From Gammaproteobacteria bacterium (GTDB lineage Bacteria; Pseudomonadota; Gammaproteobacteria; Ga0077536), in NCBI GenBank assembly GCA_020849475.1, contig JADLGE010000004.1:1-64000 (forward strand): a DNA stretch of 64,000 nt. Reading direction: 5' to 3'. Below, in pieces: positions 1 through 64,000 of this stretch (positions are counted from its first letter, which is position 1; the number at the start of each line of letters is the position of its first letter). A program made the translations under genes and the position numbers. A model generated the notes under the pieces. The model was given only the letters and a program-made list of their open reading frames with translations, did no database searches and was not told the DNA's origin.

Positions 1-65
1 GGCCAGCCGCGCTTGCGGATGATGCCCTTCCACGTCCCTGCCGGCGTCTTGACGAAAGTCGCCAT
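1..65 (-). CDS. Site-specific integrase (tyrosine recombinase), N-terminal fragment cut by window edge
   Basis: Only the first 21 codons lie in the window; the gene runs off the left edge. The reading begins MATFVKTPAGTWKGIIRKRG, which matches the usual start of the SAM-like N-terminal domain of phage or island tyrosine recombinases as I know them. A strong ribosome site (GGAGGT, 71-76) lies 5 bases before the ATG. The gene points away from the tRNA-Lys gene whose 3' end is about 90 bases upstream, the standard arrangement of an integrase next to its tRNA attachment site. The catalytic domain is not visible, so the family call rests on the N-terminus and the context. Confidence 0.75.
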   Translation of the reverse strand, partial: MATFVKTPAGTWKGIIRKRGW

Positions 66-76
66 GGTTCACCTCC

Positions 77-106
77 GTGTACCCCAAGTGTACCGAAAGT
101 GTAACC
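77..106 (-). promoter_or_regulatory. Three phased GGTACAC-like repeats in the integrase leader
   Basis: On the minus strand GGTTACAC, GGTACAC and GGTACAC follow each other with start-to-start spacing of 11 bases (plus-strand copies begin at 77, 88 and 99). They end directly before the integrase ribosome site. Helically phased direct repeats in this place suggest a binding site for a repressor, excisionase or the integrase arm domain. The binding protein is unknown. Confidence 0.5.
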
Positions 107-153
107 GCTGACTGGGTTAGTTCAAGGTCGATGCCCGTAACTAACTGTTTTTA

Positions 154-229
154 TGGTGGGCCGTGCAGGGATCGAACCTGCGACCCTCGGATTAAAAGTC
201 CGGTGCTCTACCAGCTGAGCTAACGGCCC
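154..229 (-). tRNA. tRNA-Lys (anticodon TTT)
   Basis: The 76-base minus-strand sequence folds as a standard tRNA. The 7-bp acceptor stem GGGCCGT/ACGGCCC is complete, the anticodon loop is CTTTTAA with anticodon TTT, the T-loop region reads GGTTCGATCC, and CCA is encoded at the 3' end (complement of 154-156). The integrase gene follows its 3' end, so this tRNA is the likely attachment site of an island. Confidence 0.97.
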
Positions 230-463
230 CAGTGCGAACTGGAGGTGCGAGGCCGGCCGCGTGACCGACATCGCGCTGCCGTGGACGAGTGTTCGCCCGC
301 GGCAGGGGGCGCAATCCTAACGAATCCCGCCATGGCAGTACAGGGCGGGCACGGCCGAAAAGCCGCGAATTTGGCCCAATTGTCCCCTCAACCGCGCGCG
401 GCGCTTGAATTTTCGGAATTCGCCGCCATGATCGCGGCTCTTTTTCACGGTACGGGGACCGAC

Positions 464-784
464 ATGCCGATTTATGAATATCAGTGCCAGGAGTGCCAGC
501 ACAAGCTCGAAGTCATGCAGCGCATGAGCGACGCGCGCCTGACCACCTGCCCGACCTGCGGCAAGGAATCCCTCACCAAGCTGGTGTCGGCGGTCGGATT
601 CCAGTTGAAGGGCACCGGCTGGTACGAGACCGACTTCAAGGGCAAGCCCAAGACCCCACGTGGCGGCGACGGCGAATCGTCGTCGAGCTCCAGCAGTTCG
701 AACAGCAGCACCTCGAGCTCGGACTCGGGTGCCTCGGACAGCAAGGCCAAGACCTCCACCGCCAGCGCCGGCGCCGGCGACTGA
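464..784 (+). CDS. FmdB-family zinc-ribbon protein
   Basis: The product has 106 residues. The N-terminal 45 residues form a zinc ribbon with two pairs of cysteines (YQCQECQHK and TTCPTCGKE), typical of the FmdB putative regulatory family. The C-terminal half is a serine-rich low-complexity tail ending in Ala/Gly, likely disordered. The ATG at 464 was chosen because the family signature MPIYEYQC begins there; the longer upstream reading lacks homologous character. The gene stands alone before aspS, a common position in proteobacteria. Its biochemical role is unknown; zinc binding follows from the cysteines. Confidence 0.9.
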   Translation: MPIYEYQCQECQHKLEVMQRMSDARLTTCPTCGKESLTKLVSAVGFQLKGTGWYETDFKGKPKTPRGGDGESSSSSSSSNSSTSSSDSGASDSKAKTSTASAGAGD

Positions 785-802
785 GTCGGCGCGGCGCGTC
801 CA

Positions 803-837
803 CGCGCGAGGGCCGCCGTCGTTGCGGCCCTCGCGCG
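803..837 (+). terminator. Strong GC hairpin between fmdB-like gene and aspS
   Basis: Bases 803-816 and 824-837 are perfect inverted repeats of 14 bp with a 7-base loop (CGTCGTT). It lies 18 bases after the upstream stop codon and about 60 bases before aspS. No T-run follows, so this is not a textbook intrinsic terminator; it may pause polymerase, protect the mRNA end, or act as a terminator without a U-tract. Confidence 0.5.
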
Positions 838-897
838 CAATCCGTATCATGCCCGCCTCCCCGGTCTTAGCTCATTGATTGGACAGCACCTTTTTCT

Positions 898-2676
898 ATG
901 CGTACCCACTACTGCGGCGAACTCGACGAAACCCTGGTCGGCTCTGAGGTCGTTCTTTGCGGGTGGGTCCATCATCGGCGCGACCACGGCGGTGTGGTGT
1001 TCATCGATCTGCGTGATCGCGAGGGCGTGTGCCAGGTCGTGATCGACCCTGACACCCCGGCCGCCTTCGCTGCCGCCGAGCGTTCCCGCAGCGAGTACGT
1101 GCTGCGCGCCACCGGCAAGGTGCGCCTGCGGCCGGAAGGCACGGTCAACGCGGAGCGCCGCACCGGCAAGATTGAAGTGCTGGTCAAGCACCTCGAGATC
1201 CTGAACGAAGCGCGCACCCCGCCTTTCCAAATCGACGAGAAGAACGTCAGCGACGACACCCGTCTACGCTACCGGTACATTGATCTGCGCACCGAGCGCA
1301 TGCGCGAGAACCTGCGCCTGCGTGCTCGCGTGGCCCGCGAGCTGCGCGGCTACCTCGACGGCAACGGCTTTCTCGAAATCGAAACGCCGATGCTGACCAA
1401 GGCCACGCCGGAAGGCGCGCGCGACTACCTGGTGCCGAGCCGCACCCATCCCGGCCGCTTCTTCGCGCTGCCGCAGTCGCCGCAGCTGTTCAAGCAGATC
1501 CTGATGATGTCGGGCATGGACCGCTATTTTCAAATCGTGCGCTGCTTCCGCGATGAAGACCTGCGCGCCGACCGCCAGCCGGAATTCACCCAGCTCGATA
1601 TCGAGATGTCCTTCATCGACGAAGCCGACATCACCGGCATGATGGAAGGCATGATTCGCCAGGTGTTCAAGACCGTGCTCGATGTCGAGCTGCCGAATCC
1701 GTTTCCGCGCCTGACCTATGCCGACGCCATGCAGCGCTATGGTTCGGACAAACCTGATCTGCGCAATCCGCTGGAACTCGTCGAAGTGGCGGACCTCATG
1801 CGCGAGGTCGATTTCAAGGTGTTCGCCCAGGCCGCGAGCCGCGACGACCACCGCGTCACGGCGCTGCGCGCGCCGGGCGGCGGCAAGCTGTCGCGCAAGC
1901 AGATTGATGATTACACCGCCTTCGTCGCCATCTACGGTGCCAAGGGCCTGGCCTATATCAAGGTCAACGATCGCAAGGCCGGCATCGAAGGCTTGGCCTC
2001 GCCCATCGTCAAATTCATGCCGCCGGCGGTGGTCGAGGCGCTGCTGGACCGCGTCGGCGCCGAAGACGGCGACTTGGTGTTCTTTGGCGCCGACAAGGCG
2101 CGCATCGTCAACGACGCACTCGGCGCGCTGCGCGACAAGCTGGCCGCCGATCTCGACCTCGTGGCCAAGACCTGGGCGCCGCTGTGGGTGGTCGATTTCC
2201 CGATGTTCGAGTGGGACGAGGACGACAAGCGCTGGGCCGCGCTGCATCATCCCTTCACCGCGCCGGCCGACGCCGATAACGTCGCCGACGCGCCGGGCAA
2301 GGCCATTTCCCGCGCTTACGACATGGTTTTGAACGGCTCGGAAATCGGCGGCGGCTCGATTCGTATCCACAACTCGCAGCTGCAGAGCAAGGTGTTCGGC
2401 CTGCTCGGCATTGCGGACACGGAAGCGCAGGAGAAATTCGGCTTCCTGCTCGAAGCCCTGCAATACGGTTGCCCGCCCCACGGCGGCATCGCTTTCGGTC
2501 TCGATCGCCTGGCCATGCTCATGACTGGCGAGACTTCGATCCGCGAAGTCATCGCCTTCCCCAAGACCCAGACCGCGAGTTGTCCGCTGACTTCGGCGCC
2601 GAGCGAAGTCAGCGAACGGCAGTTGCGCGAGCTCTCGATACGCCTGCGCAAGGGCGCCGGCGCTGACAAGGAATAG
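898..2676 (+). CDS. aspS: Aspartyl-tRNA synthetase, probably the non-discriminating Asp/Asn type
   Basis: This 592-residue class II synthetase charges tRNA-Asp with aspartate in the cytosol. Visible parts are the N-terminal OB-fold anticodon domain (about 1-105), the motif 2 region with [19 protein letters not shown], the bacterial GAD insertion (about 290-420) and motif 3 ([13 protein letters not shown]). Length is normal for bacterial AspRS. In the anticodon domain residues H30 and G81 correspond to the histidine and glycine that mark the Pseudomonas aeruginosa non-discriminating enzyme, whereas E. coli has Leu and Lys. It may therefore also make Asp-tRNA-Asn for GatCAB, which is not in this window. 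Confidence 0.97.
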
Positions 2677-2817
2677 CGCGCAGCATCTTTACCAAGAGTT
2701 TACGCAGGCGTGCTCGCCACGCTTGTATTCGACAGGTAGGCTGACCATATTCGATTGCACGGGGCCGCGCCGTGGCCCCCGCGTCGCAACCAACCCGCCG
2801 TCCGCGGCCCGACACCT

Positions 2818-3897
2818 ATGCGCAGTGACGTCATCCCCCATCTCGCCGTCGATACCATCGTCCACACCCGCGTGCCGCCGGTGGTGCGTGAACATCTCGA
2901 GGCAAGCGAACGCGAGCGTCTGCGTGCCGAGATCAAAAGCCTGCTCATCGCCAACAACGCCGTGCTGGTGGCCCATTACTACACCGATCCCGAGCTGCAG
3001 ACGCTGGCCGATGAAAGCGGTGGCTACGTGTCGGATTCGCTCGACATGGCGCGCTTCGGCCACGAGCACCCGGCCTCGACCCTGGTGGTGGCGGGCGTGC
3101 GTTTCATGGGTGAGACCGCCAAGATTCTGAACCCTGAAAAGCGTGTGCTGATGCCGGATCTGAAAGCCGACTGCTCGCTCGATCTCGGTTGCCCGGCCGA
3201 TGCCTTCAACGCTTTTTGCGACGCCCACCCGGACCGCACCGTGGTGGTCTATGCCAATACCAGCGCGGCGGTCAAAGCGCGCGCCGACTGGATGGTGACC
3301 TCCGGCATCGCGCTTGACGTGGTGCGCCATCTCCATGCCCAAGGCGAGAAGATCATCTGGGCGCCGGATCGTTACCTTGGCGATTACATCCGCACCGAGA
3401 CCGGCGCCGACATGCTTCTGTGGAACGGCGCCTGCATCGTGCACGAGGAATTCAAGGGCGTCGAGCTCAAGATCCTGCGCGAGCAGCATCCCGAGGCGCG
3501 CGTACTTGTGCATCCCGAGTCGCCGCCGTCGGTCATCGAACAGGCCGACTATGTCGGCTCGACCACCGGCCTTATCAACGAAGTGAAGAGCCACCCGGCC
3601 CGCGAATTCATCGTCGCCACCGACAAGGGCATCTTCCACAAGATGCAGCTCGCCGCGCCGGGCAAGCACTTGATTCCGGCGCCGACCGCTGGCCGCAGCG
3701 CGACCTGCAAGAGCTGTGCGGAATGTCCGTGGATGGCCATGAACGGCCTGCGCTCGCTGCGCGAAGTATTGGCCAGCGGCGCCAACGAAATCCTCGTGCC
3801 GGAAGACATCGCAGTGCGCGCGCGTCGTCCGATCAAGCGCCTGCTGGACTTCGCGGCGGCACAAAAGCGCGTGGTCATGAGCAACAACGACGCCTGA
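2818..3897 (+). CDS. nadA: Quinolinate synthase A
   Basis: The 359-residue enzyme condenses iminoaspartate with dihydroxyacetone phosphate to quinolinate, the first dedicated product of de novo NAD synthesis. It needs a [4Fe-4S] cluster; the candidate ligands are the cysteine in [10 protein letters not shown], the one in NGACIVHEE and one in the C-terminal CKSCAECPW motif. The motif [11 protein letters not shown] near the N-terminus is typical. The start at 2818 fits family length; an upstream in-frame ATG at 2755 would add a Pro/Arg-rich extension without family character. nadB is not nearby. A 141-base gap separates it from aspS, so it may have its own promoter. Confidence 0.96.
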
Positions 3898-3980
3898 GCG
3901 CGCTCTCGACGCTGCATCGCAGCGCATGATTTGCGACAATGCCCCTTATTTCCAAGCGCAGACTTCATCGCGGGTGAACC

Positions 3981-4730
3981 ATGGCCGGACACAGTAAATG
4001 GGCCAATATCAAACATCGCAAGGGCAAGCAGGACGCCAAACGCGGCAAACTGTTCACGCGCCTGATTCGTGAAATCACCGTTGCCGCACGCACTGGCGGC
4101 GGCGACGCGAGTTCCAACCCGCGTTTGCGTGCGGCGATTTACGACGCCCTGAACGCCAACATGACCAAGGACACGGTCGAGCGCGCGGTGGCGCGCGGTG
4201 CGGGTGATAACGAGGCCGACAACTACGAAGAGATTCGTTACGAGGGCTACGGCCCGGGCGGCGTGGCGGTGATCGTCGACTGCATGACCGACAACCGTAA
4301 CCGCACCGTCGCCGAAGTACGCCACGCGTTCTCCAAATGCGGCGGTAACCTCGGCACCGATGGCTCGGTGGCCTACATGTTCAAGAAGGTCGGCCTGCTC
4401 GATTATGCCAAGGGCAGCGACGAAGACGCGGTGATGAGCGCGGCGCTGGACGCCGGTGCGGACGACGTCATCGTCAACGACGATGGTTCCATCGAAGTGC
4501 TGACCGGTCCCGACCAGTTCAGCGAGGTCAAGGACGCGATGGTCGCCGCCGGTTTCGAACCGGAGAACGCGGAAGTCACCATGCGCGCCGCCAACCAGAG
4601 CGAACTCGACGCCGACAACGCGCAGAAGATGGTGCGACTGTTGGATATGCTGGAAGACCTCGACGACACCCAGAAGGTCTACTCGAACGCCAGCATCTCC
4701 GACGAAATCATGGCTAGCCTCGGCGCCTGA
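3981..4730 (+). CDS. yebC: YebC/PmpR-family regulatory or translation factor
   Basis: The 249-residue product starts [20 protein letters not shown], the hallmark of the YebC family, and carries the usual acidic middle region. Family members have been described as DNA-binding regulators and more recently as helpers of translation through difficult proline motifs; which role holds here cannot be read from sequence. It sits directly before ruvCAB with an 18-base gap, the usual proteobacterial order, and probably shares their transcript. Length is standard. Confidence 0.95.
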
Positions 4731-4748
4731 GCGGCGCCACCATCGCGC

Positions 4749-5255
4749 TTGACTGTCATCATCGGCATCGATCCGGGCTCCAGGGTGACGGGCTATGGCG
4801 TGGTGCGCACCGTCAAGCAACGCACCGAGTATCTGACCTGCGGCTGCATCCGCCTCGCCACCGACGGCAGTTTCGACGAGCGCCTGGTGCAGTTGTACGA
4901 CGAACTGTCGGCGGTCATCGCCGAATACGGGCCGGCCGAAGCCGCCATCGAAAAGGTTTTCATGAACCGCAACGTCGATTCCGCGCTCAAGCTTGGCCAC
5001 GCCCGCGGCGTGGCGATGGTGGCGGCGCGGCGTGCCGGCGTGCTGGTCAACGAATATTCCGCCACGCAGATCAAACAGAGCGTGGTGGGTCGCGGACATG
5101 CCGACAAGGCGCAGGTGCAACACATGGTGAAGTTTCTGCTCGGCCTGTCCCAGGCGCCCAGTGCCGACGCCGCCGACGCGCTGGCCGCGGCGCTCTGCCA
5201 TGGCGCGATGCGCGACGGCAATGCGCGCATAGCGCTGGCGGGAGGCGCGCGATGA
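4749..5255 (+). CDS. ruvC: Holliday junction resolvase RuvC
   Basis: The 168-residue endonuclease cuts Holliday junctions together with RuvAB. The RNase H-like fold is marked by IIGIDPGS with the first catalytic Asp, AIEKVF with the catalytic Glu, and the C-terminal SADAADALAAALCH with the remaining acidic residues. The start is TTG at 4749; no ATG in frame would keep the first strand with its essential Asp. The stop overlaps the ruvA start (ATGA), so translation is coupled. Confidence 0.95.
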   Translation: MTVIIGIDPGSRVTGYGVVRTVKQRTEYLTCGCIRLATDGSFDERLVQLYDELSAVIAEYGPAEAAIEKVFMNRNVDSALKLGHARGVAMVAARRAGVLVNEYSATQIKQSVVGRGHADKAQVQHMVKFLLGLSQAPSADAADALAAALCHGAMRDGNARIALAGGAR

Positions 5256-5851
5256 TCGGGCGCATCACTGGCGTGCTGCTTGAAATGCGTCCGCCGCAGC
5301 TCATCGTCGATTGCAATGGCGTCGGCTATGAAATCGAAGCACCCATGACCACCATCTGGGCGCTGCCGGAAATCAACCAGAAAGTTTCGCTCTACACCCA
5401 TCTCACGGTGCGCGAAGACGCGCACCTGCTCTATGGCTTCGTCACCGAGAGCGAACGCGCGCTGTTCCGCAGCCTGCTGCGCGTCAACGGCGTCGGCACC
5501 AAGATGGCGCTCGTGATTCTGTCGGGCATGGATGCCAATGCCTTCGCCGAATGTGTGCATGCCGGCGACACCGCGCGCCTGACCGCCCTGCCCGGCATCG
5601 GCAAGAAGACCGCCGAGCGGCTGATCATCGAAATGCGCGACCGCGTGGAGCGCGTCGACAGCGCGGTCACCCTGCCATCCAAAGTGGCCAATCCGCGCCT
5701 GGTCGATGCCGCCGCCGACGCCATCGCCGGCCTCATCGCGCTCGGCTACAAACCCCACGAGGCCAGCCGCTTCGTGCACGGTCTCGATACCGAAGGCATG
5801 AAAAGCGAAGAGATCATCCGCGTGGTGCTGAAGGGCCTGGCGCCAAAATGA
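5252..5851 (+). CDS. ruvA: Holliday junction branch migration protein RuvA
   Basis: The 199-residue protein binds the four-way junction and loads RuvB. The N-terminal OB domain begins MIGRITGVLLEMRPPQLIVD. Two helix-hairpin-helix motifs follow (LLRVNGVGTKMAL and LPGIGKKTAERLI). The C-terminal third, the RuvB-interacting domain, is present after an acid-poor linker. It overlaps ruvC by 4 bases and is followed by ruvB after 36 bases. Confidence 0.96.
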   Translation: MIGRITGVLLEMRPPQLIVDCNGVGYEIEAPMTTIWALPEINQKVSLYTHLTVREDAHLLYGFVTESERALFRSLLRVNGVGTKMALVILSGMDANAFAECVHAGDTARLTALPGIGKKTAERLIIEMRDRVERVDSAVTLPSKVANPRLVDAAADAIAGLIALGYKPHEASRFVHGLDTEGMKSEEIIRVVLKGLAPK

Positions 5852-5887
5852 GCGCCCCACGCGACATTCGCCTGAGCGGGGCCGCCC

Positions 5888-6931
5888 ATGTCTGATGGTG
5901 ACCGCCTGATCACGGCGTCTTTGAATTCCGACGATGTACAGCTCGAGAATTCGATACGGCCCAAGCTGCTGTCCGATTACATCGGCCAACCGGCTGTGCA
6001 TGAGCAGATGGAGATCTTCATCGGCGCCGCCCGCCAGCGCGGCGAGCAGCTCGATCATGTGCTGATCTTCGGGCCGCCCGGACTCGGCAAGACCACGCTC
6101 GCGCACATCATCGCCAATGAACTCGGCGTCAATCTGCGCCAGACCTCGGGCCCGGTGCTGGAACGCGCCGGCGATCTGGCCGCGCTCCTGACCAACCTCG
6201 AGCCGCGTGACGTGCTGTTCATCGACGAGATTCATCGCCTGTCGCCGGTGGTCGAGGAGATCCTCTATCCCGCGATGGAGGACTACCAGCTCGACATCAT
6301 GATCGGCGAAGGCCCGGCGGCGCGCGCCATCAAGCTCGACCTGCCGAAGTTCACGCTGGTCGGCGCCACCACCCGCGCGGGGCTGTTGACCTCACCGCTG
6401 CGCGACCGTTTCGGTATCGTGCAGCGCCTCGAGTTCTATTCCGAACAGGATCTCGCACGCATCGTCACGCGCGCCGCGCGCATTCTCGACGTGCCGATAG
6501 AAGCCGGCGGCGCCCACGAGCTCGCGCGCCGATCGCGCGGCACGCCGCGTATCGCCAATCGCCTGTTGCGCAGGGCCCGTGATTACGCCCAGGTTAAGGC
6601 CGACGGCGTACTTTCCACCGAGGTTGCATCACGGGCTCTCGATTTGTTGAACGTCGACATGCATGGCTTCGATGTCATGGACAGGAAACTGTTGCTCGCC
6701 ATCATGCAGAAGTTTGATGGTGGACCGGTAGGCGTCGACAGCCTGGCGGCTGCCATCAGTGAAGAGCGCGGCACCATTGAAGACGTCATCGAGCCCTATC
6801 TCATCCAGCAGGGCTTCTTGATGCGCACCGCGCGCGGGCGTGTCGCGACGCGCTCTGCCTGGCTGCACTTCGGCCTGGAAATGCCGCAAGCAGTGCGCGC
6901 CATGCCCGATCTGTTCGAAGGCGGCGAGTAG
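5888..6931 (+). CDS. ruvB: Holliday junction branch migration ATPase RuvB
   Basis: The 347-residue AAA+ motor drives branch migration. Walker A is [14 protein letters not shown], Walker B is [10 protein letters not shown], sensor 1 lies in [20 protein letters not shown] with its arginine finger region, and a winged-helix C-terminal domain ends the protein. Length matches the family. The next gene, ybgC, starts 5 bases after the stop, so the recombination genes probably read into the Tol-Pal operon. Confidence 0.97.
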
Positions 6932-6936
6932 GCACG

Positions 6937-7350
6937 ATGCTGAAAGACACCTTCCTGTGGCCCGTCAGGGTCTATTACGAGGACACCGATGCCGCCGGCA
7001 TCGTCTACCACGCCAACTACCTGCGCTTTATGGAACGCGCGCGCACCGAATGGTTGCGCACGCTCGGCTTCGAGCAGGATGCGCTGGCGCGTGAGCATGG
7101 CGTGGTGTTCGTCATCATCGAGTCGACGCTGGCCTTCAAGCGCGCCGCGCGCTTCAACGATGAACTCGTGGTGCGCTCGGCGCTCGAAAGATTGCGCGGC
7201 GCCACGATCGAATTCGCGCAGAGCGTCACCGATTTGTCGGGCACAGCCCTGTGCACCGCTCGCAATGTGGTGGCCTGCGTCACCGCCGGCAACCTGCAAC
7301 CGCGACGTATACCCGCGCACATGATGGAGATATTCAAGGGTGGAGACTGA
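6937..7350 (+). CDS. ybgC: Tol-Pal-associated acyl-CoA thioesterase YbgC
   Basis: The 137-residue hotdog-fold thioesterase carries the 4HBT motif with the catalytic Asp in VYYEDTDAAGIVYHANYLRFMERARTEW-like sequence (residues about 10-35). YbgC hydrolyses acyl-CoA or acyl-ACP thioesters and is usually the first gene of the tol-pal cluster. Its link to Tol function is not settled. The 3' end overlaps the tolQ start by 11 bases. Confidence 0.94.
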   Translation: MLKDTFLWPVRVYYEDTDAAGIVYHANYLRFMERARTEWLRTLGFEQDALAREHGVVFVIIESTLAFKRAARFNDELVVRSALERLRGATIEFAQSVTDLSGTALCTARNVVACVTAGNLQPRRIPAHMMEIFKGGD

Positions 7351-8014
7351 TCTTTCGATTGCGAATCTGATTTTGGGCGCGAGCGCGCTGGTCAAATTCG
7401 TCATGCTCATTCTGCTGTCGGGTTCGGTGGCGTCGTGGACGCTGATCTTTTCCAAGCGGCGTCAGATGCTCGTCGCCAAGCGCGAGATCATGGAATTCGA
7501 GGATGAGTTCTGGTCGACCGAGGATCTGACGCGGCTGTTCAACCGCGTCGCCGCCCACGCCGAGGACGCAACCGGCATGGAGCGCATCTTCGAATCGGGC
7601 TTTCGTGAGTTTGCGCGCCTGCGCAAGCGCGGCGGCCTCGATACCACCGATATTCTCGACGGCGCGCAGCGCGCCATGAAAGTCACCGTCAACCGCGAGC
7701 TCGAAGCGCTCGAGAATCACCTGCCGACGCTCGCGACAATCGGTTCCATCAGCCCCTATGTCGGCCTGTTCGGCACGGTGTGGGGCATCATGAATTCCTT
7801 CCAGTCCTTGGGCAACGTGCACCAGGCGACCCTCGCGATGGTTGCTCCCGGTATTTCGGAAGCGCTGGTCGCGACCGCCATGGGCCTGTTCGCGGCGATT
7901 CCGGCGGTGGTGGCCTACAACCGATTCGCCAGTGACATCGACCGCATCTTCGGCCGCTACGACATCTTCGCCGAGGAATTCCTCGCGATTCTCCGCCGCC
8001 AGGCGCACGACTGA
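7340..8014 (+). CDS. tolQ: Tol-Pal energy-transducing protein TolQ
   Basis: The 224-residue inner-membrane protein is the MotA/ExbB-type proton channel partner of TolR. It has one hydrophobic helix near residues 15-35, a long cytoplasmic loop, and two further helices in the conserved block GTVWGIMNSFQSLGN to ALVATAMGLFAAIPAVVAYN. The GTG start at 7340 overlaps ybgC; it gives the family-typical beginning and length. Confidence 0.95.
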   Translation: METDLSIANLILGASALVKFVMLILLSGSVASWTLIFSKRRQMLVAKREIMEFEDEFWSTEDLTRLFNRVAAHAEDATGMERIFESGFREFARLRKRGGLDTTDILDGAQRAMKVTVNRELEALENHLPTLATIGSISPYVGLFGTVWGIMNSFQSLGNVHQATLAMVAPGISEALVATAMGLFAAIPAVVAYNRFASDIDRIFGRYDIFAEEFLAILRRQAHD

Positions 8015-8024
8015 GCGCACGACC

Positions 8025-8483
8025 ATGGCAGGCGGTGTATCACAGGGCAATTCGCGCCGCGGGCGCAAACGCGTGATGGCGGAAATCAACGTCGTGCCGT
8101 ACATCGACGTGACGCTGGTGCTTTTGATCATCTTCATGATCACCGCGCCGCTGGTGACCCAGAGCGTGCAGGTTGAACTGCCGCAGGCGCCGTCGCAGGT
8201 GGTCGATTCGAGCGACAACGAACCAGTCAACGTGACGGTCGACCGTGAAGGGCAGATCTACGTCGACATCGGTGAAAACCCTGAGCAGCCGGTGGACGAG
8301 GCGACCCTGGTGACGCGGGTCTCGGCCATCATGAAATACAAGCCTGAGACCCAGGTCTATGTCGGCGGTGACAACGGCGCCGATTATGGCAACGTGGTGC
8401 GCGCCCTGACCGCGCTGACCAGCGCCGGCGTGCAGAGCGTCGGCCTGCGCACCGATCCACCCAGCGCAAAGGCGCAACATTGA
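8025..8483 (+). CDS. tolR: Tol-Pal energy-transducing protein TolR
   Basis: The 152-residue protein has a short cytoplasmic basic N-terminus, a single transmembrane helix (about 26-44) with the proton-pathway aspartate in VPYIDVTLVLLIIFMITAP, and a periplasmic domain that binds peptidoglycan. The ATG at 8025 lies 10 bases after the tolQ stop; a much longer reading through tolQ in this frame is only an overlap artefact. ExbD/TolR family membership is clear. Confidence 0.94.
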   Translation: MAGGVSQGNSRRGRKRVMAEINVVPYIDVTLVLLIIFMITAPLVTQSVQVELPQAPSQVVDSSDNEPVNVTVDREGQIYVDIGENPEQPVDEATLVTRVSAIMKYKPETQVYVGGDNGADYGNVVRALTALTSAGVQSVGLRTDPPSAKAQH

Positions 8484-8511
8484 GCGACATGGGCGCCCGG
8501 ATAGCTTTGTC

Positions 8512-9540
8512 ATGATGCCTCGCAAGTCCATAGTGCTGTCGGTGCTGTTGCACAGCCTGCTGCTCGGCGTGCTGTTGTTCGGCGGCTTCAATTTCTGCAG
8601 CGAGCAGGCCTTGAACCCGCAGCCGTCGGGCCCGGTGATGAAGGCGACCATGGTCGACAGCAAGGCCGTCGATGAGCAGGTCAAGAAGTTGAAAGCCGCC
8701 GACGCGCAAGCGCAGGCCGAGAAAGACCGGCAGGTCAAAGAGGCGGAGCAGAAGCGCGAGGCCGAAGAGCAGCGCGTCAAGGAACTGAAGGCCGAACAGC
8801 AGCGCTTGAAGCAGGAGCAGGAACAGCAACGCAAAGAGGCCGAGCAGGCCAGGCAGGAAGCGGCCGAGGCCAAGCACAAGGTCGAAGAGCAGAAGCGCGA
8901 GCTTGCCGAGCAGCAGAAGAAGAGGGACGAGCAGAAGAAGCTCGAAGACCAGAAGCTGAAGGAAAAGAAGAAGGCCGACGAAAAGAAAAAGGCCGAAGAG
9001 CAGAAGAAAGCCGAAGCCGAGCAGAAGAAGAAGGACGCCGCCGAGGCCGAGAAGAAGAAAGCCGACGCTGAAAAGAAGAAGGCAGCCGAGGCCGAGAAGA
9101 AGAAGCAGGAAGCCGCCGAGCAGAAGAAGAAAGACGAGGCCGCCAGGAAGAAGGCTGCCGAGGAAGCGGCCGAAGCCGAGCGCAAGAAGGCGCTGGCCGA
9201 TGAAATCGCCGCCACCGAGGCGGCCGAGGCCGAGGCGGCGCAGGCCAGCGCCGATGCGTCCGAGATCGACACCTACGCGTCGGCCATCACCCGGCGCATC
9301 AAACAGTCGTGGACGGTCTTGCCGGGCACCGAAGATCTGGTCTGCACTCTTAGGGTCACTATAATTCCCGGCGGCGAGATCGGTGGCGTCGAAATCATCA
9401 AATCAAGCGGTGATCCGACCTTTGACCGTCAGGCCGAAAACGCTGTGCGCAAGGCCGCGCCTTTGCCCTTTCCGACCGAGCCACGCTTGATGAATCGTTT
9501 GCGTAAATTCACCCTGGAGTTCGATCCCAGGGATCTTTGA
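8512..9540 (+). CDS. tolA: Cell envelope integrity protein TolA
   Basis: The 342-residue protein bridges the inner membrane and Pal/TolB. A transmembrane helix (about 8-25) carries the TolA-type SVLLHSLLLGVLL segment. Residues about 50-250 form a very long Lys/Glu/Ala/Gln-rich coiled coil. The last 90 residues form the globular TolA_C domain (ITRRIKQSW, KSSGDPTFDRQAENAV), which contacts TolB. The repetitive coil is normal for TolA and is codon-restricted (GAG/AAG/GCC), which creates long false reading frames on the other strand. Confidence 0.94.
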   Translation: MMPRKSIVLSVLLHSLLLGVLLFGGFNFCSEQALNPQPSGPVMKATMVDSKAVDEQVKKLKAADAQAQAEKDRQVKEAEQKREAEEQRVKELKAEQQRLKQEQEQQRKEAEQARQEAAEAKHKVEEQKRELAEQQKKRDEQKKLEDQKLKEKKKADEKKKAEEQKKAEAEQKKKDAAEAEKKKADAEKKKAAEAEKKKQEAAEQKKKDEAARKKAAEEAAEAERKKALADEIAATEAAEAEAAQASADASEIDTYASAITRRIKQSWTVLPGTEDLVCTLRVTIIPGGEIGGVEIIKSSGDPTFDRQAENAVRKAAPLPFPTEPRLMNRLRKFTLEFDPRDL

Positions 9541-9590
9541 GCGCCCGCCCGCGGCATCATGAAGACGCCGCCTACTGAGGAGTTTTGCCT

Positions 9591-10919
9591 GTGAAAACCA
9601 TTCGAAAGTTCGCCCCCTTGCGGCGCCTGCTGCTGGCCGCATTGGCCTTGATGGTCGCGGCGCCGTTGGCTCTCGCGCAGGAAGCTGAACTCAAATTCAC
9701 CATCAAAGGTGGCAACAAGTCGGCCCTGCCGATAGCCGTGGTGCCTTTCGCAAGCGTCGGCGATACCGGCAACACCGACATTGCCGCGGTCATCCGTTCG
9801 GATCTCGAACGCAGCGGCCAGTTCAATCCGATGCAGCCTGGCGACATGCCGTCGCAGCCGTCGAGCTTCACCGCCGTCAACTTCAAGGACTGGCGCGTGC
9901 TCGGCCAGGAGAACCTGGTGCTCGGCAAGGTGATGGCGAGCGGTGACGGCGGCTATGTCGTCGAATTCCGCTTCATCGATGTGTTCAATGGCAACCAGCT
10001 GCTGGGCTTCCGCATCCCGACCTCGGCCGACAACATGCGCCTGACCGCGCATCACATCAGCGACCTCATTTACGAGACCCTGCTCCACCGCAAGGGCGCG
10101 TTCGCGACGCGCATCGCATACGTGACGGTCGAGCGCGCGTCGGCCAAGGATTCCCTCTATCGCCTGCAGGTGGCCGATGCCGACGGCTACGACCCGCACA
10201 CGATTCTCGAATCGAAGCAGCCCTTGATGTCGCCCTCGTGGTCGCCCGATGGCGCGCATCTCGCCTACGTGTCATTCGAGGATCGCAATTCGGCCATCTA
10301 CCTGCAGGACATCCGCACCGGCAAGCGCGAGAAGCTGGTGTACGGTCCGGGCATCAACAGCGCGCCGTCGTTCTCACCCGATGGTCAGCGCCTGGTGGTG
10401 ACCCTGTCGCGTGACGGCAATCCCGAGATCTACACCTATAGCCTCGCCTCGCGGCAGCTCACGCGCCTGACCTATCACGCGTCCATCGACACCGAGGCGA
10501 TTTATTCGCCCGATGGTCGCCAGATTTATTTCACTTCCGATCGTGGCGGCGGTCCGCAGATCTATCGCATGAGCTCGGACGGCGGCACACCGCAGCGCGT
10601 GACGTTCAACATGGGCAATTACAATTCGCGCGCGCGCATCTCGCCGGACGGCAAGAAGATTGCCATCGTGCATGGCGGCAAGGGCGGCTATCGCATCGGT
10701 GTGCTGGACTTGGCATCCAACAGCTTCGACGTGCTGTCGGACTCGGCGCTCGACGAGTCACCGAGCTTCGCGCCAAACGGCGATATGATAATTTATGCGA
10801 CAATGGCCGGACGTGGCACCGAGCTCGCGGCGATCTCCGTCGACGGTCGCCAAGGTCCACGTATGGCCGTGCAGCGCGGCCAGGTGCGTGAACCGGCCTG
10901 GGGTCCATTCCGGAACTAG
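9591..10919 (+). CDS. tolB: Tol-Pal translocation protein TolB
   Basis: The 442-residue periplasmic protein has a signal peptide (MKTIRKFAPLRRLLLAALAL..., cleavage after ALAQ), an N-terminal anticodon-binding-like domain and a six-bladed beta-propeller with repeated SPDG motifs (SPDGAHLAY, SPDGQRLVV, SPDGRQIYF, SPDGKKIAI). It interacts with Pal and TolA. The GTG at 9591 is preferred because GAGGAG (9577-9582) lies 8 bases upstream; the TTG at 9585 would leave only 2 bases. Confidence 0.95.
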   Translation: MKTIRKFAPLRRLLLAALALMVAAPLALAQEAELKFTIKGGNKSALPIAVVPFASVGDTGNTDIAAVIRSDLERSGQFNPMQPGDMPSQPSSFTAVNFKDWRVLGQENLVLGKVMASGDGGYVVEFRFIDVFNGNQLLGFRIPTSADNMRLTAHHISDLIYETLLHRKGAFATRIAYVTVERASAKDSLYRLQVADADGYDPHTILESKQPLMSPSWSPDGAHLAYVSFEDRNSAIYLQDIRTGKREKLVYGPGINSAPSFSPDGQRLVVTLSRDGNPEIYTYSLASRQLTRLTYHASIDTEAIYSPDGRQIYFTSDRGGGPQIYRMSSDGGTPQRVTFNMGNYNSRARISPDGKKIAIVHGGKGGYRIGVLDLASNSFDVLSDSALDESPSFAPNGDMIIYATMAGRGTELAAISVDGRQGPRMAVQRGQVREPAWGPFRN

Positions 10920-10962
10920 ACCGCGGCACGCGTGGTCTCGCACATCGAGACCTCATCCCGAG

Positions 10963-10990
10963 CCGCCGCGGCCTCACCCTGCCGCGGCGG
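10963..10990 (+). other. Perfect GC hairpin in the tolB-pal gap
   Basis: Bases 10963-10971 and 10982-10990 form a 9-bp perfect stem (CCGCCGCGG/CCGCGGCGG) with a 10-base loop. No T-run follows, so termination is unlikely. In a gap of about 180 bases between tolB and pal it may limit read-through or stabilise the upstream mRNA, since Pal is normally made in larger amounts than TolB. Confidence 0.45.
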
Positions 10991-11096
10991 TGCCGATGAT
11001 CGAAGCTGCCAGCGCGTCGTTTGAGACACACAGAATCATCCACCACCACAGCCGCGTAGCGCGCGGTCAACAATAAACTCTCAATGGGAGAATGAA

Positions 11097-11636
11097 ATGA
11101 AGGGACGAATCCTGAAACTGCTGCTGGTCATCACCGCCAGCCTGATGCTGGCGGCCTGCAGCTCGCACAAGACCAAGAGCGACAGCGCCCAGAACGGCGC
11201 GCGTGTCGAGGACCGGGGTGCGGCCGGCGCCAATGGCGCGGCGAGTCAGGGTCTTGCTGACGATGGCAGTGCTGGCGCCGGCGGCGCCCTCAACGATCCG
11301 AACAGCCCCCTGGCCGTGCGCGTAATCTACTTCGATTACGACAGCGCCAACATCCGCGCCGACTTCAACGACACCGTCGCCGCCCACGCCGCCTACCTCG
11401 CCGCCAACCCCAACACCGTGGTGACCGTCGAAGGTCATGCCGACGAGCGTGGCTCGCGCGAATACAACCTCGCCCTGGGTGAGCGTCGTTCGCTGGCGGT
11501 GCGCAAGCAACTGGTGCTGCTCGGCGCCTCGGCCGGCCAGATCAAGACCGTCAGCTACGGCGAAGAGCGCCCGGCGGTCGACGGCCATGACGAAGGTTCC
11601 TACGAGAAGAACCGCCGCGCTGAACTGGTCTACTGA
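11097..11636 (+). CDS. pal: Peptidoglycan-associated lipoprotein Pal
   Basis: The 179-residue outer-membrane lipoprotein has a signal peptide with lipobox LAAC (Cys about residue 18), a Gly/Ala/Asp-rich linker and a C-terminal OmpA-type peptidoglycan-binding domain (VIYFDYDSANIR, VEGHADERGSREYNLALGERRS, GEERP). It anchors the outer membrane to the cell wall and is the end point of Tol energy transduction. A clear ribosome site (GGGAGAATGAA) precedes the ATG. Confidence 0.97.
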   Translation: MKGRILKLLLVITASLMLAACSSHKTKSDSAQNGARVEDRGAAGANGAASQGLADDGSAGAGGALNDPNSPLAVRVIYFDYDSANIRADFNDTVAAHAAYLAANPNTVVTVEGHADERGSREYNLALGERRSLAVRKQLVLLGASAGQIKTVSYGEERPAVDGHDEGSYEKNRRAELVY

Positions 11637-11641
11637 GTGAG

Positions 11642-12733
11642 ATGAGCGCCATGTCCCGCCACCTGTTCCGTGTCACGAATCTGCGCGCCCCCCTGTGGCG
11701 CGCGCTGTTGGCATTGACGGTGGCGGCCGTGGCCTTGCCCGCGGCGGCGGCCAAGGACGAAGTCCAGCTCGCCGACCGCGTGGTGAAGCTCGAGCGAGCC
11801 TTGAACAGCTCGGGCCTGATTGAATTGTCGAAACAGATTGAAGCCCTGCAGCAGGAAGTCCGGCAACTGCGGGGCGAACTTGAGAATCAGGCGTTCACCC
11901 TGGAGCAGGTGCGCAAGGCACAACGCGATGCCTATGCCGACACCGACCGCCGCCTGGGCGCGCTCGAGCAGGGTGCGGCCGGGGCCGCCGGTGTACCCGC
12001 CGATCCGCCGGTCTCGACCATTGATTCCCCGACCGACACCGCCGTCGCCGGCAAACCGAGTGCCGAACAGATGGCGGTCGAAATGCAGCGCCCGGCGCGG
12101 CGTGCCCGCCCCGCGGCGCCCAGCGAAGACGGTATCGACGTCAGTGACGAGGCCGCTGCAGACATGCAGCCGCCGAATCGCCCCACCACTCGTCCAACCG
12201 TCATCATGTCGCCCAACGACCCGCCCGAAGGCTCGATGAGCATCACGCCGTCGGCGCCGACCCGCGTGGCGCGTCAGGCCGACGTCGAAGACCCGGGTCT
12301 GGCCGCGCCCGCCGCGGCCATCGCCGCCGATGCGCGCAGTGAAACCCCTGAATCGGAAGCGGCCTACCGCGAAGCTTTCGGTCTTTTGAAGGCTGGCCAG
12401 TACGAGCAGTCGATCAAGGGCTTCAGCCGTTATCTCCAGCAGTATCCTAATGGGCAGTATGCCGACAACGCGCAGTTCTGGGTCGGCGAGGCCTACTACG
12501 TGATGCGCAAGTTCGAGCCCGCCATCACCCAGTACCAGAAGCTCATCAGCAATTATCCCGACAGCCAGAAGCAGGCCCATGCCCTGCTCAAGATTGCCTA
12601 TAGCTTCGACGAGCTCGGGCGCAGCGACCAGGCGGTCAAACTGCTGACCCAGCTCAAACAGAAATACCCCGACTCCTCGGCCGCGCGCCTCGCCGACGAA
12701 CGCCTGCAGCGCATTCGCGCCAAGGCGCCCTGA
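11642..12733 (+). CDS. cpoB: Cell division coordinator CpoB (YbgF)
   Basis: The 363-residue periplasmic protein has a signal peptide (cleavage near ALPAAAA), an N-terminal coiled coil (about 38-105: QIEALQQEVRQLRGELENQ) and a C-terminal TPR region (ESEAAYREAFGLLKAGQY to the end). A long Pro/Ala/Asp-rich linker joins them, longer than in E. coli (about 263 residues in total). CpoB links Tol to septal peptidoglycan synthesis. ATG at 11651 is an alternative start. It begins 5 bases after pal. Confidence 0.93.
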   Translation: MSAMSRHLFRVTNLRAPLWRALLALTVAAVALPAAAAKDEVQLADRVVKLERALNSSGLIELSKQIEALQQEVRQLRGELENQAFTLEQVRKAQRDAYADTDRRLGALEQGAAGAAGVPADPPVSTIDSPTDTAVAGKPSAEQMAVEMQRPARRARPAAPSEDGIDVSDEAAADMQPPNRPTTRPTVIMSPNDPPEGSMSITPSAPTRVARQADVEDPGLAAPAAAIAADARSETPESEAAYREAFGLLKAGQYEQSIKGFSRYLQQYPNGQYADNAQFWVGEAYYVMRKFEPAITQYQKLISNYPDSQKQAHALLKIAYSFDELGRSDQAVKLLTQLKQKYPDSSAARLADERLQRIRAKAP

Positions 12734-12741
12734 GGCCGGCC

Positions 12742-13434
12742 GTGGCGAGCCTTGCGCCGCAGCCTGCCGGCGCCGAAAAAGCGTCGGCCGAGCCCGATGC
12801 GCTGCGCATCACGGAAATCTTCCTGTCCATCCAGGGTGAATCGACCACGGTCGGTCTGCCGACCGTGTTCGTGCGCACCACCGGCTGTCCGCTGCGCTGC
12901 CAGTACTGCGATACCGCCTACGCCTTCAGCGGTGGCGAGCGCATGACGCTGGACGCCATCCTGGCCAAGGTCGACAGCCACGGCGTGCGTCATGTGACCG
13001 TGACTGGCGGTGAGCCGCTGGCGCAGCCGGCCACGTTGACGCTCATGCGTCGGCTGTGCGACGCGGGATATCAAGTGTCCCTTGAGACCAGCGGCGCGCT
13101 GGACATTGCCGCGGTCGACCCGCGCGTCATGCAGGTGGTCGACATCAAGACCCCGGCCTCCAAGGAAGAGGCGCGCAACCTGTGGTCCAACCTCGCGCAT
13201 CTGCGCGCCGGCGACCAACTAAAGTTCGTGCTGTGCGACCGCGCGGACTACGAATGGAGCCGCGCCAAACTGACCGGGATGAAGCTCGCGCCCGGTGTCG
13301 AGGTGCTGTTCTCGCCGAGTTTCGAAACCCTGCCCGGCCGCACGCTGGCCGAGTGGATCCTGGCTGACCGCCTCGGCGTGCGCATGCAGGTGCAGTTGCA
13401 CAAGGTGCTGTGGGGCAATGAGCCGGGACGCTGA
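12742..13434 (+). CDS. queE: 7-carboxy-7-deazaguanine synthase QueE
   Basis: The 230-residue radical SAM enzyme converts 6-carboxytetrahydropterin to 7-carboxy-7-deazaguanine in queuosine synthesis. The cluster motif is [14 protein letters not shown] (C-x3-C-x2-C), followed by the SAM-binding stretch VTGGEPL. The start is GTG at 12742, 8 bases after cpoB. The 3' end overlaps queC by 17 bases. Being joined to the tol-pal cluster is a known arrangement in several gammaproteobacteria. Confidence 0.94.
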
Positions 13435-14110
13435 AATACGCGCGGTTGTGCTGCTGTCGGGTGGCCTCGACTCGGCGACGGTGCTGGCCAAGGCGCGCGC
13501 CGACGGGCGCATCTGTTACGCCTTGAGCGTGGATTATGGTCAGCGTCACCGCGCCGAGCTCGCGGCCGCGGCGCGGCTGGCGGTGCAGTTGGGCGCGCTC
13601 GAGCACCGCGTGGTGACCGTCGACTTTGGCCAGTTCGGCGGCTCAGCCCTGACTGATCCCGAGCTCGACATCCCCACCACCCCGAGCGAGGGCATCCCCA
13701 TCACCTACGTGCCGGCGCGCAATACCGTGATGCTGTCGCTGGCCCTGGGCTGGTGCGAGGTGCTGGACGCCCACGAGCTCTATATCGGCGTCAACGCCAT
13801 CGATTACTCAGGTTATCCCGACTGCCGACCGGAATTCATTGCCGCCTTCGCCGAGCTTGCGCGTCTCGCGACGCGCGCCGGCGTCGAGGGCCGCAAATTC
13901 CACGTGCGCACGCCGCTGCAGCAGCTGAGCAAGGCCGACATCATCAAGCTTGGCCTGACGCTGGGCCTCGATTATGCGCAGACCGTGTCCTGCTATCAGA
14001 GTGATGATGATGGCCGCGCGTGTGGCGCCTGTGACGCCTGTCGCCTGCGTCACGAGGGCTTTCGTGCCGCCGGCGTCGATGATCCGACGCGCTATCGACC
14101 GCTGCTTTAA
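13418..14110 (+). CDS. queC: 7-cyano-7-deazaguanine synthase QueC
   Basis: The 230-residue PP-loop ATPase turns the QueE product into preQ0 with ATP and ammonia. The PP-loop is [15 protein letters not shown] at residues about 12-26. The zinc site has four cysteines in [19 protein letters not shown] near the C-terminus. The ATG at 13418 was chosen because the family begins just before the PP-loop; longer in-frame readings lie inside queE. The gene converges on the next one with a 13-base gap. Confidence 0.95.
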
Positions 14111-14123
14111 GCCCCGCCGCGCA

Positions 14124-16190
14124 CTAAATCCGCGGCTGCGTCCGGCGCCCGTCAAGTCCCGCGGTCAGCGATTCCTGCTGGCGGTTATAGGTGTTGTACA
14201 GCGAGCGGATGCCGCGCACGTAGTCGACCGCCTCGCGATAGGGGCCGACGGCAATCTTGTTCGCCTCGCGGCCCATCATGGTTTCCACATTGCCAAACCA
14301 GCGGCCTGGATCGAGGCCGGCCGCCGCGGCCCGTTCACGCGCCAGAATGACGCGTGCGAGGCCAGCGTTGTAGGCCGCCAGCGCAAACCAGGTGCGCTCG
14401 CGCGGCGGCAGCTCTTCTTCGAAATGATTGCGTAGCTTGTTCAGGTAGCGCACGCCGCCGCGGATGCCGGCATCGGGGTCGAAGGGGTTGGCGACGCCCA
14501 TGGCACGCGCGGTGTCGCGGGTCAGCTGCATCAAGCCCAGCGCGCCGCCTGAGGAGCGCGCGCCGGGATTGAACTGACTCTCGAAGTACATCTGCGCCAC
14601 GATCAAACGCCAGTCGAAGTCATAGGTATCGGCGTAGCGCCGCACCAGGTTGTCATAGGGCGACAGCCGCGCCAGCGTATTGATGTAAGAGAAGCCCGGT
14701 TCGTCGAAATAGCGCTGCGCGAGGATCTGATAGGTGTCGGTCGCGAACTCGGCGCGCACGAAGCCGTCGATGGCGCGCAGCAGTCCGGCGTTCTGGGCGC
14801 GCGCGGTCCACGCATAGTTATAGGAGATCGGCACCGACATGCCGGCTTCCAGCAGTGGGTGCATGGCGCGCAGGTCGGCAATCAGGTGGGCGTCGACGAT
14901 GGCGGCGTCGACCGACCAGTTTTCCAGCTGCTCGGCCAGATAGGCCGGCGGCGTGCCGGGATTGATCACCACCGGTCGGATGGCGATACCGCTGGCGACC
15001 AGTTCCGACAGCGCGCGGTGCTCGACCGTGTTGCCGAATACCGCCACGCGTTTGCCGGCCAGCGCCTGCAAATCATGCAACTGGCTGCCGGTGCGGCCGA
15101 CCAGCACTGAGGCCGAATGGAAATAGCTGCGCGCCTGGGTCAGCTCGCTATCCGCGGCGACGTCGGCCGCGCGGATGCGGGTGGTGATGACATCGCCGGC
15201 GCCGCTGCGCAGCCATTCCAGCATCTGCTGATCGTTGTCCGCCACCAGATACTCGACGCGTAAAGAGTGTTCGCGCGCGAACAGTTCCACCATCTCATAT
15301 TCGAAGCCGGCCGGGCGGCCATTGCGCACGAAATAGTTCTGGGCATCGATGCGCGTGATGGCGCGCAACAGGCCGCGGGTCTTGATTGCCGCGAGGTCGC
15401 CATGGTCGGCCTGTGGCCTCAGCACCGCGGCGTGGAAGCGTTGCATGTAGGAATCGAGCGCGTCGCGAAGGGCCGACCGTTCGCTCGGGAAATACCATAC
15501 CACCGGATTCTGATCTGACAGCTCGAACAGAGACTTCAGGTTGGCATAGTTGGCCAGTGGTTTTTCATTGGCGCGCGCCGGCGCGATGGCTACATCGAAA
15601 TGGCCGTCGGCGACGCCTGCCAGCAGCGTTTCGCGCGGCGTGCCATTAGGCAGCAGCACCGGCACGATGCCCGCCACTTCGCGGCGCAGTTGTTCGAACC
15701 AGGGCCACAGCGGCGAGGCGACGCTGATGGCGACGCGCAGGCCTTGCAGGTTGCGCGGATCGGTGGCCAGCAAATTTTTGCGGCCGTAGGCGAAGTAACG
15801 GAACGAGCCCATCGAGCGGCTCGGCAGCAGGCCCGCGTCGCGCGCCTGTTCCGGCGCCAGGTCGGTGGCCAGCACATCGCCTTCGCCGCGGCGCAGCCGC
15901 TGGTAAAGCTGGTCGGGGCGCTCGGCTTCAATCCACTGGATGCTCATGCCGCGACGGCGCGCAAAATCGGCGAGCATGCCGAACTCTCCGGCGCTGTCCC
16001 GGTGCGGCAGATTGATTTCCTGTTGTTTGAGTTTGAGAACGCGAAGGACGGGGGGAGGAGCGCGATCACCACCGGAGCCGGCGCTGGCACTGGCGCCATA
16101 GAACACGGCCAGCGTCAGCAAGACGGCGATGAATGGTCGATGCCGGTGCCATGCGGCCCACCGGCAATGCATGCGTGAGCGATACTGCAT
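14124..16190 (-). CDS. MltF-like lytic murein transglycosylase with two solute-binding-type modules
   Basis: The 688-residue exported protein has a basic N-terminus with a hydrophobic segment (about 19-37). Two bacterial solute-binding family 3-like regions follow, roughly 46-265 and 265-500; the second begins again with RGLLRAITRIDAQNYFVRNG. The C-terminal SLT domain has its catalytic Glu at about 537 (YFESQFNPGARSSGGALGLMQ) and the later AAYNAG motif. It should cleave the MurNAc-GlcNAc bond of peptidoglycan without hydrolysis. E. coli MltF is about 518 residues with one binding module, so the duplication is notable. No lipobox is visible. Confidence 0.85.
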   Translation of the reverse strand: MQYRSRMHCRWAAWHRHRPFIAVLLTLAVFYGASASAGSGGDRAPPPVLRVLKLKQQEINLPHRDSAGEFGMLADFARRRGMSIQWIEAERPDQLYQRLRRGEGDVLATDLAPEQARDAGLLPSRSMGSFRYFAYGRKNLLATDPRNLQGLRVAISVASPLWPWFEQLRREVAGIVPVLLPNGTPRETLLAGVADGHFDVAIAPARANEKPLANYANLKSLFELSDQNPVVWYFPSERSALRDALDSYMQRFHAAVLRPQADHGDLAAIKTRGLLRAITRIDAQNYFVRNGRPAGFEYEMVELFAREHSLRVEYLVADNDQQMLEWLRSGAGDVITTRIRAADVAADSELTQARSYFHSASVLVGRTGSQLHDLQALAGKRVAVFGNTVEHRALSELVASGIAIRPVVINPGTPPAYLAEQLENWSVDAAIVDAHLIADLRAMHPLLEAGMSVPISYNYAWTARAQNAGLLRAIDGFVRAEFATDTYQILAQRYFDEPGFSYINTLARLSPYDNLVRRYADTYDFDWRLIVAQMYFESQFNPGARSSGGALGLMQLTRDTARAMGVANPFDPDAGIRGGVRYLNKLRNHFEEELPPRERTWFALAAYNAGLARVILARERAAAAGLDPGRWFGNVETMMGREANKIAVGPYREAVDYVRGIRSLYNTYNRQQESLTAGLDGRRTQPRI

Positions 16191-16263
16191 TGCGAACGAC
16201 TTCGTTTGAAAACATGTGCGCTTTCTTCGGAATCAGGGCCCGCTCAAGGGCGCTGGTCCGGGG

Positions 16264-16305
16264 TCTTTTTGTAGGTGCGCGGCGGCATCTTGGCCGCTCA
16301 AATCC
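16264..16305. repeat. REP-like sequence, divergent copy
   Basis: The stretch starts with TTTTTGTAGGTGCG, the same head as the REP copies near 38290, 50655 and 63360, and continues with a small hairpin GCGGC/GCCGC around CATCTT. It lies in the 153-base gap between the mltF-like gene and murU. The body differs from the other copies, so membership of the same family is tentative. Nothing else was seen in this gap. Confidence 0.35.
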
Positions 16306-16343
16306 GCCCCGTCAACCCTTGGGCCTCCCCATATGGGTAGGTG

Positions 16344-17018
16344 TCACTGTTCGGGCAAGACCGCCGCGACCGCCGTTCGCGCAGCTTCCAGACGCTCGAG
16401 CGTACCGATATCAAACCAGCGCCCGTGATGGATCTGGCCGCTCAGTCGGCCCGCCGCGCTGAGCGCGAAGAGCAGCGGCGCGAGCGGAAAATGGGCCTCC
16501 CCATGGTCGCGAAACAGCGCCGGTTCGTACACGCCAATGCCGGCGTAGGTGTAGTGATAAGGCGCTTCGCGCGTGACGCGTGAACCTTCGAGGTTGAAGT
16601 CGCCGCGTGGATGATGGGGCGGGTTGGGGATCAGCACCAGGTGCGCGGCGCCTTGGGGGCGTTGGCTGAAAGCTAACGGGCAGTCGGTCCACACATCGGC
16701 GTTGACCACCAGGAACGGCGCGTCGCCGAGCAGCGGCAGGGCGCGCGCGATGCCGCCGCCGGTTTCGAGCGCGCCCTCGCTCTCGCGTGAATAGACGATA
16801 CGCGCGCCATAGGCTCTGCCATCGCCGAGACGCGCTTCGATCAGGGCGCCGAGATGGGCGACATTGATGACGATTTCATTGAGGCCGGCCGCGCACAGGC
16901 GCATGACGTGACGCTCGATGAGGGTGGTGCCGCCGATCTCGACCAGCGGCTTGGGCAGGGTGTCGGTCAGGGGCGCGAGGCGCTGGCCGCGACCGGCGGC
17001 AAGGATCATGGCTTTCAC
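16344..17018 (-). CDS. murU: N-acetylmuramate alpha-1-phosphate uridylyltransferase MurU
   Basis: The 224-residue nucleotidyltransferase carries the sugar-nucleotide signature AMILAAGRGQRLAPLTDTLPK and the metal-binding NADVW motif. It resembles MurU, which makes UDP-MurNAc in the anabolic peptidoglycan recycling route that bypasses MurA. Its usual partner kinase gene amgK is not adjacent; the APH-fold gene at 26611 looks like thrB. A glucose-1-phosphate thymidylyl- or mannose-1-phosphate guanylyltransferase-like role is an alternative. Confidence 0.8.
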   Translation of the reverse strand: MKAMILAAGRGQRLAPLTDTLPKPLVEIGGTTLIERHVMRLCAAGLNEIVINVAHLGALIEARLGDGRAYGARIVYSRESEGALETGGGIARALPLLGDAPFLVVNADVWTDCPLAFSQRPQGAAHLVLIPNPPHHPRGDFNLEGSRVTREAPYHYTYAGIGVYEPALFRDHGEAHFPLAPLLFALSAAGRLSGQIHHGRWFDIGTLERLEAARTAVAAVLPEQ

Positions 17019-17201
17019 AGGGCTACTCGAGGGCTGCTCGGCTTTCGATTATAGAAGCGCAGCCGACTGTCACGGATGTCGTAACACCGGCCGATCTGGC
17101 ATTATTCGCGCGGTGTTGAAACCGCGCTCCAGCGTCCGCCTTCTGGCCGTGCGCCGCGCGCCGTCCCCTTCCCCTTCATTCGGAACGATGCCGCGGCAGC
17201 G

Positions 17202-18215
17202 GTGGTCAAGAACAACGTGAGCCAACAGCCATCGAACAAGCGTGAGCCCGATACGACCGCGCTCCTGGAAATGGGCCGCGCGGTGCTCGAAATCGAATCG
17301 CGCGCGGTGGCGGATCTCGTGGCGCGCGTCGACGCAAGTTTCGTGGCGGCGGTGCGCGCCATGCTCGCCTGCAGCGGCCGGGTGGTGGTGCTGGGCATGG
17401 GCAAGTCCGGCCACATCGGCGGCAAGATAGCCGCGACGCTCGCCAGCACCGGCACGCCGGCGTTCTTTGTTCATGCCGGCGAGGCCTGCCACGGCGACAT
17501 GGGCATGATCACCGCGAGCGACGTGGTGCTGGCCCTGTCCAACTCCGGCGAGACCGAAGAACTGACGACCCTCCTGCCGCTCATCAAGCGCCTCGGCGTG
17601 CCTCTGATCGGTATCACCGGCAACCCGCGCTCGACGCTCGCCAGCGCCGCCACCGTGCATATCCTGGTCGATGTGCGCGAGGAAGCCTGCCCGCTCGGGC
17701 TCGCACCGACCTCCAGCACCACCGCCGCGCTGGCGATGGGCGATGCGCTCGCCATCGCCATGCTGCAGGTGCGCGGTTTCACCGCCCGCGATTTCGCCCG
17801 CGCCCACCCCGGCGGCGCGCTCGGCCGGCGCTTGCTGAAAATCGACGACCTCATGCATTCCGGCAGTGATATGCCGACCGTGCTACCGACCGCGCCGGTC
17901 GCCGACGCGGTGGTCGAAATGACCCGTTCGGGCCTCGGCCTGACCGCGGTGGTCGATGGCGACGGCACGCTGGTCGGTGTCTTCACCGACGGCGACCTGC
18001 GCCGTGTGTTCGAACGCAATCACGATATCCGCGCCGCGCGCATGGCCGACGTCATGACCCGCGGCTGCAAGACCGCCGGTCGCGACCTGCTGGCGGCCGA
18101 AGCGCTGCGCCTCATGCAGGAGCACAAGATCAACGCGCTGCTGGTGGTCGGCGAGGGCCAACGCCTGATCGGGGTGTTGAACATGCATGACTTGCTGAGG
18201 GCGCGGGTCGTCTAG
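17202..18215 (+). CDS. kdsD: Arabinose-5-phosphate isomerase KdsD
   Basis: The 337-residue enzyme makes arabinose-5-phosphate for KDO synthesis. It has an N-terminal SIS domain (VLGMGKSGHIGGKIAATLASTG, LALSNSGETEEL) and two C-terminal CBS domains (about 215-337; VFTDGDLRRVFERN). Start GTG at 17202; another GTG at 17217 is possible. The stop TAG (18213-18215) is also the first three bases of a fold-back repeat that appears to have inserted into the original stop codon. kdsC does not follow, unlike the E. coli order kdsD-kdsC-lptC. Confidence 0.95.
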   Translation: MVKNNVSQQPSNKREPDTTALLEMGRAVLEIESRAVADLVARVDASFVAAVRAMLACSGRVVVLGMGKSGHIGGKIAATLASTGTPAFFVHAGEACHGDMGMITASDVVLALSNSGETEELTTLLPLIKRLGVPLIGITGNPRSTLASAATVHILVDVREEACPLGLAPTSSTTAALAMGDALAIAMLQVRGFTARDFARAHPGGALGRRLLKIDDLMHSGSDMPTVLPTAPVADAVVEMTRSGLGLTAVVDGDGTLVGVFTDGDLRRVFERNHDIRAARMADVMTRGCKTAGRDLLAAEALRLMQEHKINALLVVGEGQRLIGVLNMHDLLRARVV

Positions 18216-18375
18216 TGCGCTGTCCCGTGATGAACTTCGATAATTCGCGCGGCTATCGGGCCGCCAGACAAGGCGCGCGGAGGAGTAATAGCGGCGCTAT
18301 TGCGACGACAAGCAACGCGGCCTGGCGGTTCGAGAGCAACCGAATTACGAAGATTCATTGCGGGACAGCGCACTA
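18213..18375. mobile_element. 163-bp MITE-like fold-back element in the kdsD stop codon
   Basis: The ends are perfect 15-base inverted repeats (TAGTGCGCTGTCCCG at 18213-18227, its complement at 18361-18375). Imperfect complementarity continues inward for tens of bases, and the centre is AATAGC-GGC-GCTATT at 18287-18301, exactly the midpoint. The outermost bases are TA on both sides, consistent with a TA target duplication as made by IS630/Tc1-mariner transposases. No transposase is encoded. Removing the element with one TA leaves the kdsD end reading TAA. Confidence 0.8.
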
Positions 18376-18437
18376 ATGCAAGGTCGCTCCGCTCCGCGCG
18401 CCTTGCGCCGTCACGCCGAGGCCGTCGGCCCGCAAGC

Positions 18438-19007
18438 ATGAACGCCTGGCTGACCACGCTCGCCGTTGTGCTGCTCAGCATCGGCAGTTTCTGGATGCTG
18501 CACCGACTGGAACTCGAGGAGCGCAGCGCCGCCGCCCGGCGTCAGCATGAACCGGATTACTACATCGACGACATGGTCCGTCGCACTTTGAGCATGGAAG
18601 GCCAGGTCGCCAACGTGCTCTACGCCAAGCGTCTCGAACATTTCCCCGACGATGATTCAACGGAATTGGCCAGCCCGCATCTTGAGATTTACAATGGCAC
18701 ACTTGAGCCATGGCATGTCGTTGCCGAGCGAGGCTGGGTGAGTTCGGGTAACGAAGTCGTGCTGCTGCATGGTCCGGTCGAGATCTGGCGCCAGAACAAG
18801 GCCGGCAAACGCGTCTACCAGGTGCTGACGTCGGAACTGCGAGTGTTGCCGAAGGAACAATATGCGGAGTCCGACCAGCCGACCACCATCATCGCGCCCG
18901 CGACCGTATCCCATTCCGTCGGCATGCGCGCCAATTTCGCGCATGAACGTCTCGAATTGTTGAACCAGGTAAGAGCCAGGCATGAAGTCGTCAAGCCGCA
19001 GAGTTGA
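18438..19007 (+). CDS. lptC: LPS export ABC transporter periplasmic protein LptC
   Basis: The 189-residue protein has one N-terminal transmembrane helix (LTTLAVVLLSIGSFWML) and a periplasmic LptC beta-jellyroll domain (YYIDDMVRRTLSMEGQ, LASPHLEIYN). It receives LPS from LptBFG and passes it to LptA. The ATG at 18438 is chosen because the membrane helix starts right after it; upstream in-frame sequence belongs to the fold-back repeat. It overlaps lptA by 26 bases. Confidence 0.92.
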   Translation: MNAWLTTLAVVLLSIGSFWMLHRLELEERSAAARRQHEPDYYIDDMVRRTLSMEGQVANVLYAKRLEHFPDDDSTELASPHLEIYNGTLEPWHVVAERGWVSSGNEVVLLHGPVEIWRQNKAGKRVYQVLTSELRVLPKEQYAESDQPTTIIAPATVSHSVGMRANFAHERLELLNQVRARHEVVKPQS

Positions 19008-19764
19008 GGAGACTCTGAACCCGCTGCTGCGCTGCCCGCGCGCGGCCTCGTGTGCTCGCTCGCTGTTGCTGCTGGCGGTGTTTGCCAGCCCGGCCCACGC
19101 ACTGTCGACCGATGCCCAGCAGCCGGTGCAAATCGAAGCCGACTTCGCCGAGCTCGATGATGAAGAGCACACCACGGTATATGTCGGCAACGTGGTGGTC
19201 GACCAGGGCTCGATGCACATGACCGGTGACCGTCTGCGCGTCAACTTCACCGAGAACAAGGACATGAAGGACGCCTACCTCGAAGGCCGTCCCGCGACCT
19301 TCAAGCAGACCCCGGACCACGACGACGACGTGCACGGCCAGGCCATGCAGATTGAATATCACGCCGACCGTTCGCTCTTGAACCTCATCGACAAGGCGCG
19401 CGTGACCCAGGGCGAACGGCTGTTCGAAGGCCATCGCATCAATTACGACACCAAGAAGAGCATCATCACCGCGCGCTCGGCGCGCGCCGGCGAAGCGGAC
19501 AAGGACCAGCGGCCCAAGGAAGGCAGCGGTCGCGTGCGCATCATCATTCCGCCCAAGAAGAAACCGCCGGAAACCGCGCCCGCCGCCTCCACCGCGGCGC
19601 CGGTGGCCACACCCGCGCCAACCGCGCCCGCGGCGCCTGCCGCGGTTGTCGTGCCGCCGGCGGGCGATGGTGACAAGGACGGTGTGCCGGACGGCGAGGA
19701 CAAATGCCCGGCATCGGCCGCCGGTGCCAAGGTCAACGCGCAAGGGTGCCGGGTGTCGTCTTGA
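18982..19764 (+). CDS. lptA: LPS transport protein LptA with C-terminal thrombospondin type 3-like tail
   Basis: The 260-residue periplasmic protein has a signal peptide (cleavage near AHALS, residue about 41) and an LptA/OstA domain (about 45-175: [27 protein letters not shown]). It forms the LPS bridge across the periplasm. E. coli LptA is about 185 residues; here an extra Pro/Ala-rich linker (about 190-227) leads to a TSP3-type motif at 229-256 ([15 protein letters not shown] then GAKVNAQGC) with acidic calcium-ligand positions and two cysteines. Such a motif is usual in OmpA-like proteins, not LptA. The reading frame is continuous, so this looks like a true fusion. Confidence 0.9.
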
Positions 19765-19816
19765 CCGCGCTTTCCCCCATTCATCGGCCTTGGCGCCAGC
19801 CACGCAGGGCGCTGCC

Positions 19817-20542
19817 GTGAGCGTGCTGGCGGTCAGCCATCTCGCCAAGACCTACCGTTCGCGGCGGGTGGTGAAAGATGTGAGCCTGTCGGTGCAAAGC
19901 GGTGAGGTGATCGGCCTGCTCGGCCCCAATGGCGCCGGCAAGACCACCAGCTTCTATATGATCGTGGGGCTCATCGCGAGCGAGGGCGGATCCATCCACC
20001 TCGACACCGAGGACTTGACCCGCCTGCCGATGGACGTGCGTGCGCGCAAGGGGCTCGGCTATCTGCCCCAGGAAGCCTCGGTGTTCCGCAAGCTGACCGT
20101 CGAGCAGAACATCCTCGGCGTGCTCGAAATCATTCCGGAATTGAACGACCACCAGCGCCAGCGGCGCATGGACGCCCTGCTGCAGGAATTCCACATCGAG
20201 CATATTCGCCACAATCTCGGCATGTCGCTGTCCGGCGGCGAGCGCCGCCGTGTCGAAATCGCGCGCGCGCTGGCCACCGAGCCGCGTTTCATCCTGCTCG
20301 ACGAACCCTTTGCCGGCGTCGACCCGATTTCGGTCGGTGACATTCAGCGCATCATTCGTCACTTGAAGCAGATCGGCATCGGCGTGCTCATCACCGACCA
20401 CAACGTGCAGGAAACCCTGCGCATCTGCGACCGCGCCTACATCGTCAATGAAGGCACCATCATCGCCGAGGGCGATGCCGAGGCCATCCTGTCGGACGAA
20501 AAGGTCAGGCGCGTCTACCTCGGCGAGACCTTCAAGCTGTAA
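19817..20542 (+). CDS. lptB: LPS export ABC transporter ATP-binding protein LptB
   Basis: The 241-residue ATPase powers LPS extraction with LptFG. Walker A is [18 protein letters not shown], the ABC signature is [15 protein letters not shown], and Walker B with the catalytic Glu is [16 protein letters not shown] at 19817 gives exactly the family length; upstream in-frame sequence overlaps lptA in another frame. The lptFG genes are not in the window. Confidence 0.97.
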
Positions 20543-20697
20543 AGGCTGGTCGCGCCCGGCCGAAGATCCCTTGGGACGCGCTCCACGCGCACAAAGCCCA
20601 AAAAGCCTATGCAAGTATTGATCCAGTCAAAGCTGGGTGCGCTACTATAGGTTCAAACAGCGTGATGAGTATTTGATTCAACGGTTGCCGGGAGGAT

Positions 20698-22224
20698 ATG
20701 AAGCAATCACTTCAATTGAAGCTCGGCCAGCATCTGACGATGACGCCGCAGCTGCAGCAGGCCATTCGCCTGTTACAGCTATCCGCCATGGAGCTATCTG
20801 TCGAGATCCAGGACGCGCTGGAATCGAACATGATGCTCGAGGTCGCGGACGGCGCCGACGACTATGAAGACCCGGGTTTCAGCGCCGTCGAACCCGCCGC
20901 CAGCACCAATGGCGACGACGGTGAATTCGAAGCCAGTTTCGAATCGAGCTTTGAAGTGGGCGGCGGCGACCCGGTGGAAACCGAGAGCCGCACGGTCAGC
21001 GACGACATCCCCGATGAACTGCCGGTCGATACCGACTGGGACGAAATTTACGACACCCTCACCACCTCTGGCACCTCCACCGGCAACCGCGACGGCGAGG
21101 ACGGCGACTACGAACGCGCCAGCGTCACGCCACCGACCCTGCGCGAGCACCTGTTGTGGCAGGTCAACCTGACGCCGCTCAGCGACCGCGACCGCGCCAT
21201 CGCCGTGACCATCGTCGATGACCTCGATGGCGCCGGCTACCTGACCAGTCCGCTGGAGGAGCTGGCGGCCACCGTCAGCGCCGCCATCAAGGATGACATC
21301 GAAGCCGATGAAGTGCAGGCCATCCTGCGCCTGGTGCAGGGCCTCGAGCCGAATGGCGTGGCGGCGCGCGACCTGCGCGAATGCCTGCTGCTGCAGCTCG
21401 CGCAACTGCCGGCCGACACGCCGTGGCTGGCCGAGACCCGTCGCTGCGTGTCCGACTACATGGATACCCTGGCCAGTCGCGATTACAACCAGCTCATGCG
21501 GCGCCTGAAGCTGGCACGCGAAGAGCTCGCCGAGGTCATCGCCCTCATCCAGTCGCTCAATCCGCGCCCCGGCTCGCAGTACAGCGAAGAGCAGACCGAA
21601 TACATCGTGCCCGATGTGTTCGTGTTCAAGGTCAAAGACCGCTGGCGCGTTGAATTGAACGCCGAGACCATGCCGCCCTTGCGCGTCAATCCCTACTACG
21701 CGAGCATGATCAAACGCGCGGACAACAGCGAAGGCAACAACTCCCTGCGCAGCCATCTGCAGGAGGCACGTTGGTTCATCAAGAGTCTGCAAAGCCGCAG
21801 TGAAACCTTGCTGCGCGTCGCGACCGCCATCGTCGAGCGTCAGCGTGCGTTTCTTGAGCACGGCGAAGAAGCGATGAAACCGCTGGTGCTGCATGACATC
21901 GCCGAAGCGCTGGAAATGCACGAATCAACCATTTCGCGCGTCACCACACGCAAGTACATGCACACGCCGCGCGGCATCTTTGAACTCAAATACTTCTTTT
22001 CGAGTCACGTCAGCACCACCTTGGGCGGTGAGGCGTCATCGACCGCCATACGCGCGGTGATCAAGAAACTCATCGCGGCCGAAAACGTCCAGAAGCCGCT
22101 GAGCGATCACAAGATTGCCGAGCTGTTGTCCGATCAGGGGGTGCAAGTGGCGCGACGCACTGTGGCCAAGTACCGTGAAGCGATGTCCATTCCGCCGTCC
22201 AACGAAAGAAAGCGAATTGCTTGA
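20698..22224 (+). CDS. rpoN: RNA polymerase sigma-54 factor RpoN
   Basis: The 508-residue sigma factor recognises -24/-12 promoters and needs AAA+ activators. Region I is Gln/Leu-rich ([21 protein letters not shown]), region II is acidic, the core-binding and HTH regions follow ([20 protein letters not shown]), and the RpoN box reads [10 protein letters not shown] near the C-terminus. It follows lptB after a 155-base gap and starts the usual rpoN-hpf-rapZ-pts group. Confidence 0.97.
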
Positions 22225-22277
22225 GCGGCCCGCCGCCGCCGGCCAGAATCAATTACAGAAGTCCAGAGGAGAGAGCC

Positions 22278-22571
22278 ATGCATATCAAAGTCGATGGGCG
22301 CCACGTCGAAGTCACTGACTCGATGAACGACTACATCCAGACCAAGCTCAGCCGCATCGAGCGTCATTTCGACCACCTCGTGAACGTGCACGTGGTGTTG
22401 GGGGTGGAAAAGCAGCGCCAGATGGCGGAAGCCACCATCCATGTCGCGGGCAACGACATCCATGCCCACAGCGAGGATGACGACATGTACGCCGCCATCG
22501 ATGCGCTGGTCGACAAGCTCGACCGGCAGATCAAGAAGCACAAGGAAAAGGTCACCAACCACCGCGGTTGA
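22278..22571 (+). CDS. hpf: Ribosome hibernation-promoting factor, short form (HPF/YfiA)
   Basis: The 97-residue protein has the beta-alpha-beta S30AE fold (MHIKVDGRHVEVTDSMNDYI to LDRQIKKHKEK) and should bind the small ribosomal subunit in stationary phase. It lacks the long C-terminal domain of long-form HPF. The ATG at 22278 follows a strong AGAGGAGAG ribosome site; the longer reading starting near the rpoN stop has no family character. Confidence 0.94.
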   Translation: MHIKVDGRHVEVTDSMNDYIQTKLSRIERHFDHLVNVHVVLGVEKQRQMAEATIHVAGNDIHAHSEDDDMYAAIDALVDKLDRQIKKHKEKVTNHRG

Positions 22572-22617
22572 ACTTCTCCATGTCGAGCCTCAGCACCCGC
22601 AGTCCACGGTTCACGCA

Positions 22618-23484
22618 ATGAGCGATGGCCGACGATTTTTGATCGTCTCCGGACTGTCGGGTGCCGGCAAGTCGATAGCGCTGCATGCGCTGGAAGACGC
22701 CGGCTACTACTGCGTCGACAATCTGCCCGTCGGCATTCTGGTCAATTTCGCACGCTTCATCGCCGATCAGAATCAGCCTCATTTCGACAAGGTCGCGGTC
22801 GGTATCGACGCGCGCAATCAGCCCAATGCACTGGCCTCCCTGCCGGGTGTGATGGACCGGCTCGCGCTGGAGACCGCCCAGGCGGAATTGATCTTCGTCG
22901 ATGCCAGCGATGAAACCCTGTTGCGGCGCTTCAGCGAGACGCGCCGCAAGCATCCGTTGTCTTCCGAGGAGCGACCGCTGGCGGACGCCATCGCGCTCGA
23001 GCGCAGCCTGCTCGACCCGCTGGCCATGCGCGCCGACATCCGCATCGACACCACGCGCACCAATGTGCACGAGTTCCGCGCCGCGATTCGCGAACTCATC
23101 ACCAAGCGCGCGAGCGGTTCGCTGGCCCTGCAGTTTCAATCCTTCGGCTTCAAGCACGGCGTGCCGAGCGATGCGGATTTCGTGTTCGACGTGCGCTGCC
23201 TGCCGAATCCCTACTGGGACTCGCAGTTGCGCGACTATTCGGGCTGCGATGCGCCGGTGCGGGATTTTCTCGACGCCGCGCCGATGGTGCAGCAAATGGC
23301 GTCCGACATCGGGCGTTTCCTCGAGACCTGGGTCGAGCAGTTCGAAGAGGTCAATCGCACCTATCTCACCATCGCCTTCGGCTGCACCGGTGGCCGCCAC
23401 CGCTCGGTATACATGGCTGAACGCATGGCGCGCGAATTCGCCGCGCGCGGCAAACGCGCCGCCATCAGCCATCGCGATCTCTAA
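22618..23484 (+). CDS. rapZ: RNase adapter protein RapZ
   Basis: The 288-residue P-loop protein binds nucleotides (IVSGLSGAGKSIAL, residues about 8-21) and has the C-terminal RNA-binding domain with LTIAFGCTGGRHRSVYMAE. In enterobacteria RapZ directs RNase E to GlmZ and senses glucosamine-6-phosphate. Here ptsN, which normally lies between hpf and rapZ, is missing; the gap from hpf is only 46 bases. Start ATG at 22618 gives the usual length. Confidence 0.94.
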   Translation: MSDGRRFLIVSGLSGAGKSIALHALEDAGYYCVDNLPVGILVNFARFIADQNQPHFDKVAVGIDARNQPNALASLPGVMDRLALETAQAELIFVDASDETLLRRFSETRRKHPLSSEERPLADAIALERSLLDPLAMRADIRIDTTRTNVHEFRAAIRELITKRASGSLALQFQSFGFKHGVPSDADFVFDVRCLPNPYWDSQLRDYSGCDAPVRDFLDAAPMVQQMASDIGRFLETWVEQFEEVNRTYLTIAFGCTGGRHRSVYMAERMAREFAARGKRAAISHRDL

Positions 23485-23509
23485 AAGACCATTTTCGGAA
23501 CCGTCGCCC

Positions 23510-23779
23510 ATGCCCACAGCGCAACTCATCATCATCAACCGTCTCGGACTGCATGCGCGCGCCGCGGCCAAGTTCGTGCAGACGGCGGCCAGCTACGGCT
23601 GCGACGTGGCGCTCAGCAAGGGCGGCAAGAAGGTCAACGGCAAAAGCATCATGGGCGTGATGATGCTGGCTGCGGCGCAGGGCGCCGAGATCGAGATCTG
23701 CACCACCGGCGCTGACGAGCAGGCGGCGTTGGATGCCCTGACCGCCCTGATTGCCGACAAATTCGGTGAGCCCTCATGA
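23510..23779 (+). CDS. ptsO: HPr-family phosphocarrier (NPr type)
   Basis: The 89-residue protein has the phosphorylated histidine at about residue 16 in NRLGLHARAAAKF and a Ser in KVNGKSIMGVMML. It accepts phosphate from enzyme I and hands it to an EIIA. The position in the rpoN cluster suggests the nitrogen-related PTS branch rather than sugar uptake. The stop overlaps the enzyme I start by 4 bases. Confidence 0.92.
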   Translation: MPTAQLIIINRLGLHARAAAKFVQTAASYGCDVALSKGGKKVNGKSIMGVMMLAAAQGAEIEICTTGADEQAALDALTALIADKFGEPS

Positions 23780-25521
23780 GTTTCTCACTGCACGGAGTGG
23801 CGATTTCGCGCGGCATCGCCATCGGCCGCGTACACATCGTCGAGCGCAACCAGCTCGACATCGCCGAGTACCATCTCGAAGTCGGCGAAGTCGATGCCGA
23901 GATCGAGCGCCTGCACGCCGCGGTGGCGCTGGCCAAACATCATCTGCGTGAGATTCGCGCGCACATTCCGTCGGGTACGCCGGCCGAGATCGTGGCCTTC
24001 ATCGACACCCACATGCTGATGCTGGACGACGCCGCCTTCAACGACGAGCCGGCGCGCATCATCCGCGACAACCGCGTCAACGCCGAATGGGCGGTCAAGC
24101 TGCAGCGCGATTCCTTGATCGCGGTGTTCGAGGAGATGGAAGACCCCTACCTGCGCACGCGCAAGGACGACGTTGACCATGTGGTCGACCGCATCTTCCG
24201 CAATCTTCTGCGCCATCCGCCGCTGCGGCATGAACTGCCCGACCAGAAGCTCAAGGGCATGATCATCATCGCGCGCGATTTGGCGCCGACCGATCTGGTG
24301 CTGCTGCAACACCATGGCGTGGCGGGTTTCGTCACCGAGTTCGGCGGTCCAACGTCCCATACCGCGATTCTGGCGCGCAGCCTCGGCATTCCGGGCGTCG
24401 CCGGCCTGCATCACGCGCGGCGCTACATACAGGAAGAAGAGACCATCATCGTTGATGGCGATGATGGCGTGGTGCTGGGCGGCGCCGACGAACGGGTGCT
24501 GCTCCAATACCGCAAGCGTCAGGCTGAGCGCCTGAGCTATGTCGAAAGCCTGCAGGTGCTGCGCGATGCGCCCACTGTCACGCTCGACGGTCGCGTCATC
24601 CATCTGTATGCCAACGTCGAACTGGCGGAAGACTTCAAGAGCGTGCGCGAAGTGGGTGCGGACGGCGTCGGCCTGTATCGCACCGAGTTCCTGTTTCTCA
24701 ACCGTTCGACCTATCCCGACGAAGACGAACACTTCAACACCTACCGGCAGATGATCGACGCCCTCGGTGGCCTGCCGTTCACCATCCGCACGGCCGATCT
24801 CGGCGCTGACAAGATGCCGGACGTCGGCGTCGCCAACATCCCCTTCGCGGCGAATCCAGCGCTGGGTCTGCGTGCCATTCGTCTGTGTCTGCGCGAGCCG
24901 TCGCTGTTCTGGCCACAGTTGCGCGCCATCATTCGCGTGTCGGCCTTCGGCCCGGTGCGCATGATGATCCCGATGCTGTCCAGCGTCGACGAAGTGCACC
25001 AGGTGCTCGATATCGTCGGCACCATACGCAACGAGTTCACGCGTCGCGGCATCGCGTTCGATCCGAACATGCCGATAGGCGGCATGATTGAGGTGCCGGC
25101 CGCAGCGATTTGCGCGGACGTGTTTGCCAGGCATCTCGACTTCCTGTCGATAGGCACCAACGACCTCATCCAGTACGCGGTGGCCATCGACCGCGTGAAC
25201 AATGAGGTCAGCTACCTCTACGATCCCTTGAATCCAGGCGTGCTACGTCTGGTGTCGACCACCATAGGCGCCGGCCGCAGCGCCGGTATTCCGGTCGCGA
25301 TGTGCGGTGAGATGGCCGGTGACGTGCGCTACACGCGGCTGTTGCTGGGCCTGGGACTGACGGAGTTCAGCGTGCATCCGGCCGCTCTGCTCGAGATCAA
25401 ACACATCGTCACCCACACCGATGTGCGCCACGCCGAGACCCTGGCCGAGGAATTCCTGTCCGACTCGCGTCTCGAGCGTCGCCGCGAATTGCTGCAGGCC
25501 CTGGAAACCGGCGCTCTTTAG
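23776..25521 (+). CDS. ptsI: Phosphoenolpyruvate-protein phosphotransferase (PTS enzyme I)
   Basis: The 581-residue enzyme transfers phosphate from PEP to HPr. The active histidine lies in FGGPTSHTAILARSLGIP (about residue 190); PEP-binding motifs include GVGLYRTEFLFL, GAD-containing RTADLGADKM and the C-terminal VAMCGEMAGD. It lacks the N-terminal GAF domain of EI-Ntr (PtsP), so it is of PtsI form although it sits in the rpoN group. No EIIA or EIIBC gene is in the window. Confidence 0.95.
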   Translation: MSFSLHGVAISRGIAIGRVHIVERNQLDIAEYHLEVGEVDAEIERLHAAVALAKHHLREIRAHIPSGTPAEIVAFIDTHMLMLDDAAFNDEPARIIRDNRVNAEWAVKLQRDSLIAVFEEMEDPYLRTRKDDVDHVVDRIFRNLLRHPPLRHELPDQKLKGMIIIARDLAPTDLVLLQHHGVAGFVTEFGGPTSHTAILARSLGIPGVAGLHHARRYIQEEETIIVDGDDGVVLGGADERVLLQYRKRQAERLSYVESLQVLRDAPTVTLDGRVIHLYANVELAEDFKSVREVGADGVGLYRTEFLFLNRSTYPDEDEHFNTYRQMIDALGGLPFTIRTADLGADKMPDVGVANIPFAANPALGLRAIRLCLREPSLFWPQLRAIIRVSAFGPVRMMIPMLSSVDEVHQVLDIVGTIRNEFTRRGIAFDPNMPIGGMIEVPAAAICADVFARHLDFLSIGTNDLIQYAVAIDRVNNEVSYLYDPLNPGVLRLVSTTIGAGRSAGIPVAMCGEMAGDVRYTRLLLGLGLTEFSVHPAALLEIKHIVTHTDVRHAETLAEEFLSDSRLERRRELLQALETGAL

Positions 25522-25818
25522 CATGGTGTCCGCCGGTCGTCTCGTTTCGGCCACAACGAGGGCCGCCCACTGACGCCCGGCGCCAGTCGCGCAGGCTGAA
25601 GGAAAGCAGCGCAAGGCGTGGCGCCAACGGCGGTTTTTCCGCACTGAGCGCATGACTCCCGCAGGCTAGGCATCGAAAATTTTTGTGTTATCATCCTTGT
25701 TGCCGTTACGCCGTTACATTTCTGCAACAAAACGAAGGCATGGAATGCTTGGGACCGGCACTGAACTCGGTGCGATTGACGGCTCGACTACAAATTGAAT
25801 CAAGTGGGGACTTCGGCA

Positions 25819-26559
25819 ATGAACAAACTTTATCGAATTGCGCTCGTTCTGCTCATGGGCGCGCTGGCCGCAGGCTGCGCGAACCAGGAGATCAAGCCTG
25901 CCACCGTGCTGTGCCCGCTGCTGGGCGCCACGCTCGGCGCAGGTGTCGCGGCCGCCGTGGGCGGTGACGATCCTGGCCCGATGGCCGCCGGCGCCGTGCT
26001 CGGCGCCACCGCCGGTTACTTCATCTGCCGCGAGAAGCCTGCCGAAGCACCTGCGCCCGCACCGACCCCGGCCGTCGCGCCTGCACCAGCGCCGAAGCCG
26101 GTGGCCGTTGCGCCCAAGGATTCCGATGGTGACGGCGTCATCGACCCCAATGACAAGTGCCCGGGCACCCCGGCCGGCGTCAAGGTCAATGCCGAAGGCT
26201 GCCCGGAAGTGGGTGCGACCCTCATGTCCCTGCAGGGCGTGAACTTCGACACCGACAGCGCCAAGCTCAAGGCCGAATCGACCACCATCCTCGACCAGGC
26301 GGTTGAAGTGCTGAATCAGCAGTCGGCGGTCTCGGTGCGTATCGAAGGTCATACCGACAGCCGCGGTGCCGACGCCTACAACCAGGCGCTGTCCGAGAAG
26401 CGCGCCAAGTCGGTGATGGACTACCTGGTCAGCAAGGGTGTCAGCGCAGCGCGCCTGACCTCGGCGGGCTTCGGCGAGTCGAAGCCGGTGGTGGCCAACG
26501 ATTCGGCGGCCAACATGGCCAAGAATCGTCGCGTCGACCTGGTCGTGACCAACAACTGA
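25819..26559 (+). CDS. OmpA-family lipoprotein with glycine zipper and TSP3 motif
   Basis: The 246-residue protein has a lipoprotein signal (lipobox LAAGC, Cys about residue 20) and a Gly/Ala-rich segment like a glycine zipper (about 38-75). A Pro/Ala linker follows, then a TSP3 motif (DSDGDGVIDPNDKCP) and a C-terminal OmpA peptidoglycan-binding domain (VRIEGHTDSRGADAYNQ, about 135-246). It should tie the outer membrane to the wall. ATG at 25819 gives a clean signal peptide. The 297-base gap before it (25522-25818) holds an AT-rich stretch around 25674-25695 that may contain its promoter; no clear -35/-10 pair was identified. Confidence 0.9.
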   Translation: MNKLYRIALVLLMGALAAGCANQEIKPATVLCPLLGATLGAGVAAAVGGDDPGPMAAGAVLGATAGYFICREKPAEAPAPAPTPAVAPAPAPKPVAVAPKDSDGDGVIDPNDKCPGTPAGVKVNAEGCPEVGATLMSLQGVNFDTDSAKLKAESTTILDQAVEVLNQQSAVSVRIEGHTDSRGADAYNQALSEKRAKSVMDYLVSKGVSAARLTSAGFGESKPVVANDSAANMAKNRRVDLVVTNN

Positions 26560-26581
26560 GTCAAGCACTCAGGTGACGAAA

Positions 26582-26611
26582 AGGCCCGGCTCTGCCGGGC
26601 CTTTTTGTTTT
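26582..26611 (+). terminator. Intrinsic terminator between the OmpA-like gene and thrB
   Basis: AGGCCCGGC (26582-26590) pairs perfectly with GCCGGGCCT (26594-26602) around a TCT loop and is followed by TTTTGTTTT. An A-rich stretch precedes it, so it could also act in the other direction for thrB, whose coding region ends at 26611. Confidence 0.9.
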
Positions 26612-27564
26612 CAGGGCAAGAGTTTTTCGAACTGGCCGGCCGCGCCGCGTCCGCACAGCAGCACACGCTTGAAGGGCTGCGGATCCTTGATGTGCACCAA
26701 TTCCCCGTCGCGCGGGAAATGCATGTCTTTCAACCGCGACAGCCAGAAACGCAAACCGGCGGCGCGCAGCGCCATCATCCAGGCCGCCCTTTCGGCGGGC
26801 AGCAGGCTGCGCACCTCGGCATAGGCGCCCAGCAGGGCTGCCGCCAGCGGGCCTTGCAGCGCGACCTTGTCGTCGTCAAAACACCAGTCGGCGACCGCTA
26901 CTGCCAGGTCGTAGATGAAAGCGCCGCTATGGGCGTAATAGAAATCGATGAGGCCCGTGAGGCGCTGCCCTTCAAACAGCGCGTTATCGCGAAACAGGTC
27001 AGCATGGATGACGCCGCCGGGCAGGCCGGTAAAGCGCTCTTCAGCAAATTCCCGCACCGCTTCCCACAGCAGCGCGGCATCGGCTTCGTCCAGACGGGGC
27101 GCAACCACGCGTGCCGTGCTGGCGCGCCACGCCGCGCCGCGCTCATTGTCGCGCCGGGGCGTGAAGTCGAGCGTCGCCAGATGCATGCGCGCCATGGCGC
27201 TGCCGATGGCGCGACAGTGCGCAATTTCCGGCTGCGCGACACTCGCGCCCGGCAGGCGCATGACCAAGGCCGCTGGCCGTCCGTTCAATTCACGCAGGTA
27301 GCGGCCGGCGCGGTCGGCGAGCGGATGCGCACTCGGCACGCCGTGTTCAGCCAGATGCGCCATCAGCGCCAGAAAGAATGGCAATTCGCTGGCGGGAGTG
27401 AACTCGAACAAAGTCAGCACATAGGCGCCAGCCACTGTGGTGACGAAATAATTGGTGTTCTCTATGCCGGCAGTGATGCCGCTGTAGTTGAGCAGCGGCC
27501 CGACATCGTAGTCGGCGAGGAAGGCTTCGAGCTCGTGGCGCTCAACGACGGTGTAGACGGACAT
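26611..27564 (-). CDS. thrB: Homoserine kinase, APH-fold type
   Basis: The 317-residue kinase phosphorylates homoserine in threonine synthesis. It belongs to the aminoglycoside phosphotransferase-like ThrB group of pseudomonads (ThrB2), not the GHMP type. Visible are SVYTVVERHELEAFLADY at the N-terminus, GIENTNYFV, the catalytic GGVIHADLFRDNALF and GLIDFYYAH. The ATG at 27564 matches the family start; a longer form from 27591 is less likely. Next to the DUF2782 gene and polA, as in Pseudomonas. Confidence 0.92.
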   Translation of the reverse strand: MSVYTVVERHELEAFLADYDVGPLLNYSGITAGIENTNYFVTTVAGAYVLTLFEFTPASELPFFLALMAHLAEHGVPSAHPLADRAGRYLRELNGRPAALVMRLPGASVAQPEIAHCRAIGSAMARMHLATLDFTPRRDNERGAAWRASTARVVAPRLDEADAALLWEAVREFAEERFTGLPGGVIHADLFRDNALFEGQRLTGLIDFYYAHSGAFIYDLAVAVADWCFDDDKVALQGPLAAALLGAYAEVRSLLPAERAAWMMALRAAGLRFWLSRLKDMHFPRDGELVHIKDPQPFKRVLLCGRGAAGQFEKLLP

Positions 27565-27629
27565 GCCGTGACCGGGACATGGCCCGCGCATGGGTTGGCG
27601 CGCGGGCGTGGGCTTTCAATTGCGCCGAC

Positions 27630-28004
27630 TTACCAGCTCAGGATCACCCACTGCGGCGCTCGCGGCTCGGCGCCGCGGCCGTTGATCTTCGATTCCATCA
27701 AGCCATCGCCGTCGCGATCGACGTAGTAATAGGCTGGACCGACGAAGGGCATGACCTTGACCATGTAGAGGCGGCCATTGAGGCGATATTCTTCGACCTT
27801 GGCATCCTTGCGCTGCACGATGGTGACTTCGGGCTGCGGACCACTTGAGGTGGCCGCGGCATCGTCGCCTTCGTCGGGCACCGGCACCGTTGCGGCTGGC
27901 GGCGGTGGCGGCACCTCACTGAATTTTGTGTTGTCGTCGGCAGCCAAGCTCGCGAGCGGCGCGACAAGACTGCTGACAAGAAGGGCGACTAGGGATGCTC
28001 TCAT
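27630..28004 (-). CDS. Exported DUF2782-family protein
   Basis: The 124-residue protein has a signal peptide (cleavage near ASLAA, residue about 22), a Pro-rich stretch and a short conserved domain (VTIVQRKDAKVEEYRLNGRLYMVKVMP, PAYYYVDRDGDG) ending in PQWVILSW. It matches the DUF2782 family, known from the polA-thrB neighbourhood of gammaproteobacteria. Function is unknown; a periplasmic location is expected. It precedes thrB on the same strand with a 65-base gap. Confidence 0.85.
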   Translation of the reverse strand: MRASLVALLVSSLVAPLASLAADDNTKFSEVPPPPPAATVPVPDEGDDAAATSSGPQPEVTIVQRKDAKVEEYRLNGRLYMVKVMPFVGPAYYYVDRDGDGLMESKINGRGAEPRAPQWVILSW

Positions 28005-28125
28005 GGGTTACTCGCAGGCACTGCCTTGGCGCTTGATTGCCCGCTTAGAATACCATCGAATCCCGCACAGAATCACGGCAGCCATGGCCGTGCGGTGACA
28101 CGGTTCCGCTAGAGGCACACAGTAC

Positions 28126-30831
28126 ATGACCCAGTTGCTCGTCCTGGTCGACGGATCGTCGTACCTGTATCGCGCCTTTCACGCCTTGCCCGCCTTGAAT
28201 AATTCCAAGGGCGAGCCGACGGGCGCCATGCACGGTGTGATTGCGATGCTGCGTCGGCTGCGCAACGCCTATCCGACCGATCACTTCGCGGTCGTCTTCG
28301 ACCCGCGCGGGCCGACCCATCGCGACGCCTGGTTCCCCGCATACAAAGCCCAGCGTCCGTCGATGCCCGACGACCTCGCCGCCCAAATAGAACCCCTGCA
28401 CGAAATGATCAAGGCCATGGGCATGCCCCTGCTGCAGATCCCGGGTGTGGAAGCGGACGACGTCATCGGCTCGCTGGCCGAGCAGGCGCGCGTGGCGGGC
28501 ATGCAGGTGCTGATCTCGACCGGTGACAAGGATCTCGCGCAACTGGTCGACGCGCAGGTGACGCTCATCAACACCATGGACGACACCAGGCTCGATCCGG
28601 CCGGCGTGCTGGCCAAGTTCGGCGTGCCACCCGAACGCATCATCGATTACCTGACCCTGGTCGGTGACAGCGTCGACAACGTGCCCGGCGTGCCGATGGT
28701 CGGCCCCAAGACCGCCTGCAAATGGCTCAATACCTACGGTTCGCTCGATGGCGTGGTCGCGCATGCCGCCGACATCACCGGCAAGGTCGGTGACAACCTG
28801 CGCGCCGCTCTCGAGCAGATCCCGCTGTCGCGGCGCCTGGTGACGGTGATGCGCGACATCGACACCGGCATTCATCCCGAACAACTCCTGCTTGCCGCGC
28901 CGGACGACGCGCGTCTCACCGAGCTCTTTCAGCGCTACGAATTCACGAGCTGGCTGAAGGAACTGCGCGGCCGGCAGCTTGATAAGGCGAACGAAGAGGC
29001 GCCGCCACCACCGCCGGCGAACGCCGCCGAGTACGAGACCGTGCTCGACATGGCGCGCTTCGATGAATGGCTGGCCGAACTCGCCGCCAGCGAGGTGTTC
29101 GCCTTCGATACCGAAACCACCAGCCTCGACTACATGCAGGCGCGCCTGGTCGGCGTGTCGTTCAGTCATACCGCTGGTCGCGCCGCCTATGTGCCGCTGG
29201 CGCACGACTATGTGGGTGTCCCCGAGCAGCTCGACCTCGATACCGTGCTGGCCAAGCTGCGCCCTATGCTCGAAGCCGACACCCCGCGCAAAGTTGGTCA
29301 TAACCTTAAATACGACCGCAATGTGCTCAAGAACCACGGCGTCGATCTGCGCGGCATCGCCTATGACACCATGCTCGAGTCCTATGTCTTCAACAGCACC
29401 TCGGGGCGCCATGACTTCGATTCAGTGGCGCTGAAATACCTCGGTCACCACACCATCCATTACGAGGACGTGGCCGGCAAGGGCGCCAAGCAGATCGGCT
29501 TTGAGCAGGTGGCCCTCGAGCAGGCCGGGCCTTACGCGGCCGAAGATGCTGAAGTGTGCCTGCGGCTCCATCAGCATCTGTATCCGCGGATTCAGGCCGA
29601 AGCGTCGCTGCTTGCGGTATTGGAAGAGATTGAAATGCCGCTGCTGCCGGTGCTGGCGGCCATGGAGCGGCGCGGTGTGCTCATCGACGGCCGGCTACTG
29701 CGCGAGCAGAGCGCCGAGCTCGACGAGCGTATGCGCGAAATCGAAGCGCGCGCCCACGACGAAGCCGGCGAAGTGTTCAATATCGGCTCGCCCAAGCAGA
29801 TTCAGGCCATCCTGTTCGACAAGCTGAAACTGCCGGTGCTGTCCAAGACGCCGACCGGCCAGCCTTCCACCGCGGAATCGGCGCTCGAGGAGCTGGCCGC
29901 CGAGCATGCGCTGCCGCAGCTCATTCTCGACCATCGTTCGCTGTCCAAGCTGAAATCGACCTACACCGACAAGCTGCCCGAGCAGCTCAACGCCGTGACC
30001 GGCCGCGTGCACACCAGCTATCACCAGGCGGTGGCGGCGACCGGGCGCCTGTCATCGACCGACCCCAATCTGCAGAACATTCCCATCCGCAGTCATGAAG
30101 GACGGCGCATCCGCCAGGCCTTCATCGCGCCGCCGGGACGCCTGCTGATTGCGGCCGACTACTCCCAGATCGAATTGCGCATCATGGCCCACCTGTCGGA
30201 GGACGCCGGCCTGACCGAGGCCTTCGCGTCCGGGCAGGACGTGCACCGCGCGACCGCCGCCGAGGTGTTCGGCGCGACACTCGCCACCGTCAGCGACGAG
30301 CAGCGCCGCGCCGCCAAGGCCATCAACTTCGGTCTCATCTATGGCATGTCGGCCTTTGGTCTCGCGCGCCAGCTCGGCATCGACAGGGGCGCCGCGCAGG
30401 CCTATATCGACCGCTATTTCGAGCGCTATCCGCAGGTGCGCGCCTACATGGACCGCATCCGCGCGCTGGCCCATGAGCAGGGCTACGTGGAGACCGTATT
30501 CGGGCGCCGTCTGTACCTGCCCGAAATCAACACGCGCAATGTGCAGCGTCGCCAATACGCCGAGCGCACCGCCATCAATGCGCCCATGCAGGGCACCGCC
30601 GCCGACATCATCAAGCGCGCCATGATCGCGGTCGCCGCCTGGCTCGAACGGGATGCGGTGCCGGCCGACCTCATCATGCAGGTGCATGACGAACTGGTGC
30701 TCGAAGTCGAGATTGCGGCGGCCGACGCCGTGGTCGAGGGCGTGCGCGACATCATGGCCAGCGCGGCCACGCTCGCCGTGCCGCTGGTGGTCGACGTGGG
30801 CCGTGGGCAAAATTGGGATGAAGCGCACTGA
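28126..30831 (+). CDS. polA: DNA polymerase I
   Basis: The 901-residue enzyme has all three parts: an N-terminal 5'-3' exonuclease (about 1-290), a 3'-5' exonuclease with intact acidic motif AFDTETTSLDYM (so proofreading is probably active), and a family A polymerase with motif A DYSQIELRIMAH, motif B RRAAKAINFGLIYGMSAFGL and motif C MQVHDELVLEV. It fills gaps after RNA primer removal and in repair. The length is slightly below E. coli's 928. Confidence 0.98.
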   Translation: MTQLLVLVDGSSYLYRAFHALPALNNSKGEPTGAMHGVIAMLRRLRNAYPTDHFAVVFDPRGPTHRDAWFPAYKAQRPSMPDDLAAQIEPLHEMIKAMGMPLLQIPGVEADDVIGSLAEQARVAGMQVLISTGDKDLAQLVDAQVTLINTMDDTRLDPAGVLAKFGVPPERIIDYLTLVGDSVDNVPGVPMVGPKTACKWLNTYGSLDGVVAHAADITGKVGDNLRAALEQIPLSRRLVTVMRDIDTGIHPEQLLLAAPDDARLTELFQRYEFTSWLKELRGRQLDKANEEAPPPPPANAAEYETVLDMARFDEWLAELAASEVFAFDTETTSLDYMQARLVGVSFSHTAGRAAYVPLAHDYVGVPEQLDLDTVLAKLRPMLEADTPRKVGHNLKYDRNVLKNHGVDLRGIAYDTMLESYVFNSTSGRHDFDSVALKYLGHHTIHYEDVAGKGAKQIGFEQVALEQAGPYAAEDAEVCLRLHQHLYPRIQAEASLLAVLEEIEMPLLPVLAAMERRGVLIDGRLLREQSAELDERMREIEARAHDEAGEVFNIGSPKQIQAILFDKLKLPVLSKTPTGQPSTAESALEELAAEHALPQLILDHRSLSKLKSTYTDKLPEQLNAVTGRVHTSYHQAVAATGRLSSTDPNLQNIPIRSHEGRRIRQAFIAPPGRLLIAADYSQIELRIMAHLSEDAGLTEAFASGQDVHRATAAEVFGATLATVSDEQRRAAKAINFGLIYGMSAFGLARQLGIDRGAAQAYIDRYFERYPQVRAYMDRIRALAHEQGYVETVFGRRLYLPEINTRNVQRRQYAERTAINAPMQGTAADIIKRAMIAVAAWLERDAVPADLIMQVHDELVLEVEIAAADAVVEGVRDIMASAATLAVPLVVDVGRGQNWDEAH

Positions 30832-30962
30832 GCCTTGGGCACGGGACTGGACGATCTTCGAAAGTCCTTGTGCTAACATTTCGGCAGAGCTTGAAAATAA
30901 AGCCGCCCAAGTAAAAAACAGCAAACCACAGCCCTGCTCTGTCACGACGTCGACCCTGTCCC

Positions 30963-31712
30963 ATGTTGCTGATCCCTGCTATCGATATCAAAGACGGTAA
31001 GTGCGTCCGCCTTCGGCAGGGCGACATGAACCGCGACACGGTTTACTCGGACGACCCGCTCGCGGTCGCCCGACGTTGGGTCGAGGCCGGCGCGCGGCGC
31101 CTGCACATCGTCGATCTGAACGGCGCCACCGACGGCCGGCCGGTCAACCACGAAATCATTCACACCATCGCCGAACACTGCCCCGACGTACCGATACAGG
31201 TCGGCGGTGGCATCCGCGACGAAGACACCATCCAGCGTTATCTCGATGCCGGGGTCAGCTACGTGATCCTCGGCACCAAGGCCGTCACCGCGCCGCACTT
31301 CGTGTCGGACATGTGCCTGGAATTCCCCGGCCACATCATCGTCGGGCTCGACGTGCGCGACGGCAAGGTGGCCATCGACGGCTGGTCCAAGCTGTCCCGC
31401 CATGATGCCGTCGACCTCGCGCTGCACTTCCAGTCCGATGGCGTTGAGGCGATCGTGTTCACCGACATCGGCCGTGACGGCATGATGAGTGGCCTCAACA
31501 TGGACGCCACCGTGGCGTTTGCCCGCGCCCTGACCATCCCGGTCATCGCCTCCGGCGGCGTCACGAATCTCGACGACATCCGCGCTCTGTGCGCGGTCGC
31601 CCACGAGGGTATCGAAGGCGCGATCACCGGTCGTGCAATCTACGAAGGTTCCTTGGATTTCGCTGTCGCACAAGCGCTCGCCGACGAGCTGTGCGACGGC
31701 AAGACCGGCTGA
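30963..31712 (+). CDS. hisA: ProFAR isomerase HisA
   Basis: The 249-residue TIM-barrel enzyme catalyses the Amadori rearrangement of ProFAR to PRFAR in histidine synthesis. Catalytic aspartates lie in [14 protein letters not shown] and in [10 protein letters not shown]. Phosphate-binding GGG and GGV motifs are present. A 131-base gap separates it from polA. Its stop overlaps hisF (TGATG). hisB and hisH are not in the window. Confidence 0.96.
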
Positions 31713-32479
31713 TGGGCCTCGCCAAGCGGGTGATCCCGTGTCTGGATGTCGATGCCGGACGCGTGGTGAAGGGCGTCCGCTTCGTTGATATCCGCGATGC
31801 CGGCGATCCGGTCGAAATTGCGCGTCGCTACGACCGCGAAGGCGCAGACGAAATCACCTTTCTCGACATCACCGCCTCCAGCGACGCGCGCGAGACCATC
31901 GTGCACGTGGTCGAGGCCGTCGCTGCCCAGGTCTTCATTCCGCTCACGGTCGGTGGCGGCGTGCGCACGGTCGCCGACGTGCGGCGGCTCCTGAAAGCCG
32001 GCGCGGACAAGGTCGGCATCAACACCGCGGCGGTCAACAACCCGGCCTTCGTCGCCGAAGCCTCGGCCAAGTTCGGCGCACAATGCATCGTGGTCGCCAT
32101 CGATGCGCGTCGCGTCAGCGAAAATCCGTTGCGCTGGGAAGTGTTCACCCATGGCGGTCGCAAGCCTACCGGCCTCGACGCCGTGGCGTGGGCGGTGCGC
32201 ATGGCCGAAGCCGGCGCCGGCGAGATTCTTCTGACCAGCATGGACCGCGACGGCACCCGCGACGGCTACGACGTCGAACTGACGCGCGCGGTGGCCGACG
32301 CCGTGCCGATACCGGTTATCGCCTCCGGCGGCGTTGGCGGACTCGACCACCTGGTCGACGGCATCCGGGCCGGCCATGCCGACGCGGTGCTCGCGGCCAG
32401 CATTTTCCATTTCGGCGAACACACGGTCGGCGCCGCCAAGGCACGTCTCGCGGCCGCGGGTATCGAGGTGCGGCAGTGA
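31712..32479 (+). CDS. hisF: Imidazole glycerol phosphate synthase subunit HisF
   Basis: The 255-residue TIM-barrel cyclase works with the glutaminase HisH to form IGP and AICAR. Catalytic aspartates are in [16 protein letters not shown] and in [13 protein letters not shown]. The ATG at 31712 overlaps the hisA stop. A longer in-frame reading upstream runs through hisA and has no family match. Confidence 0.96.
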
Positions 32480-32883
32480 GCTGGCAGGACGCCATCAAGT
32501 GGGACCAGGACGGGCTGGTGGCCGCGGTGGCGCAGGACGCCGTCAGCGGTCGCGTACTGATGGTTGCCTGGATGAACCAAACAGCCCTGGAAGCGAGCTT
32601 ACTGGAAGGACGCGCGGTCTATTGGTCGCGCTCACGCGGCCGGCTGTGGCGCAAGGGCGAGGAGTCCGGCCATGTGCAGCGCATTCGTGAGCTCAGGCTC
32701 GACTGCGACGGCGATGCGATTCTCCTGCGCGTGGAACAGCTTGGGGGTATCGCCTGTCACACCGGCAGGGAGTCGTGTTTTTATCGCGTGTTCGACGCGG
32801 GCGAGTGGCGCGAAACCGATGAAGTGCTGCGTGACCCGGCGCAGATCTACAGCGCATCCAAGGGGGAGAAAAGCGGTGAGTGA
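32476..32883 (+). CDS. hisI: Phosphoribosyl-AMP cyclohydrolase HisI
   Basis: The 135-residue metalloenzyme opens the adenine ring of PR-AMP. Characteristic stretches are [39 protein letters not shown] and the zinc-ligand cysteines in CDGDAILL and [13 protein letters not shown]. The GTG start at 32476 overlaps the hisF stop; its own end overlaps hisE. Here HisI and HisE are separate proteins, not the enterobacterial fusion. Confidence 0.94.
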
Positions 32884-33196
32884 TGTTCTCGAACGACTGT
32901 CGCAAGTGATAGACGAGCGTCGCGCCGCCGATCCCAAGGACTCCTACGTGGCCGGCCTCTTTCATGCCGGCCTCGACAAGATCCTGAAAAAAGTCGGGGA
33001 AGAAGCCGCCGAGACCCTCATCGCCGGCAAGGGTGGGGATCCGGCGCAAATCGTATACGAGACTGCTGATTTATGGTTTCATTCGATGGTTCTGCTCAAA
33101 TTCAAAGGCATCGAACCGTCGGCTGTATTGGCTGAGCTCGAACGCAGATTCGGGCGCTCGGGCGTCACTGAGAAAGCGGAGCGCGCGGCGAAGTAA
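32876..33196 (+). CDS. hisE: Phosphoribosyl-ATP pyrophosphatase HisE
   Basis: The 106-residue MazG-like all-alpha enzyme removes pyrophosphate from PR-ATP. The metal-binding motif [14 protein letters not shown] and the [14 protein letters not shown] helix are clear. The GTG start at 32876 overlaps hisI by 8 bases. The tat genes follow after 38 bases, so the his and tat genes may share a transcript, a common order in proteobacteria. Confidence 0.93.
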
Positions 33197-33234
33197 GCCC
33201 GCACCCCGTCACACACGCTCAACAGGAGATAATC

Positions 33235-33450
33235 ATGGGCTTTTCAATTCAACATCTGGTGGTGGTGCTGATCATCGTCATCCTGTTGTTCGGTACCAAG
33301 AAGATCAAGAACGTTGGCGCCGACGTCGGTGGCTGGATTCGCGATTTCAAGAAGGCGATGCGTGAAGACAGCGCGGAAGAGACCGCGGCCAAGGCTGACA
33401 ACAGCAAGGTCATCGAAGGCGAAGCCCGCACCGAACACGAGCGCGTCTGA
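33235..33450 (+). CDS. tatA: Twin-arginine translocase subunit TatA
   Basis: The 71-residue protein has a short N-terminal membrane helix (IQHLVVVLIIVILLFG), the FGTKKIKNVGADVGGWIRDFKKA hinge and amphipathic helix typical of TatA, and a charged tail. It forms the translocation pore for folded twin-arginine substrates. A ribosome site AGGAGAT lies before the ATG. Confidence 0.94.
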   Translation: MGFSIQHLVVVLIIVILLFGTKKIKNVGADVGGWIRDFKKAMREDSAEETAAKADNSKVIEGEARTEHERV

Positions 33451-33459
33451 CGTCCATCC

Positions 33460-33861
33460 ATGTTCGACGTCGGCTTCTGGGAACTCGCGCTGATCTTCGT
33501 GGTGGCGTTGGTGGTGGTGGGTCCGGAGCGCATGCCGGGACTCATCCGCACCACCGGCCAGTGGCTCGGTCGCATGCAACGCGTGGCGCGTGAATTGCGC
33601 GCCGAGTTCGAGCGTGAAGCCCACACCCAGGAATTCAAGGCGCTCAATGCCGAGTTCCTGGAAGAAGACCGGCGCTTGAAAGAACTGGCGCGCAACCCGC
33701 TCGGCGCACCGACCTCACGCGCCGAAGCGCTGGAGCAGGCAGGGGCGGCGCCAGCGGCGGCGGGCGAAGCCACTGCGGCTGAAAGCGTCGAACCTCCCGC
33801 CGCGCCCGCTGTAACCGCTGCCCCCGGACCGTCCGCGACCAAGACCGGCGCTCCGGTCTGA
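33460..33861 (+). CDS. tatB: Twin-arginine translocase subunit TatB
   Basis: The 133-residue protein starts MFDVGFWELALIFVVALVVVGPERMP, the TatB signature, followed by an amphipathic helix and an Ala/Pro-rich tail from about 85 to the end. With TatC it forms the receptor for twin-arginine signal peptides. It begins 9 bases after tatA. Confidence 0.94.
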   Translation: MFDVGFWELALIFVVALVVVGPERMPGLIRTTGQWLGRMQRVARELRAEFEREAHTQEFKALNAEFLEEDRRLKELARNPLGAPTSRAEALEQAGAAPAAAGEATAAESVEPPAAPAVTAAPGPSATKTGAPV

Positions 33862-33908
33862 ACAACCATCCACGCAACTCGCCCGCGTAGCCATCGCGAC
33901 AGCCGGCC

Positions 33909-34745
33909 ATGTCAGATTCCAAAGACCTGCAATCCACACCCGAGGCGCCCGCGGCGGCCGACAAACCGCAAGGCGCCGAACAGTCTTTCATCTCGCATTT
34001 GATTGAACTGCGGTCGCGGCTGCTGAAGGCGATTGCCTGCGTCGGCGTGGTGCTGCTGTGCATGATGCCGTTCCAGAACCACATCTATTCGTGGCTGGCG
34101 GCGCCCTTGCTGGCCAAGATGCCGGGCGGCAGCACCATGATCGCGACCGAGGTCGCGTCGTCGTTCTATGCGCCCTTCGTGTTGACGGCCTTCGCCGCGC
34201 TGTTTGTTTCGATTCCGTTCGTGTTCTACCAGGCCTGGGCCTTCGTCGCACCGGGCCTGTATCTCAACGAACGGCGCCTGGCGCTGCCCTTGCTGATCTC
34301 GAGCACCGCCCTGTTCTACATCGGCGTGGCGTTCTGCTACTACGTGGTGTTCCCGCTCGCTTTCGGCTTCTTCACCACCACCGCGCCGGAAGGCGTGACG
34401 GTGATGACTGACATCAGCAAATATCTCGATTTCGTGATCAAGATGTTCCTGGCTTTCGGCTCTGCCTTTGAAGTGCCGGTGGCGACCTTCCTGGTGGTGC
34501 GCACCGGCATGATCAGCGCGGCGGAGCTGGCCGAGAAGCGTCGTTACGTGATCGTCGGGGCCTTCACCGCTGGCGCCATCCTGACGCCACCCGACGTGTT
34601 CTCGCAGTGCATGCTGTCGATTCCGATCTGGATGCTGTACGAGATTGGTCTCCTGTTCGCGCGGTACTTCGTCAAGCCCGACGAGGAAGAGGCCGAAGAC
34701 GACAACACCGAACTCGAGCCGGCCTCAACGGCGGAAAAGCCATGA
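33909..34745 (+). CDS. tatC: Twin-arginine translocase subunit TatC
   Basis: The 278-residue protein has six membrane helices and the conserved SFISHLIELRSRLLKA start of helix 1, the FYQAWAFVAPGLYLNER loop and the late PPDVFSQ motif. It recognises the twin-arginine signal. The last 30 residues are acidic (DEEEAEDDNTE). Its 3' end overlaps the convergent DUF2905 gene by 21 bases. Confidence 0.96.
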   Translation: MSDSKDLQSTPEAPAAADKPQGAEQSFISHLIELRSRLLKAIACVGVVLLCMMPFQNHIYSWLAAPLLAKMPGGSTMIATEVASSFYAPFVLTAFAALFVSIPFVFYQAWAFVAPGLYLNERRLALPLLISSTALFYIGVAFCYYVVFPLAFGFFTTTAPEGVTVMTDISKYLDFVIKMFLAFGSAFEVPVATFLVVRTGMISAAELAEKRRYVIVGAFTAGAILTPPDVFSQCMLSIPIWMLYEIGLLFARYFVKPDEEEAEDDNTELEPASTAEKP

Positions 34746-34925
34746 CACCAGGCTCACCAGCACGCTGACCACCAGGCACGTCACCCACGGGAAATAGAAG
34801 CGCGAGTGCTGGCGCTCGATGACGATGTCGCCGGGCAGGCGGCCGAAAGGCAACCTGGATAACCACGGCCAGGCCAGACCCGCCACCACCAGCAGTACAC
34901 CGACGATGATGAGCCAGCGGCCCAT
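34725..34925 (-). CDS. Small DUF2905-family membrane protein
   Basis: The 66-residue protein has two hydrophobic helices (WLIIVGVLLVVAGLAW and VTCLVVSVLVSLVSWL) around the family signature PFGRLPGDIVIERQHSRFYFP. Function is unknown. It overlaps the end of tatC on the opposite strand and lies 6 bases downstream of rpiA on the same strand, so it is probably co-transcribed with rpiA. Confidence 0.88.
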   Translation of the reverse strand: MGRWLIIVGVLLVVAGLAWPWLSRLPFGRLPGDIVIERQHSRFYFPWVTCLVVSVLVSLVSWLFRR

Positions 34926-34931
34926 GATGGC

Positions 34932-35591
34932 TTACGCCAGCGTGTCGACGCCGCTGTCGGTGCCGATCAAGAGCACGTCGGCTGGCCGACGCGCGAACAG
35001 ACCATTGGTCACCACACCCGGTATGTGATTGATGGCCTCTTCGAGGCTGACCGGGTTGTCGATGGCGAGATTGTGCACGTCGAGGATGAGGTTGCCGTTG
35101 TCGGTGGTGAAGCCCGCGCGCCATTCTGGTGCGCCGCCGAGCTTGACCAGTTCGCGCGCCACGAAGCTGCGCGCCATCGGGATCACTTCGACCGGCAGCG
35201 GAAAGGCGCCGAGCCGCGCCACCAGTTTCGAATCGTCCATGATGCACACGAACTTGATGCTGGCCTGGGCGACGATTTTCTCGCGCGTCAGCGCGCCGCC
35301 GCCACCCTTGATGAGATGCCGGTGACGATTGGCTTCGTCGGCGCCGTCGACATACACCGGGATGTCGCTGACGGCGTTGAGCTCCAGCACCTGGATGCCA
35401 TGACCCCGCAGGCGCGCCGCGCTCGCTTCCGAGCTTGCCACCGCGCCATTGATGCGCGACTTGCGCGTGGCCAGCGCATCGATGAAATAGTTGGCGGTGC
35501 TGCCGGTGCCGACGCCGACAATGTCGTCGTCCATCACATAGGCCAGCGCCGCTTCTGCGGCCGCGCGTTTTTTGTCGTCCTGCCCCGCCAT
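34932..35591 (-). CDS. rpiA: Ribose-5-phosphate isomerase A
   Basis: The 219-residue enzyme interconverts ribose-5-phosphate and ribulose-5-phosphate in the pentose phosphate pathway. Conserved motifs are [41 protein letters not shown] (catalytic Asp/Glu/Lys) and [11 protein letters not shown]. It is divergent from ilvA across a 59-base gap. Length is standard. Confidence 0.96.
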
Positions 35592-35650
35592 AACTCGCTC
35601 AACTCCGCATAAAAATCGGTTTTGGAAGGCGCAAATGTTATCTTAAGGCC

Positions 35651-37165
35651 ATGCTCGATAACTACGTGAAGATGATCCTGCGCGCGCCGGTCTACGACGT
35701 CGCGCGCGAAACGCCGCTGGATCTGGCGCCCGCCATTTCGCGGCGACTCGGCAATCGTGTGCTGCTGAAACGCGAAGACATGCAGCCAGTGTTCTCCTAC
35801 AAGATTCGCGGCGCCTACAACCTCATGGCCTCGCTATCCTCGAGCGAACTGGCGAACGGCGTCATCACCGCTTCGGCCGGCAACCATGCGCAGGGCGTGG
35901 CGCTCGCCGCCCAGGTGCTGGGCACCCGCGCGACCATCGTCATGCCCAAGACCACGCCCGAGATCAAAATCGAATCGGTGCGGCGCCTGGGCGCCGACAT
36001 CGTCCTGCACGGCAACACCTATGACGAGGCGAGCGATCACGCGCACAAGCTCGCCGAGTCGCGCGACCAGACCTATATCCCGCCCTTCGACCACCCGCTG
36101 GTGATTGCCGGCCAGGGCACCGTTGCCATGGAGATCCTGCGCCAGCACCAGCGTGAACTCGGCGCGATCTTCGTGCCGGTGGGCGGCGGCGGTCTGATTG
36201 CCGGCGTGGCGGCCTATGTGAAAGCGTTGGCGCCGGAGATCCGGGTGATTGGCGTCGAAGCCGACGAGGCGGCCTGCATGAAGGCCGCGCTCGACGCTGG
36301 TGAGCGTGTGATGCTGGAGCGCATCGGCATCTTCGCCGACGGCGCCGCCGTGCGTCAGGCCGGGGTCGAGACCTTCCGCATCGCGCGCGAGCTGGTCGAT
36401 GAAGTGCTGACGGTGACCATCGACGAGATCTGCGCCGCGGTCAAAGATATTTTCGAAGACACCCGTGCCATCGCCGAACCGGCCGGCGCGCTGGCGCTGG
36501 CGGGCCTTAAGCAATACGTCAAACGCGAAGGCACGCGCGACCAGAACCTGGTCGCCATTCTGAGCGGCGCCAACGTCAACTTCGACCGCCTGCGCCACAT
36601 CGCCGAACTGGCTGAACTCGGCGAACAGCGCGAAGTGCTGATAGGCGCGACCATCCCCGAGCGCCCCGGCAGCTTCCGCGAGTTCTGCCACGCGCTCGGG
36701 CCGCGCCTCATCACCGAGTTCAACTACCGCTACAGCGATGATGCCAACGCGACGGTGTTCGCCGGCGTGCAGGTCAAGGATCGCGATGCCGAACGCCACG
36801 CCCTCATCGCCAACCTGCGCGACAAGGGCTACGCGCCCATCGACATGACCGATGACGACGTCGCCAAGATGCACGTGCGCTTCATGGTCGGCGGGCATGG
36901 CAGCGGCGTGAAAGACGAGCGCCTGCTGCGCTTCGAATTCCCCGAGCGGCCCGGCGCCCTGCTGCGCTTTTTGACCCACATCGGCCAGCGCTGGAATATC
37001 AGCCTGTTTCACTACCGCAATCACGGCGCCGCCTATGGCCGTGTGCTGATGGGCATACAGGTGCCCGCCGCCGATTACGCGGCGTTCGAAGCCGTCATCC
37101 GCGAATTGGACATGCGTTTCGAGGACGAGACCGACAATCCCGCCTACCGGCTGTTCCTGAAATGA
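35651..37165 (+). CDS. ilvA: Biosynthetic threonine ammonia-lyase (threonine deaminase)
   Basis: The 504-residue PLP enzyme turns threonine into 2-oxobutanoate, the first step to isoleucine. The PLP lysine is K51 in PVFSYKIRGAYN; the phosphate loop is VGGGGLIAGVA. Two ACT-like regulatory domains follow (about 325-400 and 420-504), as in the isoleucine-inhibited biosynthetic form. The stop overlaps the next gene (ATGA), so three genes form an operon here. Confidence 0.96.
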   Translation: MLDNYVKMILRAPVYDVARETPLDLAPAISRRLGNRVLLKREDMQPVFSYKIRGAYNLMASLSSSELANGVITASAGNHAQGVALAAQVLGTRATIVMPKTTPEIKIESVRRLGADIVLHGNTYDEASDHAHKLAESRDQTYIPPFDHPLVIAGQGTVAMEILRQHQRELGAIFVPVGGGGLIAGVAAYVKALAPEIRVIGVEADEAACMKAALDAGERVMLERIGIFADGAAVRQAGVETFRIARELVDEVLTVTIDEICAAVKDIFEDTRAIAEPAGALALAGLKQYVKREGTRDQNLVAILSGANVNFDRLRHIAELAELGEQREVLIGATIPERPGSFREFCHALGPRLITEFNYRYSDDANATVFAGVQVKDRDAERHALIANLRDKGYAPIDMTDDDVAKMHVRFMVGGHGSGVKDERLLRFEFPERPGALLRFLTHIGQRWNISLFHYRNHGAAYGRVLMGIQVPAADYAAFEAVIRELDMRFEDETDNPAYRLFLK

Positions 37166-37830
37166 GCGCCGCGCTGCGCGAAGCTTTGTGCGCGGCGAGC
37201 CAGACCCTCGAGCGGCTGGGCTTGAACTGCGGCACGGCCGGTAACGTCAGCGTGCGTGTCGAGGGCGGCTTCATCATCACGCCGAGCGGCGTCAAGCCCG
37301 GCGCGCAAAGCGCCGCCGCCATGGTCGCCATGGGGCTCGATGGCACCGTCATCGATCCTCGTCAGCAGCCGTCCAGCGAATGGCGCTTTCATCGCGACAT
37401 CTATGCCGTGCGCGCCGATGCCAATGCCGTGGTCCACGTGCATTCGCCCTATGCCACCGCGCTCGCCTGCCAGCGCCGCGACATCCCGGGCTTTCACTAC
37501 ATGATTGCCAAGGCCGGCGGCGATTCGATTCGTTGTTCGGCCTACGCCACTTTCGGCACGCAGGCCCTGTCCGACGTGGCGCTGCTGGCGCTCATCGACC
37601 GCCGCGCCTGCCTGCTGGCCAACCATGGCATGATCGCGCTCGGCGCCGATCTCGAGCGCGCGCTCGACATGACCCGTGAAGTGGAAGAACTGGCCAAACA
37701 ATATCTGCTGGCCTCGAGCTCCGGCGTGCCGATATTGTTGAGTGCCGCCGAAATGCGCGACGCCCTGCAACGATTCAAGACCTACGGAGCCCGCGATGGC
37801 CAAGAGCAAACAAGCCCCAGCGGCGGTTGA
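37162..37830 (+). CDS. Class II aldolase/adducin-family protein
   Basis: The 222-residue protein belongs to the zinc-dependent class II aldolase family (fuculose-phosphate aldolase-like). Visible are CGTAGNVSVRV, the substrate-phosphate region TPSGVKPG, zinc ligands in VVHVHSPYATALACQ and a later LLANHGMIALG. Related members are fuculose- or ribulose-phosphate aldolases, epimerases and methylthioribulose-phosphate dehydratase, so the substrate is open. It overlaps ilvA by 4 bases and the following VOC gene by 35 bases. Confidence 0.85.
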   Translation: MSAALREALCAASQTLERLGLNCGTAGNVSVRVEGGFIITPSGVKPGAQSAAAMVAMGLDGTVIDPRQQPSSEWRFHRDIYAVRADANAVVHVHSPYATALACQRRDIPGFHYMIAKAGGDSIRCSAYATFGTQALSDVALLALIDRRACLLANHGMIALGADLERALDMTREVEELAKQYLLASSSGVPILLSAAEMRDALQRFKTYGARDGQEQTSPSGG

Positions 37831-38260
37831 GGAATTCCGTCAGCGCCCGCTGTTCCATCTCGCCTTTCGCGTGAACAACCTGGAAGCGACGCGCAATTTC
37901 TATGTCGACGTGCTGGGCTGCCGGGTCGGGCGCAGCAGCGACACCTGGATCGATTTCGATTTCTTCGGTTACCAGATCTCGGCCCATTGTCTGGGCAAGG
38001 GCGTGCCCTCACCCACCAACGAGGTCGACGGTCACGACATCCCGATACCGCACTTCGGCCTCATCATGAGCTGGGAAGACTGGCACCGCGCGGTCGACCA
38101 CATGAACTACATCGGCGTCAGCTTTCGCGTCGCGCCGCATATCCGCTTCAAGGATCAGCCTGGTGAACAGGCCACGTTTTTCCTCGAAGACCCGTCCGGC
38201 AACTGCCTCGAGTTCAAGGCCTTCAAGAGCATCGAGGATGTGTTTGCCACGACGCGCTGA
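37796..38260 (+). CDS. VOC-family (glyoxalase/dioxygenase fold) protein
   Basis: The 154-residue protein starts at the ATG at 37796 inside the aldolase gene, with a weak upstream GGAG. After a Lys/Ala/Gln leader the VOC fold begins (LFHLAFRVNNLEATRNFYVDVLGC) and ends with EDPSGNCLEFKAF. Likely metal ligands are the His in FHLAF, His in PHFGL and the Glu in CLEFK. It may be a small dioxygenase, lyase or isomerase; the substrate is unknown. The ilvA-aldolase-VOC overlap suggests joint expression. Confidence 0.85.
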   Translation: MAKSKQAPAAVEEFRQRPLFHLAFRVNNLEATRNFYVDVLGCRVGRSSDTWIDFDFFGYQISAHCLGKGVPSPTNEVDGHDIPIPHFGLIMSWEDWHRAVDHMNYIGVSFRVAPHIRFKDQPGEQATFFLEDPSGNCLEFKAFKSIEDVFATTR

Positions 38261-38281
38261 GCGCTGATCGAATGGCATGGC

Positions 38282-38304
38282 AGGTGCGAATTCATTCGCA
38301 CCTA
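38282..38304. repeat. REP-type palindrome (copy 1) at the trpC stop codon
   Basis: AGGTGCGAAT (38282-38291) and ATTCGCACCT (38294-38303) form a perfect 10-bp inverted repeat around TC. Bases 38302-38304 are also the TAG stop of trpC. It lies between two convergent genes and may act as a bidirectional transcript-end structure. Further copies are at 50646 and 63349. Confidence 0.75.
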
Positions 38305-39093
38305 CCGGAAAAATAATTCCTTGAGCCTGGCGCCTGGATCGTCGGCGCGCATGAAGGCTTCACCGACCAGAAAGGCATTGACCGACTGCGCGCGCAGACG
38401 ATCAATGTCTTCGACGGTATTGATGCCGGATTCGGTCACCACCAGTCGATCCTCCGGAATGTCTTTCAGCAAACCGATAGTGGTGTTGATGTCGGTGACG
38501 AAGCGCTTCAGATCGCGGTTGTTGATGCCGATCATCGGTGTGCGCAGGCGCAGCGCGCGTTCGAGCTCGGTGCGGTCGTGGACCTCGGTCAAGACGTCGA
38601 GGCCAAAGTCCTGCGCGGTGCGCGCCAGTTCATCCATCTGTCCGTCTTCGAGGCAGGCGACTATCAAGAGGATGCAGTCGGCGCCGAGCGCGCGCGCTTC
38701 GGCTATCTGGTAAGGGTCAATCATGAAATCCTTGCGGATGACCGGCAGCTTGCAGGCCGCGCGTGCCGCCCGCAGATCGGCATCGCTGCCCTGGAAAAAG
38801 CGTTCGTCGGTCAACACCGACAGACACGCCGCGCCGCCGCGTTCATAACTCGCCGCGATCGCGGCCGGGTCGAAGTGTTCGCGAATCACGCCCTTGCTGG
38901 GGGATGCCTTCTTGCATTCGGCAATCACGCCCGGCAGACCGGCTTCGACCTTGCTCATGAGCGCCTTGAAAAAGCCGCGCGTCGGCGTCGCGGCCCGCGC
39001 CGCCGCTTCGACCTCGGCCAGCGGGCGGACGGCTTTGCGCGCTGCCACTTCGGTGCGCTTGTGGGCCACGATTTCAGTCAGGATGTCGCTCAT
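38302..39093 (-). CDS. trpC: Indole-3-glycerol phosphate synthase
   Basis: The 263-residue TIM-barrel enzyme closes the indole ring in tryptophan synthesis. Conserved stretches are [56 protein letters not shown] and [11 protein letters not shown] with the catalytic Glu/Lys residues. It is monofunctional, not fused to trpF. The stop codon coincides with the edge of a REP repeat. It lies 15 bases after trpD. Confidence 0.97.
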
Positions 39094-39108
39094 GGGCGGC
39101 TTGCTCGT

Positions 39109-40134
39109 TCAGTGTTTCGGAAAAGTATTGGTATGGGCGATGAAGCGCGCGAAGGCCTCGCGCGCCGCACCGCTGGCCAGCATCTGGCGCGCACGCTCGA
39201 GGCCGCCGGCCAGATTGGGCGCGAGTCCGGCGAGATAGATAGCTGCGCCGGCGTTGAGCGCGACGATATCGCGCGCCGGTCCCGCCTCGTTGTCATACAC
39301 CGCGCGAATGTGCGCGAGACTTGCCTGCGGATTCTTGGCCGCGAGGCTCGCCAGCGGCTGAAAAGGAATGCCGAGTTCGCGCGGGTCGATGATGAAGCTC
39401 GTCACTTCACCGTCGCGCAGTTCCGCCGCATGGGTCAGCGCGCCGATGCTGATCTCGTCCATGCCGTCCTCGGCACACACCACCATCGCGCGTTTCACGC
39501 CCAGGCGCCGCAACACCTCGGCGGCGCGCGTCACCCACGATACGTCGTATACACCCATCAACTGCACCGAGGCATTGGCCGGATTGGTCAGCGGCCCCAG
39601 CACATTGAACAGGGTGCGGGTGCCGAGCTCGCGGCGGGGCACGGCGGCATGGCGCGTGGCGCCGTGATGGGCGGGCGCGAACATGAAGCCGACACCGACG
39701 CTGCGCACACAGTCGGCCACTTCGGTGGGCGACAGATCGATGCGCGCACCGGCTGCTTCCAGCACGTCGGCGCTGCCGCTGGCGCCCGAGGCGGCGCGAT
39801 TGCCGTGCTTGGCGATGTGGCCACCGGCGGCGGCCGTCACGAACGCGGCGGCGGTCGAGATATTGAACGTGCCGATGCCGTCGCCACCGGTGCCACAGGT
39901 GTCTATCAAGGGCTCGATGCCGACTTCCACGTGCTGCGCGAGTTCGCGCATGACGCTGGCGGCGGCGGCGATTTCGTCGATGGTCTCGCCCTTCATGCGC
40001 AGTGCGATGAGCAGGCCCGCAATCTGCGCGGGCGTGGTGTCGCCGCTCATGATGCTGCGCATCACGCTCTGCATGTCATCGAAACTCAAATCGTGTCGGT
40101 CGACGACGCGACGAATGGCGGCCTGGATATCCAT
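39109..40134 (-). CDS. trpD: Anthranilate phosphoribosyltransferase
   Basis: The 341-residue enzyme joins anthranilate to PRPP. The PRPP-binding loop is DTCGTGGDGIGTFNIST, followed by AKHGNRAASGASGSADVLEAAG; a second metal site is in CAEDGMDEIS. It is monofunctional, with TrpG encoded separately 8 bases upstream. Confidence 0.97.
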   Translation of the reverse strand: MDIQAAIRRVVDRHDLSFDDMQSVMRSIMSGDTTPAQIAGLLIALRMKGETIDEIAAAASVMRELAQHVEVGIEPLIDTCGTGGDGIGTFNISTAAAFVTAAAGGHIAKHGNRAASGASGSADVLEAAGARIDLSPTEVADCVRSVGVGFMFAPAHHGATRHAAVPRRELGTRTLFNVLGPLTNPANASVQLMGVYDVSWVTRAAEVLRRLGVKRAMVVCAEDGMDEISIGALTHAAELRDGEVTSFIIDPRELGIPFQPLASLAAKNPQASLAHIRAVYDNEAGPARDIVALNAGAAIYLAGLAPNLAGGLERARQMLASGAAREAFARFIAHTNTFPKH

Positions 40135-40141
40135 GGCGACC

Positions 40142-40735
<594 letters not shown>

Positions 40736-40942
40736 GGCGCGCGCATCCAAATCTGGTCCGGGAATGTTGTCCAGTGAGCGCGCGCAATCACCGCCGGCGG
40801 GCGGCCTCGGCCGCCGTCAGCCATCTCCGAAACCGGGTCGGAACGATATGCTCCACAGCACTGGAGCGCCATTTTCACCCATAAACGGCTTTCAATGAAC
40901 TTCACCGTGCACGCGGCCCGCCGCCGCCGCTGAGCCGCCGTT

Positions 40943-41749
40943 TCACCCCACCAGCCGGAACACCACCACCGTGCCGCTGAGTTCGGCCGCCTGTTCTCGC
41001 AGGGACTCGGCGGCGGCCGCCGCCTGCTCCACCAGCGAGGCGTTCTGCTGGGTGCTCTGGTCCATTTGCATGACGGCCTTGTTGATCTGATCGAGGCCCG
41101 CCGCCTGTTCGCTGGAGGCCGTGGTGATGTCGGTCAACAGGGCCGATACCGACTGCACCGCGCGCACGATTTCGTGCATGGTGGCGCCGGCATGGTTGAC
41201 CAGCGTATTGCCGCTCGCGACGTTCTCGACCGACACACCTATCAGGCGCTTGATGTCCTGCGCGGCGGCGGCGCTGCGCTGCGCCAGCGCCCGCACTTCG
41301 GCCGCCACCACCGCGAAGCCGCGGCCCTGGTGGCCGGCGCGCGCCGCTTCGACGGCGGCATTCAGGGCCAGGAGGTTGGTCTGGTGGGCGATGGTGTCGA
41401 TGAGGCCGACGATGTCGGTGATGTGCGCCGAGCCTTCGGCGATGCGATGCATGGTGTCCACCACCTGCTCGACCAGCGTGCCGCCGCGCGCGGCCACTTC
41501 GTTGGCGCTCTGCGCGAGCTGGTTGGCGCGCTCGGCATTGTCGGCGTTCTGTTTGACGGTGGCGGCCAACTCTTCCATCGCAGCAGCGGTCTGTTCGAGG
41601 CTCGAGGCCTCGGCCTGGGTGCGGCGCGAGAGATCAAGGTTGCCGTCGGCAATTTCCGAGGAGGCGGTGCTGATGGTCTCCACCGCGCCGCGGATGCGCG
41701 CGACGATGGCGCCGAGCCGGCTGGCGGTGGTGTTGGCATCGTTCTTCAA
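40943..41749 (-). pseudogene. Methyl-accepting chemotaxis protein, C-terminal signalling part after an in-frame stop
   Basis: This 268-codon stretch is the cytoplasmic signalling hairpin of a chemoreceptor: methylation helices ([19 protein letters not shown]) and the kinase-control tip ([37 protein letters not shown]). It is in the same frame as the upstream 41753-43315 part and is separated from it only by one TAA codon. The sequence around the stop (DYEGTF[13 protein letters not shown]) aligns with the internal repeat DYQGLFGRLKDDTHHT, so the stop replaced one sense codon. Independent start at TTG 41749 is possible but has no good ribosome site. Confidence 0.8.
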
Positions 41750-41752
41750 GAC

Positions 41753-43315
41753 TTAGAACGTGCCTTCGTAATCAGCATGGATGCGCGCCGTGAGATCGCC
41801 CTCGGCCAGTGCGTGCAGCACGCCGGCCACGTCACCGAGGCCGCGCTCGGACGTCGCCACGAGGCGATTCAACGCCGCCACGATATCGCGGAACTCGAAC
41901 TCGAAGGCCGTTTCATCGGCGCGCGCGGTGAAATCACCGTGGGCGGCGGCGGCGGCGAGGGCGGCTATCTGCTGCACGATGGCATGCAGTTGCTCGACGG
42001 TGTGATGGGTGTCGTCCTTCAGGCGCCCGAACAGGCCCTGGTAATCGGCGTCGATGCGCGCCGACAGGTCGCCGTGGGCGAGGGCGGCCAGCACCCGCGC
42101 CACGTCGGACAGGCCGTTCTCGGCGACCTCCATGAGGCGGTTCTGGGTGAGCACGATGTCGCGGAAGGAATGATGAAAACGCGCCGCGTCGCCGCGCTGG
42201 CTGAAGTCGCCATCGGCGGCGGCGCCGGCCAGACGCGCAATCTCACTTTGCACCGCGACCAGATTGGCTTTCACTTCCGCCATCGCCGTGCTGATGCGCG
42301 CCTGCTCGCCGGGCAAGGCATCCATGTCGGGACGAAAGTCACCGAGGGCGTAGGCGGCAATGGCCTCGGCCATGCGTTCCTGCACGCGCACATGGCCGCC
42401 GACCACCGCATTCAGGCGCGCCACCATGTCGGCGTAGCCGCCCTCGAAGGCGCGTGCGTCGACGCAATGGCTGATCTCGCCGGCCGCGTGGCGCCGGGTC
42501 ATGTCGTCCTGCGCGGTCATGAAGGCGCGCAGCCGTTCAATCATGTGCGTCATGGCGTCGGCCACGCTGTGGGGCTGCGCGACCTGGCTGGCGAGCTCGA
42601 CGGCAAAGTCACCGGCCGCGATGCGCTGCGCGAGGTCGGCGATATCCTGCGGTTCACCGCCGAGCTGTTTGAGCAGGGAGCGGGTGATGAGACTCGCCAG
42701 CACCGCGCCGGCCAGCAGCGCGAGCAGCACGATGCCCATCATCCAATAGCCCGCGCGGCGTGCGGCCGTCGCGGCGGCCGCGCCTGCTTCGTCCATGGCG
42801 CGCCCCTGCAACTCGACAAATGCGGCGACCTTGGCCAGCGTCACGTCGAGCTTGGGCAGCGCTTCATCGTTCATGATGCGCGCGGCCGCTTCGCGCTTGC
42901 CGGCCGCGACCTCGGTCATGGCCTGTTCAAGGCCGCTCACCCAGGCGCCGCGCTGCTGTTTGATATCGGCCAGGATGGCGCGACCAGCGGGCAAGTAGAG
43001 CAGTGGTTCGAGCGCGGCGATGGCATCGCCGACCACGCGCTTGTTATCGTCGATGCGGCGCCGGATCTCGGTCAGGCGCGCGGGATCGTCACTCGTCACC
43101 GCCTCCAGCGCCAGCCGCGCATTGCCACGCATGGCGTTGTTCATGGTGTTGGCCCGTGAAGCCTTCACCCAATCTTTTTCGATGATGGTGGCGAGCGTGT
43201 GCTCCATGCCGCGCATCTGGGTCAGCGCGATGCCGCCGATGGTGAGCAGCAGCAACAATACAAAGCCAAAGGCGAGAGCGAGACGGGAGCGAACGGTAAG
43301 ACGGTCGTAGCGCAT
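41753..43315 (-). CDS. Methyl-accepting chemotaxis protein, N-terminal sensor and HAMP array (cut by in-frame TAA)
   Basis: The product (520 codons from 43315) has a basic start, a first membrane helix (LALAFGFVLLLLLTIGGIAL), a four-helix-bundle periplasmic domain (about 35-180), a second helix (GYWMMGIVLLALLAGAVLASLI) and several HAMP-like repeats ending in GDFAVEL, GDFRPDM, GDFSQR, GDLSARI, GDFTAR and GDLTARI. It then meets TAA at 41753-41755, just before the signalling domain. The ATG at 43315 has AGGA 8 bases upstream; ATGs at 43330 and 43360 are alternatives. Ligand unknown. Without read-through the receptor cannot couple to CheA. Confidence 0.8.
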   Translation of the reverse strand: MRYDRLTVRSRLALAFGFVLLLLLTIGGIALTQMRGMEHTLATIIEKDWVKASRANTMNNAMRGNARLALEAVTSDDPARLTEIRRRIDDNKRVVGDAIAALEPLLYLPAGRAILADIKQQRGAWVSGLEQAMTEVAAGKREAAARIMNDEALPKLDVTLAKVAAFVELQGRAMDEAGAAAATAARRAGYWMMGIVLLALLAGAVLASLITRSLLKQLGGEPQDIADLAQRIAAGDFAVELASQVAQPHSVADAMTHMIERLRAFMTAQDDMTRRHAAGEISHCVDARAFEGGYADMVARLNAVVGGHVRVQERMAEAIAAYALGDFRPDMDALPGEQARISTAMAEVKANLVAVQSEIARLAGAAADGDFSQRGDAARFHHSFRDIVLTQNRLMEVAENGLSDVARVLAALAHGDLSARIDADYQGLFGRLKDDTHHTVEQLHAIVQQIAALAAAAAHGDFTARADETAFEFEFRDIVAALNRLVATSERGLGDVAGVLHALAEGDLTARIHADYEGTF

Positions 43316-43528
43316 GATGACATTCCTCATGGTGGTCGCGTGTGCGACAAACATTGCCACGAGGCCTGCACCCCACGCGCGGCGGGCGGGCGAGACGGGT
43401 TCCTTATGTCACTGACTCATTGCGAAGTCAGGCAGCATCCGTCACTTGTATCGGTATTTCCGAGCTTCTTGCTGAGTAAATTGGTTGATGGCGATCAACT
43501 TTCCATCACACGGCGCGCCGCGATTTTC

Positions 43529-44179
43529 CTAGCGAGGCGAAGCGCTGCCCTCGTCGGCGAGCTGCAGCCAGATTTCGTTACGCCGTAGAAACCACGGCGT
43601 GATTGGCGGGTTGTAACGCGAATAGACAGGTGCGCCCGCCCACTTGATGCCGGCGGATCTCAACACGGTCTCGAGTTCGGCGAGATGGGTGTTGTAGTTG
43701 TCGTCCGACCAGCGGCCGGCGTAGCGAATGACGGCGACCCGCTTCGGCGGCTCCTCGCGCAGCACGATGCGCGGGTCCAGCGGCGCCGGTGCGCGCGCCA
43801 GGGTCACATCGCGCGGCAACACGAACTGCACGAGGTAACCATCGCGCGCGGCCTGCTGGGAGACGGGCGCGGTCATGGCGAGCTCGGTGGGCGCCGGCGC
43901 CTGGGTCACCGGCGCGGTCATGGCCAGCCGCTGCTCACCCTTGTTCTTGCCGAAGATGTAGCCCGCGAGGATGCGAAAGCCGCGGTTGCCGGTGTCCTGC
44001 GCGGAACCCTTCAGTACCACTTCTGCGACCACGTAGGGCGCGTACTCGCGCACTTCGATGTCGCCGATGCGTTTGCTGACCTCAAAGGCCGGCTCTTCGA
44101 TGGCGTGGCTGGGCGTGGCCAGCAGCGACAGGGCGAGAGCAAGTACAAGAACGCCTGCCCGCTTGGGGATGCGCATCAT
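43529..44179 (-). CDS. SOUL-family heme-binding protein, exported
   Basis: The 216-residue protein has a signal peptide (cleavage near PSHAIE) and a SOUL domain (FEVSKRIGDIEVREYAPYVVAEVV, MTAPV twice, FVLPRDVTLARAPAPLDPRI, RYAGRWSDDNYNTHLAELETVL). Family members bind heme or related tetrapyrroles; the bacterial role is poorly known. The ATG at 44179 follows GGAG by 9 bases. It ends in a 213-base gap downstream of the chemoreceptor gene, in which nothing further was recognised. Confidence 0.87.
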   Translation of the reverse strand: MMRIPKRAGVLVLALALSLLATPSHAIEEPAFEVSKRIGDIEVREYAPYVVAEVVLKGSAQDTGNRGFRILAGYIFGKNKGEQRLAMTAPVTQAPAPTELAMTAPVSQQAARDGYLVQFVLPRDVTLARAPAPLDPRIVLREEPPKRVAVIRYAGRWSDDNYNTHLAELETVLRSAGIKWAGAPVYSRYNPPITPWFLRRNEIWLQLADEGSASPR

Positions 44180-44310
44180 CACTGGGCGCTCCACGGTGTT
44201 GGATTGAAAGAACGCTGTGCGAACTTACGCAGGGGCGCGGCATCGGGATCACTCATCGCGGGCGCCCTGCGCGCCACCGCCTCGGTGGCGCGCAGGGCAA
44301 GTCGATGGCC

Positions 44311-45960
44311 TCAGGCCGCCGCCTCGCTCCGCTCGGGCTCCATGACGAAACCTTCATAGCCCTTGTCGGCGGCTTCCTTGATGCGCGCGTAATAGGCCGG
44401 GCCGCCCAGGTGCACGGCGAACTGGCGGTGTTTACCCGGGATGTTGGCGCCCAGGTACCAGGACTCGGTTTGGGGATAGAGTGACATGTTGGCGACTTCC
44501 GCCACTTCGCGGCTCCAGCCGACATCCACACCCGGCGCCGGCTCGATGGCGCCGATGCCGTGCTTGCGCATGTTGAGGATGCACTCCCGTATCCAGTCGG
44601 TCTGACGTTCGGCGCCGAGCGGCATGTTGTAGAGCACGCACGGCGATTCCGGGCCGTGGATCATGAACAGGTTGGGCATGCGCGGAATGGTCAGGCCCAG
44701 CCACGAGTTGAAGCGGTCTTTCCAGCACTCGGCGAGCGACACGCCGCCGCGACCGCGCGGGTTGATCTTCTGCAGCGCGCCGGTGATGGCGTCGAAGCCG
44801 GTGGCAAACACCAGCATGTCGAGCGGGTGCTCGCCGCTTTGGGTGCGCACGCCGTTCGGCGTGATTTCGACTATCGGGTCTTCACGCAAATCGACCAGGC
44901 TGACGTTGTCGCGGTTGAAGGCTTCGTAATAGCCTTCGTCCATGACCTGGCGCTTGGTGGCGATGAGGTAGCTCGGCATGAGCTTGCGCGCGACTTCCGG
45001 GTCTTTCACCACTTCGCGAATCTTGCCGCGCACGAACTCCGCCAGCCATTCGTTGGATTGCCTGTCGGTCAAGATGTCGCAATAGGTCGAGACCAGAATC
45101 GGCCCGAGGCCGCCTTTCTGCCACGCCGCTTCATAGGTGGCGCGACGCTGCTCGGGCGTGTGTTCACAGGCGCGGATGGTGCTCGGCACTTCCGGCGCGC
45201 CGATCGGCGTGGCCAGCATGATCTCGCGGAACTTCGGCCAGTTGGCGCGCGCCTCGGCCACCAGCGCTTTGTCGGTCGGCGTGTTGCCGGCCGGCACCGA
45301 GTACTGCGGCGTGCGTTGAAAGACCGTCAGGTGCGCGGCGTCACGCGCGATGAGCGGCGTCGACTGGATGCCGGACGAGCCGGTGCCGATGATGCCGACG
45401 CGCTTGCCCTTGAACGACACCGGCTTGTCATTCGGCCAGCGGCCGGTGTGATAGACCTCGCCCTTGAAGCTGTCGCGGCCGGCGATGTCCGGCATGTGGG
45501 CGGCGGACAGCGCGCCGACTGCGCACACCAGGAACTGTGCGCGCACTTTCTCGCCGCTGCTGGTTTCGATTTCCCAGCGCTGCGCGCCTTCATCGAAGGC
45601 CGCGCCGGTGACACGCGTCGAGAGCTGGATGTCGCGCCTGAGATCGAGCCGGTCGGCAACGAAGTTGAGATAGCGCAGCACGGTCGGCTGATCGGGCTGC
45701 TTCTCCGGCCAGTCGAATTCGCGCAGCAAATCCTCGGAAAACGTGTAGCAGTAGAACGGGCCGCCCGGATAGTCGACGCGCGCGCCCGGGTAACGGTTCC
45801 AGTACCAGGTGCCACCGACACCGCTAGCTTCGTCGTAGGCACGGACTTTCAAGCCCTGCTCGCGCAGGGTGTGCAGGGCATACATGCCGCCGAAGCCGGC
45901 GCCGATGACGATGGCGTCGAATTCCTGCGGACTTTGACTTGGTGATGGGTTGTTGGCCAT
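44311..45960 (-). CDS. Flavin-dependent Baeyer-Villiger monooxygenase
   Basis: The 549-residue class B flavoprotein has an FAD Rossmann motif GAGFGG (20-25), the Baeyer-Villiger fingerprint F-x-G-x3-H-x3-W-P at 165-176, and an NADPH Rossmann motif GTGSSG (192-197). Length and the GTWYWNRYPGARVD stretch fit the cyclohexanone monooxygenase group. It should insert oxygen beside a ketone to form an ester or lactone, using NADPH and O2. The substrate cannot be told. It lies downstream of a GDXG hydrolase gene on the same strand. Confidence 0.93.
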   Translation of the reverse strand: MANNPSPSQSPQEFDAIVIGAGFGGMYALHTLREQGLKVRAYDEASGVGGTWYWNRYPGARVDYPGGPFYCYTFSEDLLREFDWPEKQPDQPTVLRYLNFVADRLDLRRDIQLSTRVTGAAFDEGAQRWEIETSSGEKVRAQFLVCAVGALSAAHMPDIAGRDSFKGEVYHTGRWPNDKPVSFKGKRVGIIGTGSSGIQSTPLIARDAAHLTVFQRTPQYSVPAGNTPTDKALVAEARANWPKFREIMLATPIGAPEVPSTIRACEHTPEQRRATYEAAWQKGGLGPILVSTYCDILTDRQSNEWLAEFVRGKIREVVKDPEVARKLMPSYLIATKRQVMDEGYYEAFNRDNVSLVDLREDPIVEITPNGVRTQSGEHPLDMLVFATGFDAITGALQKINPRGRGGVSLAECWKDRFNSWLGLTIPRMPNLFMIHGPESPCVLYNMPLGAERQTDWIRECILNMRKHGIGAIEPAPGVDVGWSREVAEVANMSLYPQTESWYLGANIPGKHRQFAVHLGGPAYYARIKEAADKGYEGFVMEPERSEAAA

Positions 45961-46070
45961 GGCGCGGAATCTCCCCAGATGCGTCGTGTGGTTGGTCGAG
46001 TGTCAGTGAGTCTAAAACGGATGGGCTTGGCGCGACATCGGTGCCCGCCGCGACCCACTAAGGGGTAGTT

Positions 46071-46955
46071 TCACGCCCACTGCCAGCGCAGATACTCACC
46101 GATGCGCGCAATCGCCTGGCGGCCTTCCGGCAGCATGGGATGGAACGCGTGCCACACGTGAATCATGTCGTCCCAGATCTCGAGCGTGCTGTCGACGCCG
46201 GCTGAGCGCGCCGCTTCGTGCAATACCACGGCGTCGTCGAGCAGCACTTCGTCGCGCCCGACATGAATGAGCAGCGGCGGCAGGCCGGCGAGTGAGGCGC
46301 GGTTGGGCGAGGCCAGCGGCGCATGGGCGTCGGCGCCGTTCAGATAGGTACGCGACATCAAGCTGATATCGGCGCTGGTGATCATGGGGTCGGCGGCGGC
46401 GCGGGTGTGGTAGGAGGCATTGCTGCAGGCGAGATCCGACCACGGTGAGAGACACACCGCGCAGCGCGGCAGCGCCACACCGTGGTCGCGCAGCGCAATG
46501 AGCGTGGCCACCGTCAGGCCGCCGCCGGCGGAATCTCCGGCGATGGCGAGGCGTTGGCCCTCACCGCTTTGCGCCAGCAGCCATTCATAGGCTGCCCGCG
46601 CGTCGTCGACCGCGGCCGGGAACGGCGCTTCCGGCGCGAGGCGATAATCGGGCAGCAACACGCGGGCCTGCGCTGCGCGCGACAATTCGCCGGCCAGCGC
46701 GCGATGGGTGTTGGGCGAACCCATCACATAACCGCCGCCGTGCAGATACAGCAACACGCGCGTGGCATCGGCACCGGGCGCGCACAGCCATTCGGCGGCG
46801 CGGCCATTGACCGTCACGGCTTCGACCGCGATGTCGTCGGCGACGCGGAACGCGAGTTTTTCCATCAACGCGCGGCGCTCGGCGATGGTGGTCTCGGCGG
46901 GCAGCGCCTTGGCGCGCAACAGGCCTTTCAGTTTGGTGATTTCGGCGCTGGCCAT
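46071..46955 (-). CDS. Alpha/beta hydrolase of the HSL/GDXG esterase family
   Basis: The 294-residue hydrolase has the oxyanion motif LLYLHGGGYVMGSP, the nucleophile in IAGDSAGGG, a catalytic Asp in HVGRDEVLLDDA and a His in DMIHVWHAFHPM. Such enzymes cleave short acyl esters. The ATG at 46955 has AAGGAA 8 bases upstream; a longer in-frame form to 47054 is Arg/Cys-rich and unlikely. It lies 110 bases upstream of the monooxygenase gene and could hydrolyse its ester product. Confidence 0.92.
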   Translation of the reverse strand: MASAEITKLKGLLRAKALPAETTIAERRALMEKLAFRVADDIAVEAVTVNGRAAEWLCAPGADATRVLLYLHGGGYVMGSPNTHRALAGELSRAAQARVLLPDYRLAPEAPFPAAVDDARAAYEWLLAQSGEGQRLAIAGDSAGGGLTVATLIALRDHGVALPRCAVCLSPWSDLACSNASYHTRAAADPMITSADISLMSRTYLNGADAHAPLASPNRASLAGLPPLLIHVGRDEVLLDDAVVLHEAARSAGVDSTLEIWDDMIHVWHAFHPMLPEGRQAIARIGEYLRWQWA

Positions 46956-47124
46956 GGGGGTCGGTTCCTTGTGGGCGGGTGCAGGGATTACTTTGTTGCA
47001 GCATGAGGAGCGCCGGGCCGGTGTGGCTTGTCCGCGCGCCCTTGTCTGTCGCAATGGAGGGCGAGCACGCTAGCACGCGCACTCGCGGCGCGGCTATTGC
47101 CCGCCCGGGGATGGGCGCGCGCGG

Positions 47125-49974
47125 TCAGGGATGGGCTTGCGGACGGGCAGCCAGGATCTCGCGCACCAGGCGCGGCAGCACGTCGCTGGTTTCGACCTTG
47201 TTCACCAGCGCGCGGATGCGGCCGCTGTCGGCTGCTTCCTGCAGGGCTGGCGTGACATAGCCAGAACTCACCACCACCGGCAGCGTCGGACACAGCTCCG
47301 CGAGTTGGCGTGCGACATCGAGACCCGACAGGCCCGGCATATTGAAATCGGTGATCACCAGATCGAAGTCGCCGGGCGCGCTGCGCACCTGTTCGAGCGC
47401 GAGGCCTGGGTCGGTGGCAATGGTGACGGTGACGTCGTCGTCGGCCACCAGTTCGCGCACCAGCAGCGTCATGGCCGGCTCGTCGTCGATGTACAGCACG
47501 CGGCCGCTGACCTTGTCCGGTAGCGGCCCGCTCGCTGCGTACACCTCATACGCGCGGGTTGTCACGTCGCGCGCCACCGGCAGATGGATACGGAACACCG
47601 TGCCTTCGCCCGGCGTCGATTCGACATTGATGGCGCCGTGGTGGGCGCTGATGATGCCGTGTACCACCGACAGTCCGAGGCCGGTGCCTTCGCCCATGTC
47701 GCGGGTGGTGAAGAACGGCTCGAAGATGCGCGCGCGCGTGACGGCGTCCATGCCGATGCCGTTGTCGCGCACCGACAGGCACAGGTAGTCGCCGGCCTCG
47801 AGGTCGGCGCCGAGCAGGCCTGCCACCGCGGCATCGAGGCTTTGCAGTTCGATGTCCAATTGCACGGCGGCTTCGCGTCCCTGGATGTTGCGCACCGCAT
47901 GCCAGGCGTTGGTGAAGAGATTCATGACGACCTGATGCAACTGCGTGGCGTCCGCCATCACCAGCGGCAGCGTGTCGGGAATATTGGCGACGATGGCGAC
48001 GCCGCTCGGGATGGTGGCGCGCAGCATGTGCAAGGCTTCGCGCGCCACCTGCGTGATGTCTACTGGTTCGAAGCTCAAGGGCCTGCGGCGACTGAAGGCG
48101 AGAATCTGGTCGACCAGCGCCTTGGCGCGTTGCCCGGCCTGTTCGATGTGGGTGAGCTTGTCGGCGAACAGCACCGGATCGTTGCATTGCACACGCGCGA
48201 GCTGCGCGTTGCCCAGGATCACGGTCAAAAGATTATTGAAATCATGGGCGACGCCGCCGGCCAGCGCGCCCAGCGATTCCATCTTCTGCGCTTCACGCAG
48301 CTGCGCTTCCAGCTGGCGCCTTTCAGAAACATCCTGGAAGGTGCCGTACAGCCGTACCAGGCGGCCATTGGTGTCGTACTCGAGATGACCATGGTCATTG
48401 ATATGTTTGACGCTGCCATCGCCGGTCACGATGCGCGCTTCGACTTCGAAGGTGCGGCCTTCGTTGAGCGCGAGCTCGATGTGGCGGTGATAGTTGTCGC
48501 GGTCGTCGGCATGGAAGTAGCGCGCATTGGTCCTGATGCTTGGCACATAGGTGGCCGGGTCCAGCGCGAAAATGCGATACATCTCGTCCGACCACCATAC
48601 CGCGCCGCTCAGCTTGTCGAGACTCCAGGAGCCAATCTTGGCCACGCTCTGCGCTTCGTTGAGGCGCTCGAGCAGCAGGGATTTTTCGCGTTCGCGATAT
48701 TCGGCCAGTTGCTTGGCCGCCATCAAGGCAGTTTCGGCGCGATGCCGCGCTTCGATGTCCGACACCTGGGTCACGTGGTAGAGCGGCCGGCCATCGCGAT
48801 CACGCACCAGCGACACACTGACCCGCACCCAGCGATATTCGCCGCTGCGCATGCGGTAGCGCTTTTCCTGGTGCACCTGGTCGATGTCGCCAGCGTGCAA
48901 TTGACGAATGAGACTCAAGGTCTCGGGCAATTCGTCGGCATGGGTCAGACTCTGGAAATCGGTCGCCAGCATTTCTGCGGCGCTGTAGCCGAGCAACTCG
49001 CACAGCGCGCTGTTGACCTGCAGCCAGCGGCCGTCGGGTTGCACCAGTGCCATGCCGATGGCCGCCGACTGGAAGGCGGTGGTGAAGCGCGCTTCGCTGC
49101 CTTCGAGCCTGGCCTCGGCCTGCTTGTAGGCGTCGATGTCTTCCATCTGCGCGAGCTGATAGAGCGGACGGTTGTCGCTGTCGCGCACCGACGCGACGTT
49201 GACCTTGCACCACACGAAATGCCCGTCGTGATGGCGGTAGCGCTTCTCGAGGGTTTCCGCCGCGACTTCGCCGGTCACCACGCGCTGCTTCACGCGCTGC
49301 GTGGCCGGTTGATCGTCACGGTGGGTCAGGCTGACGACGTCGACGCCCAGCAGTTCGTCCTCACGGTAACCGAGCAGCACGCACAGCGCGCGATTGACCT
49401 TGAGAAAAGCGCCATCGGGCCGCACCAGTGCCATGCCGATGGCCGCCATGTCGAAGGCCACGCGAAAGCGCGCCTCGGACGAGGCGAGTTCGATTTCGGC
49501 GCGCTTCAACGCCGTGATGTCCATGTCGACGCCGACCATGCGCAGCGCCCGGCCGCCGTTGTCGCGCAATACGCGGCCGTGGCTCAGTATCCAGCGCACT
49601 TCGCCATCGGGTTTGAGCATGCGCGCTTCGTGGTGAAACGGCGCATCATCAAGCAAGGCGGCGTCGATGGCGTCCTGCATGGCGGCGCGGTCATCGGGGT
49701 GGATGGCGGCGATGAAGCTCGCGCGTGTCAACACGGTGTGTTCGCGATCGAGCCCGGATACGGCCCATAGACTGTCGGACCACTCCACGCGGTCGGCCGC
49801 GAGATCCCAGTCCCAGGTGCCGAGCTTGGCCGCGCCCATGGCGATTTCCATGCGGTGCTCGCGCTCCGCCAGCGTGCGTTCGAACTGCCGGCGGGCGCGG
49901 GGCAAGAGCACCGCCACCGCGAACGCGAGGCCGGCCAGCAGGCCGGCGGCCGCGGCGAGCAAAGTGCCATTCAT
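47125..49974 (-). CDS. Hybrid sensor histidine kinase with four PAS domains and a receiver
   Basis: The 949-residue protein has one N-terminal hydrophobic segment (about 2-24), four PAS/PAC units (about 43-160, 163-288, 290-413, 440-553), a HisKA domain with the phospho-His at 577 (GGVAHDFNNLL), an HATPase domain (VMNLFTNAWHAV, GDYLCLSVRDNGIGMD, GEGTGLGLSVVHG) and a C-terminal receiver with the phospho-Asp at about 876 (LVITDFNMPG). It probably senses a cytosolic redox or small-molecule signal. No partner regulator gene lies nearby. It may control the hydrolase-monooxygenase genes downstream, but only position suggests that. Confidence 0.93.
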   Translation of the reverse strand: MNGTLLAAAAGLLAGLAFAVAVLLPRARRQFERTLAEREHRMEIAMGAAKLGTWDWDLAADRVEWSDSLWAVSGLDREHTVLTRASFIAAIHPDDRAAMQDAIDAALLDDAPFHHEARMLKPDGEVRWILSHGRVLRDNGGRALRMVGVDMDITALKRAEIELASSEARFRVAFDMAAIGMALVRPDGAFLKVNRALCVLLGYREDELLGVDVVSLTHRDDQPATQRVKQRVVTGEVAAETLEKRYRHHDGHFVWCKVNVASVRDSDNRPLYQLAQMEDIDAYKQAEARLEGSEARFTTAFQSAAIGMALVQPDGRWLQVNSALCELLGYSAAEMLATDFQSLTHADELPETLSLIRQLHAGDIDQVHQEKRYRMRSGEYRWVRVSVSLVRDRDGRPLYHVTQVSDIEARHRAETALMAAKQLAEYREREKSLLLERLNEAQSVAKIGSWSLDKLSGAVWWSDEMYRIFALDPATYVPSIRTNARYFHADDRDNYHRHIELALNEGRTFEVEARIVTGDGSVKHINDHGHLEYDTNGRLVRLYGTFQDVSERRQLEAQLREAQKMESLGALAGGVAHDFNNLLTVILGNAQLARVQCNDPVLFADKLTHIEQAGQRAKALVDQILAFSRRRPLSFEPVDITQVAREALHMLRATIPSGVAIVANIPDTLPLVMADATQLHQVVMNLFTNAWHAVRNIQGREAAVQLDIELQSLDAAVAGLLGADLEAGDYLCLSVRDNGIGMDAVTRARIFEPFFTTRDMGEGTGLGLSVVHGIISAHHGAINVESTPGEGTVFRIHLPVARDVTTRAYEVYAASGPLPDKVSGRVLYIDDEPAMTLLVRELVADDDVTVTIATDPGLALEQVRSAPGDFDLVITDFNMPGLSGLDVARQLAELCPTLPVVVSSGYVTPALQEAADSGRIRALVNKVETSDVLPRLVREILAARPQAHP

Positions 49975-50111
49975 GGCCCTATCCCTGGCGAACAGCGTGA
50001 CGGAAGGTGACCAGACGGCGCATTGCTCCGATTCTCATGCAGACAGGTACTCAAGTATCGGCGAATGACCGGAATTCCGTTAACTAAGAGTAGTCAATTG
50101 CACTGCCGGCG

Positions 50112-50549
50112 GTGTTCGCCATTGCGCCAGGCGCGGGGCCGGGGCTAGCATTCTTGGTATGCGCCATCGGGTTGAATTCAAATGACGCCAGCATTGCCTG
50201 CCTCAAGGCGGCCAGCATGACCTGCTGCGTGGTAGCGCTGGCCCTCGCCATGCAGATCATCGAAGCATGGCGGCGCGTGAAGTCCTGGTTCGGCATTCGG
50301 CCGCGTGAGACGGTCGCCAGCCATGGCTTCGGCACCGTGATGGCAAACTTCGTGACGCGTGTGCGCCATCCCTATGTGCGCTACGCGGTATTCACGGCCT
50401 TGATGCTGGAAGGCGCCTCGGCCGGCGCCTGGGTCTACGGGCATCGCGCCCATGTCGGCAATGAGATTTCGGCGGCGGTATTCGAGTCGACGGGTTTCGC
50501 GCTGGCGCTGTGTGACGGCGATCCGGCGACGGCGGTGCGGCACTGGTGA
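50112..50549 (+). CDS. Hypothetical protein with two hydrophobic segments
   Basis: A 145-codon reading frame with strongly GC-biased third positions and no recognised family. It has hydrophobic stretches near residues 12-20 and 36-48, a basic middle (RRVKSWFGIRPRE) and a small-residue segment around AVFTALMLEGASAGAWVYG. The start is uncertain: GTG at 50112 or ATG at 50217. It occupies the only gene-poor stretch of the window (49975-50663), which otherwise holds repeats; no promoter or ribosome site stands out. Confidence 0.4.
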   Translation: MFAIAPGAGPGLAFLVCAIGLNSNDASIACLKAASMTCCVVALALAMQIIEAWRRVKSWFGIRPRETVASHGFGTVMANFVTRVRHPYVRYAVFTALMLEGASAGAWVYGHRAHVGNEISAAVFESTGFALALCDGDPATAVRHW

Positions 50550-50571
50550 TTGCGGCGCCGCATTTCGAATA

Positions 50572-50638
50572 TCAGACTGAAGTCTGACCCGCAAGCAAGC
50601 AGGGACTGTTCTTCTGTGGGTCGGACTTCAGTCTGACA
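50572..50638. repeat. Inverted doublet of REP-type sequences
   Basis: The left arm (50572-50592, TCAGACTGAAGTCTGACCC) is an inverted copy of the right arm (about 50616-50638, GTGGGTCGGACTTCAGTCTGA), with a 23-base spacer. Each arm is itself palindromic around CAGACT-GA-AGTCTG. This is the layout of a BIME-like REP doublet. The type differs from the GTAGGTGCG repeats. Confidence 0.75.
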
Positions 50639-50645
50639 TTCAAAT

Positions 50646-50666
50646 GTGCGAATGAATTCGCACCTA
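50646..50666. repeat. REP-type palindrome (copy 2) at the gph stop codon
   Basis: GTGCGAAT (50646-50653) and ATTCGCAC (50656-50663) form an inverted repeat around GA; the sequence TGTGCGAATGAATTCGCACC is shared with copy 3 (63349) except for one base. Bases 50664-50666, just beyond the palindrome within the conserved CACCTACAG flank, are the TAG stop of gph. It follows the REP doublet within 10 bases, so this is a repeat cluster. Confidence 0.75.
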
Positions 50667-51335
50667 CAGACCCAACACCCCTAGCAACTCGTGCATCTCG
50701 CCGATCACCGCCTCCGCGCCCTCGGCCTTGAGATCGACCCCGGCGTGATAGCCGAAACTCACGCATATCGCGCGCACGCCGGCGTTCTGCGCGGCGCGCA
50801 AATCAGTCACTGAATCCCCCACCATCACCACCCGCGCGAGCGGCACATCCAGCGTCTCGGCGGCGTGCAGCAGCGGCGCTGGATCCGGCTTCTTGGTCGG
50901 CAGGCTGTCGCCCGACAGGGTCACGGCGAAGCGCTGTGTAAGGCCGGCCGCGGCCAGCAGCGGTGTGGTGAAGCGCGCCGGCTTGTTGGTCACGCAGCCC
51001 AGCGCCCAGCCGGCGGCGGCGAGGCGTGTCAGCACATGCTCGACGCCTGGAAACACCCGCGTGCGGCTGAACACCCGCGGCTGGTAGGCATCGACGAAAT
51101 GCTGGTAGGCGCGCGCATGCAGGGCCGGCTCGGCATCGCCGTCGCGGGTGCCGGTCAGGGCGCGGTGCATGAGGCGTACGGCGCCGTTGCCGATGAGGCC
51201 GCGCACCGTCGCTTCACCGAGCGGCGCGCGGCCACAGGCGCCGAGCGCGATATCGACGGCGTCGGCGATGTCCGGCGCACTGTCGACCAGGGTGCCGTCC
51301 AGATCGAACAGCGCGAGGCCGGCGTGCTCGCTCAT
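50664..51335 (-). CDS. gph: Phosphoglycolate phosphatase
   Basis: The 223-residue HAD hydrolase has the nucleophile motif [15 protein letters not shown], motif II/III residues around [14 protein letters not shown] and the acidic motif [13 protein letters not shown]. It removes phosphate from 2-phosphoglycolate produced in DNA repair. The start overlaps the rpe stop by 4 bases (ATGA), the usual rpe-gph pairing in proteobacteria. Confidence 0.94.
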
Positions 51336-52006
51336 GCGCCGGCGGCGATGGCGGCGCGCAGGGCGGCGATTTTCGCGCGGTAATCGCCCTTGCCGAAGAT
51401 GGCTGAACCGGCCACGAAGGTGTCGGCGCCGGCGGCGGCGATGGCGCCGATGTTGTCGGCTTTGACCCCACCGTCGATTTCGAGTCGGATGGGCAGGCCG
51501 CTCGCGTCGATGAGCTCGCGCGCGGCGCGCAGCTTGGGCAGTGCCGAGGGAATGAAGGCCTGGCCGCCAAAGCCCGGGTTGACCGACATCAACAGCACCA
51601 TGTCGATTTTTTCCATCACGTGCTCAAGATAGCTCAAGGGCGTGGCGGGGTTGAACACCAGGCCGGCTTTCAGCCCACGCTCCTTGATGAGCTGCAGGCT
51701 GCGGTCGATGTGAGCACTGGCTTCGGGGTGGAAGGTGATGTAATCGGCGCCGGCGTCGGCGAACTCGCCGATCAGGCGATCCACCGGTGAGACCATGAGA
51801 TGCACGTCGATGGGCGCCTGGATGCCGTAGTCCCGTAGCGCCTTGCACACCATCGGGCCGATGGTGAGGTTGGGCACGAAGTGGTTATCCATGACATCGA
51901 AATGCACGATGTCGGCGCCCGCCGCGAGCACCGCCGCGACCTCTTCGCCGAGGCGCGCGAAATCGGCGGACAGGATCGAGGGCGCGATCAGGGGCTCTTG
52001 CTTCAT
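51332..52006 (-). CDS. rpe: Ribulose-phosphate 3-epimerase
   Basis: The 224-residue TIM-barrel enzyme interconverts ribulose-5-phosphate and xylulose-5-phosphate. Motifs include [51 protein letters not shown] and VDGGV-like [11 protein letters not shown] with the catalytic aspartates. Four-base overlap with gph. With rpiA elsewhere in the window it completes the non-oxidative isomerisation steps. Confidence 0.97.
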
Positions 52007-52141
52007 GGTGTTTTCCAGCGTGCGTTAAGGGGGCGAACGGCGGCGGCCGCGGCGCGCCGAACTCTACCCGATAGTCCCCCGCCACGCACCCGCGCACCCA
52101 GCCCGCTCAGGCCGGGCTGGCGCACGGCCGCTATTGGCTGC

Positions 52142-53077
52142 ATGTGCCTCTTGCCGCGCTTACTTTCCGTCGCCCTGTGTTGCTGCCTGCTGATGACGCA
52201 CAGCGCCGCGCTGTGGGCGGCCGACCCACCGCCGGCCGACGCCAAGACCGCCGCCGCCGCCCCGGCAGCGACGGATGGCGCCGCGCCAGCGGCCGATGCC
52301 GCCGTCGCACCGGCCAGCGACAGCGCCGCGCCTGCCGGCGACGCGACCGCCGTGGTCGACAAGGCACTGCCCGCCACGCCCGAGCCCCTGTTGCTGGCGC
52401 GCCTCGAAGCGAAGACCCTGCCCAGCGATTTCATCAAGCTCGGCGACGATGCCGCGCCCATCCTCGCCCGCTACCGCGCCGCCACCAAGCCGCCGGCCAA
52501 GGGCGCGGTGCTGTTCATTCCCGCCCCCGGACGTTTCATCGGTGACGACGCCGTGATCGCCGCCGCGCTCAACGAACTGCCGGTCGGCGGTTGGACGGTG
52601 CTGGCGGTGCAGACTCCCTTGCTGCCCGCCACCGCGACCATGAAACAGTACGAGGACACCCACGACCAGGCACTCGAGCGCGCCAAGAAGGGCCTCGAAT
52701 ATCTTGCCCAGCAGCAGGCGCCGGCGACGGTGGTGGTGGGGCGCGCCGGCAGTGTTGAACTGGCCCGCGAAGTCGCGACGGCCGCCGGTGAAGTGGCGGC
52801 GGTGGCGGCGCTCGGGCCGTGGAGCGGACAGATAGGCGAGAGCAAGCTGCCGCTGCTCGATGTCAGCCCCGCGCGTGAGCGCGTGTCCCTGGCCAGCGCC
52901 GGTGAACGCAAGCAGGAAGCGAGCCGCAGCAAACTCGAAATCTATCGGCAGGTGGTGTTGACCGGCGCTGACCAGCGTTACATCGGCTTCGAGGTCGAGA
53001 TTGCGCGGCGCATCCGCGGCTTCGCCGAGCATCTGCCGCCACCCGGCAAGGGCGCCGCGCCGGCGCCGGGGTCTTGA
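52142..53077 (+). CDS. Exported DUF3530-family (alpha/beta-hydrolase-like) protein
   Basis: The 311-residue protein has a signal peptide with several cysteines (MCLLPRLLSVALCCCLLMTH, cleavage near ALWA). A long Ala/Asp/Pro low-complexity linker follows (about 28-75). The remaining domain (LLARLEAKTLPSDFIKLGDD, GAVLFIPAPGRF, GWTVLAVQTPLL, ATVVVGRAGSVELARE) fits DUF3530, a hydrolase-like fold; a G-x-S nucleophile elbow is replaced by VGRAGS, so activity is uncertain. The ATG at 52142 is used because the signal peptide starts there. Confidence 0.75.
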   Translation: MCLLPRLLSVALCCCLLMTHSAALWAADPPPADAKTAAAAPAATDGAAPAADAAVAPASDSAAPAGDATAVVDKALPATPEPLLLARLEAKTLPSDFIKLGDDAAPILARYRAATKPPAKGAVLFIPAPGRFIGDDAVIAAALNELPVGGWTVLAVQTPLLPATATMKQYEDTHDQALERAKKGLEYLAQQQAPATVVVGRAGSVELAREVATAAGEVAAVAALGPWSGQIGESKLPLLDVSPARERVSLASAGERKQEASRSKLEIYRQVVLTGADQRYIGFEVEIARRIRGFAEHLPPPGKGAAPAPGS

Positions 53078-53084
53078 ATACGCG

Positions 53085-54173
53085 CTAGTTGGTCGGCGTG
53101 CCGCGTTGACGGTGCTGCGCCAGCGCCCAGGCCACGTGTTCGCGCACCAAGGCCGCGGGGTGTTCAGCGCGCGCCGCCAGCGCCGCCAGCACTTCGTCTG
53201 AGGTCGGCGCGTTGCCAAGACCGACCGCGATATTGCGCAGCCACTGGGCGTGGCTAATGCGCCGCAGCGGCGAACCGCGCGTGCGCAGTTCGAACTCCGC
53301 TTCGCTCCACGCGAACAGTTCGACGAGACTCGCGCTGTCCAGGCCATGGCGCGGTGCGAAGTCCGCGACCTGGGTTTTCGCCGCGTATCGGTTCCATGGA
53401 CACACCAGCTGGCAGTCATCACAGCCGAACACGCGATTGCCCATCGCGCTTCGAAATTCTTCCGGTATCGGCGCCGCGCTTTCGATGGTGAGATAAGAGA
53501 TGCAGCGCCGCGCATCGAGCCGATAGGGCGCGACGATGGCGGCGGTCGGGCACACCTCGATGCAGCGCGTGCAACTGCCGCAGTGATCTTTTTCTTCGTC
53601 GCTGCTCGGTGGCAGTTCGAGATCGGTATAGATCTCGCCGAGCAGGAACAGCGAACCATCGAAGCGCGACACGAGGTTGGTGTGTTTGCCTATCCAGCCC
53701 AGGCCGGCGTTGCGCGCCAGCGCGCGTTCCAGCACCGGTGCGCTGTCGCTGAACACGCGGTAGCCAAAAGCGCCGATGAGTGTCGCGAGCTTCCCGGCGA
53801 GCTGTTTCAGGCGTTGGCGTATGGTCTTGTGATAGTCACGGCCGAGCGCATAGCGCGCAATGTAGGCGGTGCCGGGTTCGGCAAGTCGCGCATCGGCCTC
53901 CGCCAGCGATTCCGGCAGGTAATTCATGCGCAGCGAGATCACCGACAGTGTGCCCGGCACCAGCGCCTCGGGCGCGGCGCGCAACAGCGCGCGTTCACGC
54001 ATGTAGCCCATGCTGCCGTGGTATTCGGCCGCCAGCCACGACGCCAGCTCGGCGTTGTCCTGCGCGAGATCGAGGCGCGCCACCGCGCAGCGTTGAAAGC
54101 CGAGTTCGGCTGACCAGCGCGCGAGTTCGGTCAGCGCCGCGGCCACCAGCGCGGCGTGCGCCTCACTCGCCAC
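53085..54173 (-). CDS. queG: Epoxyqueuosine reductase QueG
   Basis: The 362-residue cobalamin and iron-sulfur enzyme makes queuosine from epoxyqueuosine in tRNA. Visible are YHGSMGYMRERALLR near the N-terminus, the active-site region FSDSAPVLERALA, and two [4Fe-4S] motifs (CGSCTRCIEVCP and CDDCQLVCPWN). A C-terminal HEAT-like stretch ends the protein. It overlaps the upstream parA-like gene by 11 bases. queE and queC are at 12742-14110. Confidence 0.95.
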   Translation of the reverse strand: MASEAHAALVAAALTELARWSAELGFQRCAVARLDLAQDNAELASWLAAEYHGSMGYMRERALLRAAPEALVPGTLSVISLRMNYLPESLAEADARLAEPGTAYIARYALGRDYHKTIRQRLKQLAGKLATLIGAFGYRVFSDSAPVLERALARNAGLGWIGKHTNLVSRFDGSLFLLGEIYTDLELPPSSDEEKDHCGSCTRCIEVCPTAAIVAPYRLDARRCISYLTIESAAPIPEEFRSAMGNRVFGCDDCQLVCPWNRYAAKTQVADFAPRHGLDSASLVELFAWSEAEFELRTRGSPLRRISHAQWLRNIAVGLGNAPTSDEVLAALAARAEHPAALVREHVAWALAQHRQRGTPTN

Positions 54174-54936
54174 GCGCTTGCGGCTGACTCATGGCTTCCA
54201 GCCGTTCACTCAAGGCTGCCCACAGCGCGCGAAACGCGCGGCCGCCGGTGCTGTTGTCGGCATAGGCGTTGACCGGTGCGCGATGCTCGCCCATGCGTTC
54301 GATTTCGGCGGCATAGGGAATGTAGCTGCGCAGTAGATCGGGATGGCTGCCGGCGAATTCGATGATCAACTCGCGATGCAGGCTCTTGCGCCGGTCGACC
54401 ATCGAAAAAAACGGCAGGAGGCGCGCATGGCTGTTGGCCTGCGCGGCGCGGAAGGCGGCCAGCTGTTCGTAGGCGCGCAGCGACAGATGGGTCGGGATCA
54501 GCGGCACCAGCAGCACGTCGGCCATGTTGAGAATATTTTCCGAGACCGTCGACATGCTCGGCGCGCTGTCGACGAACACGAGATCGTAGTCGTCCGCCAG
54601 TTCACGCAGCATGCGTTTCAGGCGCAGCGTGCTCTTCTTGTAGTCACGCAGTTCGATATCGAGATTGCGGTAGGAGAAATCCGCCGGAATCAGGTCGAGG
54701 TTGGGGCAATCGGTGGCGCGGATCGCGCGTCCGAGTCCGCGCTTGTCTTCCAGCAGTGCCTGCGCGCCGCCTTCCACGCCGGGCCGCACGCGCAGGTAGA
54801 AACTCGCCGCGCCCTGCGCATCCAGGTCCCACAGCAGGACACGCAGACCGCTGCCGGCGGCGATATAGGCAAGGTTGACCGCACTGGCGGTCTTGCCGAC
54901 TCCGCCCTTGAGATTGTAGGTGGCGATGACTTTCAT
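54163..54936 (-). CDS. ParA/MinD-type positioning ATPase
   Basis: The 257-residue ATPase has the deviant Walker A motif NLKGGVGKTASAVN with the signature lysine, switch I LDAQGAASFYL and switch II/Walker B DYDLVFVDSAPSM. A C-terminal basic stretch could bind DNA non-specifically. No parB or parS site lies nearby, so chromosome partition is unlikely. Its ATG overlaps the stop of the upstream CHAD gene by 4 bases, which marks the CHAD protein as a probable partner or cargo adaptor. Confidence 0.9.
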   Translation of the reverse strand: MKVIATYNLKGGVGKTASAVNLAYIAAGSGLRVLLWDLDAQGAASFYLRVRPGVEGGAQALLEDKRGLGRAIRATDCPNLDLIPADFSYRNLDIELRDYKKSTLRLKRMLRELADDYDLVFVDSAPSMSTVSENILNMADVLLVPLIPTHLSLRAYEQLAAFRAAQANSHARLLPFFSMVDRRKSLHRELIIEFAGSHPDLLRSYIPYAAEIERMGEHRAPVNAYADNSTGGRAFRALWAALSERLEAMSQPQARGE

Positions 54937-56447
54937 GCTTCGGAGGTCTGGAACAGCGTGTCCAACGCCGCATGGTGACGGCTTCGATCGAAATCGGCCA
55001 GTGCCGTCAGCACCGCATCCACGTCGCTCGCCGCCAGCGCGGTACGCAGCAGCGCGCGTGCATGACCGAGCGCGCCGCGCAGCGCTTCATCGTCCGCCGC
55101 GCGCCGTCGCAGACTGCCTTTGAGCAAGGCCAGCTGCGCGTGGCGATCACAGATCTCGCCCATCATGGTCTGCAGACGTTTGAGCTCGGCCTGCAGATGG
55201 GCGATGCGTTGGCGCGGATACAGTGCGGCAAACGGTTCGATGAGATAACGCAGGCGTTTGCACTGTTTGCGCAGCTCATGCAGGGCGGCGGGCGAATAAT
55301 CGCTTTCAACGTCCGCGGCGTCGTGACGCACACGCGCCAGCACCGTGGCGATGGCGCGGTTGGCGACCGGCGTGATGCGCGGCGCCTCGCGTGCCGATCG
55401 TTGCAACAAGGCCAGCAGCGCCGCCGGCCAGTCGCGCCGCAGACGCCCATAGCGCGGGGTGGCCAGCACTTTGCAGAGGCGCCGCGCGTGGCGCTCGCGC
55501 TCGTGGCTCAGCAGCGCCGCGATGCGCGCGCGCTCATCGTCAGCGAGCGCCGCGTAGTCGGCACTCGGCGTCGCGATGGCGAGCAGCAGTACATCGATGT
55601 CGCGCAGCCGGCTGGTGGCCCGTGACAGCCAGCGGAACTCGGCGCTGAAGTGCTTTTCGAGCGGCTTGCCCGCGACGCGGCGAAAGCCGCGCAGCAGCGA
55701 GCGCGTGCGACGCATCGCCACCCTGAAATCGTGCAGTTCCTCTTCCGTTGGCGCCGCGCCATCGGGTTCCACGCAGGCGCAGGCGATGGCGTGCTGGTCG
55801 AGCACCACCTGCGCCAGCGCGACCGGCGCGCGCTCATGACGCGCGCGCGGTGGCCGCGCGGCACAGCGCTGTGCGGTATCGAGGTCGTCGAGCAGATGCT
55901 GGGCATCGTGTGCGAGGCGTCGCCACGGCAGGGACAAACGCGCGGCGAGGGCGGCGGTTTCGCGCTCGTAGCCGCGCTTCGGTTCGAGTTCCACCAGCAG
56001 CACACTGGCAGCGCCGCCGTCGGCGGCGCGATATTCCCGCGCCACCAGCGTGCATTCGATTTTTTCATCATCGTTCACCGCCGTGTGATGCAGGCCGCGC
56101 ACATGCCAGCGCTGCACCACTTCGAGCGTGGCGTCCCCCAGCAGCTTTTCGACGCGCGCCTGCAGATGCGGCGCGGCAATCGCATGCACCGATGACGGCG
56201 CGACCTTGGGCGCGGCACTGACGAGACGGGCTTGATGGCCGAAGCGGCGCAGACTCAAACGTGCGCCGTCGACGTGACGGCTCAAGCTGAGACACCATCC
56301 GTGGCGGCGCAGCGCCAGATCGGCGCTGTCGAGAATCAGCAGCTCGCCTTCATCATGGTGACTGCGGCCGCGTGGCAGGGCGGCCGCGACGGCGCGCGCA
56401 AAGTCCTGCACGGACAAGGCACTGACGAAGTGGAAGATGCCGGCCAT
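54933..56447 (-). CDS. CHAD-domain protein with degenerate CYTH-like N-terminus
   Basis: The 504-residue protein has a C-terminal CHAD domain (about 210-495) with the helix motifs LHDFRVAMRRTRSLLRGF and ALHELRKQCKRLRYLIE, rich in His, Arg and Lys. Other CHAD proteins bind polyphosphate granules. The N-terminal 170 residues recall the CYTH fold (LDSADLALRRHGWCLSLSR, LVELEPKRGYERE) but lack the N-terminal ExExK motif, so triphosphate catalysis is doubtful. It overlaps the parA-like gene. Confidence 0.88.
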   Translation of the reverse strand: MAGIFHFVSALSVQDFARAVAAALPRGRSHHDEGELLILDSADLALRRHGWCLSLSRHVDGARLSLRRFGHQARLVSAAPKVAPSSVHAIAAPHLQARVEKLLGDATLEVVQRWHVRGLHHTAVNDDEKIECTLVAREYRAADGGAASVLLVELEPKRGYERETAALAARLSLPWRRLAHDAQHLLDDLDTAQRCAARPPRARHERAPVALAQVVLDQHAIACACVEPDGAAPTEEELHDFRVAMRRTRSLLRGFRRVAGKPLEKHFSAEFRWLSRATSRLRDIDVLLLAIATPSADYAALADDERARIAALLSHERERHARRLCKVLATPRYGRLRRDWPAALLALLQRSAREAPRITPVANRAIATVLARVRHDAADVESDYSPAALHELRKQCKRLRYLIEPFAALYPRQRIAHLQAELKRLQTMMGEICDRHAQLALLKGSLRRRAADDEALRGALGHARALLRTALAASDVDAVLTALADFDRSRHHAALDTLFQTSEA

Positions 56448-56549
56448 GGAGTCCTTCGACGCGCGCTGCGACTGACCGCGCGTGGGTGGTCTGAAGTCGG
56501 TGCTGACGTCCGTGCCAGCATCATAGCAAGGCCGGCGGCGCCGCCGGCG

Positions 56550-57953
56550 TCAAAGATACTGGCTGGCGTAGTCGGCCAGACGTGAGCGTTCGCCGCGGCG
56601 CAGGGTGACATGGCCGCCGTGTTCCCAGCTCTTGAAGCGGTCGACCACGAAGGTCAGACCCGAGGTGGTTTCGCTGAGATAGGGCGTGTCGATCTGCCCG
56701 ACGTTGCCAAGGCACACCAGCTTGGTGCCTGGGCCGGCGCGGGTGATGAGGGTCTTCATCTGCTTGGGCGTCAGGTTCTGCGCCTCGTCGATGATGACGT
56801 AGCGATTGAGGAAAGTGCGGCCGCGCATGAAGTTGAGCGAGCGAATCTTGATCCGGTGTTGCAGCAGATCGTTGCTCGCGCCGCGCCCCCACTCGCCGCC
56901 CTCGTCCGATTCCGACAGCACTTCGAGGTTGTCCATGAGCGCGCCCATCCACGGCGTCATCTTTTCCTCTTCGGTGCCGGGCAGGAAGCCAATGTCTTCG
57001 CCGACCGGTATGGTCACGCGGGTGATGATGATCTCGCGATAACGCCGCTGCTCCATGCATTGCGCGAGGCCGGCGGCGAGCGCCAGCAGTGTCTTGCCGG
57101 TGCCGGCAGTGCCGACCAGCGACACGAAATCGACTTCCGGGTCCATGAGCAGGTTGAGCGCGAAGTTCTGCTCGCGGTTGCGCGCCGCCACGCCCCACAC
57201 CGCGTTGCGCGGCTGACGGAAGTCGCGCACCTGGCGCAGCACGAGCTTGCCCTCGGCTTCGCGCACGACCGTCAGCTCCAGCGCTTCGTCATTGGCCACG
57301 TACACGAATTCATTGGGAATGGCCGGCGTGACGATGCCGCTCGGAATGCTGTAGTAGGTGCCGCTGTCTTCCTTCCAGCATTTGACGTCGTTCTGGCAGC
57401 GTGCCCAGAAATCGGCCGGCATTTCCTGCGCGCCGGTGTAGAGCAGGTCGATGTCGTCGAGGACTTTGTCGTTGTAGTAATCCTCGGCCAACATGCCGAG
57501 CACGCGTGCCTTGATGCGCAGGTTGATGTCCTTCGACACCAGGATGACCTTGCCGAAGCCGCCCTCGGCACGCAGCGCGAGACCGGTTTCAAGGATGCTG
57601 TTGTCGGGCGTGCTGGCGGCGATGCCGCCGAGATTGGCGACCTTGAGCGGCGTGGTCTGCAGGAACAGTTTGCCGCCACTGCCCGCGGCGGGCGCGCCGC
57701 CGTTGGCAAAACTTTCGAGCGGCAGGCCGGCGGTGATGGCGGCTGCGTCGGCGTCGCCGATGATCTCGTCGAGGAAGCGGCTGGCCTGACGCGCATTGCG
57801 CGCCACTTCCGACACGCCCTTTTTGCTGGCGTCGAGTTCTTCCAGCACGATCATCGGAATGAACAGCTGATGCTCGGCGAAGCGGAACAGCGCCGCCGGG
57901 TCGTGCATCAGCACGTTGGTGTCGAGCACGTAGGTACGTAGCGCGTCGGTCAT
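56550..57953 (-). CDS. PhoH-family ATPase with N-terminal PIN domain
   Basis: The 467-residue protein joins a PIN domain (1 to about 150: YVLDTNVLMHDP, PMIVLEELD, ILVSKDINLRIKA) to a PhoH ATPase (about 260-450: Walker A GTAGTGKTLLAL, Walker B YVIIDEAQN, QGD-like GNVGQIDTPYL). This PIN-PhoH (PhoH2-like/YlaK) pairing is thought to act as an RNA helicase and nuclease. Substrates are unknown. It stands alone between the CHAD gene and gcvR. Confidence 0.93.
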   Translation of the reverse strand: MTDALRTYVLDTNVLMHDPAALFRFAEHQLFIPMIVLEELDASKKGVSEVARNARQASRFLDEIIGDADAAAITAGLPLESFANGGAPAAGSGGKLFLQTTPLKVANLGGIAASTPDNSILETGLALRAEGGFGKVILVSKDINLRIKARVLGMLAEDYYNDKVLDDIDLLYTGAQEMPADFWARCQNDVKCWKEDSGTYYSIPSGIVTPAIPNEFVYVANDEALELTVVREAEGKLVLRQVRDFRQPRNAVWGVAARNREQNFALNLLMDPEVDFVSLVGTAGTGKTLLALAAGLAQCMEQRRYREIIITRVTIPVGEDIGFLPGTEEEKMTPWMGALMDNLEVLSESDEGGEWGRGASNDLLQHRIKIRSLNFMRGRTFLNRYVIIDEAQNLTPKQMKTLITRAGPGTKLVCLGNVGQIDTPYLSETTSGLTFVVDRFKSWEHGGHVTLRRGERSRLADYASQYL

Positions 57954-57999
57954 CGGAATACTCGCTTGAGACGCGGTGTTCCGAGGCCAGCCAAGTGCT

Positions 58000-58527
58000 T
58001 TACTTGACCGGCTCCATGATCGCGTCGAGGTTGTGCTGGTCGCAGAAATCCATGAAATCGCTGCGCATGCCGGCGATCGAGATATTGGTCGGAATGCTGA
58101 TAGTCATGTGCAGCGAGAACATCGGCGTGCCGGTGTGGGCAGCCGCGTAATTGCCGGAGTACATGTCTTCGATATTGATGTCGCGGCGCGAGAAGAACTG
58201 CGCGATCTGGTGCACGATGCCAATCTGCTCGACGGCGATGACCTCGACCGCGTAGGGCATGAGGTTATGCGCCGGCTGACGCGACGCGGCGCGCTGCGAG
58301 GTGATGGTGATGTCCAGCTCCTGCGCGAGGCGCGGCAGCATGTTCTCGATCTTGGCGATCGCATCCCAGGCGCCGCCGAGCAGCACCATCATGGCGAAGC
58401 GATCGCCCATCACCGACATGCGACTCTCGGCGATGGCACAGCCACATTCACGAATGGCGCGGACGATGGGTTCAATGAGCCCGGCGCGGTTGGCGCCCAT
58501 GGCCGAAATGGCGACGAGATTCTGCAT
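58000..58527 (-). CDS. gcvR: GcvR-like protein with two ACT domains
   Basis: The 175-residue protein has two tandem ACT domains (about 3-78 LVAISAMGANRAGLIEPIVRAI and 95-170 EVIAVEQIGIVHQIAQFF). E. coli GcvR represses glycine cleavage genes through GcvA. The ATG at 58527 matches the family start MQNLVAISAMG; a longer form from 58629 is unlikely. It is divergent from dapA, the usual gammaproteobacterial order. A general amino-acid-sensing role is an alternative. Confidence 0.87.
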   Translation of the reverse strand: MQNLVAISAMGANRAGLIEPIVRAIRECGCAIAESRMSVMGDRFAMMVLLGGAWDAIAKIENMLPRLAQELDITITSQRAASRQPAHNLMPYAVEVIAVEQIGIVHQIAQFFSRRDINIEDMYSGNYAAAHTGTPMFSLHMTISIPTNISIAGMRSDFMDFCDQHNLDAIMEPVK

Positions 58528-58651
58528 CAAGAGGGGTGCTATGGTTCGCGAAGGCGGCTTGGCAAAGGGAGGCAATTGTGCACGCTGGGCGCGCCATGGG
58601 GCAAGCTCTAAAGCGTGACGGTTCGCCACAGGCGGAGCAAAATCTCGACGC

Positions 58652-58680
58652 TTGTCGTGGCTCTACTCAATCGATACCAT
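58652..58680 (+). promoter_or_regulatory. Putative sigma-70 promoter of dapA
   Basis: TTGTCG (58652-58657) and TACCAT (58675-58680) are separated by 17 bases and lie 27 bases before the dapA ATG. Both boxes are moderate matches. The remainder of the 179-base gap to gcvR shows no clear riboswitch. Confidence 0.5.
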
Positions 58681-58706
58681 AACTGGTTGTTTTCAAGGAT
58701 ATTCGC

Positions 58707-59609
58707 ATGCGAACCTTACGTGGCAGCATCGTTGCGCTCGTGACCCCGATGCACTCGGGCGTGCAAGCCGAGACCGCGCTCGACGAGCATGCCCTCGCGC
58801 GCCTTGTCGAGTTCCATATCGACAACGGCACCGACGGCATCGTGGCGGTCGGCACCACCGGTGAATCGGCTACCTTGAACGAAGAAGAACACCTGGCGAC
58901 GGTCAGACGCGTGGTGGCACTGGTCAAGGGCCGGGTGCCGGTCATCGCCGGCACCGGCGCCAACTCCACCCATGAAGCAATACGCCTCACCCGCCACGCC
59001 AAGTCCGCCGGCGTGGATGCCTGCCTGCTGGTCACGCCCTACTACAACAAGCCGACCCAGGAAGGCCTGTATCTGCACCACAAGGCCGTCGCCGAGGCGG
59101 TCGATATTCCGCAGATTCTTTACAACGTGCCGAGCCGCACCGCCTGTGACATGCAGCCGGCCACGGTCGCGCGTCTGGCCAAAGTGCCCAACATCATCGG
59201 CATCAAGGAAGCCACCGGTGATTTCAGTCGCCTGACCGCCATCGCAGAACTCTGCGGCAAGGATTTCCTGTTGCTGAGCGGTGACGATGCCACCGCCTGC
59301 GACTTCATTCTCAAGGGTGGTCATGGCGTCATTTCCGTCACGGCGAACGTCGCGCCGAAACTCATGCACGATTTGTGTGTCTTGGCTGCAGGCGGTGACG
59401 CCGCCGGCGCCCATGCCGTCGATGAGAAGCTCCAGCCTCTCCATCGAGACCTGTTCGTCGAAGCCAATCCCATTCCTGTGAAATGGGCGGTCGAACGCAT
59501 GGGGCTCATGGACGCCGGCATCCGTCTGCCGCTGACCTGGCTGTCGGCGGACCGCCAGGGTGTGGTTCGCGAGGCGATGCGTCACGCAGGAATAGCCTGT
59601 CGCGCGTGA
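58707..59609 (+). CDS. dapA: 4-hydroxy-tetrahydrodipicolinate synthase
   Basis: The 300-residue class I aldolase condenses pyruvate with aspartate semialdehyde for lysine and diaminopimelate. The Schiff-base Lys lies in [14 protein letters not shown], the catalytic Tyr in LYNVPSRT, and the N-terminal GTTGESATL loop is present. A 300-residue length is slightly above E. coli's 292. bamC follows after 41 bases, as in many gammaproteobacteria. Confidence 0.97.
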
Positions 59610-59650
59610 GCGACTTTTCGCCGTCAGCCCTGAAACGAGGATTTTTGTTT

Positions 59651-60796
59651 ATGTCTAGAACCGCACTTGCGTGCGTATTGATGGCGGCTGCGCTCAGCGG
59701 CTGCAGCAAACTGGTGCCGAAGCTCGACGAAGTCCTCCCTGACAATCGCAAGGATTATCAGAAGGCCCAGACGCTGCCCGACCTCGAAGTGCCGCCGGAC
59801 TTGAGTTCCGACGCCATCAAGGACCGCATGGCGATCCCCGAGGGTGGCAAGACCGCCAAGTATTCGACCTACCAGGAGCGCCGCGCCGAAAAGCAGAAGG
59901 TCGCCGAGGTCGAGAAGAGCAACACCGCCGCGGTGCGCGTGCTGGAAAACGAACATGTGCTGTCCATCGCCGGCGCGCCGGTGCAGGTATGGCCGAAGCT
60001 GCGTGATTTCTGGGCGACCCAGGGCTACAAGCTCGAACTCGATGACGTCGACCTGGGTGTGATCGAGACCGGCTGGTCGGAAGACAAGGCCAAGCTCTCG
60101 CGCGACAAGTTCAAGCTGTTCGCCGAGGCCGGCGGTGAAGCCGGCACCACGGTGCTGTATCTGTCCCACGAAGGTCAGGAACTGACGCCCAAGGGTGAAT
60201 CCCTGGAATGGCAGCGCAAGCCGCGTGATGTCGAGGCCGAACGCCAGATGGTCGACGCCCTGCAGGCCTATCTGGCCGGCCAGGGCACGGCGGTGGTCGC
60301 GCAGTCCGCCAGCGGTGGCGCTGCCGCGGCGCCGGAAGCCGCGCCTGTAGCGGCTGCCGCCAGCAGCGCCGCAAGCGCTGAAGCCGGTGGCGAAGCCGCA
60401 GCCGCGGCGCCCGCCGCGCTGAGTGGTGAACACCATGCCGACATCGTCACGGTCGGCGGCGGCAAGACCTATTTGAGCCTCGCCGAGGAATTCCCCACCG
60501 CCTGGAAGAGCACCGGCGCGGCGCTGGAACAGGCCGGCGTGCAGATCAAGGATTCCGACAAGGGCCGCGGCGTGTACATCGTCAAGGTCACGGGCGCCGG
60601 CGGCGAGTCCAGCGGTCTGTCCAAACTCAAGTTCTGGAGCCGTGACGGCGGCAAGGAACTGCAGGTCAGCCTGACCGGCGTCGGTCCCAAGACCGAAGTG
60701 GTGGTGCTTGATCGCGATGGTCGCTGGGAAACCGGCGAAGCCGCCGCCGCACTGCTGCAGAAGCTGCACACCGCGTTGAACGGCGGGCGTAGCTAG
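59651..60796 (+). CDS. bamC: Outer membrane assembly lipoprotein BamC
   Basis: The 381-residue lipoprotein has the lipobox ALSGC (Cys about 18) and the unstructured BamD-binding segment (residues 20-75, with VLPDNRKDYQKAQTLPDLEVPPDL-like sequence). Two helix-grip domains follow (about 90-210 and 265-381), joined here by an Ala-rich low-complexity linker. It belongs to the beta-barrel assembly complex. ATG at 59651 was chosen for the signal peptide; longer readings overlap dapA. Confidence 0.92.
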   Translation: MSRTALACVLMAAALSGCSKLVPKLDEVLPDNRKDYQKAQTLPDLEVPPDLSSDAIKDRMAIPEGGKTAKYSTYQERRAEKQKVAEVEKSNTAAVRVLENEHVLSIAGAPVQVWPKLRDFWATQGYKLELDDVDLGVIETGWSEDKAKLSRDKFKLFAEAGGEAGTTVLYLSHEGQELTPKGESLEWQRKPRDVEAERQMVDALQAYLAGQGTAVVAQSASGGAAAAPEAAPVAAAASSAASAEAGGEAAAAAPAALSGEHHADIVTVGGGKTYLSLAEEFPTAWKSTGAALEQAGVQIKDSDKGRGVYIVKVTGAGGESSGLSKLKFWSRDGGKELQVSLTGVGPKTEVVVLDRDGRWETGEAAAALLQKLHTALNGGRS

Positions 60797-60821
60797 ACCG
60801 CGACTCCACGCGCCGCTGCCG

Positions 60822-61625
60822 ATGCACTTCGCGGTTCTCGGCAGCGGCAGCGGTGGCAACGCCACCGTGCTGCGGCGTGGCGACGCCGCCTTGCTCATCG
60901 ACTGCGGGCTGTCGCTGCGCCAGCTCGAGCGCCGCTTGGCGCTCATCGATTGCCCACCGACCGCGCTCATCGCCATTCTCATCACCCACGAACACAGCGA
61001 CCACATCGGTGGCGCCGCCGCGCTGTCGCGCAAATATCGCATTCCGATAGTGACGAGCTACGGCACCCACGCCGCCGCGCGCGAGCGCCTGGCCCAGGCC
61101 TGGGGCGTGGAAGCGATACGCGCCGACCACGCGTTTGATTTCGGTGTGTTCAACGTGCAGCCGGTGCTGGTGCCGCACGACGCGCGCGAGCCCTGCCAGT
61201 TCGTGATCGGCGATGGCGAGTCGCGTTTCGGCATGCTCACCGACCTCGGCCAGGCGACGCCCCACGTGCTGCGCGAGTTCAGCGCGCTCGACGCGCTGGT
61301 GCTGGAATTCAATCACGAGCCGGCCCTGCTCGCGAACAGTGCCTACCCGTTGTTTTTGCGTGAGCGTATCGCCGGCCCCCATGGCCATCTCGGTAACGAC
61401 GCCGCGGCGGCGCTGCTCGAGCAGCTCGACACCTCGCGTCTGCACACCCTGGTGGCAGCGCACCTGAGTGAAAAGAACAATCGACCGGATCTGGTCGCCG
61501 GATACCTGCGCGACCATGCGCCGGCCGCCGTGCGTTGCACGATTGCCGAGCAGTACGCACCGCTGCCATGGCAGGCGGTGACCCGCGGCGCGCAGCGTGC
61601 CGTGACGCGCGCCGCTGGGCGATAA
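60822..61625 (+). CDS. MBL-fold metallohydrolase (YycJ/WalJ-like)
   Basis: The 267-residue protein has FAVLGSGSGGNATVL at the N-terminus, the zinc motif THEHSDHIGG, a later LTDLGQ stretch and AHLSEKNNRP. This matches the YycJ branch of metallo-beta-lactamase fold enzymes, putative nucleases linked to cell-wall or DNA metabolism. In gammaproteobacteria it often lies between bamC and purC; purC is absent here. It starts 25 bases after bamC. Confidence 0.9.
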   Translation: MHFAVLGSGSGGNATVLRRGDAALLIDCGLSLRQLERRLALIDCPPTALIAILITHEHSDHIGGAAALSRKYRIPIVTSYGTHAAARERLAQAWGVEAIRADHAFDFGVFNVQPVLVPHDAREPCQFVIGDGESRFGMLTDLGQATPHVLREFSALDALVLEFNHEPALLANSAYPLFLRERIAGPHGHLGNDAAAALLEQLDTSRLHTLVAAHLSEKNNRPDLVAGYLRDHAPAAVRCTIAEQYAPLPWQAVTRGAQRAVTRAAGR

Positions 61626-61698
61626 TCCAGCCCGTTATTCCTGTCGCGCAGCGCGCCGGCGTGCGCTGACCAATTCTCATAAAAGGTGAACTTCGACC

Positions 61699-63333
61699 AT
61701 GGCCAGCCAGGCTGCCAGCAGCGCAAACCCCGTCGCCGAGTACGACGCCATCATCATCGGCGCCGGTATCTCCGGCATGTATCAACTGCTGTCCCTGCGG
61801 CGCCTCGGACTATCGGTGCACGTGTTCGAAGCGGGCACCGGCGTTGGCGGCGTCTGGTATTGGAATCGTTATCCAGGTGCGCGTTTTGATTCGGAGTCGT
61901 GGAGCTACGGCTACGGCTTTGACAAAGACCTGCTCGCCGAGTGGGAATGGAGTGAAAACTTCGCCGCCCAGCCGGAGACGCTGCGCTATTTGAATCATGT
62001 CGCGGACCGCTTCGATCTGCGCCGCGACATCAGCTTCAAGAGTCGCGTCAAGGCTGCCCGCTACGACGAGTCCGCCAACCTGTGGCGCATTGAACTGGAG
62101 GATGGCCGTCGCGCGGCGGCGCGTTTCCTGGTGTCGGCGGTCGGGCCATTATCGGCGCCGGTGATGCCGAAATACGAAGGCATGGCGAGCTTTGCCGGTG
62201 AGGCCTATCACACGGGTCTGTGGCCCCATGAACCGGTGGAATTCAGCGGCAAGCGCGTGGCGGTGATCGGCACCGGCGCCACCGGCGTGCAGCTGATTCA
62301 GGAAGTGGCGAAGAGCGCCGCGCAATTGACAGTTTTCCAACGCTCGCCCAACTGGTGCGCGCCGCTCAACAACTCGCCCATCGACGCTGCCGAGCAGCAG
62401 CGCCTTAAGCGCGAGCTACCGGACATCATCGCGCGTTGTAACGCGAGCTTCGCCGGCTTCATCCATGAAGCCGACAGGCGCAGCGTGTTCGATGTCACGC
62501 CGGCCGAAAGGGCGGCGGTGTTCGAGCAGCTCTACGCCGCGCCGGGCTTTGGCATCTGGCTCGGCAACTTCCGCGACACCCTGCTCGATGAGAAGGCCAA
62601 TGCCGAGTTGAGCCGCTTCGTCGCCGACAAGATTCGCGGCCGCGTGAATGACCCGGCGCTCGCCGAGAAACTGATTCCGACCAACCACGGTTTCGGCACG
62701 CGTCGCGTGCCCATGGAAACCGGCTATTACGAGGTCTACAACCAGCCCAATGTGCAATTGGTCGACATCTCGGCCACGCCCATCGCGCGCATCACGCCGC
62801 GCGGCATCGAAACCGCCGAGCGCGAATTCGAATTCGATATGATTTGCTACGCTACCGGTTTCGACGCGGTGCTAGGCTCACTCAACCGCATCGATGTGCG
62901 CGGCCCGGGCGGGCGCGCCTTGAAGGACAGCTGGGCGGCGGGCCCGCGCACCTATCTCGGCCTGCAGCCTGAAGGGTTTCCTAATTTTTTCACGCTGGTC
63001 GGCCCGCACAACGCCGCGAGCTTCTGCAATATTCCGCGCTGTATCGAGCAGAACGTCGAATGGGTGCGCGACCTCGTCGCCTACATGCAGGCCAACGGAC
63101 TGACGCGCATCGAGCCGCGCAGTGAGGCGGTCGAAGCGTGGACCCAGCATGTGCTCGATGGCGTGGAGAAGCTTTTGTTCAGCAAGGTCAACTCGTGGTT
63201 CATGGGCGTCAATCCCAATATCCCGGGGCGACAGCAGCGGCATTTTTTGCTCTATGCCGGCGGCCTGCCTCTGTATCGCAAGCGTTGTGATGAGGAGGCG
63301 GCGAGTGGCTATGGGAATTTCGTGTTGAGCTGA
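61699..63333 (+). CDS. Second flavin-dependent Baeyer-Villiger monooxygenase
   Basis: The 544-residue flavoprotein has GAGISG (21-26), the Baeyer-Villiger fingerprint at 165-176 (FAGEAYHTGLWP) and GTGATG in the NADPH domain. It is a paralogue of the protein encoded at 44311-45960, with the same domain positions but much changed sequence, especially in the substrate region, so another ketone is likely. It may use its own promoter in the 73-base gap before it. It is inserted between the bamC group and der, where a metabolic gene is not expected. Confidence 0.93.
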   Translation: MASQAASSANPVAEYDAIIIGAGISGMYQLLSLRRLGLSVHVFEAGTGVGGVWYWNRYPGARFDSESWSYGYGFDKDLLAEWEWSENFAAQPETLRYLNHVADRFDLRRDISFKSRVKAARYDESANLWRIELEDGRRAAARFLVSAVGPLSAPVMPKYEGMASFAGEAYHTGLWPHEPVEFSGKRVAVIGTGATGVQLIQEVAKSAAQLTVFQRSPNWCAPLNNSPIDAAEQQRLKRELPDIIARCNASFAGFIHEADRRSVFDVTPAERAAVFEQLYAAPGFGIWLGNFRDTLLDEKANAELSRFVADKIRGRVNDPALAEKLIPTNHGFGTRRVPMETGYYEVYNQPNVQLVDISATPIARITPRGIETAEREFEFDMICYATGFDAVLGSLNRIDVRGPGGRALKDSWAAGPRTYLGLQPEGFPNFFTLVGPHNAASFCNIPRCIEQNVEWVRDLVAYMQANGLTRIEPRSEAVEAWTQHVLDGVEKLLFSKVNSWFMGVNPNIPGRQQRHFLLYAGGLPLYRKRCDEEAASGYGNFVLS

Positions 63334-63348
63334 GAGCAGCGCCTGAAT

Positions 63349-63370
63349 GTGCAAATGAATTCGCACCTAC
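63349..63370. repeat. REP-type palindrome (copy 3)
   Basis: GTGCAAAT (63349-63356) and ATTCGCAC (63359-63366) form an inverted repeat with one mismatch around GA, followed by the shared CACCTACAGA flank. It lies between the convergent monooxygenase and der genes. Only one base differs from copy 2. Confidence 0.75.
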
Positions 63371-63395
63371 AGAAGAGGGTGCATTTCAGGCCAGC

Positions 63396-64000
63396 CTATT
63401 TCTTTTTCTTCACGTGACTCATGAGGCGCCGGCGTTTTTCCTGCTGGCGCTGGTTGAGGTTGGTGCGGCGTCCGGCGAAGGGGTTGGCGCCCTGGCGGAA
63501 TTCGAGCTGGATGGGCGTGCCGACCAGGTCGAGTTTTTCGCGGAAGAAATTCTCGAGATAACGCTTGTAGCTGTTGGGGACGCCGTCGACCTGGTTGCCG
63601 TGAATGACGATGGTCGGCGGATTGCGGCCGCCGAGATGGGCGTAACGCATCTTGATGCGTCGGCCGTTGACCATCGGTGGCGCATGGGCGGTGGTCGCCT
63701 GCTGCAACAATTCGGTCAGGTCATGGGTGCGTGGCGCGGCGAATGCCGATTCCCAGGCGGCGTCGATGGCCGAAAACAAATCACCCACGCCGCTGCCGTG
63801 CAGCGCCGAGATGCAGCGCACTTCGGCGAAGTTGGCGAAACGCAGACGGCGGTCGATCTCGCGCTGAATGTGATCGCGCTGGTCGCCCGACAGGCCATCC
63901 CATTTATTGATCACCACCACCAGCGCGCGGCCGCTGTCGAGCACCATGCCGAGCAGGTGCAGGTCTTGTTCGATGAGACCATCGTGGGCATCGATCAGGA
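63396..64000 (-). CDS. der: Ribosome-associated GTPase Der (EngA), C-terminal part, cut by window edge
   Basis: About 201 codons of the 3' end are present. The visible part begins in the second G domain (LIDAHDGLIEQDLHLL, G4 motif NKWDGL, G5-like CISALHGSGV) and ends in the KH-like domain (HGNQVDGVPNSYKRYLENFFREKL) with a basic tail ending VKKKK. Der has two tandem GTPase domains and acts in 50S subunit assembly. The first G domain and start lie beyond the right edge. Confidence 0.95.
   Translation of the reverse strand, partial: LIDAHDGLIEQDLHLLGMVLDSGRALVVVINKWDGLSGDQRDHIQREIDRRLRFANFAEVRCISALHGSGVGDLFSAIDAAWESAFAAPRTHDLTELLQQATTAHAPPMVNGRRIKMRYAHLGGRNPPTIVIHGNQVDGVPNSYKRYLENFFREKLDLVGTPIQLEFRQGANPFAGRRTNLNQRQQEKRRRLMSHVKKKK

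Follow-up and report, generated by a model that had tools for sequence, protein, structure and literature searches.

A conserved CHAD-ParA gene pair found in several bacterial phyla probably positions or manages polyphosphate granules

Results

A CHAD gene and a ParA gene overlap at the locus

The window, a stretch of 64,000 nucleotides from a gammaproteobacterial contig, carries a gene for a CHAD (polyphosphate-binding) protein followed by a gene for a ParA/Soj-type ATPase (Table 1). The stop codon of the first gene and the start codon of the second share the bases ATGA, and both reading frames lie at the coordinates given by the initial annotation, which had reported the overlap. A PhoH/PIN protein is encoded upstream of the pair and QueG downstream, and both genes of the pair are under purifying selection (dN/dS about 0.07 and 0.27). 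The source genome has no other CHAD gene; it also encodes PPK1 (two matches), PPK2, and PPX.

The initial annotation had also remarked that no parB or parS was visible. This holds: the ParA-CHAD neighborhood contains no parB, and no parS-like 16-bp site with three or fewer mismatches was found in the window. An ordinary gidA-gidB-parA-parB locus lies on a separate contig of the source genome; thus, the window ParA is not the chromosomal ParA. A chromosomal ParABS system at this locus is ruled out by the absence of parS-like sites from the window together with the placement of parAB beside gidAB on another contig.

Table 1. Features of the CHAD-ParA pair and their coordinates in the window
Feature	Coordinates	Strand	Remarks
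ParA/Soj-type ATPase gene	54163..54936	-	257 aa, ATG start; deviant Walker A KGGVGKT (K10, K15), D39 and D123 family-invariant
CHAD (polyphosphate-binding) protein gene	54933..56447	-	504 aa, ATG start; upstream member of the pair
ATGA shared by the CHAD stop and the ParA start	54933..54936	-	same exact 4-base overlap in 57 of 82 paired loci
N-terminal domain of the CHAD protein, residues 1-176	55920..56447	-	triphosphate-tunnel (CYTH/TTM) fold, without ExExK
Linker, about residues 177-200	55848..55919	-	low model confidence; probably flexible
CHAD domain, residues 234-442	55122..55748	-	polyphosphate-binding residues H239, R242, R246, R282, R400, Y401, K423

The CHAD protein retains the polyphosphate-binding site

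The CHAD domain is recognized by Pfam (7e-41), and the model of the whole protein (pLDDT 86) superimposes its CHAD fold on the crystal structure of CtCHAD with a Z score of 28.9 (6qv7). Mutation of His253, Arg256, Arg260, Arg296, Arg418, or Tyr419 of CtCHAD weakens polyphosphate binding (PMC6537752), and the window protein has all of the equivalent residues (H239, R242, R246, R282, R400, and Y401), which at least 53 of 54 family members share.

Over about 176 residues, the N-terminal domain adopts a tunnel fold that matches AtTTM3 with Z 14. The ExExK catalytic motif is missing from the window protein and is not a conserved feature of paired CHAD proteins, in agreement with the initial description of a CYTH-like N-terminus lacking catalytic residues. 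By comparison, about 60% of the set of unpaired full-length CHAD proteins keep ExExK. Paired CHAD proteins share a conserved set of their own (DTFDWRL, R106, K129, G159-Y160, G228, T278, W340, and F486); of these, the window protein retains K129, G159, Y160, T278, W340, and F486. It has lost G228 as well as R106, W44, and R45 and is thus a divergent member of the family.

The suggestion that the CYTH-like domain serves as an adaptor fared less well. Three intact paired CHAD proteins lack the domain, and three ParA orthologues are accompanied by a stand-alone CHAD protein of another subfamily (see below); thus, the domain is not a necessary adaptor. It also brings no basic tail. Partners of ParA/MinD ATPases usually have a positively charged, disordered N-terminus (PMC10241942), and we found no such N-terminus here: the first 15 residues carry a net charge of at least +2 in only 2 of 54 CHAD family members, with a median of -1, and we rejected a basic N-terminal activation tail. 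A basic C-terminal tail was rejected as well, because the C-terminal tail is short and of inconsistent charge.

The ParA protein is an intact Soj-like ATPase

The window ParA matches Pfam AAA_31 (4e-34), and its AlphaFold2 model (pLDDT 92.5) has Soj and ParA as best structural matches (TM-score about 0.9), with BcsQ and FlhG as weaker structural neighbors. The xKGGxxK[T/S] Walker A motif and the Walker A'/B aspartates (K10, K15, T16, D39, and D123) are kept in 32 of 32 family members. R183 of the window ParA presumably corresponds to Soj R189, and E211 to Soj R218. By this approximate match, the arginine at position 183 is found in 30 of 32 members of the family, and position 211, also matched only approximately, is mostly acidic or small. 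In Bacillus subtilis Soj, R189 and R218 are the residues of non-specific DNA binding (PMC3778016). A basic RRK-LHR cluster is strongly conserved in the family. Since the family has no C-terminal extension, a membrane-targeted, MinD-type ATPase was ruled out.

CHAD and ParA form a conserved operon module

We found a clean split between the ParA clade and other ParA proteins, first among 96 relatives and later across 274 genomes drawn from the class; in the class sample the clade scored at least 252 bits and every other ParA at most 146. A clearly separate orthologue was present in 44 of the 274 genomes, and in 31 of these 44 the gene immediately before it, in the same orientation, was a CHAD gene; no other gene order or strand occurred among the 31 adjacent pairs. 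CHAD genes were found in 38 of the 44 genomes with the orthologue versus 49 of the 230 others (odds ratio 23, p 2e-16). Conservation of the pairing, which the initial annotation had named as a check, is thus far above chance.

Scanning 84,980 genomes with a ParA profile and taking the best 80 loci, we recovered Gamma-, Beta-, and Alphaproteobacteria, Desulfobulbales, Actinomycetota, Chloroflexota, and Dormiibacterota, so that the pair, occurring in several phyla, is no peculiarity of one strain. Isolates among these best 80 loci include Prauserella, Fodinicola, Thalassobaculum, Nitrosomonas marina, Methylomonas lenta, and Oceanospirillum maris; Sedimenticola selenatireducens is another cultured organism with the pair. 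Among 103 ParA loci, 82 were paired, and 57 of these pairs had the exact 4-base overlap; 18 loci were unpaired, and 3 were ended by a contig end. These counts are not independent frequencies, because the 80 loci were picked for ParA similarity and a few genomes entered twice. Pairwise ParA and CHAD distances correlate (r 0.75, uncorrected for the shared descent of the genomes). An apparent CHAD-ParA fusion at two loci (L055 and L107) came from long open frames, and both are ordinary adjacent pairs.

We conclude that CHAD and ParA are a conserved operon module in which CHAD comes first. A chromosome or plasmid partition ATPase, or the remnant of one, that has a CHAD neighbor by chance is a very improbable account of the locus: although the nearest solved relatives are indeed Soj and ParA, parB and parS are missing nearby, gidAB-parAB is separate in the genome, and it is CHAD that is conserved as the partner instead.

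The partner is mostly kept when the pair is split

Sixteen genomes had a ParA orthologue at a contig end or without an adjacent CHAD gene, and in 14 of them a CHAD gene was found elsewhere. A profile of paired CHAD proteins gives 368-722 bits for its own members and at most 175 for CHAD proteins with an intact ExExK; 12 of the 14 distant CHAD proteins scored 380-654 bits. Because these distant proteins fall mostly within the range of the paired ones, we conclude that the partner is kept in trans. No CHAD was detected in four ParA genomes (G007, G060, G205, and G305), and a fifth (G194) gave only a short, degraded CHAD match. Conversely, a few genomes have a CHAD of the paired type without ParA, and in G032 (L021, 1295-1459) the ParA gene is a 54-codon remnant that follows CHAD and still overlaps its stop codon, which is a loss inside the same family.

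G236, G284, and G172 show a further association: their ParA orthologues lie downstream of a stand-alone CHAD protein that belongs to another CHAD subfamily and has no match to the paired-family profile (loci L149, L150, and L182; a SixA-like gene adjoins ParA in L182). At another locus (L146), a gene downstream of ParA (5398-6015) encodes a stand-alone CYTH protein whose ExExK-type motif is intact, and upstream of CHAD lies a 237-aa gene (8212-8925) that has no Pfam match.

Three relatives (L040, L041, and L042) have the order PhoH-permease-ParA-QueG, in which an opposite-strand PerM-like permease replaces CHAD; two of them have CHAD elsewhere, and the third (G007) has none. This retention of ParA among the same neighbors without an adjacent CHAD would suit mere co-expression, with the two proteins acting in separate phosphate or nucleoid steps and never in contact. 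We nevertheless regard that explanation as improbable: a fixed order and a 4-base overlap across phyla exceed loose co-expression, two different CHAD subfamilies are associated with the ATPase, and CHAD is kept in trans.

The ParA orthologue is linked to polyphosphate enzymes

PPK1 lies within 10 kb of the ParA orthologue in 6 of the 40 genomes holding both, against 0.23 expected if genes were placed at random (P 1.6e-7). In G194 (locus L131, 3671-6689), PPK1 is directly upstream of the orthologue with a gap of about 7 bases and no CHAD nearby, and ParA is there tied to the kinase itself. G301 and G191 (loci L143, 3815-12650, and L144) have PPK1-PPX-PPK2-SixA-CHAD-ParA islands, where SixA is a SixA-like histidine phosphatase; a weak bactofilin-like gene adjoins ParA in both. 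Of the best 80 database loci, 5 include PPK1, 3 include PPK2, and 12 include a SixA-like gene. PPK1 is missing from four ParA genomes, two of them incomplete. Separate CHAD-kinase clusters also exist: comparison of position lists for the class genomes showed CHAD genes that have no ParA beside them and lie a few kb from PPK1 in G145, G261, G116, G061, G206, G159, G190, and G300.

The main rival to granule positioning is ATP-dependent control, in which the ATPase would govern how the CHAD/polyphosphate machinery is assembled or how active it is (granule nucleation, granule number, or access of PPK and PPX) rather than where granules lie. This would resemble FlhG, which controls flagellar number, and BcsQ, which supports cellulose synthase. 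The linkage to enzymes of both synthesis and breakdown, the PPK1-ParA arrangement without CHAD, the lack of an arginine at the presumed second Soj DNA-binding position, the lack of a basic partner tail, and the weaker structural similarity to BcsQ and FlhG all favor control. Weighing against it are the strong conservation of R183, the presumed equivalent of the first DNA-binding arginine, and of the RRK-LHR cluster, a ParA C-terminus without a membrane-targeting tail, and the position of Soj and ParA as the closest folds. On balance we consider control rather unlikely.

Discussion

We identified an overlapping, conserved gene pair with a set gene order, intact ATPase motifs, an intact polyphosphate-binding site, and a linkage to polyphosphate enzymes. 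The association of CHAD with ParA is strongly supported by its conservation across phyla, translational coupling, the retained polyphosphate-binding residues, and the enzyme linkage. The initial annotation had gone further and proposed a system that spaces or inherits granules; of this, the association stands, and the function is suggested by analogy. With a ParA-type ATPase coupled to a polyphosphate-binding protein in several phyla, the unit probably serves to place or manage the polyphosphate granules of the cell, a task with no known energy-driven system. We think it reasonably likely that it is a ParA positioning system with the polyphosphate granule as cargo, and we give about an even chance to the broader reading of an ATP-driven granule partition system spread over several phyla, in which ParA has as its partner a CHAD protein whose tunnel domain lacks ExExK.

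In such a system, the CHAD protein would coat polyphosphate granules and act as cargo adaptor for its own ParA, while ATP-bound ParA dimers would occupy the nucleoid. Granule-bound CHAD protein would stimulate hydrolysis locally and release ParA, and the resulting ParA gradients could space the granules or hand them to daughter cells, in the way that carboxysomes are placed by McdA/McdB and chemoreceptor arrays by ParC. The nucleoid binding, stimulated release, and spacing or inheritance are modeled on established ParA biology. Several observations speak against positioning: the presumed equivalent of Soj R218 is not conserved, the partner has no basic tail, rare ParA genomes lack any CHAD and some CHAD genes lack ParA, four ParA genomes lack PPK1, and the window CHAD protein has lost family-conserved residues.

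Genes for ParA/MinD ATPases are often found near the genes of their own cargo (PMC10241942). The pair resembles McdA/McdB of carboxysomes and ParC/PpfA of chemoreceptors in that a single-domain ParA-type ATPase with a deviant Walker A motif is encoded beside a cargo protein, but here the partner is CHAD rather than McdB or a chemotaxis protein, the proposed cargo is polyphosphate, and the partner lacks a basic disordered N-terminus. We place CHAD-ParA among the ParA-type positioning systems, with polyphosphate as a new cargo, but, given that lack, only as a candidate member. Soj of the ParABS system (Soj/Spo0J) is closest to the window ParA in solved fold and in sequence, and the presumed equivalent of the first DNA-binding arginine is conserved, whereas ParB, parS, and conservation at the presumed second position are all missing here. 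Phosins and other CHAD proteins (CtCHAD, YgiF, and those of R. eutropha) share the CHAD fold (Z 29 to CtCHAD crystals, one of them polyphosphate-bound) and the key binding residues, but the window type forms a separate subfamily, in which the tunnel domain lacks ExExK and the gene is coupled to ParA. AlgP, which acts in granule spacing in Pseudomonas aeruginosa, is a histone-like tether (PMC9239181); our proposal would likewise tie polyphosphate granules to the nucleoid, but by an ATP-driven system.

A parA-CHAD neighborhood is already known in one genus. The folD-ppk1-parA-CHAD neighborhood of Acidithiobacillus has been published, and the parts of those reports that concern it describe the ParA as a partition protein and propose no granule role (PMC10892726, PMC6416229). 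It has the same gene neighbors as here and, compared by this published neighborhood alone, is probably the same CHAD-ParA module. In the literature on ParA with CHAD or phosin, we found no functional proposal for the pair, and the literature searched described neither a general module nor an associated ExExK-less CHAD subfamily.

According to a 2025 review, the ATP dependence of granule placement and inheritance is unknown, and AlgP is the sole known factor (PMC13052382). The CHAD-ParA module is a specific and widely conserved candidate for polyphosphate granule placement or inheritance, and it is present in cultured organisms. If the proposal is right, the ParA/MinD family would gain a new cargo, the ExExK-less tunnel-CHAD protein would gain a cellular role, and a bacterial storage granule would have an energy-driven positioning system.
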